Part shown: one piece after another, positions 1 through 64,000 of the stretch
Layout of the letters: every line of letters starts with the position of its first letter
How positions within the stretch are numbered: the first letter of the stretch is position 1
Assembly (NCBI GenBank): GCA_028289425.1
Contig: JANQPL010000017.1
Location: forward strand, 186,001-250,000
Reading direction: 5' to 3'
Source of the DNA: Alphaproteobacteria bacterium
GTDB taxonomy: Bacteria; Pseudomonadota; Alphaproteobacteria; JANQMY01
Length of the DNA stretch: 64,000 nt
The notes under the pieces: generated by a model
Databases searched by the model: none
Told to the model about the DNA's origin: nothing
What the model saw: the letters and a program-made list of their open reading frames with translations, nothing else
Program-made: the position numbers and the translations under genes

Positions 1-973
1 ACATCAGCTCCTGATTACCCGGCAGCAATCGCACAACGATATCTGCCGCCAATAAAAGTAACCCGCCCCCCAACGCACTTGGCAACAGTAGGGAACTCGG
101 CATGTGACCGACCAACGGTCTCATAACGTGGGGTACCACAAGCCCTACAAATCCGATCGCGCCCGCGACGGCCACCGAAGCCCCGACACATAGCGTCGTC
201 CCCAAAATGATCATCTGGCGTATACGGCGCAAATCCACACCTAGGCTTTGTGCGACATCCTCCCCCAAAGACAACGCGTCAAGACTTCTCCTGGACACTG
301 CAAGTAAGCCCCACCCAACAGCCATGAACGGCAATGAAATCCCCACATCCACCAAGCTGCGGTCGCGGACGGACCCCAATAGCCAAAAAATCATTTCGCT
401 CAAGGCAAACGGATTTGGCGACAGGTTCATCGCAAGGGACGTAAACGATACCGCTAAACTGCTCAGGGCGACACCGGCTAAAATGAGCGTTAACGGCGTC
501 GTATCCCGTAGGCTGATCAAAAGCAAAATGGTCATGGTAACGCTCGCCGACGCGATTGCGATCAACGGCGTGGCAAACCAGAATAAGGATCCAAGCCCGA
601 AATAGATGGACACAACGCCGCCGAAACCGGCGCTTGCCGACACGCCCATAATGCCGGGCTCAGCAAGCGGATTGCGGAACAGCCCTTGCAGGGCGGCACC
701 GGCCGCTCCCAACGACGCACCAATGATGACGGCCAGAAATGTTCTTGGAAAGCGGATCTCCTGCATGATGATGGCGCTGACGGACTTGTCCTGTTCCGCC
801 GGCCAGGACAACAATCCGGTCATTGCCTCCCAAAATCCGATCGGTTGATAGCCCGCAAAAAGGGAAACGACACAAACCACAGCCAGGACCGACCCTAGCA
901 AGGCATTTACTTTTGAGCCGTTCCATGTGCCGGCGCCAATGCCCTCTGCCAATACGCCGCTATCCTGGTTCAT
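1..973 (-). CDS. btuC: FecCD-family ABC permease (BtuC-like), 3' end cut by window edge
   Basis: This is the inner-membrane permease of a vitamin B12/siderophore-type ABC importer. The frame is open from an ATG at 973 to the left edge (324 residues visible), so the ORF track, which needs a stop, misses it. Reading the minus strand gives MNQDSGVLAEG at the N-terminus, then LQGLFRNPLAEPGIMG, a FecCD/BtuC signature, and GFVGLVVPHVMRPLVG near the C-terminus, which is the conserved loop that contacts the ATPase. About 20-25 residues should be missing beyond the edge (last seen NQELM). The start overlaps the end of the binding-protein gene by 14 nt, so the two are probably translationally coupled. 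The cobalamin riboswitch at the head of the operon supports B12 rather than iron as substrate. The ATPase gene (btuD) would be expected further left. Confidence 0.9.
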   Translation of the reverse strand, partial: MNQDSGVLAEGIGAGTWNGSKVNALLGSVLAVVCVVSLFAGYQPIGFWEAMTGLLSWPAEQDKSVSAIIMQEIRFPRTFLAVIIGASLGAAGAALQGLFRNPLAEPGIMGVSASAGFGGVVSIYFGLGSLFWFATPLIAIASASVTMTILLLISLRDTTPLTLILAGVALSSLAVSFTSLAMNLSPNPFALSEMIFWLLGSVRDRSLVDVGISLPFMAVGWGLLAVSRRSLDALSLGEDVAQSLGVDLRRIRQMIILGTTLCVGASVAVAGAIGFVGLVVPHVMRPLVGHMPSSLLLPSALGGGLLLLAADIVVRLLPGNQELM

Positions 974-1835
974 CGCTTTGCTGCTTCGTAATGCGGGCTC
1001 TACCGTCGACTAAGGCATCGAGAACTTTCGTCACAAAAGGACCGGCACAGATCCAATCAGCGCTCTTAATTTCGATTGCCGGGCTTCTGTCGACCAAGGA
1101 TCTGTACTGCGGATGTTTGGCAAACCCCGTCCGGGCGGAGCGTGCGAACCGATCTTGAAAACTAAGAACCATCACTTCCGGTGGGCGATCAAGAAGTGTT
1201 TCCAGATCGATGTGCTGCCAGCCGGTGACGCCAAGGTCGGCTGCATAGTTGCGGAATCCGGCGTGCTCAAACAGATCGTCAACGAATGTGCCTTCGCCGG
1301 GCGAACTGCCTGAGGGCAGAAAGTAAACTGCTAAGGGGCGGTGGCCGGATGATGCTAGGTCTAATGCCTTCCGGCGCACATTTGCAAACCGCGCCGCAAT
1401 TTCGCTGCCCTTGTTTGGTCGTCCGATCGCATTGGCGAAAGTTCGGGTGACCTGTTCGATTTCGCTGAGCGAGTTTGCGTCCGGAGCCCGTACGATTTTG
1501 AAACCCATTCGTTCGAGGAATGACGCCTTTCGATGGTGCCCCCATGTATCGAGGATCACGATCTGGGTGTCGCTGGCCAGTATCTGCTCCACACTGTCCC
1601 CGACGATCGGAAATCCTATTGCCTGTTCCGCAAGGGGTGAAATGTCCGGGTTCGTCGCATGAACGGACAGGCCGGCAATCTGTGAAGGATGGGCCAACAT
1701 GAGGACGAATTGGTCAGCACAAACGGAAGTGGAGACGACGCGTGGCAGCGTACCGTCCGATGCCGGTGCGTTCGCGGTGACTATAGTCACCGCGAACAGC
1801 ACAATAGACCCAATCGTTCTAAGTTTGCCAATCAA
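960..1835 (-). CDS. btuF: Periplasmic B12-type substrate-binding protein (BtuF-like)
   Basis: A 291-aa periplasmic binding protein of the helical-backbone (class III) type used by FecCD importers. It has an N-terminal signal sequence ending near NAPASDG and then VVSTSVCADQFVLML, the usual opening of the first lobe in BtuF-like proteins. A long helix joins the two lobes around residues 140-165. The start codon is TTG at 1835 with AAGGTG four bases upstream, and it overlaps the receptor gene by 17 nt. It would capture cobalamin delivered by the outer-membrane receptor and hand it to the permease. Substrate is inferred from the upstream riboswitch; from protein sequence alone a siderophore would be possible. 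Confidence 0.85.
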   Translation of the reverse strand: MIGKLRTIGSIVLFAVTIVTANAPASDGTLPRVVSTSVCADQFVLMLAHPSQIAGLSVHATNPDISPLAEQAIGFPIVGDSVEQILASDTQIVILDTWGHHRKASFLERMGFKIVRAPDANSLSEIEQVTRTFANAIGRPNKGSEIAARFANVRRKALDLASSGHRPLAVYFLPSGSSPGEGTFVDDLFEHAGFRNYAADLGVTGWQHIDLETLLDRPPEVMVLSFQDRFARSARTGFAKHPQYRSLVDRSPAIEIKSADWICAGPFVTKVLDALVDGRARITKQQSDEPG

Positions 1836-3756
1836 AGTTCACCTTTAGTCCGGCGAATGCGCCAATCCCTCTTGTTTCGAACCCGAAGACCTCTTGATAA
1901 TCCGCATCAAGAACGTTTTCAATGCGGCCGAACAGGGTCACATAGTCCGTCACGTCGAAAGATCCTGCCAAATTTAGCAGCACAAAGGAATCGAGGACCA
2001 GCCTGGTTGCCGGGAAGCTGGAAAAATCGTCATCCAGCTGATCGCTATTGTAATCGAGGGAGAGATTGAAATTACCTCGGCCCTGGGCGAACCGCACATC
2101 CGACTGGAAGCTCAGCAGTGTGTTGGGGCGCCGGATTTCCCGTTCCCCATTTTCGGTTGCCCGCAAATGTGAATAAGAGAAGGACAGAGTCCAATCCTCC
2201 AACGGGTTAGCATAGATCGATACCTCGACGCCTTCCCGCTTGCTTTCACCCGTCTCGTTGACAGGGGTGGGTAGGGCGGCCCCAAAATCGGTTGTGATTT
2301 CGTTCCGCAGGTTGGATTTGAAGTAAGTCACGTCAATCCGGGCAGCCCCATCGAAGAATTCACGCTCTCCGCCGATATCCCATCCGCGGGATGTTTCTGT
2401 TTGTAGGTCCGGGTTGCCCATAAATTGTGATGGAAAAAACCCGAACAGTTCGACAAATGTGGGATCCTTTGAGCCCGTCCCGTAGCTTCCGTGCACACGC
2501 ACATCGATAACCGGTACCTTCAGCGACCCAGTGCCGCGATAGGTGGTCTGATTGTCAAACATGTCGTTGTCGTCAAATCGTACCGCGCCAGTGGCGTAGA
2601 AGCGGTCTCCGATTCCGATATGGTACTCGCCGGTGATGCTCTTGGCAGTATCTTCTTGATCTTGGTTAGGGTCAAAAAGCGTTCCGAAAAATGTAAACGG
2701 CGTGCCAGTTTGGCCAAAGCGCTCTGTTTCCCGCTCCACAAGTAGTGTGGCGCGGTGGTCTAGTGGCTGCACAACATCCGTCGAGAAATTGACCGTGCTG
2801 AGCAGTTCGTATTTGACCCGCTGGCCGGACGTTCCCTCGACAACCTCAAGGCCATTGATGAAATTGGTATTTTCCGTATCAAGGATTGTCGCGGCGAATG
2901 TGTTTTCCCAATGCTCGTCGAATAGCTTGAGTGTCGCAAATACCCGCCCATAGGCCTGCCGCTGCCGGATCTCAAGATCGGCGTCCACAGGCGGACCAAA
3001 GCTTACGTCATCAAACTCGGATCGGCCTACGGAGAACCTTCCTACCACACCCACATGCAAGGCATCCGTCAGTGCGACCGATCCCTTGGCCGCGCCGGTC
3101 GCGTTCCGATACCCGTCCTTTTCCGACCCCAATTCCGACGTGTTGATACCGTCCGTTCTGAGAAAGGAACTGGACAGTGCAAAGTCGAAACCATCCCCAC
3201 CGCCCCTTAAGGCGCCGCCTGCTTGGCCCGTAGCGAATGATCCCCCCTCACCGAAACCGTGAAGTTGCACTCCCTTCTTGCCCGTCTTGGTGACGATGTT
3301 CACCACGCCGGCAAGGGCATCGCTGCCCCATAATGCGCTTTGCGGCCCGCGCAACACCTCAATGCGTTCGACCTCGTGCGCCAGCAGCGAATTGAAATCG
3401 AATTCCGAACCGAAGGCGGGGTCGTTCAATTCTATGCCATCTAAGACGATCAAAGCCTGGTTTGCTTCGGCGCCCCGGATGCGAATCTGGGTGACACCAC
3501 CCACACTGCCGGATCGGCTTACGGCCAGCGACGGCACGGAACGTAGGGCATCCGACAGCACACGAATCTGCCGGTTTTCAAGTTGTGTGTCGGTAAGGAC
3601 GGTCAGTGCGGACCCCACTTGATCCGCATTCAGCGGCGTGCGGCTCGCGGTGATGACAATCTCGTCCCGCTTCTCCTCCGCCTGAAGCGGCAGGGTGACG
3701 ACGCTTGAGGCGGTCCCCACGATTAACGTTGACCATAATAAATGCTTCTTCGTCAT
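1819..3756 (-). CDS. btuB: TonB-dependent outer-membrane receptor (BtuB-like)
   Basis: A 645-aa receptor, the usual length for BtuB. It has a signal peptide (residues 1 to about 26), a TonB box reading DEIVITASR, and a plug domain with TQIRIRGAEANQALIVLDGI and VERIEVLRGPQSALWGSDA, followed by a 22-strand-type beta-barrel ending near FAGLKVNFDW. It binds corrinoid outside the cell and imports it using TonB energy. The ATG at 3756 is preceded by GGAGAG at good spacing. It is the first gene after the cobalamin riboswitch and should be repressed when B12 is plentiful. The btuF-like and btuC-like genes follow with overlaps, so all three are likely one transcript. Confidence 0.9.
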   Translation of the reverse strand: MTKKHLLWSTLIVGTASSVVTLPLQAEEKRDEIVITASRTPLNADQVGSALTVLTDTQLENRQIRVLSDALRSVPSLAVSRSGSVGGVTQIRIRGAEANQALIVLDGIELNDPAFGSEFDFNSLLAHEVERIEVLRGPQSALWGSDALAGVVNIVTKTGKKGVQLHGFGEGGSFATGQAGGALRGGGDGFDFALSSSFLRTDGINTSELGSEKDGYRNATGAAKGSVALTDALHVGVVGRFSVGRSEFDDVSFGPPVDADLEIRQRQAYGRVFATLKLFDEHWENTFAATILDTENTNFINGLEVVEGTSGQRVKYELLSTVNFSTDVVQPLDHRATLLVERETERFGQTGTPFTFFGTLFDPNQDQEDTAKSITGEYHIGIGDRFYATGAVRFDDNDMFDNQTTYRGTGSLKVPVIDVRVHGSYGTGSKDPTFVELFGFFPSQFMGNPDLQTETSRGWDIGGEREFFDGAARIDVTYFKSNLRNEITTDFGAALPTPVNETGESKREGVEVSIYANPLEDWTLSFSYSHLRATENGEREIRRPNTLLSFQSDVRFAQGRGNFNLSLDYNSDQLDDDFSSFPATRLVLDSFVLLNLAGSFDVTDYVTLFGRIENVLDADYQEVFGFETRGIGAFAGLKVNFDWQT

Positions 3757-3989
3757 TAGACTCTCCGGTACGTAGTGTGCGGACGAAATAAGCGATCGTC
3801 GGCACAGTTAAGACGGCCGGCCTTGACGTCAAAGAGCGGTTTTCATTTGTGGAGAGTGTCTCAAAATTCCATCAGTGATCTGTTTCACTGAACCCCCACG
3901 AAAATCCATCCGCAATGAAGCGCCAATTCCGGGCGCGTCACCGCAACGGATTTCCGTTCCCTCCAAGACACCCCGCTTGTCGGGGAGGC

Positions 3990-4165
3990 GACGCTCGTGA
4001 TGGCAGGTTTCCTGGCTCGCGAGTCAGGGCGTCTCTCCGCCTTCCCAGACAATCTGTCCAGTGGCATACGTGAAGTGACGCTCGTCGCTTACAGTTGCGG
4101 GGGCAGCTTCGGCGTTGTTCGCAGAGCGAACGCACCGAATTCCCTTGAGCCCTTTCGGGACCATC
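3990..4165 (-). promoter_or_regulatory. Cobalamin (AdoCbl) riboswitch
   Basis: The minus-strand leader of the btuB-like gene contains the conserved riboswitch blocks in the right order: GGGAATTCGGTG, then GCTGCCCCCGCAACTGTAA, then TGCCACTG (the B12 box), then CTGGGAAGGCG, and finally GAGCCAGGAAACCTGCC. These are the standard core elements of the Rfam cobalamin family. Just downstream (3971-3985) lies a short CCCCG/CGGGG hairpin that could belong to the expression platform. About 230 nt separate the aptamer from the btuB start. The exact 5' boundary is approximate. Confidence 0.95.
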
Positions 4166-4224
4166 ACTGGGCGCACTTAAACGGAAACTTGTCCGGCTGA
4201 CAAGTGCTGTTATGCGGGATGTCG

Positions 4225-5364
4225 CTATTGGGTCGACGGATAAGTGCCGCTAAGGCGGGATTCCTTAAAGATTGCCTTGAGTAAGGCGATGGGGCTTGCC
4301 GGATTGAAGCCGCGTTTGCGGTTGCGGGCGCCTACTTCGAACAACAAAGAATGCTGCCGGAAAAGGGAACGATAGGCGTCGATCAGCTTAGTGCGACTGT
4401 CCCAAATGTGGGTTGCCTCACCGCCGGCGCCGTTAACTTCGATGATGGAAAATCCGTGGCCCGCCTGCAAATCCTCAATGTCTTCAAAACGCACGTCAAA
4501 GCGCCCAAAGTAAAACTCAGGGATCTGTTTTGCGACGCGGTCGAAGGCTTGTGTCATCGCGGTGGTGATCAGGTCGTTGCCGTTTTTAAAGATCGTTCCC
4601 CGCGAGTGACTTCCCGCAAAGGCCAGGCGAAACGGCTTGCCCGCCGGCAAAACGGTCTTCAGCGCACTTTTGTGGCGCTCAAGGTAAAGATGGGGAACGC
4701 GACCCGCCCGGCGATCTTGGTGAATGAGTTCTTCAAGCGTCGAACGCCCATCGCCGGTTACGTGCGGGAAATATTTCAGCGTGAGTGAAATGATTTGGCC
4801 GGTTTCTTCCCCAGGCAATCTGACATAGAAGACACCCGCTTCGCCGTCGTAGGGAATGAGTTGTTGCAGCAGCAATCTATTGCCTGTCGGAAATTCAGAC
4901 AAGTAAGCGCGCAAGTCATCGTCATTGCGCACGGGCCGAACGCCCACGCCGCGCATTCCCAAATCCGGTTTGGCGACAACGGGATAGGACAGGCCTGCTT
5001 TTGCCAATGCGGTTTTGGCGCGTTGAAGGTCCAATTCCACATCGTCCGTGTGGCTACGAATTTGGGTCACAAAAGGCGCCACCAGCGAGCGTGCTTCTCT
5101 GTGCATTGTGTCGATCACGTCGGCCTTGGATTCGCCCATCAGACCGCCCATTGGAAATAGGGGGTTTGCAACCGTTGCCAGGGTGGTGCTGCGATACTTG
5201 GCAGCTAAATACGCCCATAAGAGCCCCACTGGTGCGTAAAACAGATAAGAAGGCCAGAACTCGAAAAAAGACAGTGCAGGCCCTTCTAGGTCAAGCGGCG
5301 GCATGCCCGCGTGAGGCTTTGTCGCTGAGAGTTTTGTAGGTGACTGAATATCAAGCGCGGTCAT
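4225..5364 (-). CDS. ATP-grasp domain protein
   Basis: A 379-aa protein. The first 60 residues include a hydrophobic stretch (FFEFWPSYLFYAPVGLLWAYLA) that may lie on or in the membrane. Residues of about 125-330 match an ATP-grasp fold: YPVVAKPDLGMRGVGV is the nucleotide-binding lysine and glycine loop, LLLQQLIPYDGEAGVFY follows, and FSIIEVNGAGGEATH holds the metal-binding Glu/Asn. Such enzymes join a carboxylate to an amine or alcohol through an acyl-phosphate, but the substrate cannot be told here. The ATG has AGGAAC upstream and lies 9 nt after the DedA stop, so it is the last gene of a three-gene operon. Confidence 0.8.
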   Translation of the reverse strand: MTALDIQSPTKLSATKPHAGMPPLDLEGPALSFFEFWPSYLFYAPVGLLWAYLAAKYRSTTLATVANPLFPMGGLMGESKADVIDTMHREARSLVAPFVTQIRSHTDDVELDLQRAKTALAKAGLSYPVVAKPDLGMRGVGVRPVRNDDDLRAYLSEFPTGNRLLLQQLIPYDGEAGVFYVRLPGEETGQIISLTLKYFPHVTGDGRSTLEELIHQDRRAGRVPHLYLERHKSALKTVLPAGKPFRLAFAGSHSRGTIFKNGNDLITTAMTQAFDRVAKQIPEFYFGRFDVRFEDIEDLQAGHGFSIIEVNGAGGEATHIWDSRTKLIDAYRSLFRQHSLLFEVGARNRKRGFNPASPIALLKAIFKESRLSGTYPSTQ

Positions 5365-5373
5365 GACACGTTC

Positions 5374-5952
5374 CTAAACCGTCTTTGGGCGACGAAATTC
5401 GTTCACGAAAGGATAGATGAAGAACGCGACGGCCACCGCCAGCCCGGCAAGCCATCCCCATGTTCCCGCGAACTCGATGATCATCTGACCGAAGAAATAG
5501 ACCGCGAAGAACAAGCCGGCGGTCCAAACGCCCGCCGCGATCAGGACAACGCCCGCGAATTTGGCAAAAGACACTCCCAAAAATCCCGCGCCCGTATATG
5601 TCGGCAGCCGCACGCCGGGCGCGAACCGCACACCGATCAGTGTACTGAGCAGACGACGATCCAGCCATTCTTGTGCTCGGCCAATCCGTTCCTCGCGCAC
5701 ATATTTTCGCGCCCATTGGTTCCGTGCGGCGAGCCAGCCAAGTCCGTAAAGGCCGAAATCGCCAAGAACAATGCCCACGTAAAGTCCGGTCAATGCATAA
5801 GGCACGGGCACTAAATGCATGGCCGCCAATAGGGCGCCAATGGTCGTTGCGGCATCTTCCAGAACGAACGTGAACAGGGCGAGGGCGACGGCAATCACAA
5901 AGGGATCGGAGGCGAGCGGGCCCAGCAATTGTAGAAACTGATCGACCGTCAT
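5374..5952 (-). CDS. DedA/VTT-family membrane protein
   Basis: The ORF track starts at 6009, but the ATG at 5952 (MTVDQFLQLLG) overlaps the upstream stop as ATGA and gives a normal 192-aa DedA length. The protein has several membrane helices. It carries the family features GDFGLYGLGWLAAR and RFAPGVRLPTYTGAGFLGVSFAKF, the latter matching the conserved F.R..PG.R......G pattern of the VTT (SNARE-associated) domain. DedA proteins are linked to lipid flipping and to membrane-potential and cell-envelope maintenance. Its neighbours are an exported hydrolase and an ATP-grasp enzyme, which suggests a shared envelope job, but that is inference. Confidence 0.85.
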   Translation of the reverse strand: MTVDQFLQLLGPLASDPFVIAVALALFTFVLEDAATTIGALLAAMHLVPVPYALTGLYVGIVLGDFGLYGLGWLAARNQWARKYVREERIGRAQEWLDRRLLSTLIGVRFAPGVRLPTYTGAGFLGVSFAKFAGVVLIAAGVWTAGLFFAVYFFGQMIIEFAGTWGWLAGLAVAVAFFIYPFVNEFRRPKTV

Positions 5953-6803
5953 TTGTTCAATCCAACCAGCGTGTGAATCGCAGCGTCGATCTCCGCTTTG
6001 GAGTTCCACGGCAAGAAATGATTCTGCCCTTCAAGAGTGACAATCGTGACGCGGTCATTCGCGCCGAACTGTTCCTCCATGTAAGCGACATTCTCATAGG
6101 GAACTAAATTGTCGACCGTGCCATGAATGATCACAATCGGCTGTTCAATGGTGCCTAGTTTCGATTGCAGCTCTTCCAGCTCGGGCTTCAGCGCCAGCAA
6201 TTCGAGATTCGCGTTGCGAATGGACCGCGGCAACAACATTCTTAGGGGCCACCATTCGCCCACCGGCTGCATGAAGTGGATTTTTTCAAGTGCCGGGTCA
6301 AGAGAACCGGCGGCAATGACAATTCCCGCCACTTGATCGGGCATGTCCGCTGCTACCTGCGCGACAACGGGTCCCCCCAGCGAATGTCCAATGAGTATGG
6401 GCCATTTTCCATCGCGCTCGACCAGAAGAGGACGAAGTGCATCTGCTTGCATGGATAGGTCGACAACCGCGCGTCGTGGGCCGCTTTCACCGAAACCCGG
6501 GCGGTCCACGGCGATAAACTCAAACCCCTCGGGAACGTCTTTGAGATAGTCCTCCCAAACATCGGCCGACCCAGGAGTGCCATGCACGAATATGACACGC
6601 TGGCCGATTGGGTCGCCCGCGGACAAGTAGCTCAATTGCCCATCAATTGAATCCGCTTGTGTATATTCCCGCTTGAACGGGGATTCCGCCGGTTTGCCGG
6701 CTTGTGCCGTGGAGATCGGGGGGGCGGTCGTCAGCGCAGTCACAACCAGCGCCGCCGTGTGCAGCTCCCTATTGTGACGCTTTCTGGATGGACGCCGCAT
6801 CAT
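5949..6803 (-). CDS. Exported alpha/beta hydrolase
   Basis: A 284-aa serine hydrolase with an N-terminal signal-like region (AALVVTALTTAPPISTAQA), so probably periplasmic. The catalytic machinery is complete: an oxyanion-hole loop VHGTPGS, nucleophile elbow GHSLGG, acid loop HGTVDNLVP and a C-terminal histidine in GQNHFLPW. The long segment between nucleophile and acid is the cap. Substrate is unknown; esterase, lipase-like or epoxide-hydrolase-like activity would all fit. It is the first gene of the operon with the DedA and ATP-grasp genes and overlaps dedA by 4 nt. Confidence 0.85.
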   Translation of the reverse strand: MMRRPSRKRHNRELHTAALVVTALTTAPPISTAQAGKPAESPFKREYTQADSIDGQLSYLSAGDPIGQRVIFVHGTPGSADVWEDYLKDVPEGFEFIAVDRPGFGESGPRRAVVDLSMQADALRPLLVERDGKWPILIGHSLGGPVVAQVAADMPDQVAGIVIAAGSLDPALEKIHFMQPVGEWWPLRMLLPRSIRNANLELLALKPELEELQSKLGTIEQPIVIIHGTVDNLVPYENVAYMEEQFGANDRVTIVTLEGQNHFLPWNSKAEIDAAIHTLVGLNK

Positions 6804-6958
6804 TACTGACAGCCCGTTCTATCTCACCGATGCAGGACAGCCCTGACATCTCCCTCTCGTGAAATATGGCCGGTGCGGCAAAAGATGCAAATCACAGAGC
6901 GCCAACGCTTTCGTGATTTACCCGTTTCGGGTGATGGTACGTGTTTTGTGCGGTTTTG

Positions 6959-7507
6959 TTACGCTTTTTGCGTGCTGGAGCCGCAATCGCTTGGCGTGTT
7001 TGGCTCCAACGTTTCCACAGTGGATACGGGACCCCGATTGAGTTCAAACCCTTCCAAAAGTGCCGCCTCGTCGGCCAGCTCAGGCGGTAGCTTCGCCAAG
7101 ATATCGCCACGGCCGCCTTTTTTGGCGGGCACGAAGGGGTTGTCCGTAATCCCCAGAAAATCGCGCACGCGCAGCAAATGATGCTCAAGCTCGTCGACAA
7201 ATTGGGGGATCTGATCGCCCATTGATGCAGAGTCTTTTTCGAAGGCCTCCCGAAACTGGCCAACCATTTCCAAGAGCTCGGCCAATTCTTCGACAACGTG
7301 ACCAGAGGCGGGGGCCGAAAGCGTTTCCAGAGCGTGTGATTGAGAAGCCGAGTACCTCTCGATCGCTGCAAGAATCTCTACAGTATCTGCATGGCGATTG
7401 CGTCTGGCGTGTTCCTCGATGAACCACCGCCCTTGCGCTGTCGATGTCACCGCGTTGTAGATGGCTTCAAAATCACGATTGGATTCCTGAAACTTTCGGG
7501 CCGGCAT
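6959..7507 (-). CDS. Conserved hypothetical protein with a GRWFIEEHARRNRHADT motif
   Basis: The track ORF begins at 7564. The ATG at 7507 (MPARKFQESNRDF) has GGAG eight bases upstream and looks better, giving 182 aa. The N-terminal block DFEAIYNAVTSTAQGRWFIEEH followed by ARRNRHADT resembles an N-terminal motif I recall from uncharacterised alphaproteobacterial proteins, some of them annotated as chemotaxis-associated. The middle is helical and acidic (HVVEELAELLEMVGQFREAFEKD) and a DELEHHLLRVRDFLGITDNPF helix follows. No catalytic motif is visible and there is no signal peptide, so it is likely cytosolic. It stands alone, with no obvious operon partner. Confidence 0.6.
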   Translation of the reverse strand: MPARKFQESNRDFEAIYNAVTSTAQGRWFIEEHARRNRHADTVEILAAIERYSASQSHALETLSAPASGHVVEELAELLEMVGQFREAFEKDSASMGDQIPQFVDELEHHLLRVRDFLGITDNPFVPAKKGGRGDILAKLPPELADEAALLEGFELNRGPVSTVETLEPNTPSDCGSSTQKA

Positions 7508-7762
7508 TAAGGATACTCCGATCACGATGTGCTTGTACGGACCGTCGACCAATTCGGCGGGCATTTCGGTTTGGTCATGATTTTTGCTTGGATCAGTTGA
7601 AGATTGGTTGACCGTTAATCGGCAATGTTAAGTATTTGTGCGGAAGAAATAGTCGCCAGGGGCAGTCCTCATTAAATATAACCCAATGTTTCCGTAGATT
7701 TTTTTGCAACGGTTGCTACATTCGCGGGCGGATTAATCTACAGAAATACAATAGTTTGGTTA

Positions 7763-8395
7763 ATGGATCTTGGAATCGACATAGACCAGGTAAAGGGCTT
7801 TCTCGACCCGACTGAAGGCGCGGCGCTGCACGCCGTTGCAACGGAAGTGGGCACCACGGGACCTTGCCTCGAGGTGGGGAGTTATTGCGGGAAATCGACG
7901 GTCTATATTGGTGCTGCGTGCAAGGCCGCCGGATCGCATTTGTTTGCTGTGGATCACCATCGCGGGTCGGAAGAAAACCAGCGCGGCGAGCAGTATCACG
8001 ATCCGGATCTATTTGATCCGTTCACGGCGCGGCTGGACAGCCTGCCGTTTTTCAGGCGCACGCTCTTCAAGGCGGGATTGGAAGAGACCGTTATTCCGAT
8101 TGTCGGCCCCTCGCAGCAAGTGGCCAAATACTGGTCCACCCCGCTGTCGTTTCTTTTCATTGACGGCGGTCACAGCATGAAAGCAGCGCTCGGGGACTAT
8201 CAATTGTGGACCCGGCACGTGCGTCCCGGCGGCGTGGTCGCGATTCATGACGTATTCCCAAATCCCGCCGATGGCGGCAGACCGCCCTACGAAATCTACA
8301 AGCTGGCGCTGATGTCGGGACTCTTCGAAGAGTTAGCGATGGTAAAGTCGCTCGCTCTCCTCCGGCGCCTCGGGGATGCGGGTCTCCACAAATAG
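7763..8395 (+). CDS. Class I SAM-dependent methyltransferase (Methyltransf_24 type)
   Basis: A 210-aa Rossmann methyltransferase. The SAM loop is CLEVGSYCGKSTVYIG, the acidic residue after strand 2 lies in LFAVDHHRG, and SFLFIDGGHSMKAALGDYQ is typical of the Methyltransf_24 (macrocin/cephalosporin-type O-methyltransferase) group, followed by GGVVAIHDVF. The substrate is not known, but the next genes are a glycosyltransferase and another methyltransferase, so a sugar or glycan acceptor is plausible. Its 3' end overlaps the convergent toroid gene by 63 nt, so the last 21 codons of both genes share DNA. Confidence 0.8.
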   Translation: MDLGIDIDQVKGFLDPTEGAALHAVATEVGTTGPCLEVGSYCGKSTVYIGAACKAAGSHLFAVDHHRGSEENQRGEQYHDPDLFDPFTARLDSLPFFRRTLFKAGLEETVIPIVGPSQQVAKYWSTPLSFLFIDGGHSMKAALGDYQLWTRHVRPGGVVAIHDVFPNPADGGRPPYEIYKLALMSGLFEELAMVKSLALLRRLGDAGLHK

Positions 8396-9433
8396 ATTGC
8401 TGGCCGGTGTGGCCCTAAACAGCGCATCTGCCGCCAGCAAAACCGCGCCCGCTGTCCAAGCCGGCTTTTCCCGGGGCCAAGGCACATCCTCAGCATACTG
8501 ATATCCCATCCAATAGGCGCCGTCATCGTCACGCCATTGGTGGATCCAGCTGAACATCTCCGTTGCTTTGCTTTTTTGACCCGTGTGCAGCAGGGCGAGG
8601 GTGAGTTCACAGGTCTCCGCCACGGTCACCCAAGGCTGATCGTTGACACACCGGCAGCCATGTCCTTCCGAAACGAATTCATCCCATTTTGATGCAAGCC
8701 GGGCGCGGGCTGCATCGTCGGTCAAGGCACCGGACAAAACGGGATAGTACCAATCCATCGAAAATCGATCTTTGGGCTCCCATTGGCGGTCGAAACGGTG
8801 GGGTTTGTGGCGAATAGCGGCCCCTAATCGCGCCCGTGCTTCGGCCCAATTTCGCCAGCCTTCCCCCATTTCCTGAGCGATCAGGATCGCACATTCGAGG
8901 CTTTTGTAGATCGAGCTGCAGCCGGTTACCAGCGCGTCGTCTTGTTGGGTCTGCGGATCATTGGCTGCCCACCGGATCTCACCATGATCGCTTTGATAGG
9001 ACAGAACCCAATCCATGGCATCGCGCACGATCGGCCAATACTCTTTAAGAAAATCATCGTTGCCGGTGATCAAATAATGGTGCCAAACACCCGTCGCGAT
9101 GTAAGCGCTGAAGTTGGTGTCGCGCTTCGCTTGTTCGGTACCGTCGCCTGCATAGTGATCATCGTCCAGAGGCACGGCGGCGCCGTATTGCCCCCACCAC
9201 GAACCATCCTTGAGCTGAGTTTCTGCAAGATGACGGTATGCCCGCTCCGCATCGGCAAACGCGCCCGCGGTCGCCAAACCCATCGCGGCCTCGATATGGT
9301 TCCAGGGGTCAAAGACACCGCCATCAAACCAAGGAATGGCGCCGTTCGGGCGCTGAAGTTCCTGAATCCTGTTTACGGCTCCGTCAAAGAAGCCTTTGGG
9401 AAACGAATCTGAAAGGAGATAAAGCTTCTTCAA
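8333..9433 (-). CDS. Alpha/alpha-toroid protein (prenyltransferase/glycoside-hydrolase-like)
   Basis: A 366-aa protein built of repeated helices with aromatic and acidic patches such as AIPWFDGGVFDPWNHIEAAMGL, LKDGSWWGQYGAAVP and WRDDDGAYWMGYQ. This is the pattern of (alpha/alpha)6 barrels found in terpene cyclase/prenyltransferase-like and glucoamylase-type proteins. No signal peptide is evident. It overlaps the upstream methyltransferase by 4 nt and belongs to a three-gene glycan operon, so a role in cleaving or trimming a sugar chain fits better than terpene chemistry. The exact activity cannot be told. Confidence 0.65.
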   Translation of the reverse strand: MKKLYLLSDSFPKGFFDGAVNRIQELQRPNGAIPWFDGGVFDPWNHIEAAMGLATAGAFADAERAYRHLAETQLKDGSWWGQYGAAVPLDDDHYAGDGTEQAKRDTNFSAYIATGVWHHYLITGNDDFLKEYWPIVRDAMDWVLSYQSDHGEIRWAANDPQTQQDDALVTGCSSIYKSLECAILIAQEMGEGWRNWAEARARLGAAIRHKPHRFDRQWEPKDRFSMDWYYPVLSGALTDDAARARLASKWDEFVSEGHGCRCVNDQPWVTVAETCELTLALLHTGQKSKATEMFSWIHQWRDDDGAYWMGYQYAEDVPWPREKPAWTAGAVLLAADALFRATPASNLFVETRIPEAPEESERLYHR

Positions 9434-10149
9434 CTTGTTGGCCTTTTCGAGAAATAGAGAACAACGCTTTTACCCATCAAAGGGTCGAATATCTTTTCGA
9501 GGAGACGTGTGAGGAGAGGGCGCTTCATAAGGTCCCAAACCAGGAACTGATGATAGATCCGGATCGGGAACCATGTGTCGCGATGCTCCCATCGCAAGCA
9601 TTTCAGCCACCAATAGGGCGAATGCAGGCCATGCGCCCAATGACGCCGGAAATAGGACATGCCGGTGCGTTCGATGTCGTCACGCAATTCAGATGCATTG
9701 AAGATGCGCACGTGCCCGCCGGGCGTATTGTGATATTCAGGCGACAGTTTCCAGCAGATCCATTCCGGCCAATAGCGCGGTACACTGACGGCCAGGGTGC
9801 CCCCCGGTTTTAAGATACGTTCGATCTCGCGCAAGGCGCTTTTATAGTCCGGAATGTGTTCCAAGACTTCCGAGCACACAATTTTATCGAACGTGTCATC
9901 ACAAAAGGGAAGTGTTAGGGCATTGCCCACCGCCAAACTAAACCCTTGCCCTTCATTCGGCGAAATGTCCGGGTAGCGCTGAAATCCTTGGCGCGTTTTC
10001 ACCACGTCATCGAACCCAAGATCCACGCCCACCGCATGGACCTTGGCGTCATAATACATGGCGTGCAGGTGGCGGCCTTCGCCGCAGCCCAAATCCAGGA
10101 CCCGGTCCCCGTTCCGCAGACCTAGCGATCGCAGATCAACGGTGAGCAT
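9430..10149 (-). CDS. Class I SAM-dependent methyltransferase (Methyltransf_11 type)
   Basis: A 239-aa methyltransferase with all usual motifs: VLDLGCGEGRHLHAM (SAM loop), AVGVDLGF (ribose-binding acid), LPFCDDTFDKIVCSEVLEHI, and LKPGGTLAVSVPRYWPEWICWK. The C-terminal tail is rich in aromatic and basic residues (HWAHGLHSPYWWLKCLRWEH), which may hold the acceptor. It overlaps the glycosyltransferase gene by 14 nt and the toroid gene by 4 nt, so the three are coupled. Methylation of a glycan or lipid-linked sugar is the best guess from context. Confidence 0.85.
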   Translation of the reverse strand: MLTVDLRSLGLRNGDRVLDLGCGEGRHLHAMYYDAKVHAVGVDLGFDDVVKTRQGFQRYPDISPNEGQGFSLAVGNALTLPFCDDTFDKIVCSEVLEHIPDYKSALREIERILKPGGTLAVSVPRYWPEWICWKLSPEYHNTPGGHVRIFNASELRDDIERTGMSYFRRHWAHGLHSPYWWLKCLRWEHRDTWFPIRIYHQFLVWDLMKRPLLTRLLEKIFDPLMGKSVVLYFSKRPTS

Positions 10150-11455
10150 TGGCGATCGCCCGACGGTAGATTTTGACGAGGTTGTGGCCGGTGAGCGACC
10201 ACTCGAACTCTCTTAGGATGCGTTCACGCCCGAGCCGCGACAATTCTTCTCGGCGTGGGGGATTTGACAGCAGGCCGTCGATCCCATCCGCAAGCGCATC
10301 CGCATTTGCCGGTTCAACCAAAACGCCGGCGTCCCCGACCACTTCGGGCAGCGAACCGCCGCTGGACGAGACAACGGGCACGCCGCAGGCCATCGCTTCG
10401 CCCGGCGGGAAGCCAAACCCTTCATAAAGGGACGGGCACACAGCGACCGTCGCTTCGGCATAGAGCTTGACGATCTCGTCGTCATCGACGCCGGACACAA
10501 AACTTATGTTCTTACCGATGCCCAATTCGCGGATCAGGCGCTCCGCCGGACCCTCGCGCAATTTGCCGATGGTCAGAAGTTCCAGATCCGGATATTTCTC
10601 CAGCAGCTTGGCGTAGGCCCGCACGAGATAGAGCAAGCCTTTAATGGGGACATCGGCACTTGTGGTCGTGATGAGGCGGTTTGGCCGCCGCTTGATGTGA
10701 GGTAGCGGCCGGAATTTATCCGTATCGATACCGTGATACACCAGTGTCAACTTGTCTTCGTCGATCCCAAATTCGGATTGTACGTCCCGGCGCGTGCTTT
10801 CGGAAACCACAATGACCGGGTCAAGCTGCCGAGCAACTTTCATCTGCATACGGAGGAATTGGTACCAGCGCCGGGTCAGCAAGTTGAGTGTGATGGTGTC
10901 CGCATGAGCGATAGCAATGTCGCGGTCCTTGGTGATCGGGTGGTGAATGGTCCCGACAATGGGCAGACCCATTTTGCGTAATTCAAGCAGGCCATAGGCC
11001 AATGTCTGATTGTCATGAACCACATCATAGCGGTAAGGCGAACTCGCCACATAATCCGCCAAGCGGCGGCCGAATGTGTAAGGCTCGCCAAATCCACCAC
11101 TGATGTGAATCATATATTCCAGAAAGTCCGTCCACGTTTTGACCTCCCGCCAGGGATAGGCCGGCAGGCCAAGAAAGACTTTGGGCTTGGCGTATAGGTC
11201 CAATGACGGCAGTTTGATAAGCCGAACCCGAGGGTCCAGATCCGGATAGGGTGGACCGGATATAACGTGGACTTCATGGCCCAGATCCGCAAGAGACTTT
11301 GACACATACCGCATGTAAACCCCTTGACCGCCCGTGAAGGGGTGCGAGCGATAGCTCGGCATCAGTACCCTAAGCGGACGTTCCGGAAGCTGAGCAACGG
11401 TTGCTTCGTCTTTTTTTGGACTTTGTTGCAATGCCTGGTCAAAGGCCAAAGACAT
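10136..11455 (-). CDS. Glycosyltransferase family 4 protein
   Basis: A GT-B retaining glycosyltransferase of 439 aa from the ATG at 11455 (MSLAFDQAL), which has GGAG upstream; the track start at 11479 lies 5' of it. The N-terminal Rossmann half contains FTGGQGVYMRYVSKSLADLGHEVHV. The C-terminal half contains NRLITTTSADVPIKGLLYLVRAYAKL and the donor-binding SLYEGFGFPPGEAMACGVPVV with the E-x7-E pair. It would add a sugar from a nucleotide donor to a growing surface glycan. It leads the minus-strand operon with the methyltransferase and toroid genes. Confidence 0.9.
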   Translation of the reverse strand: MSLAFDQALQQSPKKDEATVAQLPERPLRVLMPSYRSHPFTGGQGVYMRYVSKSLADLGHEVHVISGPPYPDLDPRVRLIKLPSLDLYAKPKVFLGLPAYPWREVKTWTDFLEYMIHISGGFGEPYTFGRRLADYVASSPYRYDVVHDNQTLAYGLLELRKMGLPIVGTIHHPITKDRDIAIAHADTITLNLLTRRWYQFLRMQMKVARQLDPVIVVSESTRRDVQSEFGIDEDKLTLVYHGIDTDKFRPLPHIKRRPNRLITTTSADVPIKGLLYLVRAYAKLLEKYPDLELLTIGKLREGPAERLIRELGIGKNISFVSGVDDDEIVKLYAEATVAVCPSLYEGFGFPPGEAMACGVPVVSSSGGSLPEVVGDAGVLVEPANADALADGIDGLLSNPPRREELSRLGRERILREFEWSLTGHNLVKIYRRAIANAHR

Positions 11456-11663
11456 AATGTTCTCCTGCAGCCGCCTCACAGTCGGCAGTCATACTTTCTT
11501 TTTGCCCCGAAACAGGGAGTGATCAGTTTGTTGTCATGTGCCGAGGGTTGAATTGCGCACAATCAATGGCGCGGACGCCGGTATGACGGGTCGGGATCAT
11601 AACGATCAGATTGCGGTGCAACAAGGTACCGCGGGAGGTCCAGCCGAAAATGTTGCGAAAAAA

Positions 11664-12074
11664 TCAGTTCATCGACACCGGCGTGTCTGGCGTCGGGATT
11701 TCAGGCGGCGATGCGGCAGGCCCCGCATGGTGATGGAATAATCGCCAAATGTTAGATTTTGATTGGCGAACGAACATATTTGTCGCCACCAAGAAATCCG
11801 CACCAATTTGTTCGAAGCAGATAACGGTGCCCACATTCTCCACAATATGTGGTTTGGGGTCGTGGCAGATGATCTCTGGGCGGGATCCGCCGCGCATTAT
11901 TCGCCGCCACGAGTGCAAAACCTGATCACGTCCAAAAAGCGGGTTCCAGCCCGGATGTATACAGAAAACCGGCGTGTCGGTCGCCCAAAGCTCTTCCATG
12001 GCCGACATATCTCCATCGCGGAACGCCGCGTAGAAAGCTTCATTGGCGAAGACAAGCGCGTCGTGGTCGGTCAT
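11664..12074 (-). CDS. SnoaL/NTF2-like protein
   Basis: A 136-aa protein with the cone-shaped NTF2-like fold pattern: an opening helix pair (FANEAFYAAFRDGDMSAMEELWATD), then CIHPGWNPLFGRDQVLHSWRRIM and a run of beta strands ending in WRLFHHHAGPA. Proteins of this SnoaL_3/DUF4440-like type bind small ligands or act as stand-alone isomerases; none of the residues seen assigns a reaction. It lies 15 nt after the stop of the ABA4-like gene and may be co-transcribed with it. Confidence 0.75.
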   Translation of the reverse strand: MTDHDALVFANEAFYAAFRDGDMSAMEELWATDTPVFCIHPGWNPLFGRDQVLHSWRRIMRGGSRPEIICHDPKPHIVENVGTVICFEQIGADFLVATNMFVRQSKSNIWRLFHHHAGPAASPPEIPTPDTPVSMN

Positions 12075-12089
12075 GCATCCATCCTTAGT

Positions 12090-12575
12090 TTACGCAGCGG
12101 ATTCCTTCAAGCTGAGGCCTCCCTTACGGAATGCGGCGCGGATCAACAGGTATAAGAGCAGCCCCATGGGCCCCGCCAATAGGGTCAGGAAAAGCGGCGG
12201 AAGAACCAATAGGTGGTTTAGGTTCCGCCGTCTGGCGTCCCGCACCTCCCAGGCGCCGACGAACAAATCGAAGACGAGGTAATGGACCCACCCGGCGAGC
12301 ACGGCCGTCGGTTGACTGAACAAAATCATCAGGGCCTCAAGGGAGCCAAATCCGCCACCTTCGCGACCGTCACCGCCTGTGAAGGCTCCCGACGCGAAAA
12401 ACCACGTATAGGTAAGTCCCAAGATGATGGGGATGAAGGCCGAATGTACGAGGCGATCCGTCCACCCCCAATGAGGCAACACAGCCAACAAGATCCATGC
12501 TGGCAACACACCAAACGAACAAATCAGGAAAACGTCAGAATGGGTCAGTGGACCGGTGAATACTTCCGACAACAT
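12090..12575 (-). CDS. ABA4-like (DUF4281) membrane protein
   Basis: A 161-aa integral membrane protein with about four helices, matching the ABA4-like family (plant neoxanthin-synthesis protein relatives). Recognisable stretches are PAWILLAVLPHW, SQPTAVLAGWVHYLVFDLFVGAWEVRD and LTLLAGPMGLLLYLLIR, the last two being the most conserved part of the family. Bacterial members have no settled function. It sits in a tight minus-strand run with a DUF423 membrane protein upstream (19-nt gap) and the SnoaL-like gene downstream. Confidence 0.8.
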   Translation of the reverse strand: MLSEVFTGPLTHSDVFLICSFGVLPAWILLAVLPHWGWTDRLVHSAFIPIILGLTYTWFFASGAFTGGDGREGGGFGSLEALMILFSQPTAVLAGWVHYLVFDLFVGAWEVRDARRRNLNHLLVLPPLFLTLLAGPMGLLLYLLIRAAFRKGGLSLKESAA

Positions 12576-12594
12576 GTTGCTCCCCGCGTTTACT

Positions 12595-13005
12595 TTACTG
12601 GCTGGCGCCCTGCATCGCGGCCCAAAGAAGGGCCGCCCATCCTACCAAAAACGCCAAGCCGCCGATTGGTGTTATCAGGACAAGCGATCTGGATCCGGTG
12701 AGCCCAAGAAAATAAAGAGATCCGGAAAATAGAATTATTCCAACAAAGAATGCCCAGCCGGCGATCGCCAGGCGGTGTTCCACGATATGTTCCGACTGCG
12801 TCATGGCCACCGCCACCAAGCCCAACGCTAACGTATGGACAAGGTGGTATTGGACGCCCGTTTGAAAGGCAGCCAAGTCGGTTTCCGACACGCGGCTTGC
12901 CAGTGCGTGGGCGCCGAATGCTCCAGCGGTCACCGCCACAAAGCCGCTGACAGCGCTCAACATCAACCAAAATCGCAAAATTGGCCTCCGGTAGAAAAAT
13001 CTCAA
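12595..13005 (-). CDS. DUF423 membrane protein (YgdD-like)
   Basis: A 136-aa protein with four predicted membrane helices. The N-terminal AVTAGAFGAHAL is the DUF423 hallmark and FQTGVQYHLVHTLAL is the second conserved block; the C-terminal helices contain GSRSLVLITPIGGLAFLVGW. The family is widespread in proteobacteria and its role is unknown. The spacing of 13 nt to the epimerase gene upstream suggests one transcript running from mlaA toward the SnoaL gene. Confidence 0.85.
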   Translation of the reverse strand: MRFFYRRPILRFWLMLSAVSGFVAVTAGAFGAHALASRVSETDLAAFQTGVQYHLVHTLALGLVAVAMTQSEHIVEHRLAIAGWAFFVGIILFSGSLYFLGLTGSRSLVLITPIGGLAFLVGWAALLWAAMQGASQ

Positions 13006-13018
13006 CTATCTCGGGAGT

Positions 13019-13990
13019 CTAACCCCAAAGCTCGGGTGATGGGGGAAAAACACAGCCTCGCCGAAAGCCCAAGGGCGGCTGACGATCGCGGGAAAGTAAG
13101 GCGGGTCCATCAAGATCGACCCAGGTCGCCAAGGGCGTCAGCATCATTGCCGGTGCCATGGCGAGTGATGTTGCCACCATGCAGCCCAGCATAATGTCAA
13201 ACCCCATCTCTTTGGCCTGCCGCGCCATATGAATGGCTTGCGTCAGTCCGCCGCTTTTGTCGAGCTTGATGTTTATTGCTTGGTACTTGTCCTGAAGGTT
13301 GGGCAGATCAGCGGACGTATGAGCTGACTCATCCGCACACAGAGGAATTGGCGGAACGATTTGTGTAAGGTATGGATCGGCTTTGGCGGGCAGGGGCTGT
13401 TCAATCAGCATCACACCCTCGGGCGGTGATGACAAAACCTTTTCAAGAACGCTCGTTGTCCACGATTCATTCGCATCAACAACAATATCGGAGGAAGGCG
13501 CGTTTTCCCGGACCGCGGCAAGACGCTCGCCAATATTCTCCGCATCCAGCTTCAGTTTCAGAAGCGGCCAATCGCGCGCCTCTTTTGCGGCCCGGCCCAT
13601 TTCTTCCGGCGTGCCCAAACTGATCGTGAAACCGGTGCGCGACGGGGTGGGCGGCGGAAGCCCCGCCAATTGCCAAACCGGTCTGCGCTTCATCTTCGCT
13701 TCGAGATCCCAAAGCGCGCAGTCAAGCGCATTGCGCGCAGCACCTGCGGGAAACATCGATTGTATTTGATTTCGGTCGATTGGGGCCCGTGAGGTATCAA
13801 CCTTTCGCAGGGTGTCCACCACATGGCTCACTGTGTGGCCAAAACGGGCATAGGGCACGCATTCGCCACGCCCCATATGTCCATCGTGCTCGACTTCCAC
13901 CAGCACAATTACCGCTTCGGATTTTGCTCCGCGTGCGATGCGGAACCCGCCGCGGATCGGCCATCGCTCTTCCCGGACAGTCAACCGCAT
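13019..13990 (-). CDS. Dipeptide epimerase (L-Ala-D/L-Glu epimerase, enolase superfamily)
   Basis: A 323-aa enolase-superfamily enzyme. The catalytic set is present: LLKLKLD (KxK base on the second barrel strand), VVDANE (first metal ligand), EQPLP (second ligand), CADES (third ligand) and INIKLDKSGG (opposing lysine). The capping domain opens with an IRGGFRIARG loop. This arrangement is that of muconate-lactonizing-subgroup dipeptide epimerases, which invert L-Ala-D-Glu during recycling of murein peptides. It lies between cell-envelope genes and only 3 nt after the stop of mlaA. Confidence 0.85.
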   Translation of the reverse strand: MRLTVREERWPIRGGFRIARGAKSEAVIVLVEVEHDGHMGRGECVPYARFGHTVSHVVDTLRKVDTSRAPIDRNQIQSMFPAGAARNALDCALWDLEAKMKRRPVWQLAGLPPPTPSRTGFTISLGTPEEMGRAAKEARDWPLLKLKLDAENIGERLAAVRENAPSSDIVVDANESWTTSVLEKVLSSPPEGVMLIEQPLPAKADPYLTQIVPPIPLCADESAHTSADLPNLQDKYQAINIKLDKSGGLTQAIHMARQAKEMGFDIMLGCMVATSLAMAPAMMLTPLATWVDLDGPALLSRDRQPPLGFRRGCVFPPSPELWG

Positions 13991-13993
13991 GGA

Positions 13994-15121
13994 TCAATTG
14001 ACTTGAGTTTCGGCGTCCTCTTGGTCGAAATCGTCGAAGTCGTCAAAGAGATCTTCCACATTTTCGTTTTCACCCGCCGCATCCCCTTCGAGAAATGCGC
14101 GGCGGTCTTGGTAGTAGGCGGAGCGCAAAGTCGAATACCAATCGATAGAGGTTGAGCGCAGCTGGTCGACGCTATCGCCTACCTCTTGGCGCAAGCTCAC
14201 CCCGTCCAAGCTATTCACGGCGATGGTGGTGCCGGCACCGAAAGACACCCATGTGGCCGGATCCGCCACGCGATCGACCAACTGTCCAAACCCATCGCGC
14301 GTGGTCGTTGGGCCCATGAGCGGCACCACCAAATAGGGGCCGGCGGAGACGCCATATGTGTAGAGTGTCTGGCCAAAGTCGGCGACTTCGCGCTCCAGGC
14401 CGACCTGGTCCGCGAAGTCGACAAACCCGGCAACGCCCACGGTCGTGTTGAGCAGGAAGCGCGCCGTACTTTTGCCGGCCATCTTGAATTCGCCTTGCAG
14501 AACCCGATTACCCACGGTCGCGGGTTCGCGCAAATTGCGGAAGATATTCCGTATGCCTTGCTCCAAGAAATCGGGGGCTACAAATCCATAAGCCTTGGCA
14601 ATAGGCCGGAAGACCCGGCGATCCAGCCAATCGTTCGCGCCTAGCACCTTCCGGTTTACGCCTTCGATCGGATCCCAGACCCGATTGCGGTCCTTTTTTT
14701 TGCCGATCCGCTCGTCCGCATCTTCGGTCGGTGAGGCGAGGGCAACCGAAATATCTTCATCGTCAAGCGTTTCGCTTTGCTCAGGCGCGTCGTTTTTGCC
14801 GCCGGCGATGTCGCCAGTCGCATCCGAATTGACGTTCTTGAGCTTGGGAATGACCGGAATGTCAGCCGCCGTTGCCAGCACCACGAACACTTCCGGCCCG
14901 TCGCCGCGCTGCGCCTTGGCGCGGGTTCGCTCGACAGTTCGAAGTTCGAAGAGTGCTTCGGACAGACTGTTACTGATGGGAACGCTTTGAATGTTCCAGC
15001 CGTGCCTGTGAGCGTCCGGCGGCAGATGCACCACATCACGTCCATATGCTTGGGCCGAGCTATGTCCCAGCATGGTCGCCGCATACGTGGCTGCAGCGAA
15101 CGTGAATGCTCTGAGATGCAT
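13994..15121 (-). CDS. mlaA: MlaA-family outer-membrane lipid transport protein
   Basis: MlaA (VacJ) extracts misplaced phospholipids from the outer leaflet of the outer membrane. The start is set to the ATG at 15121 (MHLRAFTFAAATYA), preceded by AAGGGG. A signal peptide ends at SSAQA. The MlaA core begins at RVWDPIEGVNRKVLGANDWLD and includes GNRVLQGEFKMAGKSTARFLLNTT, GPYLVVPLMGPTTTRDGFG and STSIDWYSTLRSAYYQDRRAFL. Between signal and core lies an extra segment of about 120 residues rich in acidic residues, and the tail is very acidic (DLFDDFDDFDQEDAE). I see no lipobox cysteine after the signal, so it may not be a lipoprotein, unlike the E. coli protein. Confidence 0.9.
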   Translation of the reverse strand: MHLRAFTFAAATYAATMLGHSSAQAYGRDVVHLPPDAHRHGWNIQSVPISNSLSEALFELRTVERTRAKAQRGDGPEVFVVLATAADIPVIPKLKNVNSDATGDIAGGKNDAPEQSETLDDEDISVALASPTEDADERIGKKKDRNRVWDPIEGVNRKVLGANDWLDRRVFRPIAKAYGFVAPDFLEQGIRNIFRNLREPATVGNRVLQGEFKMAGKSTARFLLNTTVGVAGFVDFADQVGLEREVADFGQTLYTYGVSAGPYLVVPLMGPTTTRDGFGQLVDRVADPATWVSFGAGTTIAVNSLDGVSLRQEVGDSVDQLRSTSIDWYSTLRSAYYQDRRAFLEGDAAGENENVEDLFDDFDDFDQEDAETQVN

Positions 15122-15307
15122 TAAGTTACCCCTTCGGCAGGTCAAGGTCTTGGTCGAAGCCTCATAGTGCTGCCGTTGAAAACTGCACGACTTGTTTTTC
15201 TGATCTTTTGTCGGCAGTCAGTATATGTCGGAAAGGCGCTTTATTCCAACTTTATAGGGGCCCTGGCCAGGCGGTGGCCCCTCCATTTCTTGGCGTTTAC
15301 CCGGCTC

Positions 15308-15982
15308 CTAACGAAGCTGAGCCGATGTCAAAGTGTCGTAGTCTGCTTCTTTACCTGTGCGGTCTTCCAGCGTCTGAATCAGGCCATTCATGCCCTTCCT
15401 CTTAATGATCGCGGAAAACTCTTCTCGCTGGGTAATGACCATGCTGATGCCCTCGATCTTGATGTCAATGACACGGAAAACAGGTCCTCGGGGGCGCACA
15501 CGCCATTCAGCCAAGAAGGTCTGACCACTAGCCGGGTTCTTGATTTCAGTGGCCACCAAAATGTCCTTGGAGCCTGCAGCTTTTGCGCCGCGCACCGAAA
15601 TTTCTTCGCCCGCATAATCAGTCAAACGGGTCGCATAGGCTTGGATGACATAGTCGTCGAACAGCGAGTTGTAGGCGTTGACCTCCGCCTTGGTGGCCGT
15701 CCGTGCATTCCGGCCCAGGGTGAAGCGAGCGATATAGTTTAAGTCAAAGTTTTGCGCCAGCAGCGCCCGAAAAGCCTTCTCTCTCGCTTCGTCGTTCAGA
15801 GTGTCATTCTCGAGCACGCGTATAGCGTCGGAACTCAAGGTTTCGATAAACGCGCTTGCTTCGTCAACCAGAGCAGCGTTTGACGGGGCCGCGTTGGCGG
15901 GCGCGACGGCGATATGCGTCCAGATCAGCAATCCGGAAAGTGTTGAAATGAACAGCGAGGACAAATGGCGCGCAGACATCAT
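15308..15982 (-). CDS. mlaC: MlaC-family periplasmic phospholipid carrier
   Basis: A 224-aa MlaC (Ttg2D) protein. The start chosen is the ATG at 15982, which has AAAGG upstream; the track start at 16081 is 33 codons too long. A signal peptide ends at PANAAPS. The carrier domain shows FDLNYIARFTLGRNARTATKAE and YNSLFDDYVIQAYATRLTDYAG, the usual MlaC blocks, followed by strands that line the lipid pocket. It shuttles phospholipid between MlaA and the MlaFED complex. The gap to mlaA is 186 nt, so it may have its own transcript or be read through. Confidence 0.9.
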   Translation of the reverse strand: MMSARHLSSLFISTLSGLLIWTHIAVAPANAAPSNAALVDEASAFIETLSSDAIRVLENDTLNDEAREKAFRALLAQNFDLNYIARFTLGRNARTATKAEVNAYNSLFDDYVIQAYATRLTDYAGEEISVRGAKAAGSKDILVATEIKNPASGQTFLAEWRVRPRGPVFRVIDIKIEGISMVITQREEFSAIIKRKGMNGLIQTLEDRTGKEADYDTLTSAQLR

Positions 15983-16186
15983 GTTCGATCCTTTATCGAC
16001 GGAACTCATTCGGCAGATCTTGGCCGTAGCTACATATGGGGCAGTTTGGCGGTTTGTCCCTGCCGATCCGTTAAAGTTCAACTTTTATTGTTCTGGGCGT
16101 TAGTGGCCTGGGAATGTCTAAAACAAGGCGCGATGAAGACGTGTTCTCTATCAAAGATAGCGAGAATCAAAATAATACACGTATAA

Positions 16187-18385
16187 TTAGATGGTCGGTG
16201 CGTCTGTTCCGAAAACTTGGCGGTTCTCGATGCGGTGGGCGTAGAGCTGATACAGGGGCTTGGAGGTTCCGGGCAGTTGGCGGCAGGCCTCGTTGATCTT
16301 GGCTGCTTCTTCCCAAAGGCGGCCACGCACGGCCGCAAAGAGTTGCTGATGGTGCTGATTGATTTCGCGGAAACGAGGGTTGGCGCGAATGAAGGCATTG
16401 CCGAGCAGCGCAAAGATGCGCACCTTTTTGGCGTCGGCCTGCAAGGCAATGGTGTCGATCTCCAGATGGGCCAGCTGATGCCCTTCAAGTCTCACGGTGG
16501 CTTCGTCGACGACGATTGCTGGACCATATCGTTCAGCATTTCGGCACAGCTCTGACGCCAGTGCGATCGGGGCGCCGAATGCGGAAAAGCGCTGCTTCTG
16601 CCGTTTTTTGGGCTGGGAAATCACGCAGCCGCCCGACGCAATCCCGACATTGAGTGTTACCGGCTCAAAAGAAAGCCCTTCATACGAGAACTCTTTTTCA
16701 AGTTTCGCATTCAGAGTCTCAAGCTTGCCGACCAAGTCCAGCCCACATTCGCACGCATTTGTCGCATTCGTGTTTTCGTCTTGCGCCGTGTGCCAGACAG
16801 CCAACATCGTGTCGCCGCGATTGATCATTGCTCCGCCATGCCGGGCGATTGTGCCGGCAATGGCGACAAACACTTTTTCCACGATGGCACCAACGGCGAA
16901 GGGGCTGCCTTCGTACCTTTCCGCCAAGCCCCCAATGTTACGAATGCTGCAGACAAGGACCGTGGCCTCGCGGTGGGTGGCTTGGGAAATTCTCACTTTG
17001 AACGGCGCGGGTGGCGGTGCCACATCGGAGGCCCCGGTTACGTGGCTGATCCATTCGGCATGCGCCGCTTGCCAAGCAGCCGTTGCGACAAAGATCAGAA
17101 TAAGCGTCGTACACGGAATAATGAAATCGAACAGCATCAGCTGGTTTTGAAATATGACGAGACCGAAATAGGCGGGCAGGGCAATGGCAATCGATGCAAT
17201 CACCGCCGACAAGGAAAGCGATGTGTACGCCGCGGCCGCCCAAATCAGCAGGCCGAAAACGATGATGTAAGCCTGTTCCGCCCGTCCGGCCCAAACGGGC
17301 CGATGGATAAAATGACCCGAGCTGATTTGATCGAAAGCAAGCATATGCAACTGGGCACGCGACAGTCTTGCACCATCGACCGTGCGCAGATTCGAGCGCT
17401 GAGCTTCCGCCATGCCAATGAAGACAAGTGTGTCTTCCAGTCGTTGGTCGCCCAATCCGCCATCCAAAATATCGGACCCCAAAAGTGTCACCTCAGAAGA
17501 CGGTCCGGGAGGGTGCAACCAGATCTCCGCGTTTCGTGTCGTGGGAATTGTTATGTCGCCGACCGCAATTTCCTCAATACCGTGGGATCCAGCGGTCCAA
17601 GCGCTCTGCGTTTTGGTGTTCGATCGGACAATGATCGGTGCGTCGAAAGTGTACCGCAATGCCTCCAACGCCGTACTTGGGAACACTTTGCCTTCGATCG
17701 AGAACAGCAACGGCACGCGACGCACGACACCGTCGGCCTTTGTTGGTATACTGATAATGCCGGCACCGTTCGCCGTATTGGCATATTCCGAGATGTCCGA
17801 ATATGCACCGCCGTAAGGGTCGAGGTAACTCGCCGGCGGCACGCCGTCGTACTGAATCGGTTCCATGAGGCTGGGGGCCTCTGCAGCCGCTCGGTCGTCG
17901 ATTTCAATGGCAGCGATGCTCTTGGCGTGGCGCAAGGCGGCGCTCAACAAGGCGTCAGGATCATCTAGGTCGCGCAGCGCCCGGGTAATGTTCTCAGAAA
18001 CGTTTTTTTTAGCAAGCGCATCGGCGAAGAATGACGGAGAGGCCGGGTCGGGGCGCGCGAAGGGCTGATCGAAGATGATGATTTTGGCGCCGGCCTCATT
18101 CAGCAGGTCGATAAGGCGCGCGATGTTCGTGCGGGGCCAATCCAACCCCATAGGGCCGGCCCGGTGCGCTGAATCGAGCTCTACATATAGAAGGTCGGGC
18201 CGTGCGTTCTCTGTTTCAGGTTCCGTGTCCGGTGTATTTTGCCACGGTGACGCGGCGACATAACGGTCAAACCCGAAGTTTTGGACCGCGGATGCGGCAC
18301 CGCTGGGGTCCCACTCGTGAAAGAGCAAGGCAAACAGGATCAATGCGAGCGGTATTCCCCCCATGGAATGAAGCAATGCGCGCAT
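16187..18385 (-). CDS. CHASE2 sensor protein with degenerate adenylate/guanylate cyclase domain
   Basis: A 732-aa membrane protein. An N-terminal helix is followed by an extracytoplasmic CHASE2 domain (residues of about 30-350, with YVELDSAHRAGPMGLDWPR and IIIFDQPFARPD), then three membrane helices (about 370-450) and a class III cyclase-like domain (about 475-650). The cyclase domain looks inactive. The first metal Asp of the FADIRGF motif is Ser (VLVCSIRNIG); the second is kept (NRGDTMLAVW). The GDAVNLAARLE motif reads GAPIALASELC, which loses the Asp, Asn and Arg. It may work as a sensor or binding partner rather than an enzyme. It sits between the two halves of the Mla set. Confidence 0.85.
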   Translation of the reverse strand: MRALLHSMGGIPLALILFALLFHEWDPSGAASAVQNFGFDRYVAASPWQNTPDTEPETENARPDLLYVELDSAHRAGPMGLDWPRTNIARLIDLLNEAGAKIIIFDQPFARPDPASPSFFADALAKKNVSENITRALRDLDDPDALLSAALRHAKSIAAIEIDDRAAAEAPSLMEPIQYDGVPPASYLDPYGGAYSDISEYANTANGAGIISIPTKADGVVRRVPLLFSIEGKVFPSTALEALRYTFDAPIIVRSNTKTQSAWTAGSHGIEEIAVGDITIPTTRNAEIWLHPPGPSSEVTLLGSDILDGGLGDQRLEDTLVFIGMAEAQRSNLRTVDGARLSRAQLHMLAFDQISSGHFIHRPVWAGRAEQAYIIVFGLLIWAAAAYTSLSLSAVIASIAIALPAYFGLVIFQNQLMLFDFIIPCTTLILIFVATAAWQAAHAEWISHVTGASDVAPPPAPFKVRISQATHREATVLVCSIRNIGGLAERYEGSPFAVGAIVEKVFVAIAGTIARHGGAMINRGDTMLAVWHTAQDENTNATNACECGLDLVGKLETLNAKLEKEFSYEGLSFEPVTLNVGIASGGCVISQPKKRQKQRFSAFGAPIALASELCRNAERYGPAIVVDEATVRLEGHQLAHLEIDTIALQADAKKVRIFALLGNAFIRANPRFREINQHHQQLFAAVRGRLWEEAAKINEACRQLPGTSKPLYQLYAHRIENRQVFGTDAPTI

Positions 18386-18486
18386 AATCAGAAGCTCTGG
18401 CTCGCCGGTCTGTGTCTCTTATTCTACGGGACAGGGTACCGTGGCCAGATCAATTTTTGGCTAATAAACCGGCGCTGTGCGCTGAA

Positions 18487-18525
18487 ATAAATAAGCCCCT
18501 GCGCTATCCCAGTGCAGGGGCCTTT
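18487..18525 (-). terminator. Rho-independent terminator after the cytochrome c gene
   Basis: An 8-bp perfect stem, GCCCCTGC/GCAGGGGC (18495-18502 with 18514-18521), encloses an 11-nt loop. Read on the minus strand it is followed by TTATTTATTT. It lies about 20 nt past the cytochrome c stop. Confidence 0.85.
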
Positions 18526-18542
18526 AAACTTAACTTAGCAGC

Positions 18543-18959
18543 CTACTCTGCTGCTGAGCCGTCTCCGCCATGTTCCTTCATATGAGCGATCACATCCAGG
18601 CGGTCCTGCTCCCTCGGCAACTTCAGAATCATCTTCGATCTGGGGACAAATCCGCGCGGGTCCTCAAGATAGGCCAGCAAATTCTCGTCGTTCCAGATAA
18701 GGCCGCCTTCGCCGGCTTCCCTCATGGCGGGAGAATATCTGTAATCAGGATCCGCACCCGCTTGGCGGCCGACAACGCCGTGCAGATTGGGGCCGGTCGG
18801 CTTCTTCTTGCCGGGCTCCAGCGAATGGCAGGCAACGCAGCGTTTGAATACGTTCTCTCCCTTCGCGGCGTCGCCTTCGGCTGCAAAACCGGCGTGGCTC
18901 GTGGCGAAAGCGCCTGTCATTACGATCGATGCCAAAACGAGTGATGTTCTGATGTTCAC
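18543..18959 (-). CDS. Class I cytochrome c
   Basis: A 138-aa secreted monoheme cytochrome c. The signal peptide ends near SHAGFAAEG, the heme site is CVACH, and the axial methionine sits in PRSKMILKL; the conserved GPNLHGVVGR block lies between them. This is the cytochrome c2/cy-like layout, so it would shuttle electrons in the periplasm between the bc1 complex and an oxidase. It stands alone with its own terminator and points away from mlaE. Confidence 0.9.
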   Translation of the reverse strand: MNIRTSLVLASIVMTGAFATSHAGFAAEGDAAKGENVFKRCVACHSLEPGKKKPTGPNLHGVVGRQAGADPDYRYSPAMREAGEGGLIWNDENLLAYLEDPRGFVPRSKMILKLPREQDRLDVIAHMKEHGGDGSAAE

Positions 18960-19174
18960 AACCCTTGCCCCCTCATTGGATGTTCAACCCTTTATAACAA
19001 TGTACATGAATATGACCAAAACGGCAGCGGTTGTGGGACAACAACACGGACGCGATAAAATGGTTGCCTAAGCCGCCTATTTTGTGGCCCAAGCACTTTA
19101 CGCTAAGGTTTTCGGGACAGAATGTGGCACTTCGGTAGTGTTTGCGCATTCTGGGTGGAGAGGGAAAAGGGCCG

Positions 19175-20317
19175 GTGACAAATCCAGGCGCTGGGGGCGC
19201 GCCATCTTTCGAAGAAGTGGCAGGCCGAGCGGGGTTTTATGCTGCGCGCGGAAACTGGACCGTGTCCCATATCGCGGATTTGGATGGTCACCTCCGACGA
19301 TTGAGGCCCCCTCAGGCGAGAAAAGTCGAAATCGATCTTTCAGACGTGACCGCGCTCGATACGGCAGGTGCGTGGCTGTTCCACCGCACTGCGAAGGTCT
19401 TTCGCGAAGGAAACGCCCAGGCCGAATTCACCGGCGCGTCAGAGTCGCATCGCATCCTTCTCGATGAAGTCGCCCGGAATGACGAACCTTGCGACATTGA
19501 ACCGCCGCGCCGGAATTTCGTTATCCAGATCTTGGATCGGATCGGCCGCGGGGCTGCCTCCATGTGGGAACAGGCTGTCAGCATCACTGGATTTTTCGGG
19601 CTTATTTTGGTCGTGATGGCGCGCACCATTGTGCAGCCCAAACGCCTGCGTGTGACCTCCATGGTGCACCACATGGAAGAGGCAGGATGGAACGCCATAC
19701 CCATCGTGACGTTGTTGACCTTTCTCATTGGCGCGGTCCTGGCCTATCAGGGGTCGGTGCAGCTTCGAAATTTTGGTGCCGAAGTCTTCACCGTGGATCT
19801 CATCGCCATTTCTATTCTGAGGGAGATCGGGGTCCTCATTACGGCAATCATCGTGGCCGGCCGATCGGGCAGCGCGTTCACTGCGCAAATCGGCTCCATG
19901 AAGGTTCACGAGGAAGTGGATGCCATGCAGACACTCGCGCTCGACCCGATCGAGATGTTGGTGGTGCCGCGCGTTCTTGCGTTGGTTTTTATGCTGCCAT
20001 TGCTGGTCTTTGGCGCCGACCTTGCGGGGATCGCCGGCGGCGCTTTGGTGGCTTGGACATCGCTTGGTATCTCGCCCACCATGTTCCTCAACCGCTTTCT
20101 GGAAACCACGGACCTGGTTCAGTTTTGGATTGGTATCATCAAGGCCCCCTTCTTCGCCTTTCTCATCGCCATGGTGGGCTGTTACGAAGGGCTGAAGGTG
20201 GAAGGCAGTGCTGAATCCGTCGGCCAGCGCACGACCCAATCTGTCGTGGAATCCATCTTCTTGGTGATCATCGCCGACGCACTTTTCTCCATCTTCTTTG
20301 TTGAAATTGGATGGTAG
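19175..20317 (+). CDS. mlaE: MlaE-family permease with N-terminal STAS-like segment
   Basis: The inner-membrane permease of the Mla phospholipid ABC transporter. The first 120 residues look like a STAS domain (KVEIDLSDVTALDTAGAWLFHRTAK). The permease follows, with LTFLIGAVLAYQGSVQLRNFG, ILREIGVLITAIIVAGRSGSAFTAQIGSMKV and EEVDAMQTLALDPIEMLVVPR, the MlaE signatures. The track starts at a TTG (19142) without a ribosome site; the GTG at 19175 sits behind a purine-rich stretch and is preferred, giving 380 aa. It overlaps mlaF by 7 nt. Confidence 0.92.
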   Translation: MTNPGAGGAPSFEEVAGRAGFYAARGNWTVSHIADLDGHLRRLRPPQARKVEIDLSDVTALDTAGAWLFHRTAKVFREGNAQAEFTGASESHRILLDEVARNDEPCDIEPPRRNFVIQILDRIGRGAASMWEQAVSITGFFGLILVVMARTIVQPKRLRVTSMVHHMEEAGWNAIPIVTLLTFLIGAVLAYQGSVQLRNFGAEVFTVDLIAISILREIGVLITAIIVAGRSGSAFTAQIGSMKVHEEVDAMQTLALDPIEMLVVPRVLALVFMLPLLVFGADLAGIAGGALVAWTSLGISPTMFLNRFLETTDLVQFWIGIIKAPFFAFLIAMVGCYEGLKVEGSAESVGQRTTQSVVESIFLVIIADALFSIFFVEIGW

Positions 20318-21108
20318 AAATGGGGCGTAGTGCATTGCACCAGAACATTATTTCGGTTCGCGGTCTGCGAACTCAGTTTGGGTCTCACGTGGTTCACGAC
20401 CATTTGGACCTGGACGTTCGCCGGGGCGAAGTGATCGGCATTGTGGGTGGTTCGGGCACCGGGAAGTCGGTGCTGCTCAAAGCCATCACCGGTCTTTTAA
20501 CGCCCGCCGCGGGTCAAATCGAGGTGTTCGGCGTGGATCTGACGGCGTTGCCGGATGATGAGAGACGCCAGCAAGAGCGCCGTTGGGGTGTGCTTTTTCA
20601 GGATGGGGCGCTTTTCTCTTCGCTCACGGTGGCACAGAACATTCAAGTCCCGCAGCGCGAACATCTCAAACTGCCCCAGGAACTGATGGACGAACTTGCA
20701 GCAATCAAGATCCGAATGGTTGGTCTGCCGGCCGATGCGGGGGCAAAGTTTCCGTCGGAATTGTCAGGCGGCATGCGCAAACGATCCGGACTTGCCCGGG
20801 CTCTGTCTCTTGATCCTGAAATCGTCTTTCTGGACGAGCCGACGGCGGGGCTCGATCCCATCGGCGCGGCCGCCTTCGATCAACTCATAAAGAAGTTGCA
20901 ACAAACTCTTGGTTTAACTGTGTTTATGGTCACGCACGATTTGGACAGCCTCTATGCGATCTGCGACCGGATAGCCGTGCTGGCGGAAAAACGTGTTATC
21001 GTCGTGGGGACGATGGACGACATGATGGCTCATGATCATCCATGGATCCGAGAGTACTTCCACGGACCAAGGTCGCGGGCAGCACAGCATTCATTAGGGA
21101 AGGCTTAA
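20311..21108 (+). CDS. mlaF: MlaF-family ABC transporter ATPase
   Basis: A 265-aa ATPase that powers the Mla transporter. Walker A is GGSGTGKS, the Q-loop is in VLFQDGALF, the signature is LSGGMRKRSGLARAL (the MlaF-type variant), Walker B is IVFLDEPTAGLDP and the switch histidine lies in MVTHDLDSL. The start overlaps mlaE by 7 nt, consistent with coupled translation and stoichiometric assembly with the permease. Confidence 0.95.
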   Translation: MVEMGRSALHQNIISVRGLRTQFGSHVVHDHLDLDVRRGEVIGIVGGSGTGKSVLLKAITGLLTPAAGQIEVFGVDLTALPDDERRQQERRWGVLFQDGALFSSLTVAQNIQVPQREHLKLPQELMDELAAIKIRMVGLPADAGAKFPSELSGGMRKRSGLARALSLDPEIVFLDEPTAGLDPIGAAAFDQLIKKLQQTLGLTVFMVTHDLDSLYAICDRIAVLAEKRVIVVGTMDDMMAHDHPWIREYFHGPRSRAAQHSLGKA

Positions 21109-21168
21109 CGAGGGCTCGGGGTAGATGGCGGCGAGAATCTGCGTTGACGCGGAAGGGGTGTTACGGTT

Positions 21169-22113
21169 GTGGAAATAAGAGCGAACTACGTTCTCATCGG
21201 TCTGTTTTCGATTGCCTGTGTCTTCGCGGCGTTTCTGTTTGTCCTGTTGTTGGCGAAGCAGCAGTTCGATCGCGAGTTTGCCTATTACGAAATTCTCTTT
21301 GATGGGGACGTTTCCGGACTCTCCGTCGGTGCCGAGGTCCGATATAACGGCATTTCCGTGGGCGAAGTCCGCACAATCAAGCTCGACCCGGACGATCCGC
21401 GCAAAGTGCGGGTGCTCATTCAGGTTGCCGCCGATACACCCGTCCGGGAAGATTCCGTGGCTTCTTTGGAAGCCCAGCTCCTGACCGGCGTGTCGATTGT
21501 CCAGATAAGCGGTGGTTCTCCGGATAGCCCTCGGCTGACGGCGAAAGCGGGCGAGCGATACCCCGTGCTCAAGTCCCAGAAATCTGGCCTGCAGGAATTG
21601 TTCACAGGTGCCCCGGATCTGATCGCCAAGGCAAATATTCTTGTGGAGCGGCTTGCTGCGGTCGTTGATCGCGAGAACCGCGCCTCCATCGCACAATCCC
21701 TCAAGAATGTTGAGAAGCTCACGCAGGCCTTTGCCGACAACTCGGAGGAACTGAATCAGATCCTCGACAATTTTGCGGCAGCCTCGACAGACATTGCGTC
21801 ATTGGTAAAGCAGTTGGACACGCTTGCAACGACCGCGAATGAGCTCCTTGACGAAGACGCCCGTACCTTGCTGACCGAAGCCGCCCAGGCGGCGCGAAAT
21901 GTGGCGACGCTCGCTGAGGATCTCGACAACGTGGTGGTCGAAAACGAAGAAGCGATTTCAGATTTTTCCAGACAGGGCCTGGCCCAGCTTGGCCGGCTCG
22001 TCACCGAAGCACGGCAGCTGGTGGCAACTTTGGACCGTGTCGCAACCAGGATCGAAAGCGATCCGGCGGCGTTTTTCTTTGGCAATCAAGCGGCGGAGTT
22101 TGAACCCAGATGA
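21169..22113 (+). CDS. mlaD: MlaD-family MCE-domain protein
   Basis: A 314-aa inner-membrane anchored substrate-binding subunit. One N-terminal helix (YVLIGLFSIACVFAAFLFVLLLA) is followed by a single MCE domain (YEILFDGDVSGLSVGAEVRYNGISVGEVRTI). A long helical and coiled-coil C-terminal part follows, of about 180 residues, which is longer than the E. coli MlaD tail and resembles PqiB/MCE proteins that form needles. The start is GTG. The stop overlaps the auxiliary lipoprotein start as ATGA. Confidence 0.9.
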   Translation: MEIRANYVLIGLFSIACVFAAFLFVLLLAKQQFDREFAYYEILFDGDVSGLSVGAEVRYNGISVGEVRTIKLDPDDPRKVRVLIQVAADTPVREDSVASLEAQLLTGVSIVQISGGSPDSPRLTAKAGERYPVLKSQKSGLQELFTGAPDLIAKANILVERLAAVVDRENRASIAQSLKNVEKLTQAFADNSEELNQILDNFAAASTDIASLVKQLDTLATTANELLDEDARTLLTEAAQAARNVATLAEDLDNVVVENEEAISDFSRQGLAQLGRLVTEARQLVATLDRVATRIESDPAAFFFGNQAAEFEPR

Positions 22114-22886
22114 TGAGGAAAGCCGGCTCACCGAGCCCGACCAGCATTGCGCCGCGCGGGACCATGCCAAAAGTGCGCGTGGGGCTTCTAATTGCCGCGT
22201 TTGGATTGTCTCTTGGCGGATGCGGGCTGTTGAGTTTGCCCGGCACGGGGCCTGCACCTGATCTTTATGATTTGTCGCCGAAGAGCACATTCGAAGAAGG
22301 GCTGCCCACAGCGTCGTACCAATTGGTGGTCGAAGAACCGGTGGCAAGCCGTGCCCTCGATTCCGACCGCATTGCAATCCGCACCTCGCCTTTGGAGCTT
22401 AAATACTATGCGGGCGCGCGTTGGAGTGACCGGGCGCCCAGCCTTGTCCAGACGTTGTTGGTGGAATCATTCGAAAACTCCGGATTGATCGTTGCCGTGG
22501 GGCGCCAGGCCATCGGCCTGCGCGGTGATTATGACCTCAAGCTGGAATTGCGCGAGTTTCATGCGGAATTGTTCAGCGACACCGGCGTGCCGACCATCCG
22601 GACGCGGCTGAATGTAAAGATTATCAAACAGCCGTCGGCGCAGATTATCGCGTCCGAGACGTTTGAACGAACGGCGGACGCGCTCAGCGATTCCGTGCCG
22701 GATGTGGTAAACGCGTTCGACGAGGCCTTGGGCGCGACCATGAAGCGGGTCGTGGGCTGGACGCTCAGGTCCATTGACGCCTATCAGCAGCGTAGAAAGG
22801 CGGAACAGGACGCCCGCCGGACGCTACCGTCGAACGAACAAATCGATGAAGACGGCAATCCGGTTGAGGAGAAGATCGGGCTTTAG
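22110..22886 (+). CDS. ABC-type transport auxiliary lipoprotein (PqiC/ABC_trans_aux-like)
   Basis: An outer-membrane or periplasmic lipoprotein that works with MCE transporters. The lipobox is LSLGGC, with the hydrophobic stretch VGLLIAAFGL before it. The ABC_trans_aux domain follows, with YDLSPKSTF, DRIAIRTSPLELKYYAGARWSDRAPSLVQ and LLVESFENSGL. The ATG at 22110 overlaps the mlaD stop, but the internal ATG at 22164 (MPKVRVGLLIA) would give a more normal signal peptide. The tail is charged (NEQIDEDGNPVEEK). Confidence 0.88.
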   Translation: MMRKAGSPSPTSIAPRGTMPKVRVGLLIAAFGLSLGGCGLLSLPGTGPAPDLYDLSPKSTFEEGLPTASYQLVVEEPVASRALDSDRIAIRTSPLELKYYAGARWSDRAPSLVQTLLVESFENSGLIVAVGRQAIGLRGDYDLKLELREFHAELFSDTGVPTIRTRLNVKIIKQPSAQIIASETFERTADALSDSVPDVVNAFDEALGATMKRVVGWTLRSIDAYQQRRKAEQDARRTLPSNEQIDEDGNPVEEKIGL

Positions 22887-22987
22887 GCGGCGCAGCGACC
22901 GGCCATTGTTCAGTCATAATACTCTTTTAGGAAGCGGGCCTCTAAATTGGCGCCGCTTTAATTCATCATTGTTGAGTTGATTGCTTA

Positions 22988-23989
22988 GTGTTCGAGCGTT
23001 TGCTTTTTGTTGCGCGGCCCGCGTTTTATGCTGCTTTTGTCGTGGGGGTCGCCATATCCGCCGCCGGATTGTTCGGCAGCTGGCATGTGGTCTTTGACGC
23101 CACAAATCATTTTCGCCCACATTTCATTCTGTTGTCGCTGATCGGGCTGGCTGCTGCTTGGCCCATCGACCGTGGGCGCGCGGTTCTCGCCGCTTTCGGA
23201 TGTTTAACGCTTAATCTGTTTGCGCTTCAGGTACATCTGGCAAGCGCTGCGCCGGTTGCCGCGGCAGACGCGAAGAATACGATCACGTTGGCGACCTTTA
23301 ACGTTTGGGGGCGCAACGACGATGTCGCGAACATTGAAGCGTTTTTGAGAACGCACGAGCCGGGCGTCATCGTTTTGCAGGAGGTATCCCTTCGCAAAGC
23401 ACAGTTCTTAGAAGACTTGCGGGCGATCTATCCTTATCAGAAGAACTGTGCCGAAGACCTGCATTGCCGGTTGGCCTTGCTCTCGAAACATCCGTTTGAG
23501 GCTGCCGGCACTGTGAGCCGAACCAGCGGAGGCCCCCCAATCATTTGGGCGCAATTTGGGGGACAGGCCAACAATCGCGCTTCTACAACCACTGTTGTGG
23601 GAACGCACTTTCACGTGGCTTTGCCGACCCGAACTCAGTTTCGCGATAAGGAGCGGCTGGTTGATTTCGTGGAGCAGATTGACGGGAACGTCGTCCTGCT
23701 TGGCGATTTCAACGCTACGCCGTGGTCCCATGTCATCGGCGACTTGACGGATCGCACAGGTCTGCGGCCACTTCATCGTTTCTTACCCACCTGGCCTGCT
23801 CAATTCGCGGTGGCGCAGTTTCCCATCGACCTGTTGTTCGTGTCTGCGGGGATCGAAAACCACGGAGTGTGGCGGGGCTCGGCCGGGGGATCGGATCATC
23901 GGCCGGTCATCGCCGAAATTGCATTGCCGGACCAAGTAGACTTTGCGCGTGTTGAAGGGAAAACGCAGGCGGCCGGTCAGCCGAAATAG
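22988..23989 (+). CDS. Endonuclease/exonuclease/phosphatase-family membrane protein
   Basis: A 333-aa protein with two or three N-terminal membrane helices (residues of about 10-90) and an EEP domain facing the periplasm or cell interior. EEP motifs are ATFNVWGRND (metal-site Asn), VIVLQEVS (Glu), GDFNATPWS (Asp/Asn) and GGSDHRPVIAEI (the catalytic Asp-His). Members of this layout are often annotated as vancomycin-resistance-like or membrane phosphodiesterases; substrate is unknown. The start is GTG. Its last 13 nt overlap the convergent coiled-coil gene. Confidence 0.85.
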   Translation: MFERLLFVARPAFYAAFVVGVAISAAGLFGSWHVVFDATNHFRPHFILLSLIGLAAAWPIDRGRAVLAAFGCLTLNLFALQVHLASAAPVAAADAKNTITLATFNVWGRNDDVANIEAFLRTHEPGVIVLQEVSLRKAQFLEDLRAIYPYQKNCAEDLHCRLALLSKHPFEAAGTVSRTSGGPPIIWAQFGGQANNRASTTTVVGTHFHVALPTRTQFRDKERLVDFVEQIDGNVVLLGDFNATPWSHVIGDLTDRTGLRPLHRFLPTWPAQFAVAQFPIDLLFVSAGIENHGVWRGSAGGSDHRPVIAEIALPDQVDFARVEGKTQAAGQPK

Positions 23990-26613
23990 CCGATCGATTG
24001 GCCAAGCAGTAAGTAAACCTTGCCCGTCTGAGAAGCCAGGTATGAGTCCGCGAGCTGATTATCACGGTCTCGCGTCAACGCTTCGTCGAGCAAGCGTTCG
24101 AACTGCCTCACATAGCGATCGGCATTGTCGCGGAATTCCTGATCTTCCCGATACTTTTGTTCGATCCGTTCCGACAGCCCGGTTGTCCGTAGGCTGAGTA
24201 ACCGGTTTGCAAAGACGTTCTTTTCGCCATGCTGATAACGTTGCCACAGCTCAATCGGTGGCGTGTCTTCAAGAAGGTGATCGATATCGATGGCCATAGC
24301 CTGAAGGCTCTCCACAATCGACGCGGACGCTTGCTGAAATTCGCTGTCCCCCAAATGCGTCGGCAGATCGCCAGGCTCTTCCGGTTGCGGCCGAGGCTGT
24401 TCGGCGTCTTCGGCCTCTCTTTCCTCGTCAATTCGGGTGAACAGTGTCTGCCAAAATCCTTTTTCCGGCAGATTGGTGCCCCGACGGCGGGCAAGTTGCT
24501 GCGGGTGTTCGGGTTGTGGCAGTTCGGCCGGGACGTCTTGGTGGGGAAGGGGACTTTCGTCCGCCGGCCAGGGCATGGCGTCGTTGGGTTCGGCGCCACC
24601 GGCATCGTCAGAGGAAGACCACTGACCCCGTTTGAAGACACCTAAGAACTCTTCATCGTCTTGGGCATGGTCGGACCGTACCGGTTCAACGTCTTCGACC
24701 GCGGGTGGCTCTTCGGCGTCTTTGTCCATCATGCCCATATGCATGTCGATCAGCAGCTGGCGGCGCTCTTGTATAGCTGCCTGCAGCTTAGCTGCTTCAT
24801 CCGTCACCGATTGTGCGAGTGCGTTCATCTGCGAGATTTCGGATTTGAACATGTCGCGCAGTCGGGATGCCTCACTCGCAGCCTTGTCGGGGATTTGGGC
24901 GATGCGGTTCTCCACGTCGCGAGACAGGCCCTCCAGCTTTGTTTGAAGCTTACCCGACTGACCTTCCACGACGCCGATGGTTTGGTTGAGTTTGGCGCCG
25001 GCGTCGCCCAGCGCGGTTAGCGCCTTGTCCAGATGAGTGACCAACTCTTCGGCGGACATGCGGGAGTCCTTGATGCGCGCCGTCAGTTTTTCGCTTGCGG
25101 CTTCCGCGGCAGCAGTACTGTCGCCGACGGAACGGTTGATCGCTTCCGCCTGTTCGTGCATGGACCGGCGCACGTCTTCGGCGACTTGGTTGGCCGTGGA
25201 CAGGGCCTCGCGAATGGCTTTGGCCGTATCTTCGCCGATTTCGATGACGGTCGCCGCCTCAACCCGGATCTTCTTGTTGAGGTCTGCGGCCCGTAGCATG
25301 AATTGTGCTGCCGCCTCGTCGCTTTCCGAAATCGCTTCGTTCGCTTTGGCCTTAAACGCGATGGCTGCGTTTTGTGCCGACTTCTCGATGGCCACCGCCG
25401 CCTTGGCGCTGTCCTCGAGCGAGCGTTTGGTTTCCGCCCTGAACTTTTCGCTGGCGTCTCCGGCGCGCGCCATCATGGCGGCAAACGCTTCTTCGAATTT
25501 GTCGCGTGCCTGCCCAAGAGCTTCGTCCAATTGGGTTGATTGGTCCGCTAAGACCTCCGACATGCGGCCCAGGAAATCCCGCTGACGCGTGATCGCACCG
25601 TCGAGGAAGGTTCCCTGGCCCTCTAGCTTGCGGACCATATTGTCCAGGTCGACGCGCTTTTGTTCGTACTTCTGAACCACTTCCTCCGAGCGCTTGGCAA
25701 CCGCATCCGCCACATTATGAAGCTTGTCGTGCTGTTGACTGATCGCGGTTGCTGCATGTTCGGAACCAGCGGACATTGTGTCCAACGCCTTTCGAAATGT
25801 TTCCAAATGGCTGGAAACCAAATCTTCCGTACGCTTCATTTCTTTTTGGGCTTGCAAGCTGGTGTTGGACAAGTCCGCGAGTTTGCCTTCGATCGACTTT
25901 GCGTTTTTCCCCATTTCTTTATGGAGCTTTTCGGCAAAGCTGCTCAGCGACTGTCTTTCTTTTTCCAGATCGGTCTTGATGTCGTTAGTTTGGGCACGAG
26001 CCCTGCGCCCTGCCTCGTCAAGGGCGGCCACTTTCTTCTCCAAAGCGGCTTCCATCTTCTCGACCCGCGCAGATGCAGCATCCAGCGCGAGAGAGATCTT
26101 TTCGATCTGCTGTTCGACAGCGATACCAACGGTGGTCACGTCCTGGGCCGCGCTGTCGCCGGGTCGGGTGAGCCGCTCCGCCATGGAGCGCATGGCATCA
26201 GCACTGCGCCGCAACTTGGTCGACTGGGACACGATGATGGCCATCATCCAAAAGAAGCCGACAGGACCTAGGGCGCCGACCAGTAAGGCCGCAAGCCAAG
26301 CGCTCGGAAAGATCGACAGGACCGGGATTTCTTCGTTGAAGGCATAGATGTAGCCGGCCCAAAGGCCAAGCCAGGAAACAGTAGCAATGAAAGCCCAACC
26401 ATAAGCGCCGACCCATCGGCGGCGGCGTCCCGAAGCCCGTCGCGACTTTCGATCACTTTCCCCATGGGCCTGCTCGCGCACCGCGAGGGCGCGTGCCGTC
26501 GGCTCGGCATCGGCGTCAGTGGGGGCCGATGCATCGGTCCGTTTGTTCACCTTGGTTTCCCGGGCAATACCGCCAAAAGCAGCCGACCCTGTGTCACTGG
26601 AGGCCTGGCTCAC
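23977..26613 (-). CDS. Large membrane-anchored coiled-coil protein with a conserved C-terminal domain
   Basis: An 878-aa protein. A basic, disordered N-terminus (RKSRRASGRRRRW) is followed by two membrane helices (about 70-90 and 100-130). A coiled coil of roughly 500 residues then runs, resembling methyl-accepting and KASH-like rods (KMEAALEKKVAALDEAGRRA, LNQTIGVVEGQSGKLQTKLE). After an acidic, Pro-rich linker (about 650-760) comes a compact domain of about 100 residues (ELWQRYQHGEKNVFANRLL ... FRDNADRYVRQFERLLDEA). The layout suggests a scaffold, perhaps a polar or division-site organiser, but no experimentally known family could be assigned. Confidence 0.7.
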   Translation of the reverse strand: MSQASSDTGSAAFGGIARETKVNKRTDASAPTDADAEPTARALAVREQAHGESDRKSRRASGRRRRWVGAYGWAFIATVSWLGLWAGYIYAFNEEIPVLSIFPSAWLAALLVGALGPVGFFWMMAIIVSQSTKLRRSADAMRSMAERLTRPGDSAAQDVTTVGIAVEQQIEKISLALDAASARVEKMEAALEKKVAALDEAGRRARAQTNDIKTDLEKERQSLSSFAEKLHKEMGKNAKSIEGKLADLSNTSLQAQKEMKRTEDLVSSHLETFRKALDTMSAGSEHAATAISQQHDKLHNVADAVAKRSEEVVQKYEQKRVDLDNMVRKLEGQGTFLDGAITRQRDFLGRMSEVLADQSTQLDEALGQARDKFEEAFAAMMARAGDASEKFRAETKRSLEDSAKAAVAIEKSAQNAAIAFKAKANEAISESDEAAAQFMLRAADLNKKIRVEAATVIEIGEDTAKAIREALSTANQVAEDVRRSMHEQAEAINRSVGDSTAAAEAASEKLTARIKDSRMSAEELVTHLDKALTALGDAGAKLNQTIGVVEGQSGKLQTKLEGLSRDVENRIAQIPDKAASEASRLRDMFKSEISQMNALAQSVTDEAAKLQAAIQERRQLLIDMHMGMMDKDAEEPPAVEDVEPVRSDHAQDDEEFLGVFKRGQWSSSDDAGGAEPNDAMPWPADESPLPHQDVPAELPQPEHPQQLARRRGTNLPEKGFWQTLFTRIDEEREAEDAEQPRPQPEEPGDLPTHLGDSEFQQASASIVESLQAMAIDIDHLLEDTPPIELWQRYQHGEKNVFANRLLSLRTTGLSERIEQKYREDQEFRDNADRYVRQFERLLDEALTRDRDNQLADSYLASQTGKVYLLLGQSIGYFG

Positions 26614-26780
26614 CGGTTGCCACTATCTTCCTGCATCATTATCTCAAAGAATCACCTGATCGCCATCATTCACAATAGCAGAAGCCGGCGGTTCGGATGT
26701 ACTTTTTGCTGAAGCTGTGAATTGGCTAACTATATGGTCAATAGGCATAAAACGGTATCACATAAGGGGAGACGATCTCC

Positions 26781-27488
26781 GTGGACAACAATCTAATCAT
26801 GCTGGCCTTGGCCGGTTTTCTGTTTTTAGCGCTTCATTTAGGCGTATCTGGGACCCGCTTGCGCGACACGGTCGTCGGCATGATCGGCGAAGGCCCTTAT
26901 ATGGGGCTGTTTTCCCTGGCCTCTCTGGCCGGAATTGTCTGGCTCTCGACGGCCTACAATGCGGCGTCCGCCGAAAGCTATGTCGAGACCTGGGGTCAGC
27001 TGGCCAATCTGCATATTTTGGCGTCGGTGATCATGCTGTTTGCCTTTTTGATCGGTGTACCCGGAATCCTGACCCCCAGCCCAACGGGTGTCGGAGGTGA
27101 AGGACAGCTAGACCAGGAGGAGCCGGCCAAAGGCATGACGCGCATCACGCGTCATCCCTTCTTGTGGGGCACCCTGTTATGGGCATTGGCGCATCTGATG
27201 GTCAACGGGGATCTCGCCTCGCTTCTCATGTTCGGCACATTCATCATCCTGACCTATTTCGGTACGCTATCGATCGATGCCAAGCGGCAACGCAAACTGG
27301 GCGACAAATGGGACGCCTTCGCCGCCAAGACGTCAAACGTGCCGTTCATGGCGATCGCGCAAGGGCGCAACAGCTTGAACATCGGCGAAATCGGCTGGTG
27401 GCGGATCGCGGTGGCGTTGATTTTGTACCTCGTCTTCTTTGGCGCCCATGGCTGGATGTTCGGTGTTATGCCCGACATCATCCGGTAG
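26781..27488 (+). CDS. NnrU-family membrane protein
   Basis: A 235-aa multi-helix protein of the NnrU family, related to isoprenylcysteine-carboxymethyltransferase-like and mechanosensitive-type fold proteins. It contains the diagnostic GMTRITRHPFLWGTLLWALAHL, LMFGTFIILTYFGTLSIDAKR and a C-terminal helix rich in aromatic residues. NnrU was named from a denitrification cluster in Rhodobacter; here no nitrogen-oxide genes are nearby, so that role cannot be assumed. No ribosome site stands out ahead of the GTG start. Confidence 0.85.
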   Translation: MDNNLIMLALAGFLFLALHLGVSGTRLRDTVVGMIGEGPYMGLFSLASLAGIVWLSTAYNAASAESYVETWGQLANLHILASVIMLFAFLIGVPGILTPSPTGVGGEGQLDQEEPAKGMTRITRHPFLWGTLLWALAHLMVNGDLASLLMFGTFIILTYFGTLSIDAKRQRKLGDKWDAFAAKTSNVPFMAIAQGRNSLNIGEIGWWRIAVALILYLVFFGAHGWMFGVMPDIIR

Positions 27489-27532
27489 CCGCTCGGCCGA
27501 AAACGCTGATCAACTTTTATTCCGAATACGGC

Positions 27533-27564
27533 GCGTTTTGTGTTTTGACATGAACACAAAACGC
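27533..27564 (+). terminator. Strong 12-bp hairpin downstream of nnrU
   Basis: A perfect inverted repeat, GCGTTTTGTGTT (27533-27544) and AACACAAAACGC (27553-27564), with an 8-nt loop. It sits about 45 nt after the nnrU stop. No long T-run follows, so a terminator role is likely but not proven. Confidence 0.5.
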
Positions 27565-27811
27565 ATTCTTCCGCATGCGTTGTTCATCCCCTGTTCAGGT
27601 TAGGCACCTGCAGGAGCGCGTAGGGCCCATCCATAGTTTGAGCCTATCGGTTTGATGGGTCGCATTTAATTCAAATGCCTCAAATTAGCCCCAATCGATC
27701 CACACATGAACATCCGAGCGCCAAATTGGTGCCAAGCTTAATTCCTTAATTATTTGGTAGAAGCCGCTCCGTAAGATGTTGGGTGTAGGCGTAGGATGAG
27801 GAACAGAATTA
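27565..27811. other. Intergenic region upstream of the Hpt gene
   Basis: Together with the hairpin just before it, this makes a 323-nt stretch without a gene. Apart from the hairpin and the GTTC-N7-GTTC match I see only tiny ORFs of four to ten codons. The last 80 nt are AT-rich (TTAATTCCTTAATTATTTGG) and could carry the Hpt promoter. Confidence 0.4.
27582..27596 (+). promoter_or_regulatory. Candidate LexA box (GTTC-N7-GTTC)
   Basis: The sequence GTTCATCCCCTGTTC matches the alphaproteobacterial SOS-box pattern. It is intergenic, about 215 nt upstream of the Hpt gene. About two such matches would be expected by chance in 64 kb counting both strands, so this one is weak compared with the box at imuA. 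Confidence 0.25.
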
Positions 27812-28213
27812 ATGACACTGCTCTCTGAAAAAAATCCCGTCGACGTTGTTGAGTCCGTTGAGGCAGCACCGAGCAGATCGATACCCATCGATCTTGACCA
27901 CCTTCATCAGTACACCCTTGGCGACCGCAACCTCGAACGCGAGCTGCTCACCCTGTTTCGTGACCAGGCGAAAATCTATCTAAACAAAATGGATCCGGAC
28001 TGCGATGTGCAAAGCTGGGTCGACACGGCGCACACGCTGAAGGGATCAGCAAAGGGCGTCGGCGCATGGCAGGTAGCGCACTTGGCCGAGACGGCGGAAG
28101 CAATGGCCACTGTCGATTATCGCCAGCGCCAGGACATGATCCACAAGCTCGAGCTTGCCGTCATGCAGGCCAAGCGGTTTATCGACTGTCGCTTGCTGGA
28201 CTGCGCTTCCTAA
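27812..28213 (+). CDS. Hpt-domain phosphotransfer protein
   Basis: A 133-aa protein that is essentially one histidine phosphotransfer domain. The phospho-accepting histidine lies in DTAHTLKGSAKGVGAW, the standard HxxKG motif, and the flanking helices (RELLTLFRDQAKIYLNKM and HLAETAEAMAT) make the four-helix bundle. It would relay phosphate between a hybrid sensor kinase and a response regulator. No kinase or regulator is adjacent, so it is an orphan relay. AGGAAC precedes the ATG. Confidence 0.9.
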   Translation: MTLLSEKNPVDVVESVEAAPSRSIPIDLDHLHQYTLGDRNLERELLTLFRDQAKIYLNKMDPDCDVQSWVDTAHTLKGSAKGVGAWQVAHLAETAEAMATVDYRQRQDMIHKLELAVMQAKRFIDCRLLDCAS

Positions 28214-28307
28214 ATCGTTTCCGGTAATCGCCGGATCGCTGCGTGTCATTGCGCAGCGCCGCCCGCGTGGCTTAAGGTCTCCCGATCAACAAAAAAGGGA
28301 CCGAAAT

Positions 28308-28904
28308 ATGCCGCGCCTCACCACCCTTGACCGAAAAGACCTTGCCGAATTGGAACCCTTCTTCGAACTCGTCGAAGGGGCCATGGGCTTTGTCCCCAAC
28401 AGTCTTATGACCATGGGGCGCAATCCGGCGCTGGTGAACGCTTTTGGGGGACTTGCAGCTCTGATCCAAGGGCCGGGCAAAGTGCCAGGCGAGCTCAAAG
28501 CGCTCATATCTTTCGTCGCCAGCCGATCCGCCGGTTGCCAATACTGCATGGCCCACACCAGCCATGTGAGTGTGAACCACCCAGGGGCCTCGCGGGAAAA
28601 ATTCGATGCCATTTGGGAATATGAGAAAAGCCCGCTTTTCACCGAAGGCGAACGGGCCGCCTTGCGCGTGGCACAAGGGGCAGGACAAGTCCCCAACGCC
28701 GTGTCGGATCAAGACTTTGACGCGCTTAAGCAGCACTTTGATGAAAATCAAATCGTCGAGATCGTTTCCGTAATCGCGCTGTTCGGGTTTCTCAATCGCT
28801 GGAACGACACGCTTGCAACCGAGCTTGAATCGACGCCCCTGCAATTCGCGGAAAAGAATATCGCGGCCCATGGTTGGCAAGCCGGGAAACACTCCCCAGG
28901 CTAG
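28308..28904 (+). CDS. Carboxymuconolactone decarboxylase/AhpD-family protein
   Basis: The track ORF starts at 28155, but the ATG at 28308 (MPRLTTLDRKDL) has AAAGGGA upstream and gives a normal 198-aa family member. The AhpD-like core shows GELKALISFVASRSAGCQYC followed by MAHTSH, with the CxxC pair and downstream histidine used for peroxidase or redox chemistry. The second half has ERAALRVAQGAGQVPNAVSD and EIVSVIALFGFLNRWND, typical of peroxidase-related members. It likely handles peroxides or acts as a thiol oxidoreductase. Confidence 0.88.
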   Translation: MPRLTTLDRKDLAELEPFFELVEGAMGFVPNSLMTMGRNPALVNAFGGLAALIQGPGKVPGELKALISFVASRSAGCQYCMAHTSHVSVNHPGASREKFDAIWEYEKSPLFTEGERAALRVAQGAGQVPNAVSDQDFDALKQHFDENQIVEIVSVIALFGFLNRWNDTLATELESTPLQFAEKNIAAHGWQAGKHSPG

Positions 28905-29021
28905 CAAGCCCGAAAGTTGACGGAGGCGTCATTTTTTGCTCTAAGGTTTGTGGTTGAATTCCGGCAGTTGGAACCGTAAGACACGGTCCAACAACAAGCT
29001 AAGCCTCATTCACGGAACAAG

Positions 29022-29342
29022 ATGGCGAAAATCACATACATCGAATTCGGTGGCACCGAACACGTGGTCGACGTGGAAAACGGCAACAGCGTCATGGAAG
29101 GGGCGGTCAAAAACTCCATCCCCGGTGTGGACGCTGATTGTGGTGGTGCCTGCGCCTGTTCAACCTGTCATCTCTACATCGACCCGGCATGGATCGAAAA
29201 AGTCGGACCGCCGAAGGAGATGGAAGAAGACATGCTCGATTTCGCGTTCGACGTGAAGGAGAACAGCCGGCTGAGCTGTCAAATTGAAGTCACGGACGAG
29301 TTGGACGGCCTAATCGTTCGGATGCCCGAGCGGCAGTTTTAG
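29022..29342 (+). CDS. 2Fe-2S ferredoxin (adrenodoxin/P450-partner type)
   Basis: A 106-aa vertebrate-type [2Fe-2S] ferredoxin. The cluster ligands are in [16 protein letters not shown] (C-x5-C-x2-C) plus a late Cys in SRLSCQIEV. Helix residues [20 protein letters not shown] match the partner-binding face of putidaredoxin and adrenodoxin, which reduce class I P450s. Three P450-family genes lie 11-19 kb further on in this window, so it is a plausible electron donor for them. A ferredoxin reductase was not found here. Confidence 0.92.
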
Positions 29343-29363
29343 CGTTTTTGGAAACAATCCAAG

Positions 29364-29436
29364 CCGCCCCACTCCCCCGGCCCAACCTCCCCAAGGGTAC
29401 ACTCTTTCGGGTGCTTGGGCCGGGGGAGTGGGGCGG
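29364..29436. repeat. Long palindromic repeat, family P copy 1
   Basis: Two perfect 22-nt arms, CCGCCCCACTCCCCCGGCCC-AA and its complement (29364-29385 with 29415-29436), flank a 29-nt centre. Read on the minus strand the centre is CACCCGAAAGAGTGTACCCTTGGGG, clearly related to copies 2 and 3. It lies between convergent genes (ferredoxin and chorismate mutase), so it could also end both transcripts. Confidence 0.85.
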
Positions 29437-29455
29437 ATAAGCCGTCAAACAAAGA

Positions 29456-29788
29456 CTACTCGGCAGCGGGCCGCTTGCGGGCATCGAAGACATCGAATTC
29501 ATGGGCGATGAAACGGTCGACCATGGTGCGCCAAACGGCTTCCGCTACATCCGCTGACAGTCCGGCCTGGCGTGCTTCTGACAGGACTTTCGAGACCACA
29601 TCTTCAATCCGTGCTTCGTCGCGCACGGTGTCCCTCGACCCCTTAATGTGGCCGGCACGCTCGATATATGTTTGCCGTTCCGCCAGCAGGTGCACCAAAA
29701 TGCGATCAATCCGATCGATCTCCGAACGGATATCGGCCATATTTTCGCAGTCTTTCGCGGATTTCGCTTTTGTGGATGTGTCGGTCAT
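29456..29788 (-). CDS. Chorismate mutase (AroQ type)
   Basis: A 110-aa monofunctional AroQ-fold chorismate mutase, which turns chorismate to prephenate for phenylalanine and tyrosine. The first helix reads DIRSEIDRIDRILVHLLAERQTYIERAGHIKG, carrying the active-site Arg and Lys. The later helices have VRDEARIEDVVSKVLSEARQAGLSADVAEAVWRTMVDRFI. The size is that of the stand-alone alpha-helical enzyme. It is a single gene on the minus strand next to palindrome copy 1. Confidence 0.88.
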   Translation of the reverse strand: MTDTSTKAKSAKDCENMADIRSEIDRIDRILVHLLAERQTYIERAGHIKGSRDTVRDEARIEDVVSKVLSEARQAGLSADVAEAVWRTMVDRFIAHEFDVFDARKRPAAE

Positions 29789-29962
29789 TTCTCAACCACC
29801 CGGCTGCGCCACACGGACAATCCCTCGATTCCTGACTTATTTGGCATTTTGAGCGGTCCCTGCCAATGCACCGTGGCAAAGTATCGCAAAATCGCGTCAT
29901 AATGACGTTGGCGCGCCGTTTGCCGCCCAACACAGTGTGACGATTTCTCTGGGTAGGATGCA

Positions 29963-30574
29963 ATGGGTTTTTACGACAAGTACATATTGCCGTTCATGTT
30001 GAACGCCGCAATGAATCAAAAGCCGATCCGGTATCAGCGGCAAAAAGTGGTGCCACATGCCGAAGGACGCATTCTGGAAGTAGGTATTGGGTCGGGTCTC
30101 AATCTTGCCTACTACGATCCCGACAAAGTTGAAAAAGTGTGGGGGCTTGATCCGTCTGCGGAGCTTCGGGTCTATGCCGAAAAAGAGGCGGCCGAGGTGC
30201 AGTTCGATGTGGAATTCATCGGCCTGGAGGCAGAGAACATCCCGCTCGACGATGCCAGCATGGACACCGTGCTCATGACCTACACGCTGTGCACCATTCC
30301 CGATGCAATTGCAGCGTTGAGGGGAATGCGCCGCGTTCTGAAACCCGGCGGCAAATTGATCTTTTGCGAACACGGAAAAGCTCCCGATGAATCTGTTCGA
30401 AAATGGCAGGATCGCCTGAACCCGATTTGGAAACGCATCGGCGGCGGGTGCAATCTCAACCGCGATATACCGGGGTTGATCAAACAGGGCGGTTTCGCGG
30501 TGGAGGATCTGGACACCATGTACATCCCCGGTCCTAAACCGATGACGTTTAATTACTGGGGCAGTGCCGTTTAG
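29963..30574 (+). CDS. Class I SAM-dependent methyltransferase (UbiE/METTL7-like)
   Basis: A 203-aa methyltransferase with the SAM loop ILEVGIGSGLNLAYYD, an acidic ribose contact in WGLDPSAE and the motif LKPGGKLIFCEHGKAPDES. The C-terminal half, with WKRIGGGCNLNRDIPGLI and YIPGPKPMTFNYWG, matches small membrane-associated methyltransferases related to METTL7/thiol methyltransferases. The substrate is unknown; a hydrophobic thiol or quinone would fit the family. A DUF3500 gene follows after 14 nt. Confidence 0.85.
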   Translation: MGFYDKYILPFMLNAAMNQKPIRYQRQKVVPHAEGRILEVGIGSGLNLAYYDPDKVEKVWGLDPSAELRVYAEKEAAEVQFDVEFIGLEAENIPLDDASMDTVLMTYTLCTIPDAIAALRGMRRVLKPGGKLIFCEHGKAPDESVRKWQDRLNPIWKRIGGGCNLNRDIPGLIKQGGFAVEDLDTMYIPGPKPMTFNYWGSAV

Positions 30575-30588
30575 GCCCTGACAAGCTC

Positions 30589-31767
30589 ATGTTGCGTTGG
30601 GGCGTTCGCATCCTTGTGATCCTCGGGGTGCTGATGACTGTGCTGTTGGCCGCCGCTTGGTGGAAGCCGGTAGAGACATCAAGGCTCATTTGGCCGCACA
30701 TCGAAGACCATATGCTGCGCGACCCGTTTGTCGGCATCACCACCAATGGGACAGTGCAAGATGGCTTGTTTACCATTCGGACGACAGGCGTGTCGACGGC
30801 GCCCATTCGCGACGCGGCGGATGCATTCGTCGACAGTCTGTCGACCGAGCAGCAGGAACGTCTGTTGTTTCCGATCGATGATCTGGAATGGCGGCGGTGG
30901 GCGAACATACATTTGAGCACGCGCCAGGGGGTCGGTTTCCTCGAAATGAATGATGAGCAAGCGCAGGCGGCGGTTCAACTGTTGGCGGAAAGCTTGAGCC
31001 CAGACGGCCTTCAGACAGCCGTCGACATTATGCGGCTGGAAGGCCATTTGGCCGATCTTTTGGACAATGCGCCGGGTTATGGAGAGAAACGTTATTGGTT
31101 CACATTGATGGGCACGCCATCCGACAGCGAACCGTGGGGCTGGCAAATTGATGGGCATCACCTGGTGATCAATTTCTTTGTCCTGGGCGACCAGATCGTC
31201 ATGACGCCCACCTTTATGGGATCCGAGCCACCGGTCGCGAAGTCGGGCCGCTACGATGGAATTGCCGTTTTGCAAGAAGAGCAAAGCGAGGGCCTTGCCT
31301 TCATCAATGCGCTGCCGCCCGAACAGCGGTCCGTCGCGATCCTCAGCAACCGGAAGGTGGACAATGACAATCACGGGGAATTGTTCAGCGACAATGCGAT
31401 CGTTCCCTTCCAGGGCATCAAGCTTGCGGATCTGTCCCAAGATTTGCAGGCTCAGGCAAGGCAGCTGATCCGCCTCTACATCGGTAAAATGCGCGCCCGG
31501 CACGCGGCGCTTAAGATGACCGAGATATTGCGCCATTGGGACGAAACCTATTTTGCATGGATTGGAGAAACGTCGGCCGACGCGGTTTTTTATTATCGCA
31601 TTCAAAGTCCCGTAGTGATGATCGAATTCGATCACCAAAAGCCGATTGCCTTACCGGGCCCCAATCGGCCCACGCGAGATCACGTGCACACGGTAATCCG
31701 TACACCGAACGGCAACGACTACGGCAAAGACCTGTTGCGACAGCATTTGGAGCGTCATCCTCATTGA
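30589..31767 (+). CDS. DUF3500 domain membrane-anchored protein
   Basis: A 392-aa protein with one N-terminal membrane helix (LVILGVLMTVLLAAAWW) and a DUF3500 domain covering the rest. Signature blocks are FVDSLSTEQQERLLFPIDDLEWRRWANIH, GEKRYWFTLMGTPSDSEPWGWQIDGHH and SPVVMIEFDHQKPIALPG, the last with GPNRPTRDHVHTVIRTPNGNDYG. Family function is not known; the conserved His and Asp residues look like a metal site. It probably shares a transcript with the methyltransferase. Confidence 0.82.
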   Translation: MLRWGVRILVILGVLMTVLLAAAWWKPVETSRLIWPHIEDHMLRDPFVGITTNGTVQDGLFTIRTTGVSTAPIRDAADAFVDSLSTEQQERLLFPIDDLEWRRWANIHLSTRQGVGFLEMNDEQAQAAVQLLAESLSPDGLQTAVDIMRLEGHLADLLDNAPGYGEKRYWFTLMGTPSDSEPWGWQIDGHHLVINFFVLGDQIVMTPTFMGSEPPVAKSGRYDGIAVLQEEQSEGLAFINALPPEQRSVAILSNRKVDNDNHGELFSDNAIVPFQGIKLADLSQDLQAQARQLIRLYIGKMRARHAALKMTEILRHWDETYFAWIGETSADAVFYYRIQSPVVMIEFDHQKPIALPGPNRPTRDHVHTVIRTPNGNDYGKDLLRQHLERHPH

Positions 31768-31875
31768 GGGTGGCCCATTCACTCTTGTCCGAATATGTGG
31801 GAAGAATGGCAGTGCCCATGCTTGCTCCCCTGTCCGCTTCCGAACAAAACTCCTTGATTACAACAGGACAATCAT

Positions 31876-32415
31876 ATGCCTCACATTGGCCCAGACGTAA
31901 CGCTTGACGATCCGGCCTTCGTTCACGACACGGCTCTCTTGTATGGGAAGGTCTATATCGGTCCCGGCGCGTCGGTTTTTGCGCGTACGGTGATGCGTTC
32001 GGAAACATTTGAAATCCGGATTGGTGCACGCACGAACATCCAAGACTTCGTTATGGTCCATGAAGGGAGTAGGTCGCCAACCATCGTCGGGGAAGATTGC
32101 TCGATAACGCACCACGTCACGCTCCATGGGTGCGAGATAGGGGACCGGTGTCTTGTCGGCATTAACGCTACGGTCATGGACGAGGCTAAAATTGGGGCGA
32201 ACTCGATCGTTGCGGGACATGCAATCGTCTCCGAACGCAAAGAGTTTCCCGAGAACTCTGTGATTGCCGGTGTACCGGCGAAGCTGGTTGCGACACGGGA
32301 CAATAGCGCTGCGAACTTGCGCAATTCGAGGTTTTACCAGGTGATTGCGGCCAATTACGCCAAAGGAATTGAACGCCTAAGTCCAGAACAAATAGAAGAG
32401 CTTTCGAAGGGATGA
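31876..32415 (+). CDS. Gamma-carbonic-anhydrase-like hexapeptide-repeat protein
   Basis: A 179-aa left-handed beta-helix protein. Hexapeptide-repeat turns run through IGPGASVFARTVMRSE, IGARTNIQDFVMVHEGS, ITHHVTLHGCEIGDRCLVG and IGANSIVAGHAIVSER. The three metal-ligand histidines of gamma carbonic anhydrases are present in the right places (one in VMVHEGS, two around HHVTLHG). The C-terminal helix is NSAANLRNSRFYQVIAANYAKG. It may hydrate CO2 or be a related acyltransferase-like protein. Confidence 0.85.
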   Translation: MPHIGPDVTLDDPAFVHDTALLYGKVYIGPGASVFARTVMRSETFEIRIGARTNIQDFVMVHEGSRSPTIVGEDCSITHHVTLHGCEIGDRCLVGINATVMDEAKIGANSIVAGHAIVSERKEFPENSVIAGVPAKLVATRDNSAANLRNSRFYQVIAANYAKGIERLSPEQIEELSKG

Positions 32416-32425
32416 GGCTGAAAGG

Positions 32426-32671
32426 ATGGCTATGCTTGAGTTGAGGCCTGGGTGCGAATGTTGCGACAAGGACCTGCCTCCAGAAAGTCAAGAAGCGCGG
32501 ATTTGCACATTCGAATGTACCTTCTGCGCAATTTGTGCGGATGAAAAGCTTAAAGGTGTTTGTCCCAATTGCGGTGGCAATCTGGTGCAGCGGCCAATTC
32601 GGCCCGCAGCGCTGCTGGACCGGTTCCCGGCTTCGAAAGAGCGCGTGTTCAAACCGGAAGGGTGTGTCTAG
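32426..32671 (+). CDS. DUF1272 zinc-ribbon protein
   Basis: An 81-aa cysteine-rich protein. The spacing in LELRPGCECCDKDLPPES, CTFECTFCAICADEKL and GVCPNCGGNL fits two zinc sites, the known pattern for DUF1272. The family's role is unknown, although members often sit near detoxification genes. The ATG has AAAGG immediately before it and lies 10 nt after the gamma-CA-like stop. Confidence 0.85.
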   Translation: MAMLELRPGCECCDKDLPPESQEARICTFECTFCAICADEKLKGVCPNCGGNLVQRPIRPAALLDRFPASKERVFKPEGCV

Positions 32672-32674
32672 GCG

Positions 32675-32779
32675 ACCTCATACTTCGAGACCGACGCCAA
32701 ACGGCGTCCTCCTCAGCATGAGGTCTAAGTGTAAGCTTCATCCTGAGGGCCGCCGAAGGCGGCGTCTCGAAGGATGAAG
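32675..32779. repeat. Pair of intergenic hairpin repeats (CCTCATxCTxxGAGxx type)
   Basis: Two adjacent inverted-repeat units. The first (32675-32724) begins ACCTCATACTTCGAGA and ends CAGCATGAGGT. The second (32736-32779) is CTTCATCCTGAGGGCCGCC followed by GGCGTCTCGAAGGATGAAG, a good stem. Repeats of this kind are common between genes in alphaproteobacteria. The second unit ends exactly where the GST ORF begins. Confidence 0.7.
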
Positions 32780-33435
32780 TGGAAAACAAAGAGATGTCTT
32801 CGATCCTCAAAATCTACGCCCCCGTGATTTCCACCTATGGGCGGATTGCGGCCATGACGGCGGAAGAAGCGGGACTGGTCTGGGAGAATGTTCCGACCCA
32901 TGCGGGCGCCGGCGAACACCGCGCACGGCACCCGTTCCAGAAAACGCCGGCTGTTGAAATTGACGGTATCCAGCTCTACGAGACCATCGCCATTTGTCAG
33001 TATGTGGATGATGTGCACGGCCGTGGGCAGCTTCAGCCGAAAGATCCGTTAGAGCGGGCACGCATGAGCCAATGGATTTCCATTGCAAATGCTTATGTCT
33101 TTCCCACGACGGAAAACGGATTGGTCTTGCCCCGCCTCGTGGTCCCCATGATGGGGGGCACGCCGCGGGAAGAGCTCATCGAGCAAGCGCTGCCGACCAT
33201 CGCGTATCAGATGACGCTCGTCAGCAACCGGCTCGAAGAAGCGGCATACCTGGCAGGTAATCGCTTTTCCCTCGCCGACATCTTTATGTACTGCATTTTG
33301 AGGGCCGTTCAGCTTACGCCGGAAGGGCGCATGATCTTCGATCAGCTTCTGCCTTTGAAAAAGTGGGCTAGCACTGTTTCGACCCGAAAAAGCGCGCAAG
33401 CGACCCAATGGTCGACGGAAGACTTTATGGATTAG
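32779..33435 (+). CDS. Glutathione S-transferase
   Basis: A 218-aa GST. The thioredoxin-like N-terminal half has YAPVISTYGRIAAMTAEEAGL (the catalytic Ser/Tyr region) and the cis-Pro site KTPAVEIDGIQLYETIAICQYVDD. The all-helical C-terminal half includes YLAGNRFSLADIFMYCIL with the family N-capping box. It should conjugate or reduce electrophilic compounds, which fits the P450/MAPEG neighbourhood. The start is either the GTG at 32779, whose AAGGA would come from the repeat, or the ATG at 32794. Confidence 0.88.
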   Translation: MENKEMSSILKIYAPVISTYGRIAAMTAEEAGLVWENVPTHAGAGEHRARHPFQKTPAVEIDGIQLYETIAICQYVDDVHGRGQLQPKDPLERARMSQWISIANAYVFPTTENGLVLPRLVVPMMGGTPREELIEQALPTIAYQMTLVSNRLEEAAYLAGNRFSLADIFMYCILRAVQLTPEGRMIFDQLLPLKKWASTVSTRKSAQATQWSTEDFMD

Positions 33436-33440
33436 CTTGG

Positions 33441-33512
33441 CCGTCCCGCTCCCCCTTCCCAACCACCCGATAAGGGTACCCTAGGGGTGGTTGGGAAGGG
33501 GGAGCGGGACGG
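33441..33512. repeat. Long palindromic repeat, family P copy 2
   Basis: The most complete copy: perfect 28-nt arms (CCGTCCCGCTCCCCCTTCCC-AACCACCC and complement, 33441-33468 with 33485-33512) around GATAAGGGTACCCTAG. It begins 5 nt after the GST stop and ends only 19 nt before the thioesterase start. Confidence 0.9.
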
Positions 33513-33531
33513 TCGTAGGAGATATCAAAAC

Positions 33532-33921
33532 ATGTCCGACAATCTCGCTGACTTCATGCCGTTCTCGAAGCTTATGGGCGTCCAGGTCACGGAAGCTACG
33601 AAGGAAAGAGTCGTGGGCACGCTGACGGTTGGGCCTGAGCTGTGCACCAGCAACAACATCATGCATGGCGGGGCGATGATGGCGTTTGCGGATACATTGG
33701 GGGCGATCGCCGCGTCCTTGAACCTGCCGGAGGGGGCCAATGGGACAACAACCATCGAAAGCAAAACCAATTTCCTAAGGGCCGCCCCGGAAGGGTCCAC
33801 GATCACCGCCGAAACCACGCCCGTCAATGTGGGTCGGCGGCTGTCGGTCTGGCAGACTAAACTGTTCCGCGAAGACGGCAAACCAGCGGCCATTATCACC
33901 CAATCGCAATTGGTGCTGTAA
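33532..33921 (+). CDS. PaaI-type hotdog thioesterase
   Basis: A 129-aa hotdog-fold thioesterase. The track ORF starts at 33487, inside the palindrome; the ATG at 33532 (MSDNLADFMPF) has TAGGAG upstream and is preferred. Conserved residues are NNIMHGGAMMAFADTLGAIAA, the PaaI signature with the Asn, Gly and Asp of the active site, and ESKTNFLRAAPEGS. It hydrolyses acyl-CoA thioesters, often aromatic ones, but the exact substrate is unknown. Confidence 0.87.
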   Translation: MSDNLADFMPFSKLMGVQVTEATKERVVGTLTVGPELCTSNNIMHGGAMMAFADTLGAIAASLNLPEGANGTTTIESKTNFLRAAPEGSTITAETTPVNVGRRLSVWQTKLFREDGKPAAIITQSQLVL

Positions 33922-33923
33922 GA

Positions 33924-34250
33924 TCAGTCGGAAACCTTAAACCAAAACTCCACTTCCTCGGTTTCCACATCGCAATGGGCCGAATGTTCTAATCCGGCCG
34001 GCACGTGGTACCAGTCGCCCGGACCATACACATAATCAGAGCCATTCATGGTGATGGTCATTTCGCCTTTTGTGATCACCCCCCAATTGTCCGTGTCGTG
34101 GGTGTGAGGCTCAATCACCGTGCCGCCTGGATAAGTGCCAAACAGCACATCGCAGTTTTCGGCTGGAAGACGGAAGGCGTCAAACCGCCCCCGATAAGGT
34201 TGGAGCTGCTTAATGCGCTCTGGAAATTCTGACCATCTCATATACGGCAT
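33924..34250 (-). CDS. Cupin-domain protein
   Basis: A small single-cupin protein of about 108 aa. The metal-binding motif 1 is in EPHTHDTDNWGVITKGEMTI (H-x-H-x5-G-type) and the second in YHVPAGLEHSAHCD; between them is TMNGSDYVYGPGD. It may be a dioxygenase, an isomerase or simply a ligand-binding protein. The start is uncertain: the track begins at a TTG (34313), while ATGs at 34250 and 34241 fit the cupin core better. It is divergent from the AraC-type regulator gene and may be its target. Confidence 0.75.
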   Translation of the reverse strand: MPYMRWSEFPERIKQLQPYRGRFDAFRLPAENCDVLFGTYPGGTVIEPHTHDTDNWGVITKGEMTITMNGSDYVYGPGDWYHVPAGLEHSAHCDVETEEVEFWFKVSD

Positions 34251-34391
34251 CCAAAGTTGTTGCGCTGCAGTGTGCCCATCCTGGGGTCGAAAGCTTTCAA
34301 AAAAGTGCCCCAATCAGTGCAAGGGGCGTTCATTGCCGGTCCGAAATGTTAATGTGCCGGAGGAAATGGTTGCCGATAGCGTGCCAAGATC

Positions 34392-35189
34392 ATGTTGAGC
34401 CGAACCACCGATCAGTTTGCGGTCTCGCTGTTGCCGCGCAGCGCCTATGAGGCGCGATTCACGGCCGACCGCACCCGGATCGGTTTTGCCTTTGACATTC
34501 AACGGGGAAGCCATGCCATCGGCACGGACCGGCACACACCGTTCATCACGCGGCCGTCGACGGTTGCCGTTACGCCGCGAGGGTGCGATGTGTTTTCCCA
34601 GTCGGCTGTGGGCGGCGAGTACCTCACGATCGAGCCATTGGACAAGGATTGGCACCTTCCACCTTCAGCCTGCACAAATCGTGTCGTTCCGGAGGCGGAT
34701 CAAATCGCCCACGCACTGAGGCGGTTGATGTTCCGCTTGGGCCCGCACCGGGAAGAGCTGAACGAGCATGCCTTCACGTTTGTGGATTTGGTGGAGGAAA
34801 GTTTGGGTGATGGTCCGATTGCGCATTCACATCTTGGGTCGCTGACAGACCGCCGCCTCAATACCCTGAACGATTTCATCGAAGCGCACTTGCCCGGTGA
34901 TCTTGGCGTGGACAAAATGGCGGCACAGGTGGGCCTGCGGCCGCGGCACTTCATGCGCGCCTTCAAACATGCAACCGGAACAACGCCGCATGCTTATGTG
35001 GTGGAACGCCGGTTGGAGCGGGCACGCCGGCTTCTTGTTGCGGGCAGCCAGCATGTCTCTGACGTCGCGATGGCATGTGGGTTTTCGTCCCACGCCCATC
35101 TCACATCCTGCTTCACCAAGCGGTTTGGGGTGCCGCCATCGGCCTTCAGACGACACGAGCGCGCTAGCGGATCAGCCCTTCGATCATGA
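34392..35189 (+). CDS. AraC-family transcriptional regulator
   Basis: A 265-aa regulator with an N-terminal ligand-binding part and an AraC/XylS DNA-binding domain at residues of about 155-255. The two helix-turn-helix units are LGVDKMAAQVGLRPRHFMRAFK and VSDVAMACGFSSHAHLTSCFTKRFG followed by PPSAFRR. It is divergent from the cupin gene and convergent with the membrane-protein gene, which it overlaps by 26 nt. Targets may be the cupin or the nearby detoxification genes. Confidence 0.9.
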   Translation: MLSRTTDQFAVSLLPRSAYEARFTADRTRIGFAFDIQRGSHAIGTDRHTPFITRPSTVAVTPRGCDVFSQSAVGGEYLTIEPLDKDWHLPPSACTNRVVPEADQIAHALRRLMFRLGPHREELNEHAFTFVDLVEESLGDGPIAHSHLGSLTDRRLNTLNDFIEAHLPGDLGVDKMAAQVGLRPRHFMRAFKHATGTTPHAYVVERRLERARRLLVAGSQHVSDVAMACGFSSHAHLTSCFTKRFGVPPSAFRRHERASGSALRS

Positions 35190-36237
35190 TCTGAGCGCCG
35201 GCGCCACCGAACCAGGACAGCACCGGGATCAGCAAATAGACAATGAAACGGCCGATGTCAGGTGAGTCCACCGGCCAGTCTGACAAAGAGTCCAACTCGC
35301 GCTTGTAGGCCAATAGGTCTGAAAGATGCGCCGACGGACCGTTTTGCGGCTCTGATTGACCTTTCAGAACGGCCCGACGGCCCTTAACGGCGTGAACCAC
35401 CCAATCCAACTCCTTGCTCTTCTCTCGAACAATGAAACTGCGGGCGGCAAACAGAGGGAGCAGAAACTCGACGGTAGCAAGCACGGCCGAAAGCCCGACC
35501 ATCACGTAAATTGTCGGCAGTTCGCCGAAGAGGGTTTGGTTGTTCCCTTCATCCAAAAGCAGCGTTACCAGTATGGCGAACAGAAACAAGGCGCGCAGGG
35601 CCGCGCGCATGCCGATGCGCACGAATGGACGGTAGGCATCGCGGTCGAACACGTCGATCACAAATTGCTTCCCGTACTGATAGCGAAAAAGTGTGAGAAG
35701 GGGGTGGCTGATCGCGATAGCACGGCCACCGCGGGCAAACGCGGCTGGAAAAACAAAAGCGGCAAAGATAAAGAACGACTCGACAATTCCCTCGCGCAGT
35801 AGCAGCGAACCCGATCCGGTGAAGAGAAACAAATAGATGAAGCCGACGAGACCGCCGATTCCCAGAGCCCAACGGCTGCGCCGCGCAAGTCGCTGCACGA
35901 TCGGTCCAATATCTTCCCCAATGGCGTCGGCGGGTATCCTTGCCCGCAGCTCTTTGACGTCGACGTGATTGCCCCGCTGCACATAGATGTCCGACGCATA
36001 GAGGTAGGCGAATATAACGCTGACAACAACAACTGTATCGAACTCGTACCAAAACGTCGGAGGGGGCCGGTAATACTCATTCAACGGAGGGAACTGGACA
36101 ACCGCCAGGCCCACGCCGTAAAGGCCGATCAGAAGCAGACAGAAAAGTAGCCCCGTTATCCACGGGCGCAACGGGACAGAGGCGAATAATCGTCCGTCCG
36201 GCGTGTCGATTTCTTTGAGAGCTTCTGCGTAGTCCAT
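35164..36237 (-). CDS. Multi-pass membrane protein of unknown function
   Basis: A 357-aa protein with about seven hydrophobic segments: ITGLLFCLLLIGLYGVGLAVV, FDTVVVVSVIFAYLYASDIYV, ALGIGGLVGFIYLFLFTG, FFIFAAFVFPAAFA, ALRALFLFAILVTLLL, IYVMVGLSAVLATVEFLLPLF, and a C-terminal FIVYLLIPVLSWFG. Charged loops lie between them and there is no recognisable enzyme motif. I could not name a family. It stands alone on the minus strand. Confidence 0.7.
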   Translation of the reverse strand: MDYAEALKEIDTPDGRLFASVPLRPWITGLLFCLLLIGLYGVGLAVVQFPPLNEYYRPPPTFWYEFDTVVVVSVIFAYLYASDIYVQRGNHVDVKELRARIPADAIGEDIGPIVQRLARRSRWALGIGGLVGFIYLFLFTGSGSLLLREGIVESFFIFAAFVFPAAFARGGRAIAISHPLLTLFRYQYGKQFVIDVFDRDAYRPFVRIGMRAALRALFLFAILVTLLLDEGNNQTLFGELPTIYVMVGLSAVLATVEFLLPLFAARSFIVREKSKELDWVVHAVKGRRAVLKGQSEPQNGPSAHLSDLLAYKRELDSLSDWPVDSPDIGRFIVYLLIPVLSWFGGAGAQIMIEGLIR

Positions 36238-36315
36238 GCCTCAGCACCTAATCGATGACAAGGCCGGACACAAGCCCCCTCATAACCCGTTCGAATGGAT
36301 TAGGCAAAAGCTCGA

Positions 36316-36786
36316 TTAGTTCTTGAGGGCGTCGCGGATGGCGTCTGCCTTTTGCTCCGTGAACACACCGGTTTCGAGCAAGTCGAGAATCGATATCACG
36401 CCGCCATTGGCGCCCCAGCTGCCCTCATTGATGGTGCGGAACTGGACCCACCAATTGGGCGACGGCGCGCCCATCTTAAGGGCATTCGTAAGCGCGTCGT
36501 AAAGATTTAGGATCACTTGGGCCCTGTCGGCTTGAGGCCAATGGCCATCCATCACAGCCACATCGATCACCATCACATCTGCGTCCGCTTCGGATATGAG
36601 GGTGCCGTTGATGGCCATGCTGTCTTTCGGCAGTTCGCGAAAATGCACTTGAAACCCCAGGCGGGCGAGGGGTTCGAATTGCCCCAGCTCGACCGTCAAG
36701 ACGGCATCCGTCAAGCTCGTCGAGAGTTCCTTGCGCTGAACTTTCGTAATCCGTACTTCGGGGACGGTGACGGTGATCGTTGTCAT
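36316..36786 (-). CDS. Tautomerase-superfamily-like protein
   Basis: A 156-aa protein that reads like two beta-alpha-beta units, a layout seen in tautomerase/MIF-like proteins. The first is TITVTVPEVRITKVQRKELSTSLTDAVL with FQVHFRELPKDSMAING, the second VMVIDVAVMDGHWPQADRAQVILNLYDAL with NWWVQFRTINEGSWGANG. The N-terminal Pro needed by classical tautomerases is absent (sequence begins MTTITV), so the reaction may differ or be lost. It overlaps the alcohol dehydrogenase stop as ATGA and so should be co-translated with it. Confidence 0.6.
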   Translation of the reverse strand: MTTITVTVPEVRITKVQRKELSTSLTDAVLTVELGQFEPLARLGFQVHFRELPKDSMAINGTLISEADADVMVIDVAVMDGHWPQADRAQVILNLYDALTNALKMGAPSPNWWVQFRTINEGSWGANGGVISILDLLETGVFTEQKADAIRDALKN

Positions 36787-37856
36787 GAAGAACCCTCCCG
36801 ATGTTGCGCGAGCAGCGCGTCATCCAAAACGAAGACGGGTTTGACGCTGTCCAGTAGGCGCTCTTGCGCTTCTAGTGCCGGAAAGACATCGGACACAACG
36901 TCGGTGACCTTCAGGACTTCTTTCCCGATGAGCGGCATAACGGTCTTCAGCTCATGGGCGGCATTCACCATTTCATTTCGCACGGTGATGCAATTGAAAT
37001 AGTTTCCCATCCAAGGCGGGCGCATGTCGGTCGGGCCGAAATAGCCGCCAACGGTTGTGCAAAACCCTTCCGGCGCCGTAGACATCATCGCAACATAAAA
37101 GCTCGCTTCTTTGATCTGCGCATCCACGGTGATGAGGTAAGGGCCAAGTGGCGCGGTTTGTTCGTCGATCCGCTGCTCGATCACGTTCGCGCCTAATCGT
37201 TCGGCAATGGCCAGCCGGTCAGGTTTGGTGTCCACATAGTCGACCTTGCCCGCACCCAGCGCCTTTGCCGTCGCGACTGCGTAGAGCCCGCAACTGCCGG
37301 CGCCGCTGCCGCCCAGCACCAGCACATCTGCACCCGGCCAGCGGGCAAGCCCAGGCGCGACCAAGCGAAACCCGTCGGGCAAATTGTCGGAAGCGGGCGC
37401 AAGCGCAATGGGCGACGCGCCATTGGGAATCGGAAACAGCATGTGATCCGCATACGGCACAAGAACACGTTCAGAGAAACCGCCGCCATATTCGATCTCG
37501 TTGCCGGGTAAGCCGAACGTTGAAAGGCGCGGCACGCTTTCGCAGGAGCGGGTCAGGCCCATCTTGCACATGCGGCATTCTCCACATGAGATTTGGAACG
37601 ACACAACAACCCGGTCGCCAGGTTTTACGGTAGACACCGCATCGCCAATCTCCACCACTTCCGCGGTGAATTCATGGCCGATGGCGAATTGTTGCTGGGT
37701 GGGCGTGTTGCCGCGAAAGATCGCCAAGTCCAGATCGCAGCGGGACACGGCGAGCGGGCGCACAAGGGCCTGCCGCGCATCGGAGATTTTTGGCGCAGGC
37801 ACCTCGCGCCATTCAAATTCCCGGGGGCCGATAAAGGTCAGTTGATGCATGTGCAT
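36783..37856 (-). CDS. Zinc-type alcohol dehydrogenase (MDR family)
   Basis: A medium-chain dehydrogenase of about 357 aa from the ATG at 37856. The catalytic-zinc ligands are in SRCDLDLA and IGHEFTAEV, the structural zinc site is CGECRMCKMGLTRSC, and the NAD(P) fold has VLVLGGSGAGSCGLYAVATAKALGA with an acidic residue in YVDTKPDR, which favours NAD(H). It should oxidise an alcohol or related substrate. It is divergent from the LysR regulator at 37989, which probably controls it, and is coupled to the tautomerase-like gene. Confidence 0.88.
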   Translation of the reverse strand: MHMHQLTFIGPREFEWREVPAPKISDARQALVRPLAVSRCDLDLAIFRGNTPTQQQFAIGHEFTAEVVEIGDAVSTVKPGDRVVVSFQISCGECRMCKMGLTRSCESVPRLSTFGLPGNEIEYGGGFSERVLVPYADHMLFPIPNGASPIALAPASDNLPDGFRLVAPGLARWPGADVLVLGGSGAGSCGLYAVATAKALGAGKVDYVDTKPDRLAIAERLGANVIEQRIDEQTAPLGPYLITVDAQIKEASFYVAMMSTAPEGFCTTVGGYFGPTDMRPPWMGNYFNCITVRNEMVNAAHELKTVMPLIGKEVLKVTDVVSDVFPALEAQERLLDSVKPVFVLDDALLAQHREGSS

Positions 37857-37988
37857 GAAACATCCCGCTTGTGTGGGTTGAGGAGCTGATGTGAATTCCC
37901 CAAATCTCGCGCTGACTTGGGCCTTGTACAAACGAGTTCCGCACACATAAGATGAATTTGGCTCATGTTAGGTTGCCAGGTACTGCAA

Positions 37989-38888
37989 ATGTCGCAAGGA
38001 AATCCCAAGGTTTTGCCGCCAATGCCCGCTTTAAAGGCCTTTGAAGCGGCAGCCCGTCACATGAATTTTAAGCATGCGGCCACGGAGCTGGGCCTGTCCG
38101 CCTCGGCGGTGAGCCATCAAGTGCGCAAGCTCGAAGACTATTTGCAAGTACCCCTTTTCAAGCGCGGCTACCGTAAGGTGGAACTAACGGCGGACGGCGC
38201 GGCCTATGCGGCCGATCTCATCCGGGGCTTTCACGAAATTCGGTCGGGGACGGAACGTTTACTGAATGCGCGGCGGCGCGAACCGTTCCGTGTCAGCACC
38301 ATGCCGGTCTTCGCCGCGCGCTACCTCACCGAAACCATCGGCGATTTTGAACGGCAGAATCCCGAACTCGATGTGCGCTGGGAGATCAGCCACACCTGGC
38401 GCGATTTCGACAAAGATGATTTGGATGTGGCGATCCGCTACGGTACCGGCGCGTGGCCGGGTCTGCATGCGGAGCGTCTGTTCAACATTCGCGGGCGTCT
38501 TGCCTGCGCGCCGTCCATGCTCGACGGCGAAACGCCGCTCCAAAAACTTGAAGATCTTAGACACCACGTGTGGATCGGCGTTCAGCAGGCCCCAAATTCT
38601 TGGGCGGAATGGACCGAAGCCGCCGGCATGCCGGATCTTCAACCGGCGCGCATTCTTTGGTACGACACGCTGGTGGGCGCACTGCAAGCCGCCCAAACCG
38701 GGCTTGGGTTTGTTCTGGGGCCGGACGTTTTGTTCGACCGCCACATTGCGTCAGGTCAATTGGTCTATCCGTTCGATGTGGTGTCCAATTCCGCCGAAAG
38801 TTATTTTTTCGTATGCCGGCCTCAAATGCGTGACGACCCCAAAGTCAAGCGCTTCCGGTCCTGGCTCAAGAAGCAGATGGACGCCTAA
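37989..38888 (+). CDS. LysR-family transcriptional regulator (GcvA-like)
   Basis: A regulator of about 299 aa. The winged helix is MPALKAFEAAARHMNFKHAATELGLSASAVSHQVRKLEDYL (the GcvA-type opening), followed by a type 2 periplasmic-binding-like effector domain (FRVSTMPVFAARYLTETIGDF). The ATG at 37989 is preferred to the track start at 37965. It is transcribed away from the alcohol dehydrogenase, the classic layout for a LysR activator and its target; the 132-nt spacer should hold its binding site. Confidence 0.9.
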   Translation: MSQGNPKVLPPMPALKAFEAAARHMNFKHAATELGLSASAVSHQVRKLEDYLQVPLFKRGYRKVELTADGAAYAADLIRGFHEIRSGTERLLNARRREPFRVSTMPVFAARYLTETIGDFERQNPELDVRWEISHTWRDFDKDDLDVAIRYGTGAWPGLHAERLFNIRGRLACAPSMLDGETPLQKLEDLRHHVWIGVQQAPNSWAEWTEAAGMPDLQPARILWYDTLVGALQAAQTGLGFVLGPDVLFDRHIASGQLVYPFDVVSNSAESYFFVCRPQMRDDPKVKRFRSWLKKQMDA

Positions 38889-39303
38889 GGCCGCCCGCTT
38901 GCACCAGCCGCGTGATGGACATGCCAACCAGCATGGCCACCACAAAGGCGATGGATTGTTCCGGCGCCGCGCCCAACGACGCGATCGCCGGGCCTGGGCA
39001 GAAACCCACCAATCCCCAGCCAATACCGAAAAGCGTGGCGCCACCGACCAATGGCAGATCGATGTCGTTCCGTGTGGGAAGTGCAAAATTGCCGGCAAAT
39101 AGGGGGTGGGGGCGCCGTGTCGCCAGCCGATGGCCCATGAAATTCACGGCAACCGCGCCCGCCATCACAAAAGCAAGGCTCGCATCCCAGGCGCCGAGGA
39201 TATCCAGAAAGCCCAGCACCTTGGCCGGATTGATCATGCCGGAAATTACCAGTCCCAAGCTAAACAACAGGCCGATCAGAAAGGCGGAAACGTGTTTCAT
39301 CAT
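38866..39303 (-). CDS. YeeE/YedE (DUF6691)-type membrane protein, sulfur transport
   Basis: A 145-aa protein with four or so helices. It shows AFLIGLLFSLGLVISGMINPAKVLGFLDILG and GIGWGLVGFCPGPAIASLGA, the second half of the YeeE/YedE sulfur-transport fold. Its partner is the next gene upstream (3 nt apart). The pair corresponds to the PmpA/PmpB-type couples thought to move thiosulfate or sulfane sulfur. The 3' end overlaps the LysR gene by 23 nt. Confidence 0.85.
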   Translation of the reverse strand: MMKHVSAFLIGLLFSLGLVISGMINPAKVLGFLDILGAWDASLAFVMAGAVAVNFMGHRLATRRPHPLFAGNFALPTRNDIDLPLVGGATLFGIGWGLVGFCPGPAIASLGAAPEQSIAFVVAMLVGMSITRLVQAGGLRRPSAS

Positions 39304-39306
39304 GTC

Positions 39307-39726
39307 TTAGCCTCCTAACCCGTGCCGCACGACGAAAACCGTCACCATGGCAACGCCCATGAATATGGCAGTCGCCACAAACGACCGCGGTGAGAGGCGG
39401 GGCAAACCGCACACACCATGGCCGGACGTGCAGCCGCTGCCGATGACGGTACCGGCGCCGACGATCAATCCGGCGGCGATCAGCAACGGCATATTGTTGG
39501 TGACGGTGAAGGGGATCGATGATTGGGTTGCGGCTGTAAAGGCCACCGGGGCTGCGACCACGCCCAGCACAAAGGACAAGCGCCACCCCCATTCGCTTTC
39601 AATGGGCGGTGTCAAACGGCTGACAATGCCGCTTACCCCCATGACTTTGCCGTGGGCCGCCATGAGCAGTGTGGCGGCAAGCCCGATAAGCGCGCCGCCG
39701 ATCGTTGCAAGAACGAAATCGTGCAT
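39307..39726 (-). CDS. YeeE/YedE-family membrane protein, sulfur transport
   Basis: A 139-aa partner of the DUF6691 protein. The ATG at 39726 follows CAGGAGGTCCTA, a strong ribosome site; the 217-aa track ORF extends too far upstream. It contains GAGTVIGSGCTSGHGVCGLPRLSPRS, the conserved YeeE/YedE cysteine segment, and several helices. It should form one half of a sulfur-compound channel. Its ATG overlaps the ArsR-type regulator stop by one base (TAATG), so the three genes form one operon. Confidence 0.87.
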   Translation of the reverse strand: MHDFVLATIGGALIGLAATLLMAAHGKVMGVSGIVSRLTPPIESEWGWRLSFVLGVVAAPVAFTAATQSSIPFTVTNNMPLLIAAGLIVGAGTVIGSGCTSGHGVCGLPRLSPRSFVATAIFMGVAMVTVFVVRHGLGG

Positions 39727-40052
39727 TAGGACCTCCTGTTTTGATTGTTTTTTGGGGCACAAAACGTGTCGTACAGAAACATCATGATTTTCATGATGTT
39801 CGGATCGGCGATGGCGTAGAAGATGGATTGTCCATCGCGCCGTGTACGAACAATCCCTTCCCGCCGCAAAATGGCGAGTTGTTGTGACATGGCGGGCGGC
39901 TTCATGCCGACGGCGGCGCACAGCTCGCCGGACGACATCTCTCCCTCCACCAGCTGGCACAACACCATCAACCGGCCGGGTGCCGACAGCAGCTTCATAT
40001 AGCTACTCACCTCGTCGGCGGTTTCTTCCATCTGCGCGATGTCTAATTTCAT
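39726..40052 (-). CDS. ArsR-family regulator of the BigR/SqrR persulfide-sensor type
   Basis: A 108-aa winged-helix repressor from the ATG at 40052. The recognition region is SSGELCAAVGMKPPAMSQQLAILRREGIVRTRRDGQSIFYAI. Cys32 (in LMVLCQLVEGE) and Cys98 (in LYDTFCAP) are 66 residues apart, the same spacing as the redox pair in SqrR (41/107) and BigR (42/108), which form a tetrasulfide bridge when sulfane sulfur rises. It heads an operon with two sulfur transporters, just the right context. An operator-like palindrome overlaps the region in front of the start. Confidence 0.85.
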   Translation of the reverse strand: MKLDIAQMEETADEVSSYMKLLSAPGRLMVLCQLVEGEMSSGELCAAVGMKPPAMSQQLAILRREGIVRTRRDGQSIFYAIADPNIMKIMMFLYDTFCAPKNNQNRRS

Positions 40053-40058
40053 GAATGC

Positions 40059-40082
40059 ATATTTGCGCAATTATGCAAATAA
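40059..40082. promoter_or_regulatory. Candidate operator of the BigR/SqrR-like repressor
   Basis: An inverted repeat ATTTGC-N8-GCAAAT (40061-40066 with 40075-40080) in AT-rich sequence, directly upstream of the repressor ATG. Its form and place suggest autoregulation, as is usual for BigR. Confidence 0.6.
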
Positions 40083-40123
40083 AGCAAGAAGTAGTTTGGA
40101 TGTTGTTGTGACCCGAACCCCTG

Positions 40124-40215
40124 GCGTCATTCGCCGGTTTAGCCGGCGAATCCATCTATCGTTAGGAATGCGCGGGTGGCGGGTTGGATTCGCCGATCAA
40201 ATCGGCGAACGACGC
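40124..40215. repeat. Inverted repeat GCGTCATTCGCCG...CGGCGAACGACGC
   Basis: The ends match in 12 of 13 positions, and each half holds its own small palindrome (TTCGCCGGTTTAGCCGGCGAA and TTCGCCGATCAAATCGGCGAA, counted loosely). It sits between the repressor operator and the P450-like gene. With the next repeat it fills the 370-nt gap; no gene is seen there. Confidence 0.65.
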
Positions 40216-40250
40216 TGAGTGTTTTCAGCCAGGCGGTGCACTTTTTAGCC

Positions 40251-40406
40251 GTCATTGCGAGGGCCGGCCGCAAAGCGGGCGTGCCCGCGGCCTGCCTTCG
40301 CCGAAGCGAAGCTTAGGCTTCGCGCAGGCAGGCAATCCAGAGTCGTTGGGCACGGAGCAAATGATTCTGGATCGCCACGCATTCCATTGGAATGCTCGCG
40401 ATGACG
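40251..40406. repeat. GTCATTGCGAG-type palindromic repeat, copy 1
   Basis: Ends GTCATTGCGAG and CTCGCGATGAC, with GCAATCCAGAG and ATTCTGGATCG halves inside. The same element recurs at 48058. Elements of this type are widespread between bacterial genes. It ends 18 nt before the stop of the P450-like gene. Confidence 0.75.
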
Positions 40407-40424
40407 ACTTTGGATGTTTTCGGC

Positions 40425-41804
40425 TTATCGCTTCCCAAACACCACGGGAAGGTGCCAGCACGTGTGCATGTCGCCCACGCGCAAGGACTGAAGGGCCGGG
40501 GCAGCGCCGTCTGCCGGCTTGAGATCTTGCAGTTCCTCAAGCAGAACGCGTGAGGCGGTGACGGCCGTATCGCGTGTCAGGGCGTAGAGAGAACGCGGCC
40601 TTTCTTCGGGCAGCGCCGGGAATTTGCTCGGTGGGCCCAGCCCAAAGGCGATGCCGGAGGCGAGCCCGTCGGCGCGGTATTGGCCGCGGGGTTCGCGCTG
40701 GCACACATCCTTGCGGTCAATGCGGAAGGCATCCGGATCTTCAAAGATGCCCGGGTCGCGATTGGCGGCGGCCGCCGAACAAATCAACAGAGCGCCTTCC
40801 GGCAGCAGTTGTCCGAACCGTTCCACTTCGTGCCTTGCGAACCGCTTGGCCGACAGAATCGGCGGCGAATGGCGCAAGGTTTCGTAATAGGCGTATTTCA
40901 AAAGCCGCGTTTCGTCCGCCACCCGGGCAAGCTGATCCGGATGGGTCAGCAACAGAAACCACATATTGGCGAGGGCGCCGTGCAAGGTTTCGTGATCCGC
41001 CTCGAGCACCGTGGTGGCCACATCTTCCGCCGTCGCCGGCCCGCCTTCCAGGTCAAGGGTTGCGATGGCGGAGATAACATCTTCCCCCGGATCCGAACGC
41101 CGCGCCTCAAGCAGAGGCCGGACAAGATCTGCAAGCGCTTGAACCGCTTGCTTGCCGTCCGCTTGAGCCTTTGGCTCCCAGGTGGCACCGCGCTGGGCGC
41201 GCCAATAAAGATTTGCAAAAGCGCCTAGATCATCCGCAGGCAGATTAAGCTGGTGCCCCAGAAGTTCGATGGCGAAACGCGCCGCAACGTCCAGCGCGAG
41301 ATCGGCTGTTCCGCTCGATGCCACGTCCGAAACGATGCGGCGGGCGATGGCTTCTGCGCCCGCATCCATCCGTTGTGCCTGAGCGGCCAAGACGGGAAGC
41401 TCGAAGCGGAGGTCACGGCCAAATCCCAAAAGGCCATAGGTCCACAGTTTCGAGCGGGTTTCAAAATTGGCGTCATCGGTGAAAATGGACGTCACATCGT
41501 CATAGCGCGTGACCCAATAGGCGTTGCCCAGCCAATCCCGGTAACACGGATAGTTCTCGCGCAGGGTGGCCAAGATGGGATAGGGATCGCTGCGATACTC
41601 ATCGGAAATCAAATCGCTCGGCTTTAGTTTCTCCGTCGACTGACGGACCCGCTGACGCTGATAGATTTCGTATGAGCGGTAGCCTTCCGCATTCTTGACG
41701 TGCCGTGGTGCTGCGGCCACGCCGTTATTGCCGACAGTCAAACGCCCTTGCCAGAAGCTCTGATCTGGGGGCGCGGCGGATTGTTTTTCTTTGTCCAGTG
41801 ACAT
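40425..41804 (-). CDS. Cytochrome P450-like protein lacking the heme-ligating cysteine
   Basis: A 459-aa P450 homologue. The N-terminal fold is well kept (PYPILATLRENYPCYRDWLGNAYWVTRYDDV), the I-helix has an acid-Thr pair in EADHETLHGAL, and the K-helix ExxR is in YYETLRHSPP. The heme loop, however, reads FGLGPPSKFPALPEE: where P450s have FGxGxxxC the cysteine is Lys. Other reading frames there do not restore a Cys, so a simple frameshift is not the cause. Without the thiolate it cannot be a normal monooxygenase; it may be an auxiliary partner, like EryCII/DesVIII, or have new chemistry. It starts just after the true P450 gene (ATG 41804; track start 41834). Confidence 0.85.
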   Translation of the reverse strand: MSLDKEKQSAAPPDQSFWQGRLTVGNNGVAAAPRHVKNAEGYRSYEIYQRQRVRQSTEKLKPSDLISDEYRSDPYPILATLRENYPCYRDWLGNAYWVTRYDDVTSIFTDDANFETRSKLWTYGLLGFGRDLRFELPVLAAQAQRMDAGAEAIARRIVSDVASSGTADLALDVAARFAIELLGHQLNLPADDLGAFANLYWRAQRGATWEPKAQADGKQAVQALADLVRPLLEARRSDPGEDVISAIATLDLEGGPATAEDVATTVLEADHETLHGALANMWFLLLTHPDQLARVADETRLLKYAYYETLRHSPPILSAKRFARHEVERFGQLLPEGALLICSAAAANRDPGIFEDPDAFRIDRKDVCQREPRGQYRADGLASGIAFGLGPPSKFPALPEERPRSLYALTRDTAVTASRVLLEELQDLKPADGAAPALQSLRVGDMHTCWHLPVVFGKR

Positions 41805-41809
41805 GCGCT

Positions 41810-43258
41810 TCACACAACTTCGAAATCGATCCACAGATCGCGCACGGAAATGAGCCCGATGGGCACCAAGCTCTTACCATCAATGTCTTTCTTCATGCGT
41901 TCCACATTGATGCGCGGATTCTTGAAATGCTTGGCCAACACCATGGAGCCCAGCACCGCTTCCTGGTGCGAGATCCATGCGCCCGGACACAGATGCGGCC
42001 CCACGCCAAAGGCCATGTGGCTGCAGCGGCCCTCTTTCCTGAAACCGCTGCGCAAAATCTTGCCGCTGTAGAGGTCGGCCCGGTGGATATCGAAATCTTC
42101 CGGGTTCTCGAAGATGCGGTCGTCGTGGTTGGCCGAAAAATCGACCATCTGAACCAGAGATCCCGCCGGGATGGTCACCCCGTGCAGTTCCACGTCATAG
42201 GTATTGTGACGCGGTTGTCCGCCGATGGGTGTGGAATGACGCAGGGTTTCGTGAAACGCGTTGTCCCACAGCGCCTCGTCCGCCATCACTTGCGCAAATT
42301 GCTCTGGATGCTGCAACAGAAGGTACCACATATTCATAATGGCGCCGCGGGTTGTCTCGCCGCCACCGCCGACGATCAGCGCCACATTGGAGGTGATTTC
42401 TTCCGTCGACAGATAATCGCCGTCGATCTTCTCTTCGCAGAGTTTAGAAATGATGTCCTTGCCGATGGACTTGCCGTCATCGCCATAGAGGAAGGTGGGC
42501 TGCTTGCGCCGCTCGCGTACGATGGGCTCCAGATAGTCTTCCAGATCCTGCCGCGCTTCGAGCCCTTGCCGGTGGGTGTCGGACCCGCCCAGCCCCGACA
42601 TCATCGAATTGTACCAATAATAGAACTGCCCCCGCGCTTCTTGAGGAAAGCCCAGCACTTCACACACCACGCGGATGGGGAATTCGTTGGCAAAGGCCTT
42701 GCCCAATTCTACCGTGCGCGTGCCGTCTTCGTTTTTCACATACCAGTCTTCGTCGGCGGCTTCCCACGCGTCGATCATTTCGCGCGCCAGCCGCTCGATG
42801 GACGGCAGGCGGTTCTTCAGCGCCTGTCCCACGAGATGTTGGCCATAGAGATTACGCCGGCGTTTGTGCTCGATACCGCTCAGCTCAAGCTGGGTGTTGC
42901 CCAGCACCCCGCTCGACGAGCCTTTGGGAATGGTGTTGAAGCCCTCATCGTCGAAATAACAGGTGGTGATGTCGTCATAGCGTGTCACCCAATAACAATT
43001 GTGCAGCGTGTCGTGATAGACCGGGTAGTGGTCGCGCAAGATCTTGTAATAGGGGTAGGGGTTGCGCGCGAATTCGTAGCTGTCGAAGACGCGCGGGTCG
43101 AAGAGCGGCGTGCCGTCGGGGCTACGTCCCATATCAGCCGCTTCGCCGATGGGCATGAGGGGAATTGCGGATGACGAACTTTTTTCAACGTCGCGCCCGT
43201 TCGTGTCTAATTCCAATACATTGGCGATGGCGGCGGTGATGGCGTTCCCCGATGACAT
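41810..43258 (-). CDS. Cytochrome P450 (canonical)
   Basis: A 482-aa bacterial P450 with every hallmark: I-helix ALIVGGGGETTRGAI, K-helix ETLRHSTP, and heme loop MAFGVGPHLCPGAW. It lacks a membrane anchor, so it is soluble and should be fed by a ferredoxin. The 4Fe/3Fe ferredoxin gene at 43341 is divergent and close; the 2Fe-2S ferredoxin at 29022 is another candidate. The substrate is unknown; P450s of this layout often oxidise terpenoids, steroids or alkyl compounds. The P450-like gene follows with a 5-nt gap. Confidence 0.93.
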   Translation of the reverse strand: MSSGNAITAAIANVLELDTNGRDVEKSSSSAIPLMPIGEAADMGRSPDGTPLFDPRVFDSYEFARNPYPYYKILRDHYPVYHDTLHNCYWVTRYDDITTCYFDDEGFNTIPKGSSSGVLGNTQLELSGIEHKRRRNLYGQHLVGQALKNRLPSIERLAREMIDAWEAADEDWYVKNEDGTRTVELGKAFANEFPIRVVCEVLGFPQEARGQFYYWYNSMMSGLGGSDTHRQGLEARQDLEDYLEPIVRERRKQPTFLYGDDGKSIGKDIISKLCEEKIDGDYLSTEEITSNVALIVGGGGETTRGAIMNMWYLLLQHPEQFAQVMADEALWDNAFHETLRHSTPIGGQPRHNTYDVELHGVTIPAGSLVQMVDFSANHDDRIFENPEDFDIHRADLYSGKILRSGFRKEGRCSHMAFGVGPHLCPGAWISHQEAVLGSMVLAKHFKNPRINVERMKKDIDGKSLVPIGLISVRDLWIDFEVV

Positions 43259-43340
43259 GCGTCACCTCATTGCTCTTTGTCGTGTGCCAATTATGATAGC
43301 ACCCTCCGCATCGCTGCCAACGGAATAAAATTTTTCAACA

Positions 43341-43631
43341 ATGACCTATGTGATTACAGATGCTTGTATCGACGTGAAAGACGAGTCCTGCGTGGCGGTC
43401 TGCCCGGTCGATTGTATCTATGCGGATGAAGATGACCGCATGCGCTACATCCACCCCACTGAGTGCATCGATTGCGCGGTATGTGTGGAGGCCTGCCCCG
43501 TGGCGGCGATCTATGCGGAAGCCGACCTGCCGGCAGACGCCCAACCGTTCCTCGACATCAACGATCTGTGGTTCAAGGACAAGCAAGCTGCCCGCGCTCA
43601 GGTGGAAACCCAAAAACCGGCGGATCATTAG
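43341..43631 (+). CDS. Ferredoxin with 3Fe-4S/4Fe-4S motifs
   Basis: A 96-aa FdxA-type ferredoxin. The first motif is [23 protein letters not shown] (Cys 9, 17, 21) and the second [17 protein letters not shown]. The first has the wider spacing of 3Fe-4S sites. The C-terminal helix has [16 protein letters not shown]. It may deliver electrons to the divergent P450 or its neighbours. A palindromic repeat follows. Confidence 0.9.
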
Positions 43632-43644
43632 CCCCTGCTTCGAC

Positions 43645-43761
43645 TGTCATCCCGGACGCGGCGCGTCGTGAAATGACGCGCTGCAGATCCGGGATCTATA
43701 ACCCCTGACCCTACGATTTGGTTCCGGTGGTTATGGATCCCGGGTCAAGCCCGGGATGACA
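43645..43761. repeat. TGTCATCCCGG-type palindromic repeat, copy 1
   Basis: Ends TGTCATCCCGG and CCGGGATGACA with GATCCGGGATC and GGATCCCGGGTC halves inside. It lies between the convergent ferredoxin and SDR genes. A second copy is at 56344. Confidence 0.75.
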
Positions 43762-43821
43762 ATTGAGTGTGGGGCACCGTTCCGCCCAAACGCTTGGCGA
43801 ATGACGGCAGTGAGATAGGCC

Positions 43822-44586
43822 TTAACCCGTAATCCTTTTGTACGCCGGCTGGCGGGGCGGCAGGGTGACGGGTTCGCCCGCCCAGGCGCCGATGTTCTCA
43901 CCGGTGCGGCCGTCTTCGATGATGTCGAGGGCCAATTGGGCGATCTGTTCTGACTTCATCACCGTTGCTGCAAATTCCGGCGGCAGCTCGCCATTGGGGA
44001 ACGCACCGCGCAGCATGGGTGTATCGGTGGCTCCCATGCAAATGGCGTTGACCGTCACACCATGCTCGGCCAATTGATTGGCCCAGGCATCGGTAAAGCC
44101 GTTCAACGCCCATTTGGACGCATTGTAGAGATCGGTCATCGGCGAATTGGTGCCCGGAGATTTTGCGGGCAACACGTAATAGGCGCTCATATTGATGATG
44201 TTGCCGCCGCCTTGCTTCAGATGCGGCACGCAGGCGCGGGATAACATCAACACGCCCTTGAGATTGGTGTCCATGATGTAGTCCCAATCTTCAAGCGCCT
44301 GCTCCCAAGAGGACGTGACCGGTGTCTGCCGCCAATGGGCCGCGTTGTTCACCAGAATATCGATGGCGCCGAACCGCTCGACCGTGGTGGCCACGACCTG
44401 CTCCACCTCAGCGCGTTGGGACACATCGGCACGTAACCCCACGACACCGCTCGCCTCCGAAATGGCTGGGTTTTCATCGACGGCCACAACGTTCGCGCCT
44501 TTGTCCGCGAAGAGCTTGGCGACGGCCTGGCCAATGCCTTGGGCGGCGCCGGTGACGATCGCTGTCTTGTTCTCAAGCATCGCCAT
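43822..44586 (-). CDS. Short-chain dehydrogenase/reductase
   Basis: A 254-aa classical SDR from the ATG at 44586, which has GGAGG six bases upstream. The cofactor site is TGAAQGIGQ, the NNAA motif is DILVNNAAH, and the catalytic Ser-Tyr-Lys set is in INMSAYYVL and LYNASKWAL. The acidic residue in VVAVDENP favours NAD(H). It overlaps the next SDR by 14 nt. The pair should oxidise alcohols made by the P450s, though this is only context. Confidence 0.9.
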   Translation of the reverse strand: MAMLENKTAIVTGAAQGIGQAVAKLFADKGANVVAVDENPAISEASGVVGLRADVSQRAEVEQVVATTVERFGAIDILVNNAAHWRQTPVTSSWEQALEDWDYIMDTNLKGVLMLSRACVPHLKQGGGNIINMSAYYVLPAKSPGTNSPMTDLYNASKWALNGFTDAWANQLAEHGVTVNAICMGATDTPMLRGAFPNGELPPEFAATVMKSEQIAQLALDIIEDGRTGENIGAWAGEPVTLPPRQPAYKRITG

Positions 44587-45472
44587 GGAGCGCCTCCTCT
44601 TGGATGTAGAGAAGCGGCAGAGCCGGCTCCAGCTTCGGCGGGCGGCCGACACACAAATTGATGTTGTTGGCGTTACGCCCCCCTGGCCCTTCTTTCAACA
44701 GGTCGATCACTACTTGGGCCACATCTTCCTTGGCCATCCAGGTGGCGATTTCCTTTTGCTGCTCTTCGGTTTCCTCGCTCGGCGTTTGAGGAAACCTGAA
44801 AAAGTCGCGGATCATCCAGGAATCGGTGGCCCCCATGCACATGGCATTCACCCGAATGCCATGGGGTTTGAGCGCCTGTGCCCACGCAAACATCAGCCCG
44901 TTGAGCCCCCATTTCGAGGCATCGTAAATGTCCATCATGTGGCCGCCGCTGGTGGGACGCCGTGCGTCCGCCCACGGACAATTTGGGTTCTTCGGACATT
45001 GATCGTGCGGCGCGCCGCAGGTGAACATGTGGTCGGTGGCGATGTTGACAATCTCGCCGCCGCGGCCTTGCTCAAGCATCTGCGCAATCACCGCGCGGCC
45101 GATCAGGAACTCGCCCTTTAGGTTGGTGCCGACCATTTCCTCGTAATCATCGAGGGTTTTGTCGAGGGCGTCATCCGCCATACTCACTTTGCATTTGCCC
45201 GCATTGTTGATGAGGATGTCGATGCCACCTAACGCGCTGATGGTTTCGTCCACAAAGCGCCGTACATCATCAGGCTTCGACACATCTGCGATCATACCGA
45301 AGGCCCGCACGCCCTTCGCTTCAAGCTGAGCTGGCAGCTCCATGATCTCCGGTCTTATGTCGCAGACGGCAACGTCGACGCCTTCCGCAGCGAGAGCATG
45401 TGCATAGGCCGGGCCGATGCCTACGGCCGCGCCGGTGACGATTGCGGTCTTGCCGTTCAGGGAAACAGTCAT
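44573..45472 (-). CDS. Short-chain dehydrogenase/reductase
   Basis: A 299-aa SDR from the ATG at 45472, with GGGAGAG upstream; the track start at 45616 is 48 codons too early. The motifs are TGAAVGIGPA, ILINNAG and the Tyr-Lys pair in MDIYDASKWGLNG, with VNIATDHMF holding the serine-equivalent. A longer insert with several Cys (HDQCPKNPNCPW) lies between strand 5 and the catalytic Tyr, where it could bind metal or form a lid. It is divergent from the SnoaL-like gene. Confidence 0.88.
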   Translation of the reverse strand: MTVSLNGKTAIVTGAAVGIGPAYAHALAAEGVDVAVCDIRPEIMELPAQLEAKGVRAFGMIADVSKPDDVRRFVDETISALGGIDILINNAGKCKVSMADDALDKTLDDYEEMVGTNLKGEFLIGRAVIAQMLEQGRGGEIVNIATDHMFTCGAPHDQCPKNPNCPWADARRPTSGGHMMDIYDASKWGLNGLMFAWAQALKPHGIRVNAMCMGATDSWMIRDFFRFPQTPSEETEEQQKEIATWMAKEDVAQVVIDLLKEGPGGRNANNINLCVGRPPKLEPALPLLYIQEEALHGDA

Positions 45473-45606
45473 GGACAAGCTCTCCCAACAAGTTTGTTTT
45501 AGGGTAGTATACAGAGAATTCGAATGGTCAGAATAAACGACTGTGTTTTCGTTACGAGGCCCGCCCTCGTGCAGAAAAAACACAAACGCAGGGAGGCGTG
45601 CAAAGA

Positions 45607-46197
45607 ATGGATCCATCAGCGGAAGAGTTGCGCGAACTTTTTCACAAACAAAAAATCACCGACGTCATCATGACCTATTGCCGGGCCATCGATCACATGG
45701 ACGAAGCCCTTCTGCGCACCGTGTTCCATCCGGATTCGCAACATGAACATGGGTTCAAAGGCCCCAGCAGCGATCCGACCGCGGAGTCCTCCCCTGGCAA
45801 ACCTGGGGACTTTGTGTCCTTCGCACTGGCCACCCTGTCAACCCACACCCACACCCACCACCAGCTTGGCAACATCTTTGTGGAAATCGAGAACGAAAAC
45901 CTGGCGTTCACAGAAGCCTATTTCACCGCCTTCCACCGCATGCGTTCCAAGAGCGATCCCAAATCGGGGCCCATGGCGTTCGATACGGAAATGGATTTCT
46001 GGGTCGGCGGCCGTTACATGGACCGGTTCGAACGGCGCCATGGCCGCTGGAAGATCGCCTGCCGGAAAGCGACCACGGATTGGCAGCGCATTGAATCGCC
46101 AAGCTCCATGGGCATGCCGGAGGTACCTGCCCATCTCAAAAGTCATCAGAGTAGGGATGATCTGGTCTATCAGCGGCGCGAACTCCTGGTACCGTAA
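45607..46197 (+). CDS. SnoaL/NTF2-like protein (SnoaL_4 type)
   Basis: A 196-aa protein from the ATG at 45607 (the track starts at a GTG at 45598). An NTF2-like barrel is suggested by ELRELFHKQKITDVIMTYCRAIDHMDEALL, HTHHQLGNIFVEIENENLAFTEAYF and FERRHGRWKIACRKATTDW. Relatives near P450 and SDR genes act as hydratases, isomerases or as small subunits of oxygenases. It heads a four-gene plus-strand run ending in a P450. Confidence 0.82.
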   Translation: MDPSAEELRELFHKQKITDVIMTYCRAIDHMDEALLRTVFHPDSQHEHGFKGPSSDPTAESSPGKPGDFVSFALATLSTHTHTHHQLGNIFVEIENENLAFTEAYFTAFHRMRSKSDPKSGPMAFDTEMDFWVGGRYMDRFERRHGRWKIACRKATTDWQRIESPSSMGMPEVPAHLKSHQSRDDLVYQRRELLVP

Positions 46198-46206
46198 GAG
46201 CTCGCC

Positions 46207-46446
46207 ATGACACCTCACCTCTGGTTCGACTTGTCGGTCATTTTGGGGCTTGCGTGCCTTTGGATGGGCACGATGATCCTGATTGTCGGCGGTTTGCCGC
46301 GGCAACTCCGGCGGGGAGAGATTCCCACAGCGCCGCCCGGCACGCCCGAAGCCTTTGGCCTGTGGTGGCTTGATCAATATGCCTATATCGGACTGACGGT
46401 GCTGGGGGTAGGCGTTGTTTCGCTGATTACCGCGGCAGTCGGCTAA
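46207..46446 (+). CDS. Small two-helix membrane protein
   Basis: A 79-aa hypothetical with two membrane helices (WFDLSVILGLACLWMGTMILIVGG and YAYIGLTVLGVGVVSLITAAV) joined by a Pro-rich loop. I cannot name it. The tight spacing, 9 nt after the SnoaL-like gene and 23 nt before the MAPEG gene, suggests a role with these genes. Confidence 0.65.
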   Translation: MTPHLWFDLSVILGLACLWMGTMILIVGGLPRQLRRGEIPTAPPGTPEAFGLWWLDQYAYIGLTVLGVGVVSLITAAVG

Positions 46447-46469
46447 CGAAAATCACGGGAGACCCATCC

Positions 46470-46874
46470 ATGCATGGCGTGTTTGTTCCCATTACCTTCT
46501 TCTATGCGGCACTCTTGGGCTTACTTTTAGTGGCGCTTGCCATTCAAGTATCATGGGCCAATGTGAATGCGGCGAAGCTGCCCGATTGGAAACCCAAAAC
46601 GGTTTTGCGCGTGCAGGCCAACTTCGTTGAAAACGTGCCCATGGCGCTGATCCTGTTGTTTTTGGTGGAGATGAGCGGCATGCCCAATAGCTGGGTTCAT
46701 GCGTTGGGTACCACATTGGTGATCGCGCGGGTGTCGCACGCCTGGGGTCTGTCCACCAATCCGGGTGCTACCTATGCCCGCCTGTTCGGCGCGCAGACAA
46801 CGTTTTTTCTGCTGTCGATCATGAGTGTTGCAGGGCTTTACTATTTCATCGTGCCGCGTGTGTTCGGCCAGTGA
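46470..46874 (+). CDS. MAPEG-family membrane protein
   Basis: A 134-aa four-helix protein of the MAPEG (membrane glutathione/eicosanoid) family. It has RVQANFVENVPMALILLFLVEMSG, the conserved family block with the Arg-x2-Asn-x2-Glu motif, and ARVSHAWGLSTN. Bacterial MAPEG proteins often have glutathione transferase or peroxidase activity on lipophilic molecules. It is 15 nt upstream of a P450. Confidence 0.88.
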   Translation: MHGVFVPITFFYAALLGLLLVALAIQVSWANVNAAKLPDWKPKTVLRVQANFVENVPMALILLFLVEMSGMPNSWVHALGTTLVIARVSHAWGLSTNPGATYARLFGAQTTFFLLSIMSVAGLYYFIVPRVFGQ

Positions 46875-46889
46875 CGAAGGGGAACCGCC

Positions 46890-48047
46890 ATGACCACAGA
46901 CTATAATCCCTTCTCGCCGCAGACCATGAATGATCCGGCCTCGAACTATCAATGGCTGCACGCGCACGCGCCCGTACATTACAAGGCGGATCACGAGCCG
47001 CCGTTTTATACCCTGTCCAAATATGCGGATGTGGAAGAAGCCCTTCGCGACACCGACACCTATTCCAGCCATTGGGGGCAAGGGCCCAACTTTACGCCCC
47101 CCATGGGTATGTTGTCGAACGCGCCTCAACACACCTATTACCGGCGGCTGGTGCAGCCCGCTTTCACACCGGGCGCAATCGCCGATTTGGCGCCGCGTAT
47201 CGAACGGCTGGCGGGCGACCTGCTCGACAAAGTGAGCGGCGGACCTGTCTTCGATGTGCACGACGATTACGCTTTTCCGCTGCCGGTGATCATTATTTCC
47301 GAATTGTTGGGCGTGCCGGAAGAAGACATTCAATTGTTCAAAGATTGGTCCGATGCGTCCGTGGAGGCCATGGGGGCAGAGGACCCGACGCCGTGGGCGG
47401 CGAAGCTGAAGGAATTGGCGGCCTATCAGATGGCGCAAATCGAAGAGCGCCGAGGATCGGACAATCCGCCGGACGATCTCATCACCATGCTGGTGAAAGT
47501 GCGGCGCGATGGGGAGCCCTTGCCGGATGAGCAGATCCTCAGTGTGGTGAACCAGTTATTGGTGGGCGGGAACGAGACAACCACATCTCTCATCACCAAT
47601 TGCGTTTGGCGGTTGCTGGAACAGCGGGAACTTTGGGAAGGGGTTGTGGCTGATCCCACGTTGATTGATACGGCGATTGAGGAGAGCTTGCGTTTCGATC
47701 CGCCCGTGCTGGGGCTCTACCGCACCACAACGCGTGAGGTCACCTTGCACGGCGTCAATATTCCGGAAAACGCTAAGGTGATGTTGCACTATGCGGCCGC
47801 CAATCGGGATGCGGATGTTTTTCCGGATCCGGACGCATTTTCATTGGATCGGCCGGCCACGCGCCACATGGCGTTTGGGCTTGGTATTCATTTTTGTCTG
47901 GGGGCGGAGCTTGCCCGGCTGGAAGCGCGGCTGGCGCTCAAAGTTTTGATGGAACGGCTGCCGAACCTGACCCTCGAAAATACAGGCGAACGCATCAAGC
48001 CGTTTTTCCTCTGGGGCCGCCGCAAGCTGCCTGTGAAGGCGGCTTAG
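46890..48047 (+). CDS. Cytochrome P450 (canonical)
   Basis: A 385-aa soluble P450. The signatures are QLLVGGNETTTSLI in the I-helix, EESLRFDPPVLGLYRTTT for the ExxR region and MAFGLGIHFCLGAELARLEA for the heme cysteine. It is shorter than the other P450 and of a different subfamily. It is last in the operon with SnoaL, a small membrane protein and MAPEG. An electron donor could be either ferredoxin in this window. Confidence 0.93.
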   Translation: MTTDYNPFSPQTMNDPASNYQWLHAHAPVHYKADHEPPFYTLSKYADVEEALRDTDTYSSHWGQGPNFTPPMGMLSNAPQHTYYRRLVQPAFTPGAIADLAPRIERLAGDLLDKVSGGPVFDVHDDYAFPLPVIIISELLGVPEEDIQLFKDWSDASVEAMGAEDPTPWAAKLKELAAYQMAQIEERRGSDNPPDDLITMLVKVRRDGEPLPDEQILSVVNQLLVGGNETTTSLITNCVWRLLEQRELWEGVVADPTLIDTAIEESLRFDPPVLGLYRTTTREVTLHGVNIPENAKVMLHYAAANRDADVFPDPDAFSLDRPATRHMAFGLGIHFCLGAELARLEARLALKVLMERLPNLTLENTGERIKPFFLWGRRKLPVKAA

Positions 48048-48057
48048 CAATTCCATT

Positions 48058-48157
48058 GTCATTGCGAGGAGCGGTACGCGACGAAGCAATCCAGAGCCAC
48101 TTGTTCGGCACGTGCCGCCCTGGATTGCCGCGGGCGCTAACGCGCCCTCGCAATGAC
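48058..48157. repeat. GTCATTGCGAG-type palindromic repeat, copy 2
   Basis: Perfect 11-nt ends GTCATTGCGAG and CTCGCAATGAC with AAGCAATCCAG and CTGGATTGCC inside. It is between convergent genes and relates to the copy at 40251. Confidence 0.8.
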
Positions 48158-48162
48158 GATCG

Positions 48163-48516
48163 CTAATGCACCACCACTTTAATCGTCACGTCGCGGCCGT
48201 CATGGCGGCGGTAATAGCCTTTGGGTCCCACATAGACCGCCACGGCGCCGGGATGGGGTGGGCGTCGGCGCAGGAATTCGAACCGTCCGGGTACATAAAC
48301 CCACGCCCGGGCAGGGCAGTTGACGACACGACGGTCGCGCCGGTCTTCCCGTGCATCGCGCCTGCTCCAGGTGATGCGCGAGTCCCGAATGTCTTCGCGC
48401 AAGTCCGGACACCTGCGCGGATCAAGGCGCCATTCCCCGGCCGACGCGCTGCTGACCGGCAAAAGGCCCATCGTGAACAGGGCAATCATTGCGGCGATTA
48501 TTGTGGTCTTCATCAA
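48163..48516 (-). CDS. Small secreted Arg-rich hypothetical protein
   Basis: A 117-aa protein with a signal peptide (TTIIAAMIALFTMGLLPVSSASA) and a mature part rich in Arg and Asp (DLREDIRDSRITWSRRDAREDRRDRR) followed by a short domain (CPARAWVYVPGRFEFLRRRP) and a GYYRRHDG stretch. Two Cys could form a disulfide. I do not recognise the family. Confidence 0.6.
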   Translation of the reverse strand: MMKTTIIAAMIALFTMGLLPVSSASAGEWRLDPRRCPDLREDIRDSRITWSRRDAREDRRDRRVVNCPARAWVYVPGRFEFLRRRPPHPGAVAVYVGPKGYYRRHDGRDVTIKVVVH

Positions 48517-48659
48517 ATCCCTCCGTGTGAGCCGGCGTCGTTAAACGCCTGTGTCATTGGGCGGGAGGGTAGGCTCAAAATGTATGAGGAATTTGTGAGA
48601 GAGGGCGTAACTTGTCCCAAAGTGTATCAAGTTAACCTAACTTGAATAGCGCTCCATCC

Positions 48660-49052
48660 CTATTCGCCAAACTTTCGACGCGCATAAAAGACGAAGAAGA
48701 TCACGGCCGCCCAGACCAAGAGATAAAAGACGGGCGTGGCGGCGGGAGCACCTGTCAGGACGTGGGGGTCCGGTGGCACCAGCCCCGCCGCAGCCTCCTT
48801 GGTGACCAGGGCATTGTATTCGGCAATATGCTCCACAATTCGCTCATTGACTCTCAAGCGCGCCACAAAAAGTCCGCCGACACCAAAGGAATACAGGCCG
48901 CAGATCCCAAATGCGAGGATCCAATCAAGCTTCTTACCGGCGATGTAAGCGCCGACGATTGCGGACGTGGAGATGACGAGTAGGTAACCAAAAAGCTCAA
49001 GCTGGAACAGGCTGCCATTGTTTATCAGATCAAGGAGTTGATAGCGGGTCAT
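48660..49052 (-). CDS. Small membrane hypothetical protein
   Basis: A 130-aa protein with three hydrophobic segments (LFGYLLVISTSAIVGAYIAG, ILAFGICGLYSFGVGGLFVA and VFYLLVWAAVIFFVFYA). The second and third segments are separated by a charged, probably helical loop (RLRVNERIVEHIAEYNAL). No known motif. It stands alone. Confidence 0.65.
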   Translation of the reverse strand: MTRYQLLDLINNGSLFQLELFGYLLVISTSAIVGAYIAGKKLDWILAFGICGLYSFGVGGLFVARLRVNERIVEHIAEYNALVTKEAAAGLVPPDPHVLTGAPAATPVFYLLVWAAVIFFVFYARRKFGE

Positions 49053-49115
49053 GTCATGCCTCTATTTGTTGGGCGATCGTGTGACCGCCCAACACGTGCC
49101 ATGATCGTTAGATGG

Positions 49116-49481
49116 TTAGTCCATGGCTCTCCAGAGAGAACCGCTATTGCAGCTCATATTCTCTTGGAACTTGGCGGGCCATTCTGATGCCTGAAACCAA
49201 GTGGATACTCGCTGCATGTCGGCGAAGTCTTTAAATGATCCGTACCAAAAGAAACTATTGGGGCGTCCTGTGTCTGCATAGATCGGAAACAGGACCTTCA
49301 GATTATAGGTTTCAAGATCGGCTGCTTTGGCGGCCGCTTCGTATTCGGTCTTGAACGCGACGATGTCCGCCCGCGTCTTCCCTTCATTCATGGTGCAATC
49401 AAAGTAGTTTTCCAGATCTGCCCGGGCGCTTGTGGTCGCGAGCAGGAACCCGGCAATCGCGATGGTTAGTATGCGTGTCAT
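49116..49481 (-). CDS. Small secreted hypothetical protein
   Basis: A 121-aa protein from the ATG at 49481; the track ORF at 49556 is longer than needed. The signal peptide is RILTIAIAGFLLATTSARA. The mature part contains two Cys (YFDCTMNEGK and NMSCNSG) and a PNSFFWYGSFKDFADM stretch. I know of no function. Confidence 0.6.
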   Translation of the reverse strand: MTRILTIAIAGFLLATTSARADLENYFDCTMNEGKTRADIVAFKTEYEAAAKAADLETYNLKVLFPIYADTGRPNSFFWYGSFKDFADMQRVSTWFQASEWPAKFQENMSCNSGSLWRAMD

Positions 49482-49815
49482 TTTTATCGTTGTCCCTTCT
49501 GGTGATTGCGTTTCAAACAATTCGAACAGTAGAGGGGGTTCAGGGAGATCGCGCAAGACCTTTGGCGAATATGTTTCCCGTCAGCCGGTGAACTGGCTGA
49601 ACTCGACCGGGGCCGGTTCGTTTTGTGACGTTAGCCTGACAGCTTGTTTTGGGTGCGGCCATCAGAATATGCACCATCCGTCCCCTGACGAAATGGGGGC
49701 GTCAACTTTGACGTGGATGACGGGCGATTGCCACTTAATATAAGAGGCCGAAGAAATTCAGCCGCCAGGTTACCCTGACGGCCGATGCGTATTCGTGTGA
49801 TCGAACGCCGGTGCG
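49482..49815. other. Intergenic region, no gene seen
   Basis: 334 nt between two small minus-strand genes. The plus-strand ORF in the track (49432-49743) runs through it but has no ribosome site and looks like a shadow. A short palindrome-like GTCAGCCGGTGAACTGGCTGA occurs at about 49573. Nothing else stands out. Confidence 0.4.
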
Positions 49816-49980
49816 TTATAACAACCGATCGATCACATAGGCGGCTGTGGTGACCATGCCGATCAGGGCAATCCAGGCACCCAGCGATAGGCCTGTGATG
49901 ATTGCAAATTTCGTCATATTCCCGAGCGCTTCTTCTTCCAACTCTGGTTGTTCAAACGAAGTCGCGTCTGTTTCCAGCAT
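49816..49980 (-). CDS. 54-aa single-helix membrane protein missed by the ORF track
   Basis: Minus-strand reading gives a 54-codon frame with an acidic head (TDATSFEQPELEEEALGN) and one membrane helix (FAIITGLSLGAWIALIGMVTTAAYVI) before DRLL and a TAA stop. The ATG at 49980 is preceded by GAGGCGGGA, a fair ribosome site. I cannot name it. It could be a small inner-membrane regulator; the frame bias toward acidic and then hydrophobic codons argues that it is real. Confidence 0.55.
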   Translation of the reverse strand: MLETDATSFEQPELEEEALGNMTKFAIITGLSLGAWIALIGMVTTAAYVIDRLL

Positions 49981-50205
49981 AAGTCCCGCCTCTGATCTTT
50001 GTGCCAGTGTGGCGGGTTTAGTCTTTATAGAGAGTTATTATGCCGCGTTTTGGCGGTTTTGTGTTGCAAAAATGGTTAATCAAGGTTTTTTCGAGGCGCT
50101 GGGTTTTTTGGGCCACAGAAATTGCACAAGTTTTGGGCCGTTTTTTCTGACCGCCTTGATTTTAATTGCCTTTTCCGATCTTGACTCAAGGCCTTCAAAA
50201 AACTA

Positions 50206-50220
50206 GAACAAAACAAGAAC
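50206..50220 (+). promoter_or_regulatory. LexA (SOS) box of the imuA operon
   Basis: GAACAAAACAAGAAC is the reverse complement form of the alphaproteobacterial box GTTC-N7-GTTC. It lies 13 nt before the imuA start, the expected place for SOS repression. Confidence 0.85.
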
Positions 50221-50232
50221 ATTTAAGAGGCA

Positions 50233-51012
50233 ATGGTGGTTTCGCGTCGACAGATTCGGGCGGATTTGCAGGCCCGCATTGAAGCTATTGAGGGTCACAG
50301 TCATACGCTGGATGGTCCGGAAAACGGGGCGTTTTCCTTAGGCCTGCCCCAGCTGGACGAGCGTTTGCCGGGGCAGGGCTTGTCCGCGGCGGCCCTCCAC
50401 GAAGTGGCGGGGGCCGACCACCGGGACATGCCGTCCGCTTTCGGTTTTTTGCTGGCGCTGGTCATGCGCCGGCTCAAAGCGCTGGAAGGGAACGGTATTG
50501 TGTTGTGGTGCCGCCAAAGTCATGGGCCTCATGACTTTGGCTGGCTTTACGGACCGGGCCTGGCGGCGTTTGGGTTTGTCCCCGACCGGTTGCTCATGGT
50601 GACCAGTCCCAAACCGGCCGATGTGCTGTGGGTGCTGGAAGAAGCCTTACGCAGCCGGTCGCTTGCCGCCATTGTAGGGGAAGTGGGGCCGGCCTTAGAT
50701 CTTACCGCCACCCGGCGCCTGCAATTGGCCGCCGAAGCCATAGCCACCCCCGTTTTTCTTTTGCGCCCGCCTCACGCCTGCGACGCCAGTGCCGCGTCGA
50801 CCCGTTGGTCCATTGCCGCCGAACAAAAGCCGGTACAGGCCTGGCAAAACCCCCGATGGCAGGCGGATCTCGTGCGCTGCCGGGGTGGGCGGCCGCATCA
50901 TTGGTTTTTGGAGTGGGATCATGCGACGCATTGTTTCTCTATGGCTGCCGCATTGGCCGACAGACCGGCTCAGCCTCAACTGCAAGACGGGCTTCTCCAG
51001 AAAACAGGGTAA
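50233..51012 (+). CDS. imuA: ImuA (RecA-like mutasome protein)
   Basis: A 259-aa ImuA homologue, related to RecA/SulA and thought to link ImuB and DnaE2 to RecA at lesions. Signature stretches are SLGLPQLDERLPGQGLSAAALHEVAG, FGFLLALVMRRLKALEG, VLWCRQSHGPHDFGWLYGPGLAAFG and VLWVLEEALRSRSLAAIVGEVG. The LexA box just upstream should make it DNA-damage inducible. Its 3' end overlaps imuB by 92 nt, an unusually long overlap. Confidence 0.9.
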   Translation: MVVSRRQIRADLQARIEAIEGHSHTLDGPENGAFSLGLPQLDERLPGQGLSAAALHEVAGADHRDMPSAFGFLLALVMRRLKALEGNGIVLWCRQSHGPHDFGWLYGPGLAAFGFVPDRLLMVTSPKPADVLWVLEEALRSRSLAAIVGEVGPALDLTATRRLQLAAEAIATPVFLLRPPHACDASAASTRWSIAAEQKPVQAWQNPRWQADLVRCRGGRPHHWFLEWDHATHCFSMAAALADRPAQPQLQDGLLQKTG

Positions 51013-52516
51013 GCCGTCCTTAAAAAAAGTGCCTTTGGTTTTGGTGTCGTCTCAGCAAGGCGGCATGCGCATTACGGCGGTCAATCCTCTAGCGGCAAAA
51101 CAGGGTTTGCGGATTGGGCAATTGCTTACTGATGCCCGCGCCTTAGTGTCCGATCTTGCCGTGCAGGATGCCGATCCGGCTGCGGATGAAAAAGCCCTTG
51201 AAAAGCTCAGCCGTTGGTGCGGCCGCTATACACCGTGGACAACACCGTGTACGGAGGAAAGCGGCACGGACGGTGTTTTCCTCGACATTACCGGCTGTGC
51301 CCATCTGTTCGGCGGCGAACAAGCACTCCTGGAAGATTTAAGAAACCGGCTTGCGGCCTGGGGCATTCGGGCACGCATGGCGGTTGCCGATACAGCAGGT
51401 GCGGCATGGGGGGCGGCCCGGTTCGGCAGACAGGCGCTTACTGTTGTTCCGCCTCGGCAGCACCGGGACTATGTGCTGCCCTTGCCCGTATCGGCCTTGC
51501 GCCTAGAGCCGGAAACGGTGGAAGCGCTGCACCGCATGGGTCTTAAAACCATCCGGGATTTGCTGGCTTTGCCCCGGGCACCTCTGGTGCAGCGGTTTGG
51601 CCGCACACTTGCCCGCCGCCTTGATCAGATTTTCGGGAAAGAAAACGAGCCCATCAACCCCCAAGCCCCCCATGTGCCTTATCGGGCAAAGCAGGTTTTG
51701 GCGGAGCCTATTCTCCATACGGATCATATCGCCGTGGCGATCGGCCGCCTGGCGCAGGATCTTATTCGTGCCCTCAACCGGGATGGTCAGGGGGCCCGCC
51801 AGCTAAAGCTTTTGCTGTATCGGGTCGATGGGTATGTGAGCAGTCTTGTGGTGGGCACGGCGCGCCCCTCGAACGACCCTGTACATTTGGCGCGGCTGTT
51901 CTCCGAAAAGCTTGACCGGCTGGCAAGTGATTTCGATGCGGGGTTCGGCATTGAAGTGATCAGTCTCGAAGCGCTTGTGACCGATCCGCTGCCGCCGGCG
52001 CAGCTTTCACATCAAACGTCTGACACATCAGCCGGCACCCGTGCCGCCGAAACACCGGAATTCCATCAATTTCTAGACCGTCTCAGCAACCGCTTCGGCG
52101 TGGCCCAAGTCAATTTTCTGGAACCCCGTGCAAGCCATATTCCGGAACGGGCCGTTGCCTTTGTGCCCGCTGCGGAAAAACAAGCGGAAGGGGGCGACTG
52201 GCGGGCGCGGTCCTATTCTGAAGCGGGCCGCCCGGTTATGCTTCTTGCCTGTGCGGAACCGATCGAGGTGATCGCGGAGGTCCCGGAAGGCCCGCCCCAC
52301 CGCTTTCAATGGCGCCGGGTGACGTATCGGGTTACGCAAACGACGGGGCCGGAACGCATTGCCCCTGAATGGTGGCGCGACAAAGAAAACGCCAACCCCC
52401 GCGATTATTATTGTCTGCAAGACGAGGGCGGTCGCCGTTTTTGGGTCTACAGGGATGGGTTTTACAAACCGGACACGCCGGCGCCCCGCTGGTACATGCA
52501 TGGCTTCTTTGCGTGA
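50921..52516 (+). CDS. imuB: ImuB (inactive Y-family polymerase)
   Basis: A 531-aa Y-family polymerase homologue from the ATG at 50921 (MRRIVSLWLPHWPTDRL); the track start at 50789 lies inside imuA. It has the polymerase-like opening, then GCAHLFGGEQALLEDLRNRLAAWGI and palm/finger features. As in other ImuB proteins the catalytic acids are missing (SLWLPHWPTD in place of VDMDAFFA), so it serves as the hub that binds DnaE2, the beta clamp and ImuA. The C-terminal tail (RFWVYRDGFY ... WYMHGFFA) is the family's conserved ending. Confidence 0.92.
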   Translation: MRRIVSLWLPHWPTDRLSLNCKTGFSRKQGKPSLKKVPLVLVSSQQGGMRITAVNPLAAKQGLRIGQLLTDARALVSDLAVQDADPAADEKALEKLSRWCGRYTPWTTPCTEESGTDGVFLDITGCAHLFGGEQALLEDLRNRLAAWGIRARMAVADTAGAAWGAARFGRQALTVVPPRQHRDYVLPLPVSALRLEPETVEALHRMGLKTIRDLLALPRAPLVQRFGRTLARRLDQIFGKENEPINPQAPHVPYRAKQVLAEPILHTDHIAVAIGRLAQDLIRALNRDGQGARQLKLLLYRVDGYVSSLVVGTARPSNDPVHLARLFSEKLDRLASDFDAGFGIEVISLEALVTDPLPPAQLSHQTSDTSAGTRAAETPEFHQFLDRLSNRFGVAQVNFLEPRASHIPERAVAFVPAAEKQAEGGDWRARSYSEAGRPVMLLACAEPIEVIAEVPEGPPHRFQWRRVTYRVTQTTGPERIAPEWWRDKENANPRDYYCLQDEGGRRFWVYRDGFYKPDTPAPRWYMHGFFA

Positions 52517-52689
52517 GCCCGCAGATGAAACGCTTCTGTGATATACTCAAGCCAAGGGGAGGGCCCACGGAGAGTAGCCCCATGGCGCCCGAAACATATG
52601 CCCATTGTCGCCCCAAACTTGATTTGGGGCCCATAACCCCAATCAATGCTGTTTTGATTGGCGGATCTGTTCAAAGAAAATTATCCACC

Positions 52690-52837
52690 CTAAAACATCA
52701 CCCCCACCCGGCGCTGCGCGGCGCCCCCGGATCCGGTCCGGGGCAGGCTCTCCCCCATCAAGGGGGAGGTAAGACGAATACGCCTGCTACTGGCGCTTCC
52801 TCCCCCCTTTATGGGGGGAGGATAGGAGGGGGGTGGA
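52690..52837. repeat. Intergenic GC-rich hairpin repeat block
   Basis: Two strong hairpins, CTCCCCC-ATCAA-GGGGGAG (52750-52768) and CTCCCCCC-TTTAT-GGGGGGAG (52800-52820), lie between matching CACCCCCACCC and GGAGGGGGGTGG ends. Blocks of this kind are common between genes in alphaproteobacteria. Confidence 0.7.
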
Positions 52838-52847
52838 AGCCAAATTC

Positions 52848-52868
52848 GGATGAACCCCATGCACCCAT
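52848..52868 (+). repeat. 21-bp direct repeat, copy a
   Basis: GGATGAACCCCATGCACCCA-T, identical to the copy at 52974. The pair flanks palindrome copy 3. Confidence 0.8.
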
Positions 52869-52888
52869 TGTTGATGGGGCTAAGCCAT

Positions 52889-52952
52889 CCCACGCCCCCA
52901 TCCCATCCACCCCCAGGGTACCCTTATCGGGTGGATGGGATGGGGGCGTGGG
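52889..52952. repeat. Long palindromic repeat, family P copy 3
   Basis: Perfect 24-nt arms (CCCACGCCCCCATCCCATCC-ACCC and complement, 52889-52912 with 52929-52952). Read on the minus strand the centre is GATAAGGGTACCCTGG, nearly the same as copy 2. It sits in the imuB-dnaE2 spacer. Confidence 0.9.
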
Positions 52953-52973
52953 CCGGCCAGGTGTTCAAACATT

Positions 52974-52994
52974 GGATGAACCCCATGCACCCAT
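52974..52994 (+). repeat. 21-bp direct repeat, copy b
   Basis: The second exact copy of the repeat at 52848, offset by 126 bp. Confidence 0.8.
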
Positions 52995-53048
52995 CTTTTG
53001 TGGGGGCAAATGTCCCGCATTGGGACAGGCTGGTGGCGAGGTTGGGCT

Positions 53049-56000
53049 ATGACCTCATACGCCGAACTGGCCGTGACCAGCAATTTCAGCTTCTTAAGAG
53101 GGGCGTCTCATCCCGAAGAACTGGTGTATCAAGCCGCCGCCAACGGTTTGTCGGCGATCGGCATTGCCGACAGAAACACGCTAGCGGGTGTCGTCAGGGC
53201 CCATAGGGCGATGCGGGACGACCCCATCAAAAGCACCAGCCTCAAATTGCTGGTAGGGGCGCGGCTGGTCACCGTTGACGGTTTCGAGGTCATTGCCTAT
53301 CCCATGGACCGGGCCGCTTACGGCCGCCTCTGTCGCCTGTTGACTTTGGGCAACCGGCGGGCGCCGAAAGGGGAATGCTATCTTTCCATTGCGGACATTG
53401 CCGAATATGGCGAGGGGCAAATTTTCATTGTCATGCCGCCCGAGGAACTGTCGGAGGGGTTTGAAGATTGTTTCTCTCAGCTAACGGAAGAGTATCCGGA
53501 TACTTCCTATTTGGCGGCGACGTGTCTTTATCGCGGCGGCAATGACGTTTGGCTTCAAAAACTGGATGCGTTGAGTGAGCGTTTTTCCATACCGCTGGTC
53601 GCCACCAATGATGTTTATTATCACTGTACGGAGCGCCGCGTTCTGCAAGATGTGGTCACGTGCATTCGCGAACATTGCACGATTGCGGAGGCCGGCTTTC
53701 TTCTCAATGCCAATGGCGAGCGCTACATCAAAGAACCCGCGGAAATGGCACGCCTGTTTCAAACCCGTCCTCAGGCAATCGACCGCACGGTCGAGATTGC
53801 GGGCCGTGTTCATTTTTCCCTGGATGAACTGCGCTACGAATACCCCGATGAAGTAAAAGGCAAGTCGACCACACCTCAGGCCGAGTTGGAGCGGCTCACC
53901 TGGATTGGTGCCAACAAACGTTATCCCCGCGGCATTCCCGACAAAGTCGACAAGGCCCTCCGTCATGAACTGGAACTGATTGCCGCCAAATCTTACGCGC
54001 CCTATTTTCTCACGGTCCACGACGCCGTTCAGTATGCGGAACGGGAAAATATTCTGTGTCAGGGGCGCGGGTCGGCGGCCAATTCGGTGGTGTGTTACTG
54101 CCTTGGCATCACGGCGGTGGACCCCACCCATGTGGACCTGTTGTTCGAGCGCTTCGTTTCCATGGAACGGAACGAGCCGCCCGATATCGACGTGGATTTC
54201 GAACACGCCCGCCGCGAAGAGGTAATTCAATATGTCTATCGCAAATACGGACGGGACCGGGCGGGCATAGCCGCCACGGTGATCACCTATCGCGCCCGCA
54301 GCGCCATTCGCGAGGTGGGCAAGGTAATGGGGTTGTCGGAAGATGTTATTGCCGCCTTGTCCGGCACGGTATGGGGGTGGTCATCCGACGGCATCAAGGC
54401 GGAGCATATCGAAGAACTCGGCCTCGATCCCAATGACGAGACCCTTCATCGGGCGACCGAGCTCGCACGCGAGATTATCGGTTTCCCCCGACATTTGTCG
54501 CAGCATGTGGGTGGCTTTGTGATGACACGCGGTCCTTTGTGCGAAGTCATTCCTATTGCCAATGCCGCCATGGACGACCGCACCATCGTGGAATGGGATA
54601 AGGACGATCTCGATACGCTCGGTATGCTGAAGGTCGATGTGTTGGCGTTAGGGATGCTCACATGCATCGCGAAGGCGTTCGATACCATGCGCGAGCATTA
54701 TGGCAAAAGCTATGATCTTGCGACCATACCGCAAGATGATCCGGCTGTTTACGACATGTTATGCAAAGCGGATTCCGTGGGCGTGTTTCAGGTGGAAAGC
54801 CGGGCGCAGATGTCCATGCTGCCGCGCCTTAAGCCCAGGGATTACTACGACCTGGTCATCGAAGTGGCGATTGTGCGTCCCGGTCCAATCCAGGGAAATA
54901 TGGTTCACCCTTACTTGCGTCGCCGGGACGGCATCGAACCTGTTGATTTTCCATCCGAAGAATTGCGCGAAGTTTTGGGCAAAACCATGGGCGTGCCCTT
55001 GTTCCAAGAACAGGCCATGCGCATCGCCATTGTCGCGGCGGGGTTTTCCCCTTCGGAATCGGATCAGTTGCGCCGCGCCATGGCCACGTTTCGTAAGAAC
55101 GGTACGATCTACACGCTGGAAGACAAATTCATCAACGGGATGATCTCACGGGGGTATGACCGGGAATTTGCCGAACGCTGTTTCAATCAGATCAAAGGCT
55201 TTGGCGATTACGGCTTTCCGGAAAGCCATGCCGCCAGCTTTGCACTGCTGGTTTACATCTCCTCTTGGATCAAATGGTACTATCCGGACGTTTTCCTGTG
55301 CACCATGCTCAACAGCCAGCCCATGGGGTTTTATGCACCTGCGCAATTGGTGCGGGATGCAAAAGATCACGGCGTTAAAGTCCTGCCGGTTGACATTAAT
55401 GCGTCCAGTTGGAACTGCACGCTAGAACCTCTTGAGGAAGGCGACCCGACACCGAATTGTACCCGTTATGCGGTGCGGCTCGGCTTCCGCCAAATCAAGG
55501 GCCTATCCCAAGACAATGCCGAGCGCATCATGGAGGTGCGGGGCAGGGGGTTTGATAGTGTGCGCGATGTGTGGCTTAGAACCGGTTTCCAGCCCGCGGT
55601 TCTGGAACGTCTTGCCAATGCGGATACGTTTACCTCCTTGGGTCTCAACCGCCGCGATGCGGCCTGGGCAGTGAGGGGGTTGAGCGCCGGCGTGCTGCCT
55701 CTGTTTTCCGCCTCCGGTGCAACGGAGCTGCAACGCGAGGCCGAAGTAAGTCTGCCCTCCATGCCTTTGGGCGAACATGTGGTGTATGACTATGCCACCA
55801 TGCGCCTGTCCTTGAAGGCGCACCCCATGTCATTCTTCCGCGATTCCTTTCAACGGCAGGGATATGTGCGAAGCGATCAACTACCTCATATAAAGCCGGA
55901 CACTTATGTGAAAGTTGCGGGACTGGTTTTGGTGCGCCAGCGTCCCGGCAGTGCCAGCGGGGTGATCTTCGGAACCCTCGAAGATGAAACCGGTGTGGCC

Positions 56001-56309
56001 AACATCATCGTTTGGCCCAAGACCTTCGAGAAATACCGCAAGATCGTTATAGGCGCCCGGGTCTTAGGCGTGCGGGGGCGGCTGCAACGGGAGGGCTTGG
56101 TGATCCATATCGTGGCGGATCACTTGATCGACATGAGCGACAAGCTTGCTCTGCTGTCCGATGCACATGGCGATATCAAAGAAACGCTGGCGCGTGCCGA
56201 CGAAGTCAAGCGGCCGGGTGAAGACCCACGGGAAATCACGTATCGGCGCCAAAAGGGGAGGGAAGAACAGGCGGCAAGGATCTTGCCCCGCTCACGAGAC
56301 TTTCACTGA
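53049..56309 (+). CDS. dnaE2: Error-prone DNA polymerase DnaE2 (ImuC)
   Basis: A 1086-aa alpha-subunit-type polymerase, the catalytic part of the mutasome. The PHP domain starts YAELAVTSNFSFLRGASHPEEL, and the catalytic region has PDIDVDFEHARREEVIQYVYRKYG with the three Asp and GRGSAANSVVCYCLGIT. A C-terminal OB fold has FGTLEDETGVANIIVWPK, and the protein ends ARILPRSRDFH, the usual DnaE2 end. The ATG at 53049 is preferred over the track start at 52998. It performs translesion synthesis with ImuA and ImuB after DNA damage. Confidence 0.95.
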   Translation: MTSYAELAVTSNFSFLRGASHPEELVYQAAANGLSAIGIADRNTLAGVVRAHRAMRDDPIKSTSLKLLVGARLVTVDGFEVIAYPMDRAAYGRLCRLLTLGNRRAPKGECYLSIADIAEYGEGQIFIVMPPEELSEGFEDCFSQLTEEYPDTSYLAATCLYRGGNDVWLQKLDALSERFSIPLVATNDVYYHCTERRVLQDVVTCIREHCTIAEAGFLLNANGERYIKEPAEMARLFQTRPQAIDRTVEIAGRVHFSLDELRYEYPDEVKGKSTTPQAELERLTWIGANKRYPRGIPDKVDKALRHELELIAAKSYAPYFLTVHDAVQYAERENILCQGRGSAANSVVCYCLGITAVDPTHVDLLFERFVSMERNEPPDIDVDFEHARREEVIQYVYRKYGRDRAGIAATVITYRARSAIREVGKVMGLSEDVIAALSGTVWGWSSDGIKAEHIEELGLDPNDETLHRATELAREIIGFPRHLSQHVGGFVMTRGPLCEVIPIANAAMDDRTIVEWDKDDLDTLGMLKVDVLALGMLTCIAKAFDTMREHYGKSYDLATIPQDDPAVYDMLCKADSVGVFQVESRAQMSMLPRLKPRDYYDLVIEVAIVRPGPIQGNMVHPYLRRRDGIEPVDFPSEELREVLGKTMGVPLFQEQAMRIAIVAAGFSPSESDQLRRAMATFRKNGTIYTLEDKFINGMISRGYDREFAERCFNQIKGFGDYGFPESHAASFALLVYISSWIKWYYPDVFLCTMLNSQPMGFYAPAQLVRDAKDHGVKVLPVDINASSWNCTLEPLEEGDPTPNCTRYAVRLGFRQIKGLSQDNAERIMEVRGRGFDSVRDVWLRTGFQPAVLERLANADTFTSLGLNRRDAAWAVRGLSAGVLPLFSASGATELQREAEVSLPSMPLGEHVVYDYATMRLSLKAHPMSFFRDSFQRQGYVRSDQLPHIKPDTYVKVAGLVLVRQRPGSASGVIFGTLEDETGVANIIVWPKTFEKYRKIVIGARVLGVRGRLQREGLVIHIVADHLIDMSDKLALLSDAHGDIKETLARADEVKRPGEDPREITYRRQKGREEQAARILPRSRDFH

Positions 56310-56343
56310 GGGGGTGGGGATGAGGACGCATTGCTTCACAGCC

Positions 56344-56484
56344 GTCATCCCGGGTGCTGCGCAGCACTTTAGTGATGCGCTGCTAACCCGGGATCCACTG
56401 TTTCCGCCACACCGCGCGGCTGCACCACCGATGGATCCCGGATCAGCAAAGCAGCACTACGTGCCGCATTGCATCCGGGATGAC
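56344..56484. repeat. GTCATCCCGG-type palindromic repeat, copy 2
   Basis: Ends GTCATCCCGGG and CCGGGATGAC with ACCCGGGATCCA and TGGATCCCGGATC inside. It separates convergent dnaE2 and the VWA gene and is related to the copy at 43645. Confidence 0.75.
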
Positions 56485-56517
56485 AATAATCCCTATTGTT
56501 GCTGCTTAAGCGCGTTA

Positions 56518-57693
56518 CTACCGGCTCAGTTCGCGCATGGCGCCGTCGAGACCCTGAAGGGTCAACGGGAACATCCGGTCGCCCATGATCTGCTGAATAA
56601 TCTGGATCGACGGGGTGTATTCCCAATGGCGTTCCGGCACCGGGTTCAGCCAGATGGCACTTTCATAGATGTTCAGCAGACGCTCAAGCCAAATACCACC
56701 GGCCTCTTCGTTCCAATGTTCCACACTGCCGCCCGGATAGGTGATCTCGTACGGGCTCATGGTGGCGTCACCCACAAAAACCACTTTGTAGTCGTGGGGG
56801 AATTTGTGCAGCACGTCCCAGGTGGGCATTTTTTCCGTATGCCGCCGGCGATTGTCCTTCCACAAATCTTCATACAGACAATTGTGGAAGTAAAAATATT
56901 CCATGTGCTTGAACTCGGTGCGCGCGGCGGAAAACAATTCCTCGCACGTCCGAATATGCGCATCCATAGAGCCGCCAATATCGAAGAACAACAGCACTTT
57001 GATCTTGTTGCGGCGCTCGGGCACCATCTTGATATCGAGATAGCCCTGATGCGCGGTCGAGCGGATCGTATCCGGCAAGTCCAGCTCCGTGGGCGCGCCT
57101 TCGCGGGCGAATTTGCGCAAGCGGCGCAACGCCACTTTAATGTTCCGTGTGCCCAGTTCGACCTGATCGTCCAGGTTTTTGTATTCTCGCTTGTCCCAAA
57201 CTTTGACGGCCTTGCCGTGGCGGCCTTCCTTCTGGCCGATGCGAACGCCTTCCGGGTTGTAGCCATAAGCACCGAAGGGCGAGGTGCCGGCGGTGCCGAT
57301 CATTTTGTTGCCGCCTTCGTGACGCTTTTCTTGTTCCTCAAGGCGCTTCTTAAGTTCTTCCATGATCTTTTCCCAGCCGCCAAGGGATTCGATCATTTGC
57401 TTTTCTTCTTCGGTAAGGAATTTTTCGGTCAGCGCCTGCAGCCATTCATCCGGGATCTGAGCAACGTCGCCATCCCCCAGCACTTCGAGACCCTTGAAGA
57501 CTTCGCCGAAAATTCGGTCAAACTTGTCCAGGTTCCGTTCATCTTTCACCAAGGCCGCGCGGGACAAGAAATAGAAGTCTTCCACATTGTTGGAGATGAC
57601 CTTCTTATCCATGCCCTCCAAGAGCATCAAATACTCTTTGAGGGATACGGGCACTTTGCCTTTGCGCAGTTCGTGAAAGAAATCGATAAACAT
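56518..57693 (-). CDS. VWA-domain (CoxE-like) protein
   Basis: A 391-aa protein of the CoxE/VWA family. The N-terminal half is helical (LRKGKVPVSLKEYLMLLEGM, LTEEEKQMIESLGGWEKIMEELKKRLEEQEK). The VWA domain begins at KIKVLLFFDIGGSMDAHI, a MIDAS loop that reads DxGGS rather than DxSxS, and goes on with HMEYFYFHNCLYEDLW and YKVVFVGDATMSPYE. With a MoxR ATPase next door (36 nt) it should form a metal-binding chaperone pair that remodels a target enzyme or complex. The target is unknown. Confidence 0.88.
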   Translation of the reverse strand: MFIDFFHELRKGKVPVSLKEYLMLLEGMDKKVISNNVEDFYFLSRAALVKDERNLDKFDRIFGEVFKGLEVLGDGDVAQIPDEWLQALTEKFLTEEEKQMIESLGGWEKIMEELKKRLEEQEKRHEGGNKMIGTAGTSPFGAYGYNPEGVRIGQKEGRHGKAVKVWDKREYKNLDDQVELGTRNIKVALRRLRKFAREGAPTELDLPDTIRSTAHQGYLDIKMVPERRNKIKVLLFFDIGGSMDAHIRTCEELFSAARTEFKHMEYFYFHNCLYEDLWKDNRRRHTEKMPTWDVLHKFPHDYKVVFVGDATMSPYEITYPGGSVEHWNEEAGGIWLERLLNIYESAIWLNPVPERHWEYTPSIQIIQQIMGDRMFPLTLQGLDGAMRELSR

Positions 57694-57729
57694 CGCGGGC
57701 TACTTTCTCAAAATCCGGACACTGACGAG

Positions 57730-58578
57730 CTAGTTCTTCTTTTCGCGGCGGGCCAAGAACGCCAGACGCTCGAACAAGTGCACATCTTGCTCGTTTTTGA
57801 GCAATGCACCGTGCAGCGGCGGGATCAGTTTCGTCGGATCCTTCTCCCGCAGGGTTTCCGGCGTAATGTCCTCGTTCAGAAGCAACTTCAGCCAATCAAG
57901 CAGCTCGGATGTGGACGGCTTCTTCTTAAGGCCGGGCACGTCGCGAATATCGTAGAAGATGTTCAACGCTTCGCGCACCAAGTCCGTCTTCAAGTTCGGG
58001 AAGTGCACATCAATGATTTCCTGCATCGTCTCCCGATCCGGAAACTTGATGTAATGGAAAAAGCAACGGCGCAAAAATGCGTCCGGCAGCTCTTTCTCAT
58101 TGTTCGAGGTGATCATCACGATGGGGCGCTGCTTCGCCTTTACCTGTTCGCCGGTTTCGTAGACGAAGAACTCCATGCGATCGAGTTCGAGCAACAAGTC
58201 ATTCGGAAACTCGATGTCCGCCTTGTCGATCTCGTCGATCAACAGGATCGGCTTTTCGTCTTGGGTAAAGGCTTCCCAAAGTTTGCCCTGGGAAATGTAA
58301 TTGTTGATGTCTTTGACCCGTTCGTCGCCCAATTGACTGTCTCGCAACCGGGAAACGGCGTCGTATTCATAAAGACCCTGCTGTGCTTTGGTGGTGGACT
58401 TGATGTGCCACTCAATCAATGGGCGGCTCAATGCCTTGGCCACTTCATGAGCCAAAACGGTTTTGCCCGTACCCGGTTCGCCTTTGATCAAAAGAGGGCG
58501 CTCCAAGGTGATGGAGGCATTTACGGCAACGCGGAGATCCTCGGTTGCCACATATTGCTGTGTACCTTCGAACTTCAT
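57730..58578 (-). CDS. MoxR-family AAA+ ATPase
   Basis: A 282-aa AAA+ ATPase. Walker A is GEPGTGKTVLAHEVAKAL, Walker B PILLIDEIDKADIEFPNDLL, sensor 1 IVMITSNNEKELPDAF and the arginine finger region LRRCFFHYIKFP. The start chosen is the ATG at 58578 (the track uses a GTG at 58593). MoxR ATPases work with VWA proteins to insert metals or activate complexes. Here the VWA partner follows directly. Confidence 0.9.
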   Translation of the reverse strand: MKFEGTQQYVATEDLRVAVNASITLERPLLIKGEPGTGKTVLAHEVAKALSRPLIEWHIKSTTKAQQGLYEYDAVSRLRDSQLGDERVKDINNYISQGKLWEAFTQDEKPILLIDEIDKADIEFPNDLLLELDRMEFFVYETGEQVKAKQRPIVMITSNNEKELPDAFLRRCFFHYIKFPDRETMQEIIDVHFPNLKTDLVREALNIFYDIRDVPGLKKKPSTSELLDWLKLLLNEDITPETLREKDPTKLIPPLHGALLKNEQDVHLFERLAFLARREKKN

Positions 58579-58593
58579 AAACGGCTGTCTCAC

Positions 58594-58851
58594 TTACATC
58601 TTGTCAGTCTTAATATCGAATGGGCGCACGTTAGGGCTATCGGCCACGGCATACAAGCGCCCACCCCCATGAACGGCGGCGCGCACTATAGCGATCATGA
58701 GGATTTAGGCAAATTCGCGCAGAAAACAGCGGTATTTTCGCAAGCGCGTTGGCACCGTGAAGTCTTGGCGAGTCGGTTTTACAGGCGAGGCAATCCGAAG
58801 CTAACCCTACGTCAAGTAGGCCTCTGCCTGTCCCGCGTCGGTTTCATTCGT
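58594..58851. other. Intergenic region between moxR and the TPR gene
   Basis: 258 nt upstream of the MoxR gene on the minus strand. I see no gene or clear repeat. It should hold the moxR promoter and the end of the TPR-gene transcript, but no clear terminator stands out. Confidence 0.35.
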
Positions 58852-60645
58852 TCAGGAAGCGGATGGGCTGAAACCCGCGACAGCGGCGCCCAGCTTCTCC
58901 ATCAGATTTGGCCAGTCCGCATAGGTGTCGGGCATGAACACTTTGTTGTTGGAAAAGAAGGGGTAGTGGTCTTCGCCCAACATGGGCCACACATAGCCGA
59001 TTGCCAGAAGCCAGATTTCGGTACCGACCGACCCCGCGATCGTGCTGGCGGCCGTCGGGGCAGACAGGACCAAATCAAGCGCAGCACAGAGGGCGGCGTT
59101 GTCGTCCAGATCGTTTTTCAGATCGATTTCGTCGAAGTCGTGGATGGTGATGCCGAACCGATCCTTCACATAGGCAATGTCTTCCGCGCAATCGCCATAC
59201 TGCAGATTGACGAAGGTTATATCTTTGTTGGCAAACACCGGCGCCCAATGTTCCATGGGGCTGAAATACTTGGAACGCTTTGCGGACATGATCAGGCTAC
59301 GCCAACAAAGACCAATAAGCGGGCCGTCTCCAAGCGTGGCGAGTTTGTCTTTCCAGTAGGCAACGCGGCCCGGATCCGGCACCAGAAGGTTTTGGTGCTT
59401 CGGAAAACGGCTTATGTCGTCGCGCATGTATCGCAGCGTTTCGCCACATGGCGCAAAGTAATCCGGCGGCTGATCTTTGGACGCATCGGGCGCCAGCCGG
59501 ATTGTCTTGCCGTTGTGTTGCCGGTTCCAATAGGGGATGATTTCGGCTTCCGGCAGCGAGCGCTGAAACAACTCCACCAGCCGTTTGTCGCAGCTGACGA
59601 TGAGTTTTCCCTCGGGACCGATTTGCTTCACCATATCGGGATAAGCATTGGCAAACATGATTTCGTCGCCCAATCCTTGTTCGCCGATGGCCAGCACGCG
59701 CTTGCCCGCGATCTCTTCGCCATTCCAACGCGGGGCGTCGATGGCATAGATCAGCGAGCCTCTGAAGTTGTGATCAAGGCGTACTTCCCAGGTGCCCCAG
59801 CCTTCCTTCAAATTGCCCAGGCCCAATTGGCAAAGGCCGCGGCTGTGTTGGATCTCGATAATGTCCGATTGGTTTTTGGCGTATTTCAGAGCATTGTTGT
59901 AATAGCGCAAAGCATCGTCCAGCGGCCCCGTGTGGTGGATCGCGTAGGCGATATTGTGGAGCGCGCGGGCAAATTTCGGTTTCAGCCGAATGGATTCTTC
60001 ATAAAAAGTGATGGCGTCCGGCACATTGCCGTCTTCCATGGCGATGGTGCCCAGCGTGTTCCAGAGTTCCGCTTGGTCCGGAAACTGATAGATGGCGTTG
60101 CGCACGGTCTCGATTGCTTCTTCGTAGCGTCCGAGATCGCGCAGGATGCCGCCAAGGTTGTTGTAGCCCGACGGTTCGCCGGGCTTCATATTGATGTAGA
60201 GCCGGACGAATTTTTCGGCAATTTCTATTTGGCTGAGCTTCCAAGCCACCAGGCTCAGATTCATGTAAAGGTCCGGATCGGTGGGGTCCAATTGGTGAGC
60301 GCGCTCATACATGGCCAGTGCTTTGCCGAGCTCCCCAAGGCCTTCGAGCGCCAGGGCGACGATGTGGCAGGCCGAGGCACAGTTTTCATCAATGCGGGTG
60401 GCATCGAGACCGCGCAGCACCGCGGATTTGAAATCCCCCTTCTTATAGGCCCTGAGTGCTTTGGTAAGCAGTTTTTGAAGCTGTTTGTTCTCGCTCAGAC
60501 GTGCCCCGCCAGGCGTTCCCGACGCGAATTGCTCAAGCTTCTTGACCACGTTTTTGGTTTCGAGCGAGGCGGTGGTCGTGTTGACCTTCACGTCGGTCGC
60601 AATTTCCGTCGCCGGCGCAGTGAGGGAGGGGGCCGCGGTCGCCAT
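58852..60645 (-). CDS. TPR-glycosyltransferase protein, FlmG-like (flagellin glycosylation candidate)
   Basis: A 597-aa protein from the ATG at 60645. Residues of about 60-290 are TPR repeats (ALAMYERAHQLDPTDPDLYMNLSLVAWKL, EPSGYNNLGGILRDLGRYEEAIETVRNAI). The second half is a GT-B-like domain (RVLAIGEQGLGDEIMFANAYPD, PLIGLCWRSLIMSAKRSKYFSP, VNLQYGDCAEDIAYVKD). This is the layout of Caulobacter FlmG, which transfers a nonulosonic-type sugar to flagellin with TPRs binding flagellin. It is divergent from flbT and close to two flagellin genes, matching that role. No sugar-synthesis genes are in view. Confidence 0.75.
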   Translation of the reverse strand: MATAAPSLTAPATEIATDVKVNTTTASLETKNVVKKLEQFASGTPGGARLSENKQLQKLLTKALRAYKKGDFKSAVLRGLDATRIDENCASACHIVALALEGLGELGKALAMYERAHQLDPTDPDLYMNLSLVAWKLSQIEIAEKFVRLYINMKPGEPSGYNNLGGILRDLGRYEEAIETVRNAIYQFPDQAELWNTLGTIAMEDGNVPDAITFYEESIRLKPKFARALHNIAYAIHHTGPLDDALRYYNNALKYAKNQSDIIEIQHSRGLCQLGLGNLKEGWGTWEVRLDHNFRGSLIYAIDAPRWNGEEIAGKRVLAIGEQGLGDEIMFANAYPDMVKQIGPEGKLIVSCDKRLVELFQRSLPEAEIIPYWNRQHNGKTIRLAPDASKDQPPDYFAPCGETLRYMRDDISRFPKHQNLLVPDPGRVAYWKDKLATLGDGPLIGLCWRSLIMSAKRSKYFSPMEHWAPVFANKDITFVNLQYGDCAEDIAYVKDRFGITIHDFDEIDLKNDLDDNAALCAALDLVLSAPTAASTIAGSVGTEIWLLAIGYVWPMLGEDHYPFFSNNKVFMPDTYADWPNLMEKLGAAVAGFSPSAS

Positions 60646-60904
60646 CGTGTCGTCTTCCACGCTTGAGAATAATCAACGGTAGCAAGTATCCGCGGACATG
60701 CTTAATGGGCACCTAAAGATGAACAAGAATTTGCGGCACGGCGACTAGGAAATGCTTAACGGAGGTAAATCGCTTGTAAACGATGATTTCAATTGCCTGA
60801 AATCCGTATACGAATTGTCAAGCATGATTTGCGACTTTGTTTTGCAGAGCTGCGCACGGCAAGTGCCGGCGTGGAGTGCAGAACGCATAGCTGGAGATGA
60901 GACC

Positions 60905-61330
60905 ATGCCTTTGAAACTGTCCCTAAAACCAGGCGAAAAATTCGTGCTGAACGGCGCCGTATTGGCGAATGGAGACCGTCGGGCCAATCTCATCATCCAA
61001 AACAAGGCGAGCATTCTCCGAGAGAAGGACATTATTCAGCAAGAGGATGTGGATACGCCGGCAAAGCGGATCTACTTCCCGGTCATGATGATGTATTTGG
61101 ATCCGGAAAACAGCAAAAACTACTATGAAGAGTTTGCGCTGCGTATGGGTGAATTCATGGGGGTCATCAAGAATCCGGATATGCTCACTTTGTGTGTGGC
61201 CATTAGTAAAGATGTGATGAGTTCGAATTACTATCGAGCGCTCATGAAATGCCGGAAGCTTTTTGCGTTCGAAAAAGAAAGGTTGGACTATGTCCCTGAA
61301 GGCGTATCAGACGACGCAGCGCACGGTTGA
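60905..61330 (+). CDS. flbT: Flagellar biosynthesis repressor FlbT
   Basis: A 141-aa FlbT. The start is the ATG at 60905 (MPLKLSLKPGEKFVLNG), with GGAG upstream; the track ORF begins 51 codons earlier. Conserved stretches are GEKFVLNGAVLANGDRRANL, ASILREKDIIQQEDVDTPAKRIYF and NYYRALMKCRKLFAFEKERL. In Caulobacter FlbT binds the 5' leader of flagellin mRNA and blocks its translation until hook assembly. It overlaps flaF by 41 nt. Confidence 0.95.
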   Translation: MPLKLSLKPGEKFVLNGAVLANGDRRANLIIQNKASILREKDIIQQEDVDTPAKRIYFPVMMMYLDPENSKNYYEEFALRMGEFMGVIKNPDMLTLCVAISKDVMSSNYYRALMKCRKLFAFEKERLDYVPEGVSDDAAHG

Positions 61331-61652
61331 AGATCCGAGGGACACGGAATACCGGCTATTTGGCCAAGTCACCCGCGCATTAATCGAAGCAAAAGAAAAA
61401 GAACTGTCTGGCGTCGAACTGCTCAAAGCACTGGACTGGAATCGTAGCCTCTGGCGCACGCTGGCCTCGGATTGTTCGAGTGACGGCAACGGATTGCCCG
61501 ATTCTTTGCGGGCGCAGATCGTTTCCCTTTCCATCTTTGTCTCGCGCCATTCCAGCGTTGTGATGCGCAAGCAAGCATCGATCGATGCGCTGATCGATAT
61601 CAACCGCGCAATCATGCAAGGATTGGCGACCAAAGCCAATCAGGAAGAGTGA
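61290..61652 (+). CDS. flaF: Flagellar biosynthesis regulator FlaF
   Basis: A 120-aa FlaF from the ATG at 61290 with AAAGG upstream (track start 61263 is 9 codons early). It has AYQTTQRTVEDPRDTEYRLFGQVTRALI, LLKALDWNRSLWRTLASD and LRAQIVSLSIFVSRHSSVV. FlaF acts with FlbT and is needed for flagellin secretion; it works as a flagellin chaperone or activator. The long overlap with flbT suggests coupled synthesis. Confidence 0.93.
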   Translation: MSLKAYQTTQRTVEDPRDTEYRLFGQVTRALIEAKEKELSGVELLKALDWNRSLWRTLASDCSSDGNGLPDSLRAQIVSLSIFVSRHSSVVMRKQASIDALIDINRAIMQGLATKANQEE

Positions 61653-61693
61653 TCTTTACTCCCCGTTAAGCGGAAATCCTTGCCGGGGGGTGA

Positions 61694-61730
61694 AAAATTT
61701 GCCGGTAAAATTGTCCTCCCGGCAAATTTT
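61694..61730. promoter_or_regulatory. Palindrome upstream of flagellin 1, possible FlbD-type enhancer or terminator
   Basis: A perfect 12-bp inverted repeat AAAATTTGCCGG/CCGGCAAATTTT with a 13-nt spacer. Read on the minus strand, the right arm with the next two bases gives GGTAAAATTTGCCG, related to GGTAAATCTTGCCG ahead of flagellin 2. It lies about 90-130 nt before the sigma-54 site, the right place for an enhancer. It could also be the terminator of flbT-flaF. Confidence 0.5.
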
Positions 61731-61822
61731 ACCTACCTTCAGCTTGGTAAAAAATCCGTATACAAATAAAAAAACCGAACGACTCCAATCAGTTGCGATA
61801 CCCGGCCCAATTTGCCTAGCAC

Positions 61823-61837
61823 TGGCACAAAGGTTGC
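61823..61837 (+). promoter_or_regulatory. Sigma-54 promoter of flagellin 1
   Basis: TGGCACAAAGGTTGC matches the -24/-12 consensus TGGCAC-N5-TTGC, with exactly 10 nt between the GG and GC. It is 71 nt before the flagellin start and leaves a leader of about 60 nt. Confidence 0.85.
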
Positions 61838-61908
61838 CTATTCGTACACGGGCAAAATGCCCGCGGAGCACAAAGCTCTGAAGTAACCCGAGAACGGAGT
61901 CCATAGAA

Positions 61909-62733
61909 ATGGTTTCAGTAAATACGAATGTCGGTGCAGCAATTGCACTGCAAAGCCTTAATTCCACCAACAAAGATCTTGCCACGGTGCAAAATCGTTT
62001 GAACACGGGTCTGGAAGTTGCAGACGCGCGGGACAACGGTGCTGTTTACGCCATCGCGCAGGGCCTGCGTGCGGACGTTGGGGCATTTAACGCGATCTCA
62101 GATAGCTTTGATCGTGCAAGCAGTGCCGTTGATGTTGCAGTGAGTGCCGGTACCGCGGTTTCCGACCTGTTGGTCGAGCTTCGGACGCTTGCGCTTTCAG
62201 CAGCAGACGCATCGCTTGATACGGCAAGTCGGACGTCTTTGAACGAAGACTTCGTGTCGCTTCGTGACCAGATCACGAGCATCGTGACGAACGCCGACTT
62301 TAACGGGGTCAACCTGCTTGATGGCACGACCGCCAACATTCAGGTCCTCACCGATGTGAACGCTTCTTCCCGTATTACGGTGAGTGGTGAGAACATTTCG
62401 CTGAGTGGTTCGATTGTGACCCTTACGTCGACGGCTACGATTTCGACCCAAGCCGCTGCGTCGACGGCGATCGCTACGCTCGATACGAGCATCGCGAACG
62501 TCAACAACGCTTTGGCTCGTTTGGGTACGGATAGCCGCCGTCTGGACTTGCAGAACACCTTCGTGAAGTCGTTGGTGGACACGCTTGAAGCCGGTATTGG
62601 CAATCTGGTCGATGCGGACTTGGCACAAGAGAGTGCGAGATTGCAGTCCCTGCAGGTGCAGCAACAGCTGGGTATTCAGGCACTGTCAATCGCCAACCAG
62701 GCGCCTCAGATCGTACTGTCCCTGTTCCGATAG
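61909..62733 (+). CDS. Flagellin 1
   Basis: A 274-aa small flagellin of the Caulobacter type. The N-terminal helices read VNTNVGAAIALQSLNSTNKDLATVQNRLNTGLEVADARDNGAVYAIAQ and the C-terminal ones LQSLQVQQQLGIQALSIANQAPQIVLSLFR, the parts that form the filament core. The central domain is short and rich in Ser/Thr, which could be sites of glycosylation. It is fired by a sigma-54 promoter and has a good terminator. Confidence 0.95.
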   Translation: MVSVNTNVGAAIALQSLNSTNKDLATVQNRLNTGLEVADARDNGAVYAIAQGLRADVGAFNAISDSFDRASSAVDVAVSAGTAVSDLLVELRTLALSAADASLDTASRTSLNEDFVSLRDQITSIVTNADFNGVNLLDGTTANIQVLTDVNASSRITVSGENISLSGSIVTLTSTATISTQAAASTAIATLDTSIANVNNALARLGTDSRRLDLQNTFVKSLVDTLEAGIGNLVDADLAQESARLQSLQVQQQLGIQALSIANQAPQIVLSLFR

Positions 62734-62746
62734 GACCTTTAGGTGG

Positions 62747-62772
62747 AAGGGTCGGCGCTGGCGCCGACCCTT
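62747..62772 (+). terminator. Rho-independent terminator of flagellin 1
   Basis: A tight hairpin AAGGGTCGGCGC / GCGCCGACCCTT followed by a short T-rich tail (TTTCCC), starting 13 nt after the stop. Confidence 0.8.
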
Positions 62773-62900
62773 TCCCGCCACCGATTTCGCAGTGAATTGA
62801 CTCACATTAGTTTGAATGTTTAACGGAAAGTTTATCGTCATATTAATAGAGGCTGGGGATACTCAATTGGGAGCGACCGTTTTGAATCGGCCGAAATGCG

Positions 62901-63305
62901 ATGATAAATGCGATCAATACATTTGTTCCGGTAATTGGATTCAGCCGCACGGAAGATAGTGCGCGGACGCCTGTGTCCAACAGAAAGACAAGCCTAGAGC
63001 CTGTCGACACTGTTTCCAGTCAAGCCGTCACTCAAACAGAACAAATAGCGGAACAGCGTTCGGCGTCCCTGACCGAAGAGCGGGAAGCCGAAGCTCAGAA
63101 GCTTCTGGAAGAATTGACTGCCGGTGTTGTTGGCTTTGGCACGCGGTTGAGCATCGATCTTGACGATGCAGCAGCAAGCTTTGTCTACCGTTCGATCGAT
63201 GAGTTGACGGGTGAGATTCGCAATCAATATCCGTTGGAAGATACGCTTGAGCTGCGTGCCTACTTCCGGTCTCTTGAAGGCCAGGTCTTCGATGAGGAAG
63301 CTTAA
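62901..63305 (+). CDS. FlaG-like flagellar protein
   Basis: A 134-aa protein whose second half resembles FlaG: LSIDLDDAAASFVYRSIDELTGEIRNQYPLEDTLELRAYFRSLEG, matching the F...DE.TG.I..Q.P pattern. The first half is polar and rich in Ser, Thr and Glu, with a coiled tendency (EQIAEQRSASLTEEREAEAQKL). It lies between two flagellin genes. Family members affect filament length. No clear sigma-54 site is seen in front of it. Confidence 0.7.
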   Translation: MINAINTFVPVIGFSRTEDSARTPVSNRKTSLEPVDTVSSQAVTQTEQIAEQRSASLTEEREAEAQKLLEELTAGVVGFGTRLSIDLDDAAASFVYRSIDELTGEIRNQYPLEDTLELRAYFRSLEGQVFDEEA

Positions 63306-63399
63306 CGCTTCGTAAACGGATGATCCGTCCGGTAAGTCAGGCGGTTCCGATCGATCTGCAAATATGTGCGCCTGACCTGGGCGGAGTTGCCCACCTTCC

Positions 63400-63413
63400 G
63401 GTAAATCTTGCCG
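63400..63413 (+). promoter_or_regulatory. Candidate FlbD-type site for flagellin 2
   Basis: GGTAAATCTTGCCG, 79 nt before the sigma-54 site. It shares 12 of 14 bases with the minus-strand arm ahead of flagellin 1. Confidence 0.4.
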
Positions 63414-63491
63414 ACCACGGCGGGACGCGGTCGCACATCGAAGGACCAATTAGCGAAAGAAATTCAATGACTTAGGTGGCCAGCCACCAAT

Positions 63492-63506
63492 TGGCATGGC
63501 CTTTGC
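63492..63506 (+). promoter_or_regulatory. Sigma-54 promoter of flagellin 2
   Basis: TGGCATGGCCTTTGC fits TGGCAY-N5-TTGC with 10 nt between GG and GC, 66 nt before the start codon. Confidence 0.8.
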
Positions 63507-63572
63507 CACTCTTCGACCGAAAGCTTCACAACTCATTCCGAGGCTGGAGAAGTCGGCATAGGAGAGTAAGTC

Positions 63573-64000
63573 ATGGTATTGTCCGTCAACACAAACGTCT
63601 CAGCGGCGATTGCACTCCAGAACTTGGAAGCAACCAACCGCTCATTGGAAACCACTCAAAACCGGATCAGCACTGGCCTTCGCATCGCAAGCGCAAAGGA
63701 CAACGCGGCCGTTTACGCAATCGCACAGAACGAACGCGCCGATGTCGGTGCGTTGGATGCGATCAAACAGAGCGTTCAGCGGGCCATCAGTGTCACGGAC
63801 ATTGCGCTCGCGGCCGGCGAAACGGTGTCCGACCTTCTGGTGCAATTGAAAGAGACGGCAGTGGCGGCAAACGACCCATCATTAGACACGTTTTCCCGTC
63901 AAGCATTGAACGAAGACTTCCAGGCGCTGCTGCGGCAAATTCAGACCTCGGTCGATAACGCCACGTTCGACGGTGCCAATTTGATCAACAATTCGCTCAC
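63573..64000 (+). CDS. Flagellin 2, 3' end cut by window edge
   Basis: The N-terminal 142 residues of a second flagellin, open to the right edge and so missing from the track. It reads MVLSVNTNVSAAIALQNLEA and goes on NRSLETTQNRISTGLRIASAKDNAAVYAIAQ. The ATG at 63573 follows AGGAGAG. It is clearly a paralogue of flagellin 1 (similar N-terminal domain, with changed residues such as RISTGLRIASAKDN for RLNTGLEVADARDN). More flagellin copies may follow outside the window. Confidence 0.93.
   Translation, partial: MVLSVNTNVSAAIALQNLEATNRSLETTQNRISTGLRIASAKDNAAVYAIAQNERADVGALDAIKQSVQRAISVTDIALAAGETVSDLLVQLKETAVAANDPSLDTFSRQALNEDFQALLRQIQTSVDNATFDGANLINNSL

Follow-up and report, generated by a model that had tools for sequence, protein, structure and literature searches.

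Results

Organisation of the locus

The window, meaning the whole 64,000-nucleotide stretch of alphaproteobacterial DNA analysed here, carries on its minus strand a pair of P450-related genes: a canonical P450, which we call CAN, and behind it a P450 homologue without a heme site, which we call PS (Table 1). PS begins 5 nt past the CAN stop codon, in agreement with the initial annotation, which had placed it at that spacing directly behind a normal P450. An in-frame GTG further upstream in the PS ORF, at 41834, is a possible alternative start, but since the CAN stop codon lies at 41810-41812, the ATG at 41804 is the more likely one. The two genes are probably co-transcribed.

Table 1. Coordinates of the genes and sequence features discussed in the text
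Feature	Position	Strand	Remarks
PS, P450 homologue without a heme site	40425..41804	minus	459 aa
CAN, canonical P450	41810-43258	minus	482 aa; intact heme site; heme loop FGVGPHLCPGAW
Ferredoxin, Fer4	43341-43631	plus	divergent from CAN, 82-nt gap
Short-chain dehydrogenase (SDR)	43822..44652	minus	possible pathway partner
Second short-chain dehydrogenase	44573..45616	minus	
PS, ExxR (E308-T-L-R311)	40872..40883	minus	helix K; E308 and R311 in 77/77
PS, D270	40995..40997	minus	I helix; 77/77; replaces invariant G299 of the CAN oxygen-binding motif
PS, codon of K394	40623..40625	minus	axial Cys position; alignment of 77
PS, rebuilt "Cys loop", residues 390-408	40581..40637	minus	GPPSKFPALPEERPRSLYA; alignment of 77

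We read the Cys pattern of the divergent ferredoxin as that of a 7Fe type, and a homologue of this gene lies upstream of 32 of 68 CAN-PS pairs. SDRs are found near the pair in many loci, and the neighbours differ with lineage, comprising SDRs, Rieske oxygenases, Rieske ferredoxins, CaiB-type CoA transferases, SnoaL-like proteins and further P450s. Many gammaproteobacterial loci have a member of a third P450 family downstream of PS (for example L012:7328-8608, L026:6153-7439, L035:7304-8596 and L137:6087-7373). This family is ~40% identical to CAN, has the loop LGFGxGxHFCxGY, and also occurs elsewhere in genomes that have the CAN-PS pair.

Just downstream of PS in the window (38866-40070) there is an ArsR-type regulator, assigned by Pfam, followed by two YeeE/YedE sulphur transporter-like genes recognised by eye; 12 loci of Acidimicrobiia type have a Sulf_transp protein in the vicinity of the pair. 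At 40124-40215 and 40250-40410, in the gap that separates PS from the following gene, lie a palindrome with 31-nt arms and a dispersed repeat. Parts of 40250-40410 have 31 matches across the genome, most of them to a 30-60 nt core. These sequences look like a REP-type element.

PS belongs to a conserved family with a P450 fold

By sequence, PS matches Pfam PF00067 (5.8e-8) and, among PDB entries, best CYP134A1 (6e-27). Its AlphaFold2 model (pLDDT 84.5, pTM 0.83) has 3nc7 as its top Foldseek match, with a TM-score of 0.87 by target length. Sequence and fold homology cover most of the protein, which places PS within the P450 superfamily as a fold family; together with the ExxR motif, invariant in the family, these matches bear out the P450 fold signals reported initially. 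Among solved structures, CYP134A1/cypX (TIGR04538; PDB 3nc3-3nc7) comes closest in sequence to PS as well as to CAN, and closest in fold to PS, but it is an active heme enzyme with its Cys, and ~22% identical to PS; we know of no pseudo partner for it. The source genome has 37 P450-like genes in 5.4 Mb, and PS has by far the lowest Pfam P450 score among them.

With PS as the query, 84,980 prokaryote genomes yielded 71 loci at 44-76% identity. These loci and the genome G040 supplied 76 members, to which the window PS was added, giving an alignment of 77 sequences with identities of 41-76% to the window protein. The family ranges mostly over Alphaproteobacteria, Gammaproteobacteria and Actinomycetota as judged by contig label, and the labels of single contigs may be wrong because nearly all are metagenome-assembled. 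At least 90% conservation is reached at 108 alignment positions. The most conserved part is the meander and Cys loop (residues 364-408), where 20 of 45 positions are at least 97% conserved, compared with 2 of 142 in residues 119-260. Four semi-conserved cysteines lie outside the heme loop, at 87, 342, 368 and 449, with all four present in 53 of the 77 sequences; a metal or Fe-S site was considered for them.

Across close pairs (dS < 0.4, Nei-Gojobori), the dN/dS of PS is 0.03-0.26 and in most cases exceeds that of CAN, values which indicate that PS is under purifying selection. The window PS and its nearest relative, L009, are uninformative as a pair because their dS is saturated (2.1).

The heme site is dismantled and its loop rebuilt

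In the window PS the heme loop is FGLGPPSKFPALPEERPRS, and its axial position is occupied by Lys, as initially noted. The lysine itself, however, is not a conserved feature: column 394 of the family holds K (37), I (19), R (9), V (5), M (2), N, E, A and T, and never Cys, and column 395 holds H, Y, F or W. Within loop residues 385-408 not one of the 77 members carries a Cys, so that all lack the axial Cys in FxxGxxxCxG of a functional heme-thiolate P450. In its place stands a near-invariant motif, GxP[ST]xxPAxPxxRPRSxYA, in which G390, P392, P396, P399, R402, S405, Y407 and A408 are 96-100% conserved, and the loop is ~10 residues longer than that of CAN before helix L. Judged from the alignment, the mark of the PS family is the lost heme site together with the rebuilt loop, and not the lysine.

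The losses extend to the heme propionate ligands. The CAN family shows no variation (100% conservation) at H131 and R135 in helix C, or at R350, H422 and C424. By analogy with P450s in general, we take H131, R135, R350 and H422 to be propionate ligands. We matched PS to CAN by profile-profile alignment (probability 100, 33% identity, 384 columns), with helix C aligned by eye. In PS, H131 corresponds to Ala (61/77), R135 and C424 to variable residues, and H422, the His two before the Cys, to P392 (76/77). Thus the helix C H/R and Cys-2 His/Arg ligands of a functional P450 are gone, and R321, the counterpart of R350 (76/77), is the sole propionate-contacting ligand retained.

The PS model lacks a separate helix C, with helices at 119-123 and then 136-162, where the CAN model has one at 128-142. 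The basic helix C of P450s usually docks ferredoxin; its sequence EHRRRRN is invariant in CAN and absent from PS. Because this helix is missing, PS is presumably not an electron acceptor.

PS is strictly paired with a canonical P450

All 75 testable PS genes have CAN directly upstream on the same strand, which answers the check suggested when the locus was annotated: the homologues are invariably neighbours of a canonical P450. Of the 76 members, 74 passed the adjacency test automatically; L028 was added as paired, its upstream ORF extension having exceeded the limit, and L062 was left out of the count as its PS starts at a contig end. When PS is taken to begin at the first start codon that follows the stop of CAN, the distance between the genes falls within -11 to +37 nt for 69 of the 72 pairs. 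Several pairs overlap by 4 nt, an arrangement typical of coupled translation.

The same association holds at the level of whole genomes. Among 928 genomes, PS and CAN co-occur in 20, PS is never found alone, and CAN is found alone once. In the class of the window (385 genomes) both are present in the same 7, with neither alone; in an actinobacterial order (248 genomes) PS is present in 12, every time adjoining CAN; and in a gammaproteobacterial order (295 genomes) both are present in 1. The lone orthologous CAN belongs to the actinobacterial order (G609), and is cut by the contig end. CAN-type paralogues without an adjacent PS do exist (G263:C13, 64%, and G385:C41, 50%); both keep the heme Cys, and both genomes also contain a CAN-PS pair.

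The pair has also been duplicated and inherited as a unit. It is tandemly duplicated as a whole in L019, L020, L022 and G040 (G040:C1:179083-184824), with two CAN subtypes, FGVGPHLC and FGVGPHMC, and the nearest relatives of the first and second PS copies lie in the same loci as those of their own CAN copies. The PS and CAN distance matrices correlate with r = 0.74, a value that still includes shared species history, against a maximum of 0.10 in 500 permutations. It is near certain that PS represents a heme-less P450 family that is conserved and occurs in a pair with a P450.

Origin of the pair

In a maximum-likelihood tree of PS, CAN, their relatives and the other P450s of the window genome, the PS sequences group in one clade (SH-aLRT 100), whose stem is long. 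A clade with a support of 98 holds PS, CAN and the 37-50% relatives of CAN, and CAN is closer to those relatives than to PS. This topology fits a scenario in which a paralogue from the CAN lineage lost its heme site once, long ago, then changed fast and finally entered stasis. An origin of PS as a recent tandem duplicate of CAN is not supported, as PS branches outside CAN and its ~40% relatives, and on a long stem. A look for plasmid-borne close relatives of PS found none, only ordinary-looking P450s at ~37% identity or less.

Discussion

On purely genomic grounds, a partnership between PS and CAN is probable. We think it rather likely that PS is a heme-less P450 paralogue, that is, a pseudoenzyme, which assists the P450 upstream of it as an obligate partner subunit with no catalysis of its own. 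The initial annotation had raised the idea that PS serves the adjacent P450 as an auxiliary or allosteric partner, and this idea draws support from the constant pairing, the lack of the Cys in all homologues, and the purifying dN/dS. In such a scenario, the two proteins would form a hetero-oligomer through coupled translation; the divergent ferredoxin would deliver electrons to CAN via its invariant basic helix C, and CAN would oxygenate the substrate, with PS needed for its stability, active-site conformation or substrate delivery. As residues 364-408 are the most conserved region of PS, the meander and rebuilt loop, which have no heme left to hold, would be the most likely contact to CAN. 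The SDRs, Rieske oxygenases and further P450s nearby make it probable that the substrate is alicyclic, terpenoid or steroid-like.

There is a hint that the old active-site cavity of PS still does something, with D270 invariant in the I helix and H271, T273 and H275 conserved close by. One could therefore imagine a two-subunit P450 oxygenase whose heme-less relative is obligate, and whose emptied cavity perhaps binds the substrate or a second cofactor and passes it on to CAN, a version that we regard as possible but somewhat doubtful. Alternatively, PS could be an independent non-heme enzyme or ligand binder that has repurposed the cavity and acts either on the CAN substrate or on its product, for instance as an isomerase, hydrolase or carrier. 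The PS-specific conservation within the former active site (D270 in 77/77, T273 in 75/77, H275 in 70/77 and H271 in 61/77), of R321 (76/77) and of Cys 342, 368 and 449 speaks for this idea, and consecutive steps of a pathway would also give strict pairing. However, no known catalytic motif was found in PS, conservation is highest in the proximal loop and meander and not in the cavity, and the pathway genes nearby differ among taxa while the pair stays constant, which argues for a functional tie of PS to CAN rather than to one pathway; we consider an independent function unlikely.

The remaining explanations fare worse. The initial annotation also considered that PS might bind heme through an unusual ligand; this would have to be Lys in the window protein and His or another residue in other members, and the retention of the P450 fold, the ExxR motif and the propionate-contacting R321 would be compatible with it. 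Yet the variability of columns 394 and 395 leaves no common ligand there, position 394 being free to hold Ile, Val, Met or Ala; the helix C ligands and the Cys-2 His are lost as well, and D270 intrudes distally, all of which makes heme binding very improbable. A glycosyltransferase activator of the EryCII/DesVIII type would show a similar degeneration, in that it keeps the P450 fold but has neither the Cys nor helix C (PMC3391682), and PS does match TIGR04515 at 1.2e-29. Its score, though, is 103.9 against a cut-off of 343, while ordinary Cys-bearing P450s reach 210-227, and the constant neighbour of PS is a P450: no glycosyltransferase is present among the ten window neighbours scanned, or among the 25 commonest of the 58 Pfam families in 83 flanking ORFs. 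We give this assignment hardly any credence. Least probable of all, to the point of near exclusion, is a pseudogene, a sequencing error or recent decay, with which the loss of the catalytic residue would be compatible if taken alone. The loss is common to 76 relatives from several phyla, the ORFs are full-length, and dN/dS in close pairs is strongly purifying, not that of a relaxed pseudogene; homologues that uniformly lack the Cys, taken with these ratios, show that PS is neither a product of decay nor of a frameshift or sequencing error, as the initial annotation had also held for the frameshift.

Returning to PS as a partner subunit of CAN, its mode of action would be activation by a dead relative, for which precedents of two kinds exist. 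EryCII is a P450-derived activator of a glycosyltransferase that has lost helix C (PMC3391682), and it shares with DesVIII, AknT (TIGR04515) and PS a P450 fold with no axial Cys or heme, the loss of helix C and the retention of the I/J/K/L core. The comparison with EryCII/DesVIII made at first annotation thus holds as an analogy and fails as family membership, by score and by genomic neighbours: the partner enzyme of those proteins is a glycosyltransferase, whereas that predicted for PS is a P450, and they come from actinomycete antibiotic clusters, unlike PS. In trypanosomes, dead paralogues are reported to raise the activity of the active relative in the case of both the AdoMetDC prozyme (PMC5201418) and deoxyhypusine synthase (PMC3663545). 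PS resembles these prozymes in being an inactive homologue co-conserved with its partner enzyme; activation of the live relative is shown in trypanosomes and proposed for PS, and the trypanosome proteins have unrelated folds, belong to a eukaryote and involve no heme enzyme. Another known case is EutEFG of euthailol biosynthesis, a split, inactive P450 suspected of assisting another protein of the pathway (PMC11574762), and thus similar to PS in its suspected helper role. EutEFG is nevertheless a single case in three fragments, in transition according to its authors, whereas PS is intact and constitutes a widespread, conserved family.

Pseudo-P450 auxiliaries and dead-paralogue activators are already known, but the open-access literature searched, which covered P450s described as heme-less or pseudo, heterodimers of P450s, EryCII/DesVIII and activation by dead paralogues, gave no description of a P450 paired with a pseudo-P450, nor is such a pair named in the titles and abstracts on steroid degradation. 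Proteins like PS are easily overlooked, since surveys drop them: one P450 survey counts "pseudo-P450s" but leaves them out of its analysis (PMC7369989).

If the partnership holds true, an obligate P450/pseudo-P450 pair in Proteobacteria and Actinomycetota would represent a new subunit class for the P450s, which are among the best-studied superfamilies of enzymes. Bacterial P450s are usually regarded as catalysts that require redox partners only; the need for a second subunit of this kind would offer a possible reason for the failure of some P450s when expressed alone. CAN and PS would then provide a direct bacterial test case for the control of live enzymes by their dead paralogues.
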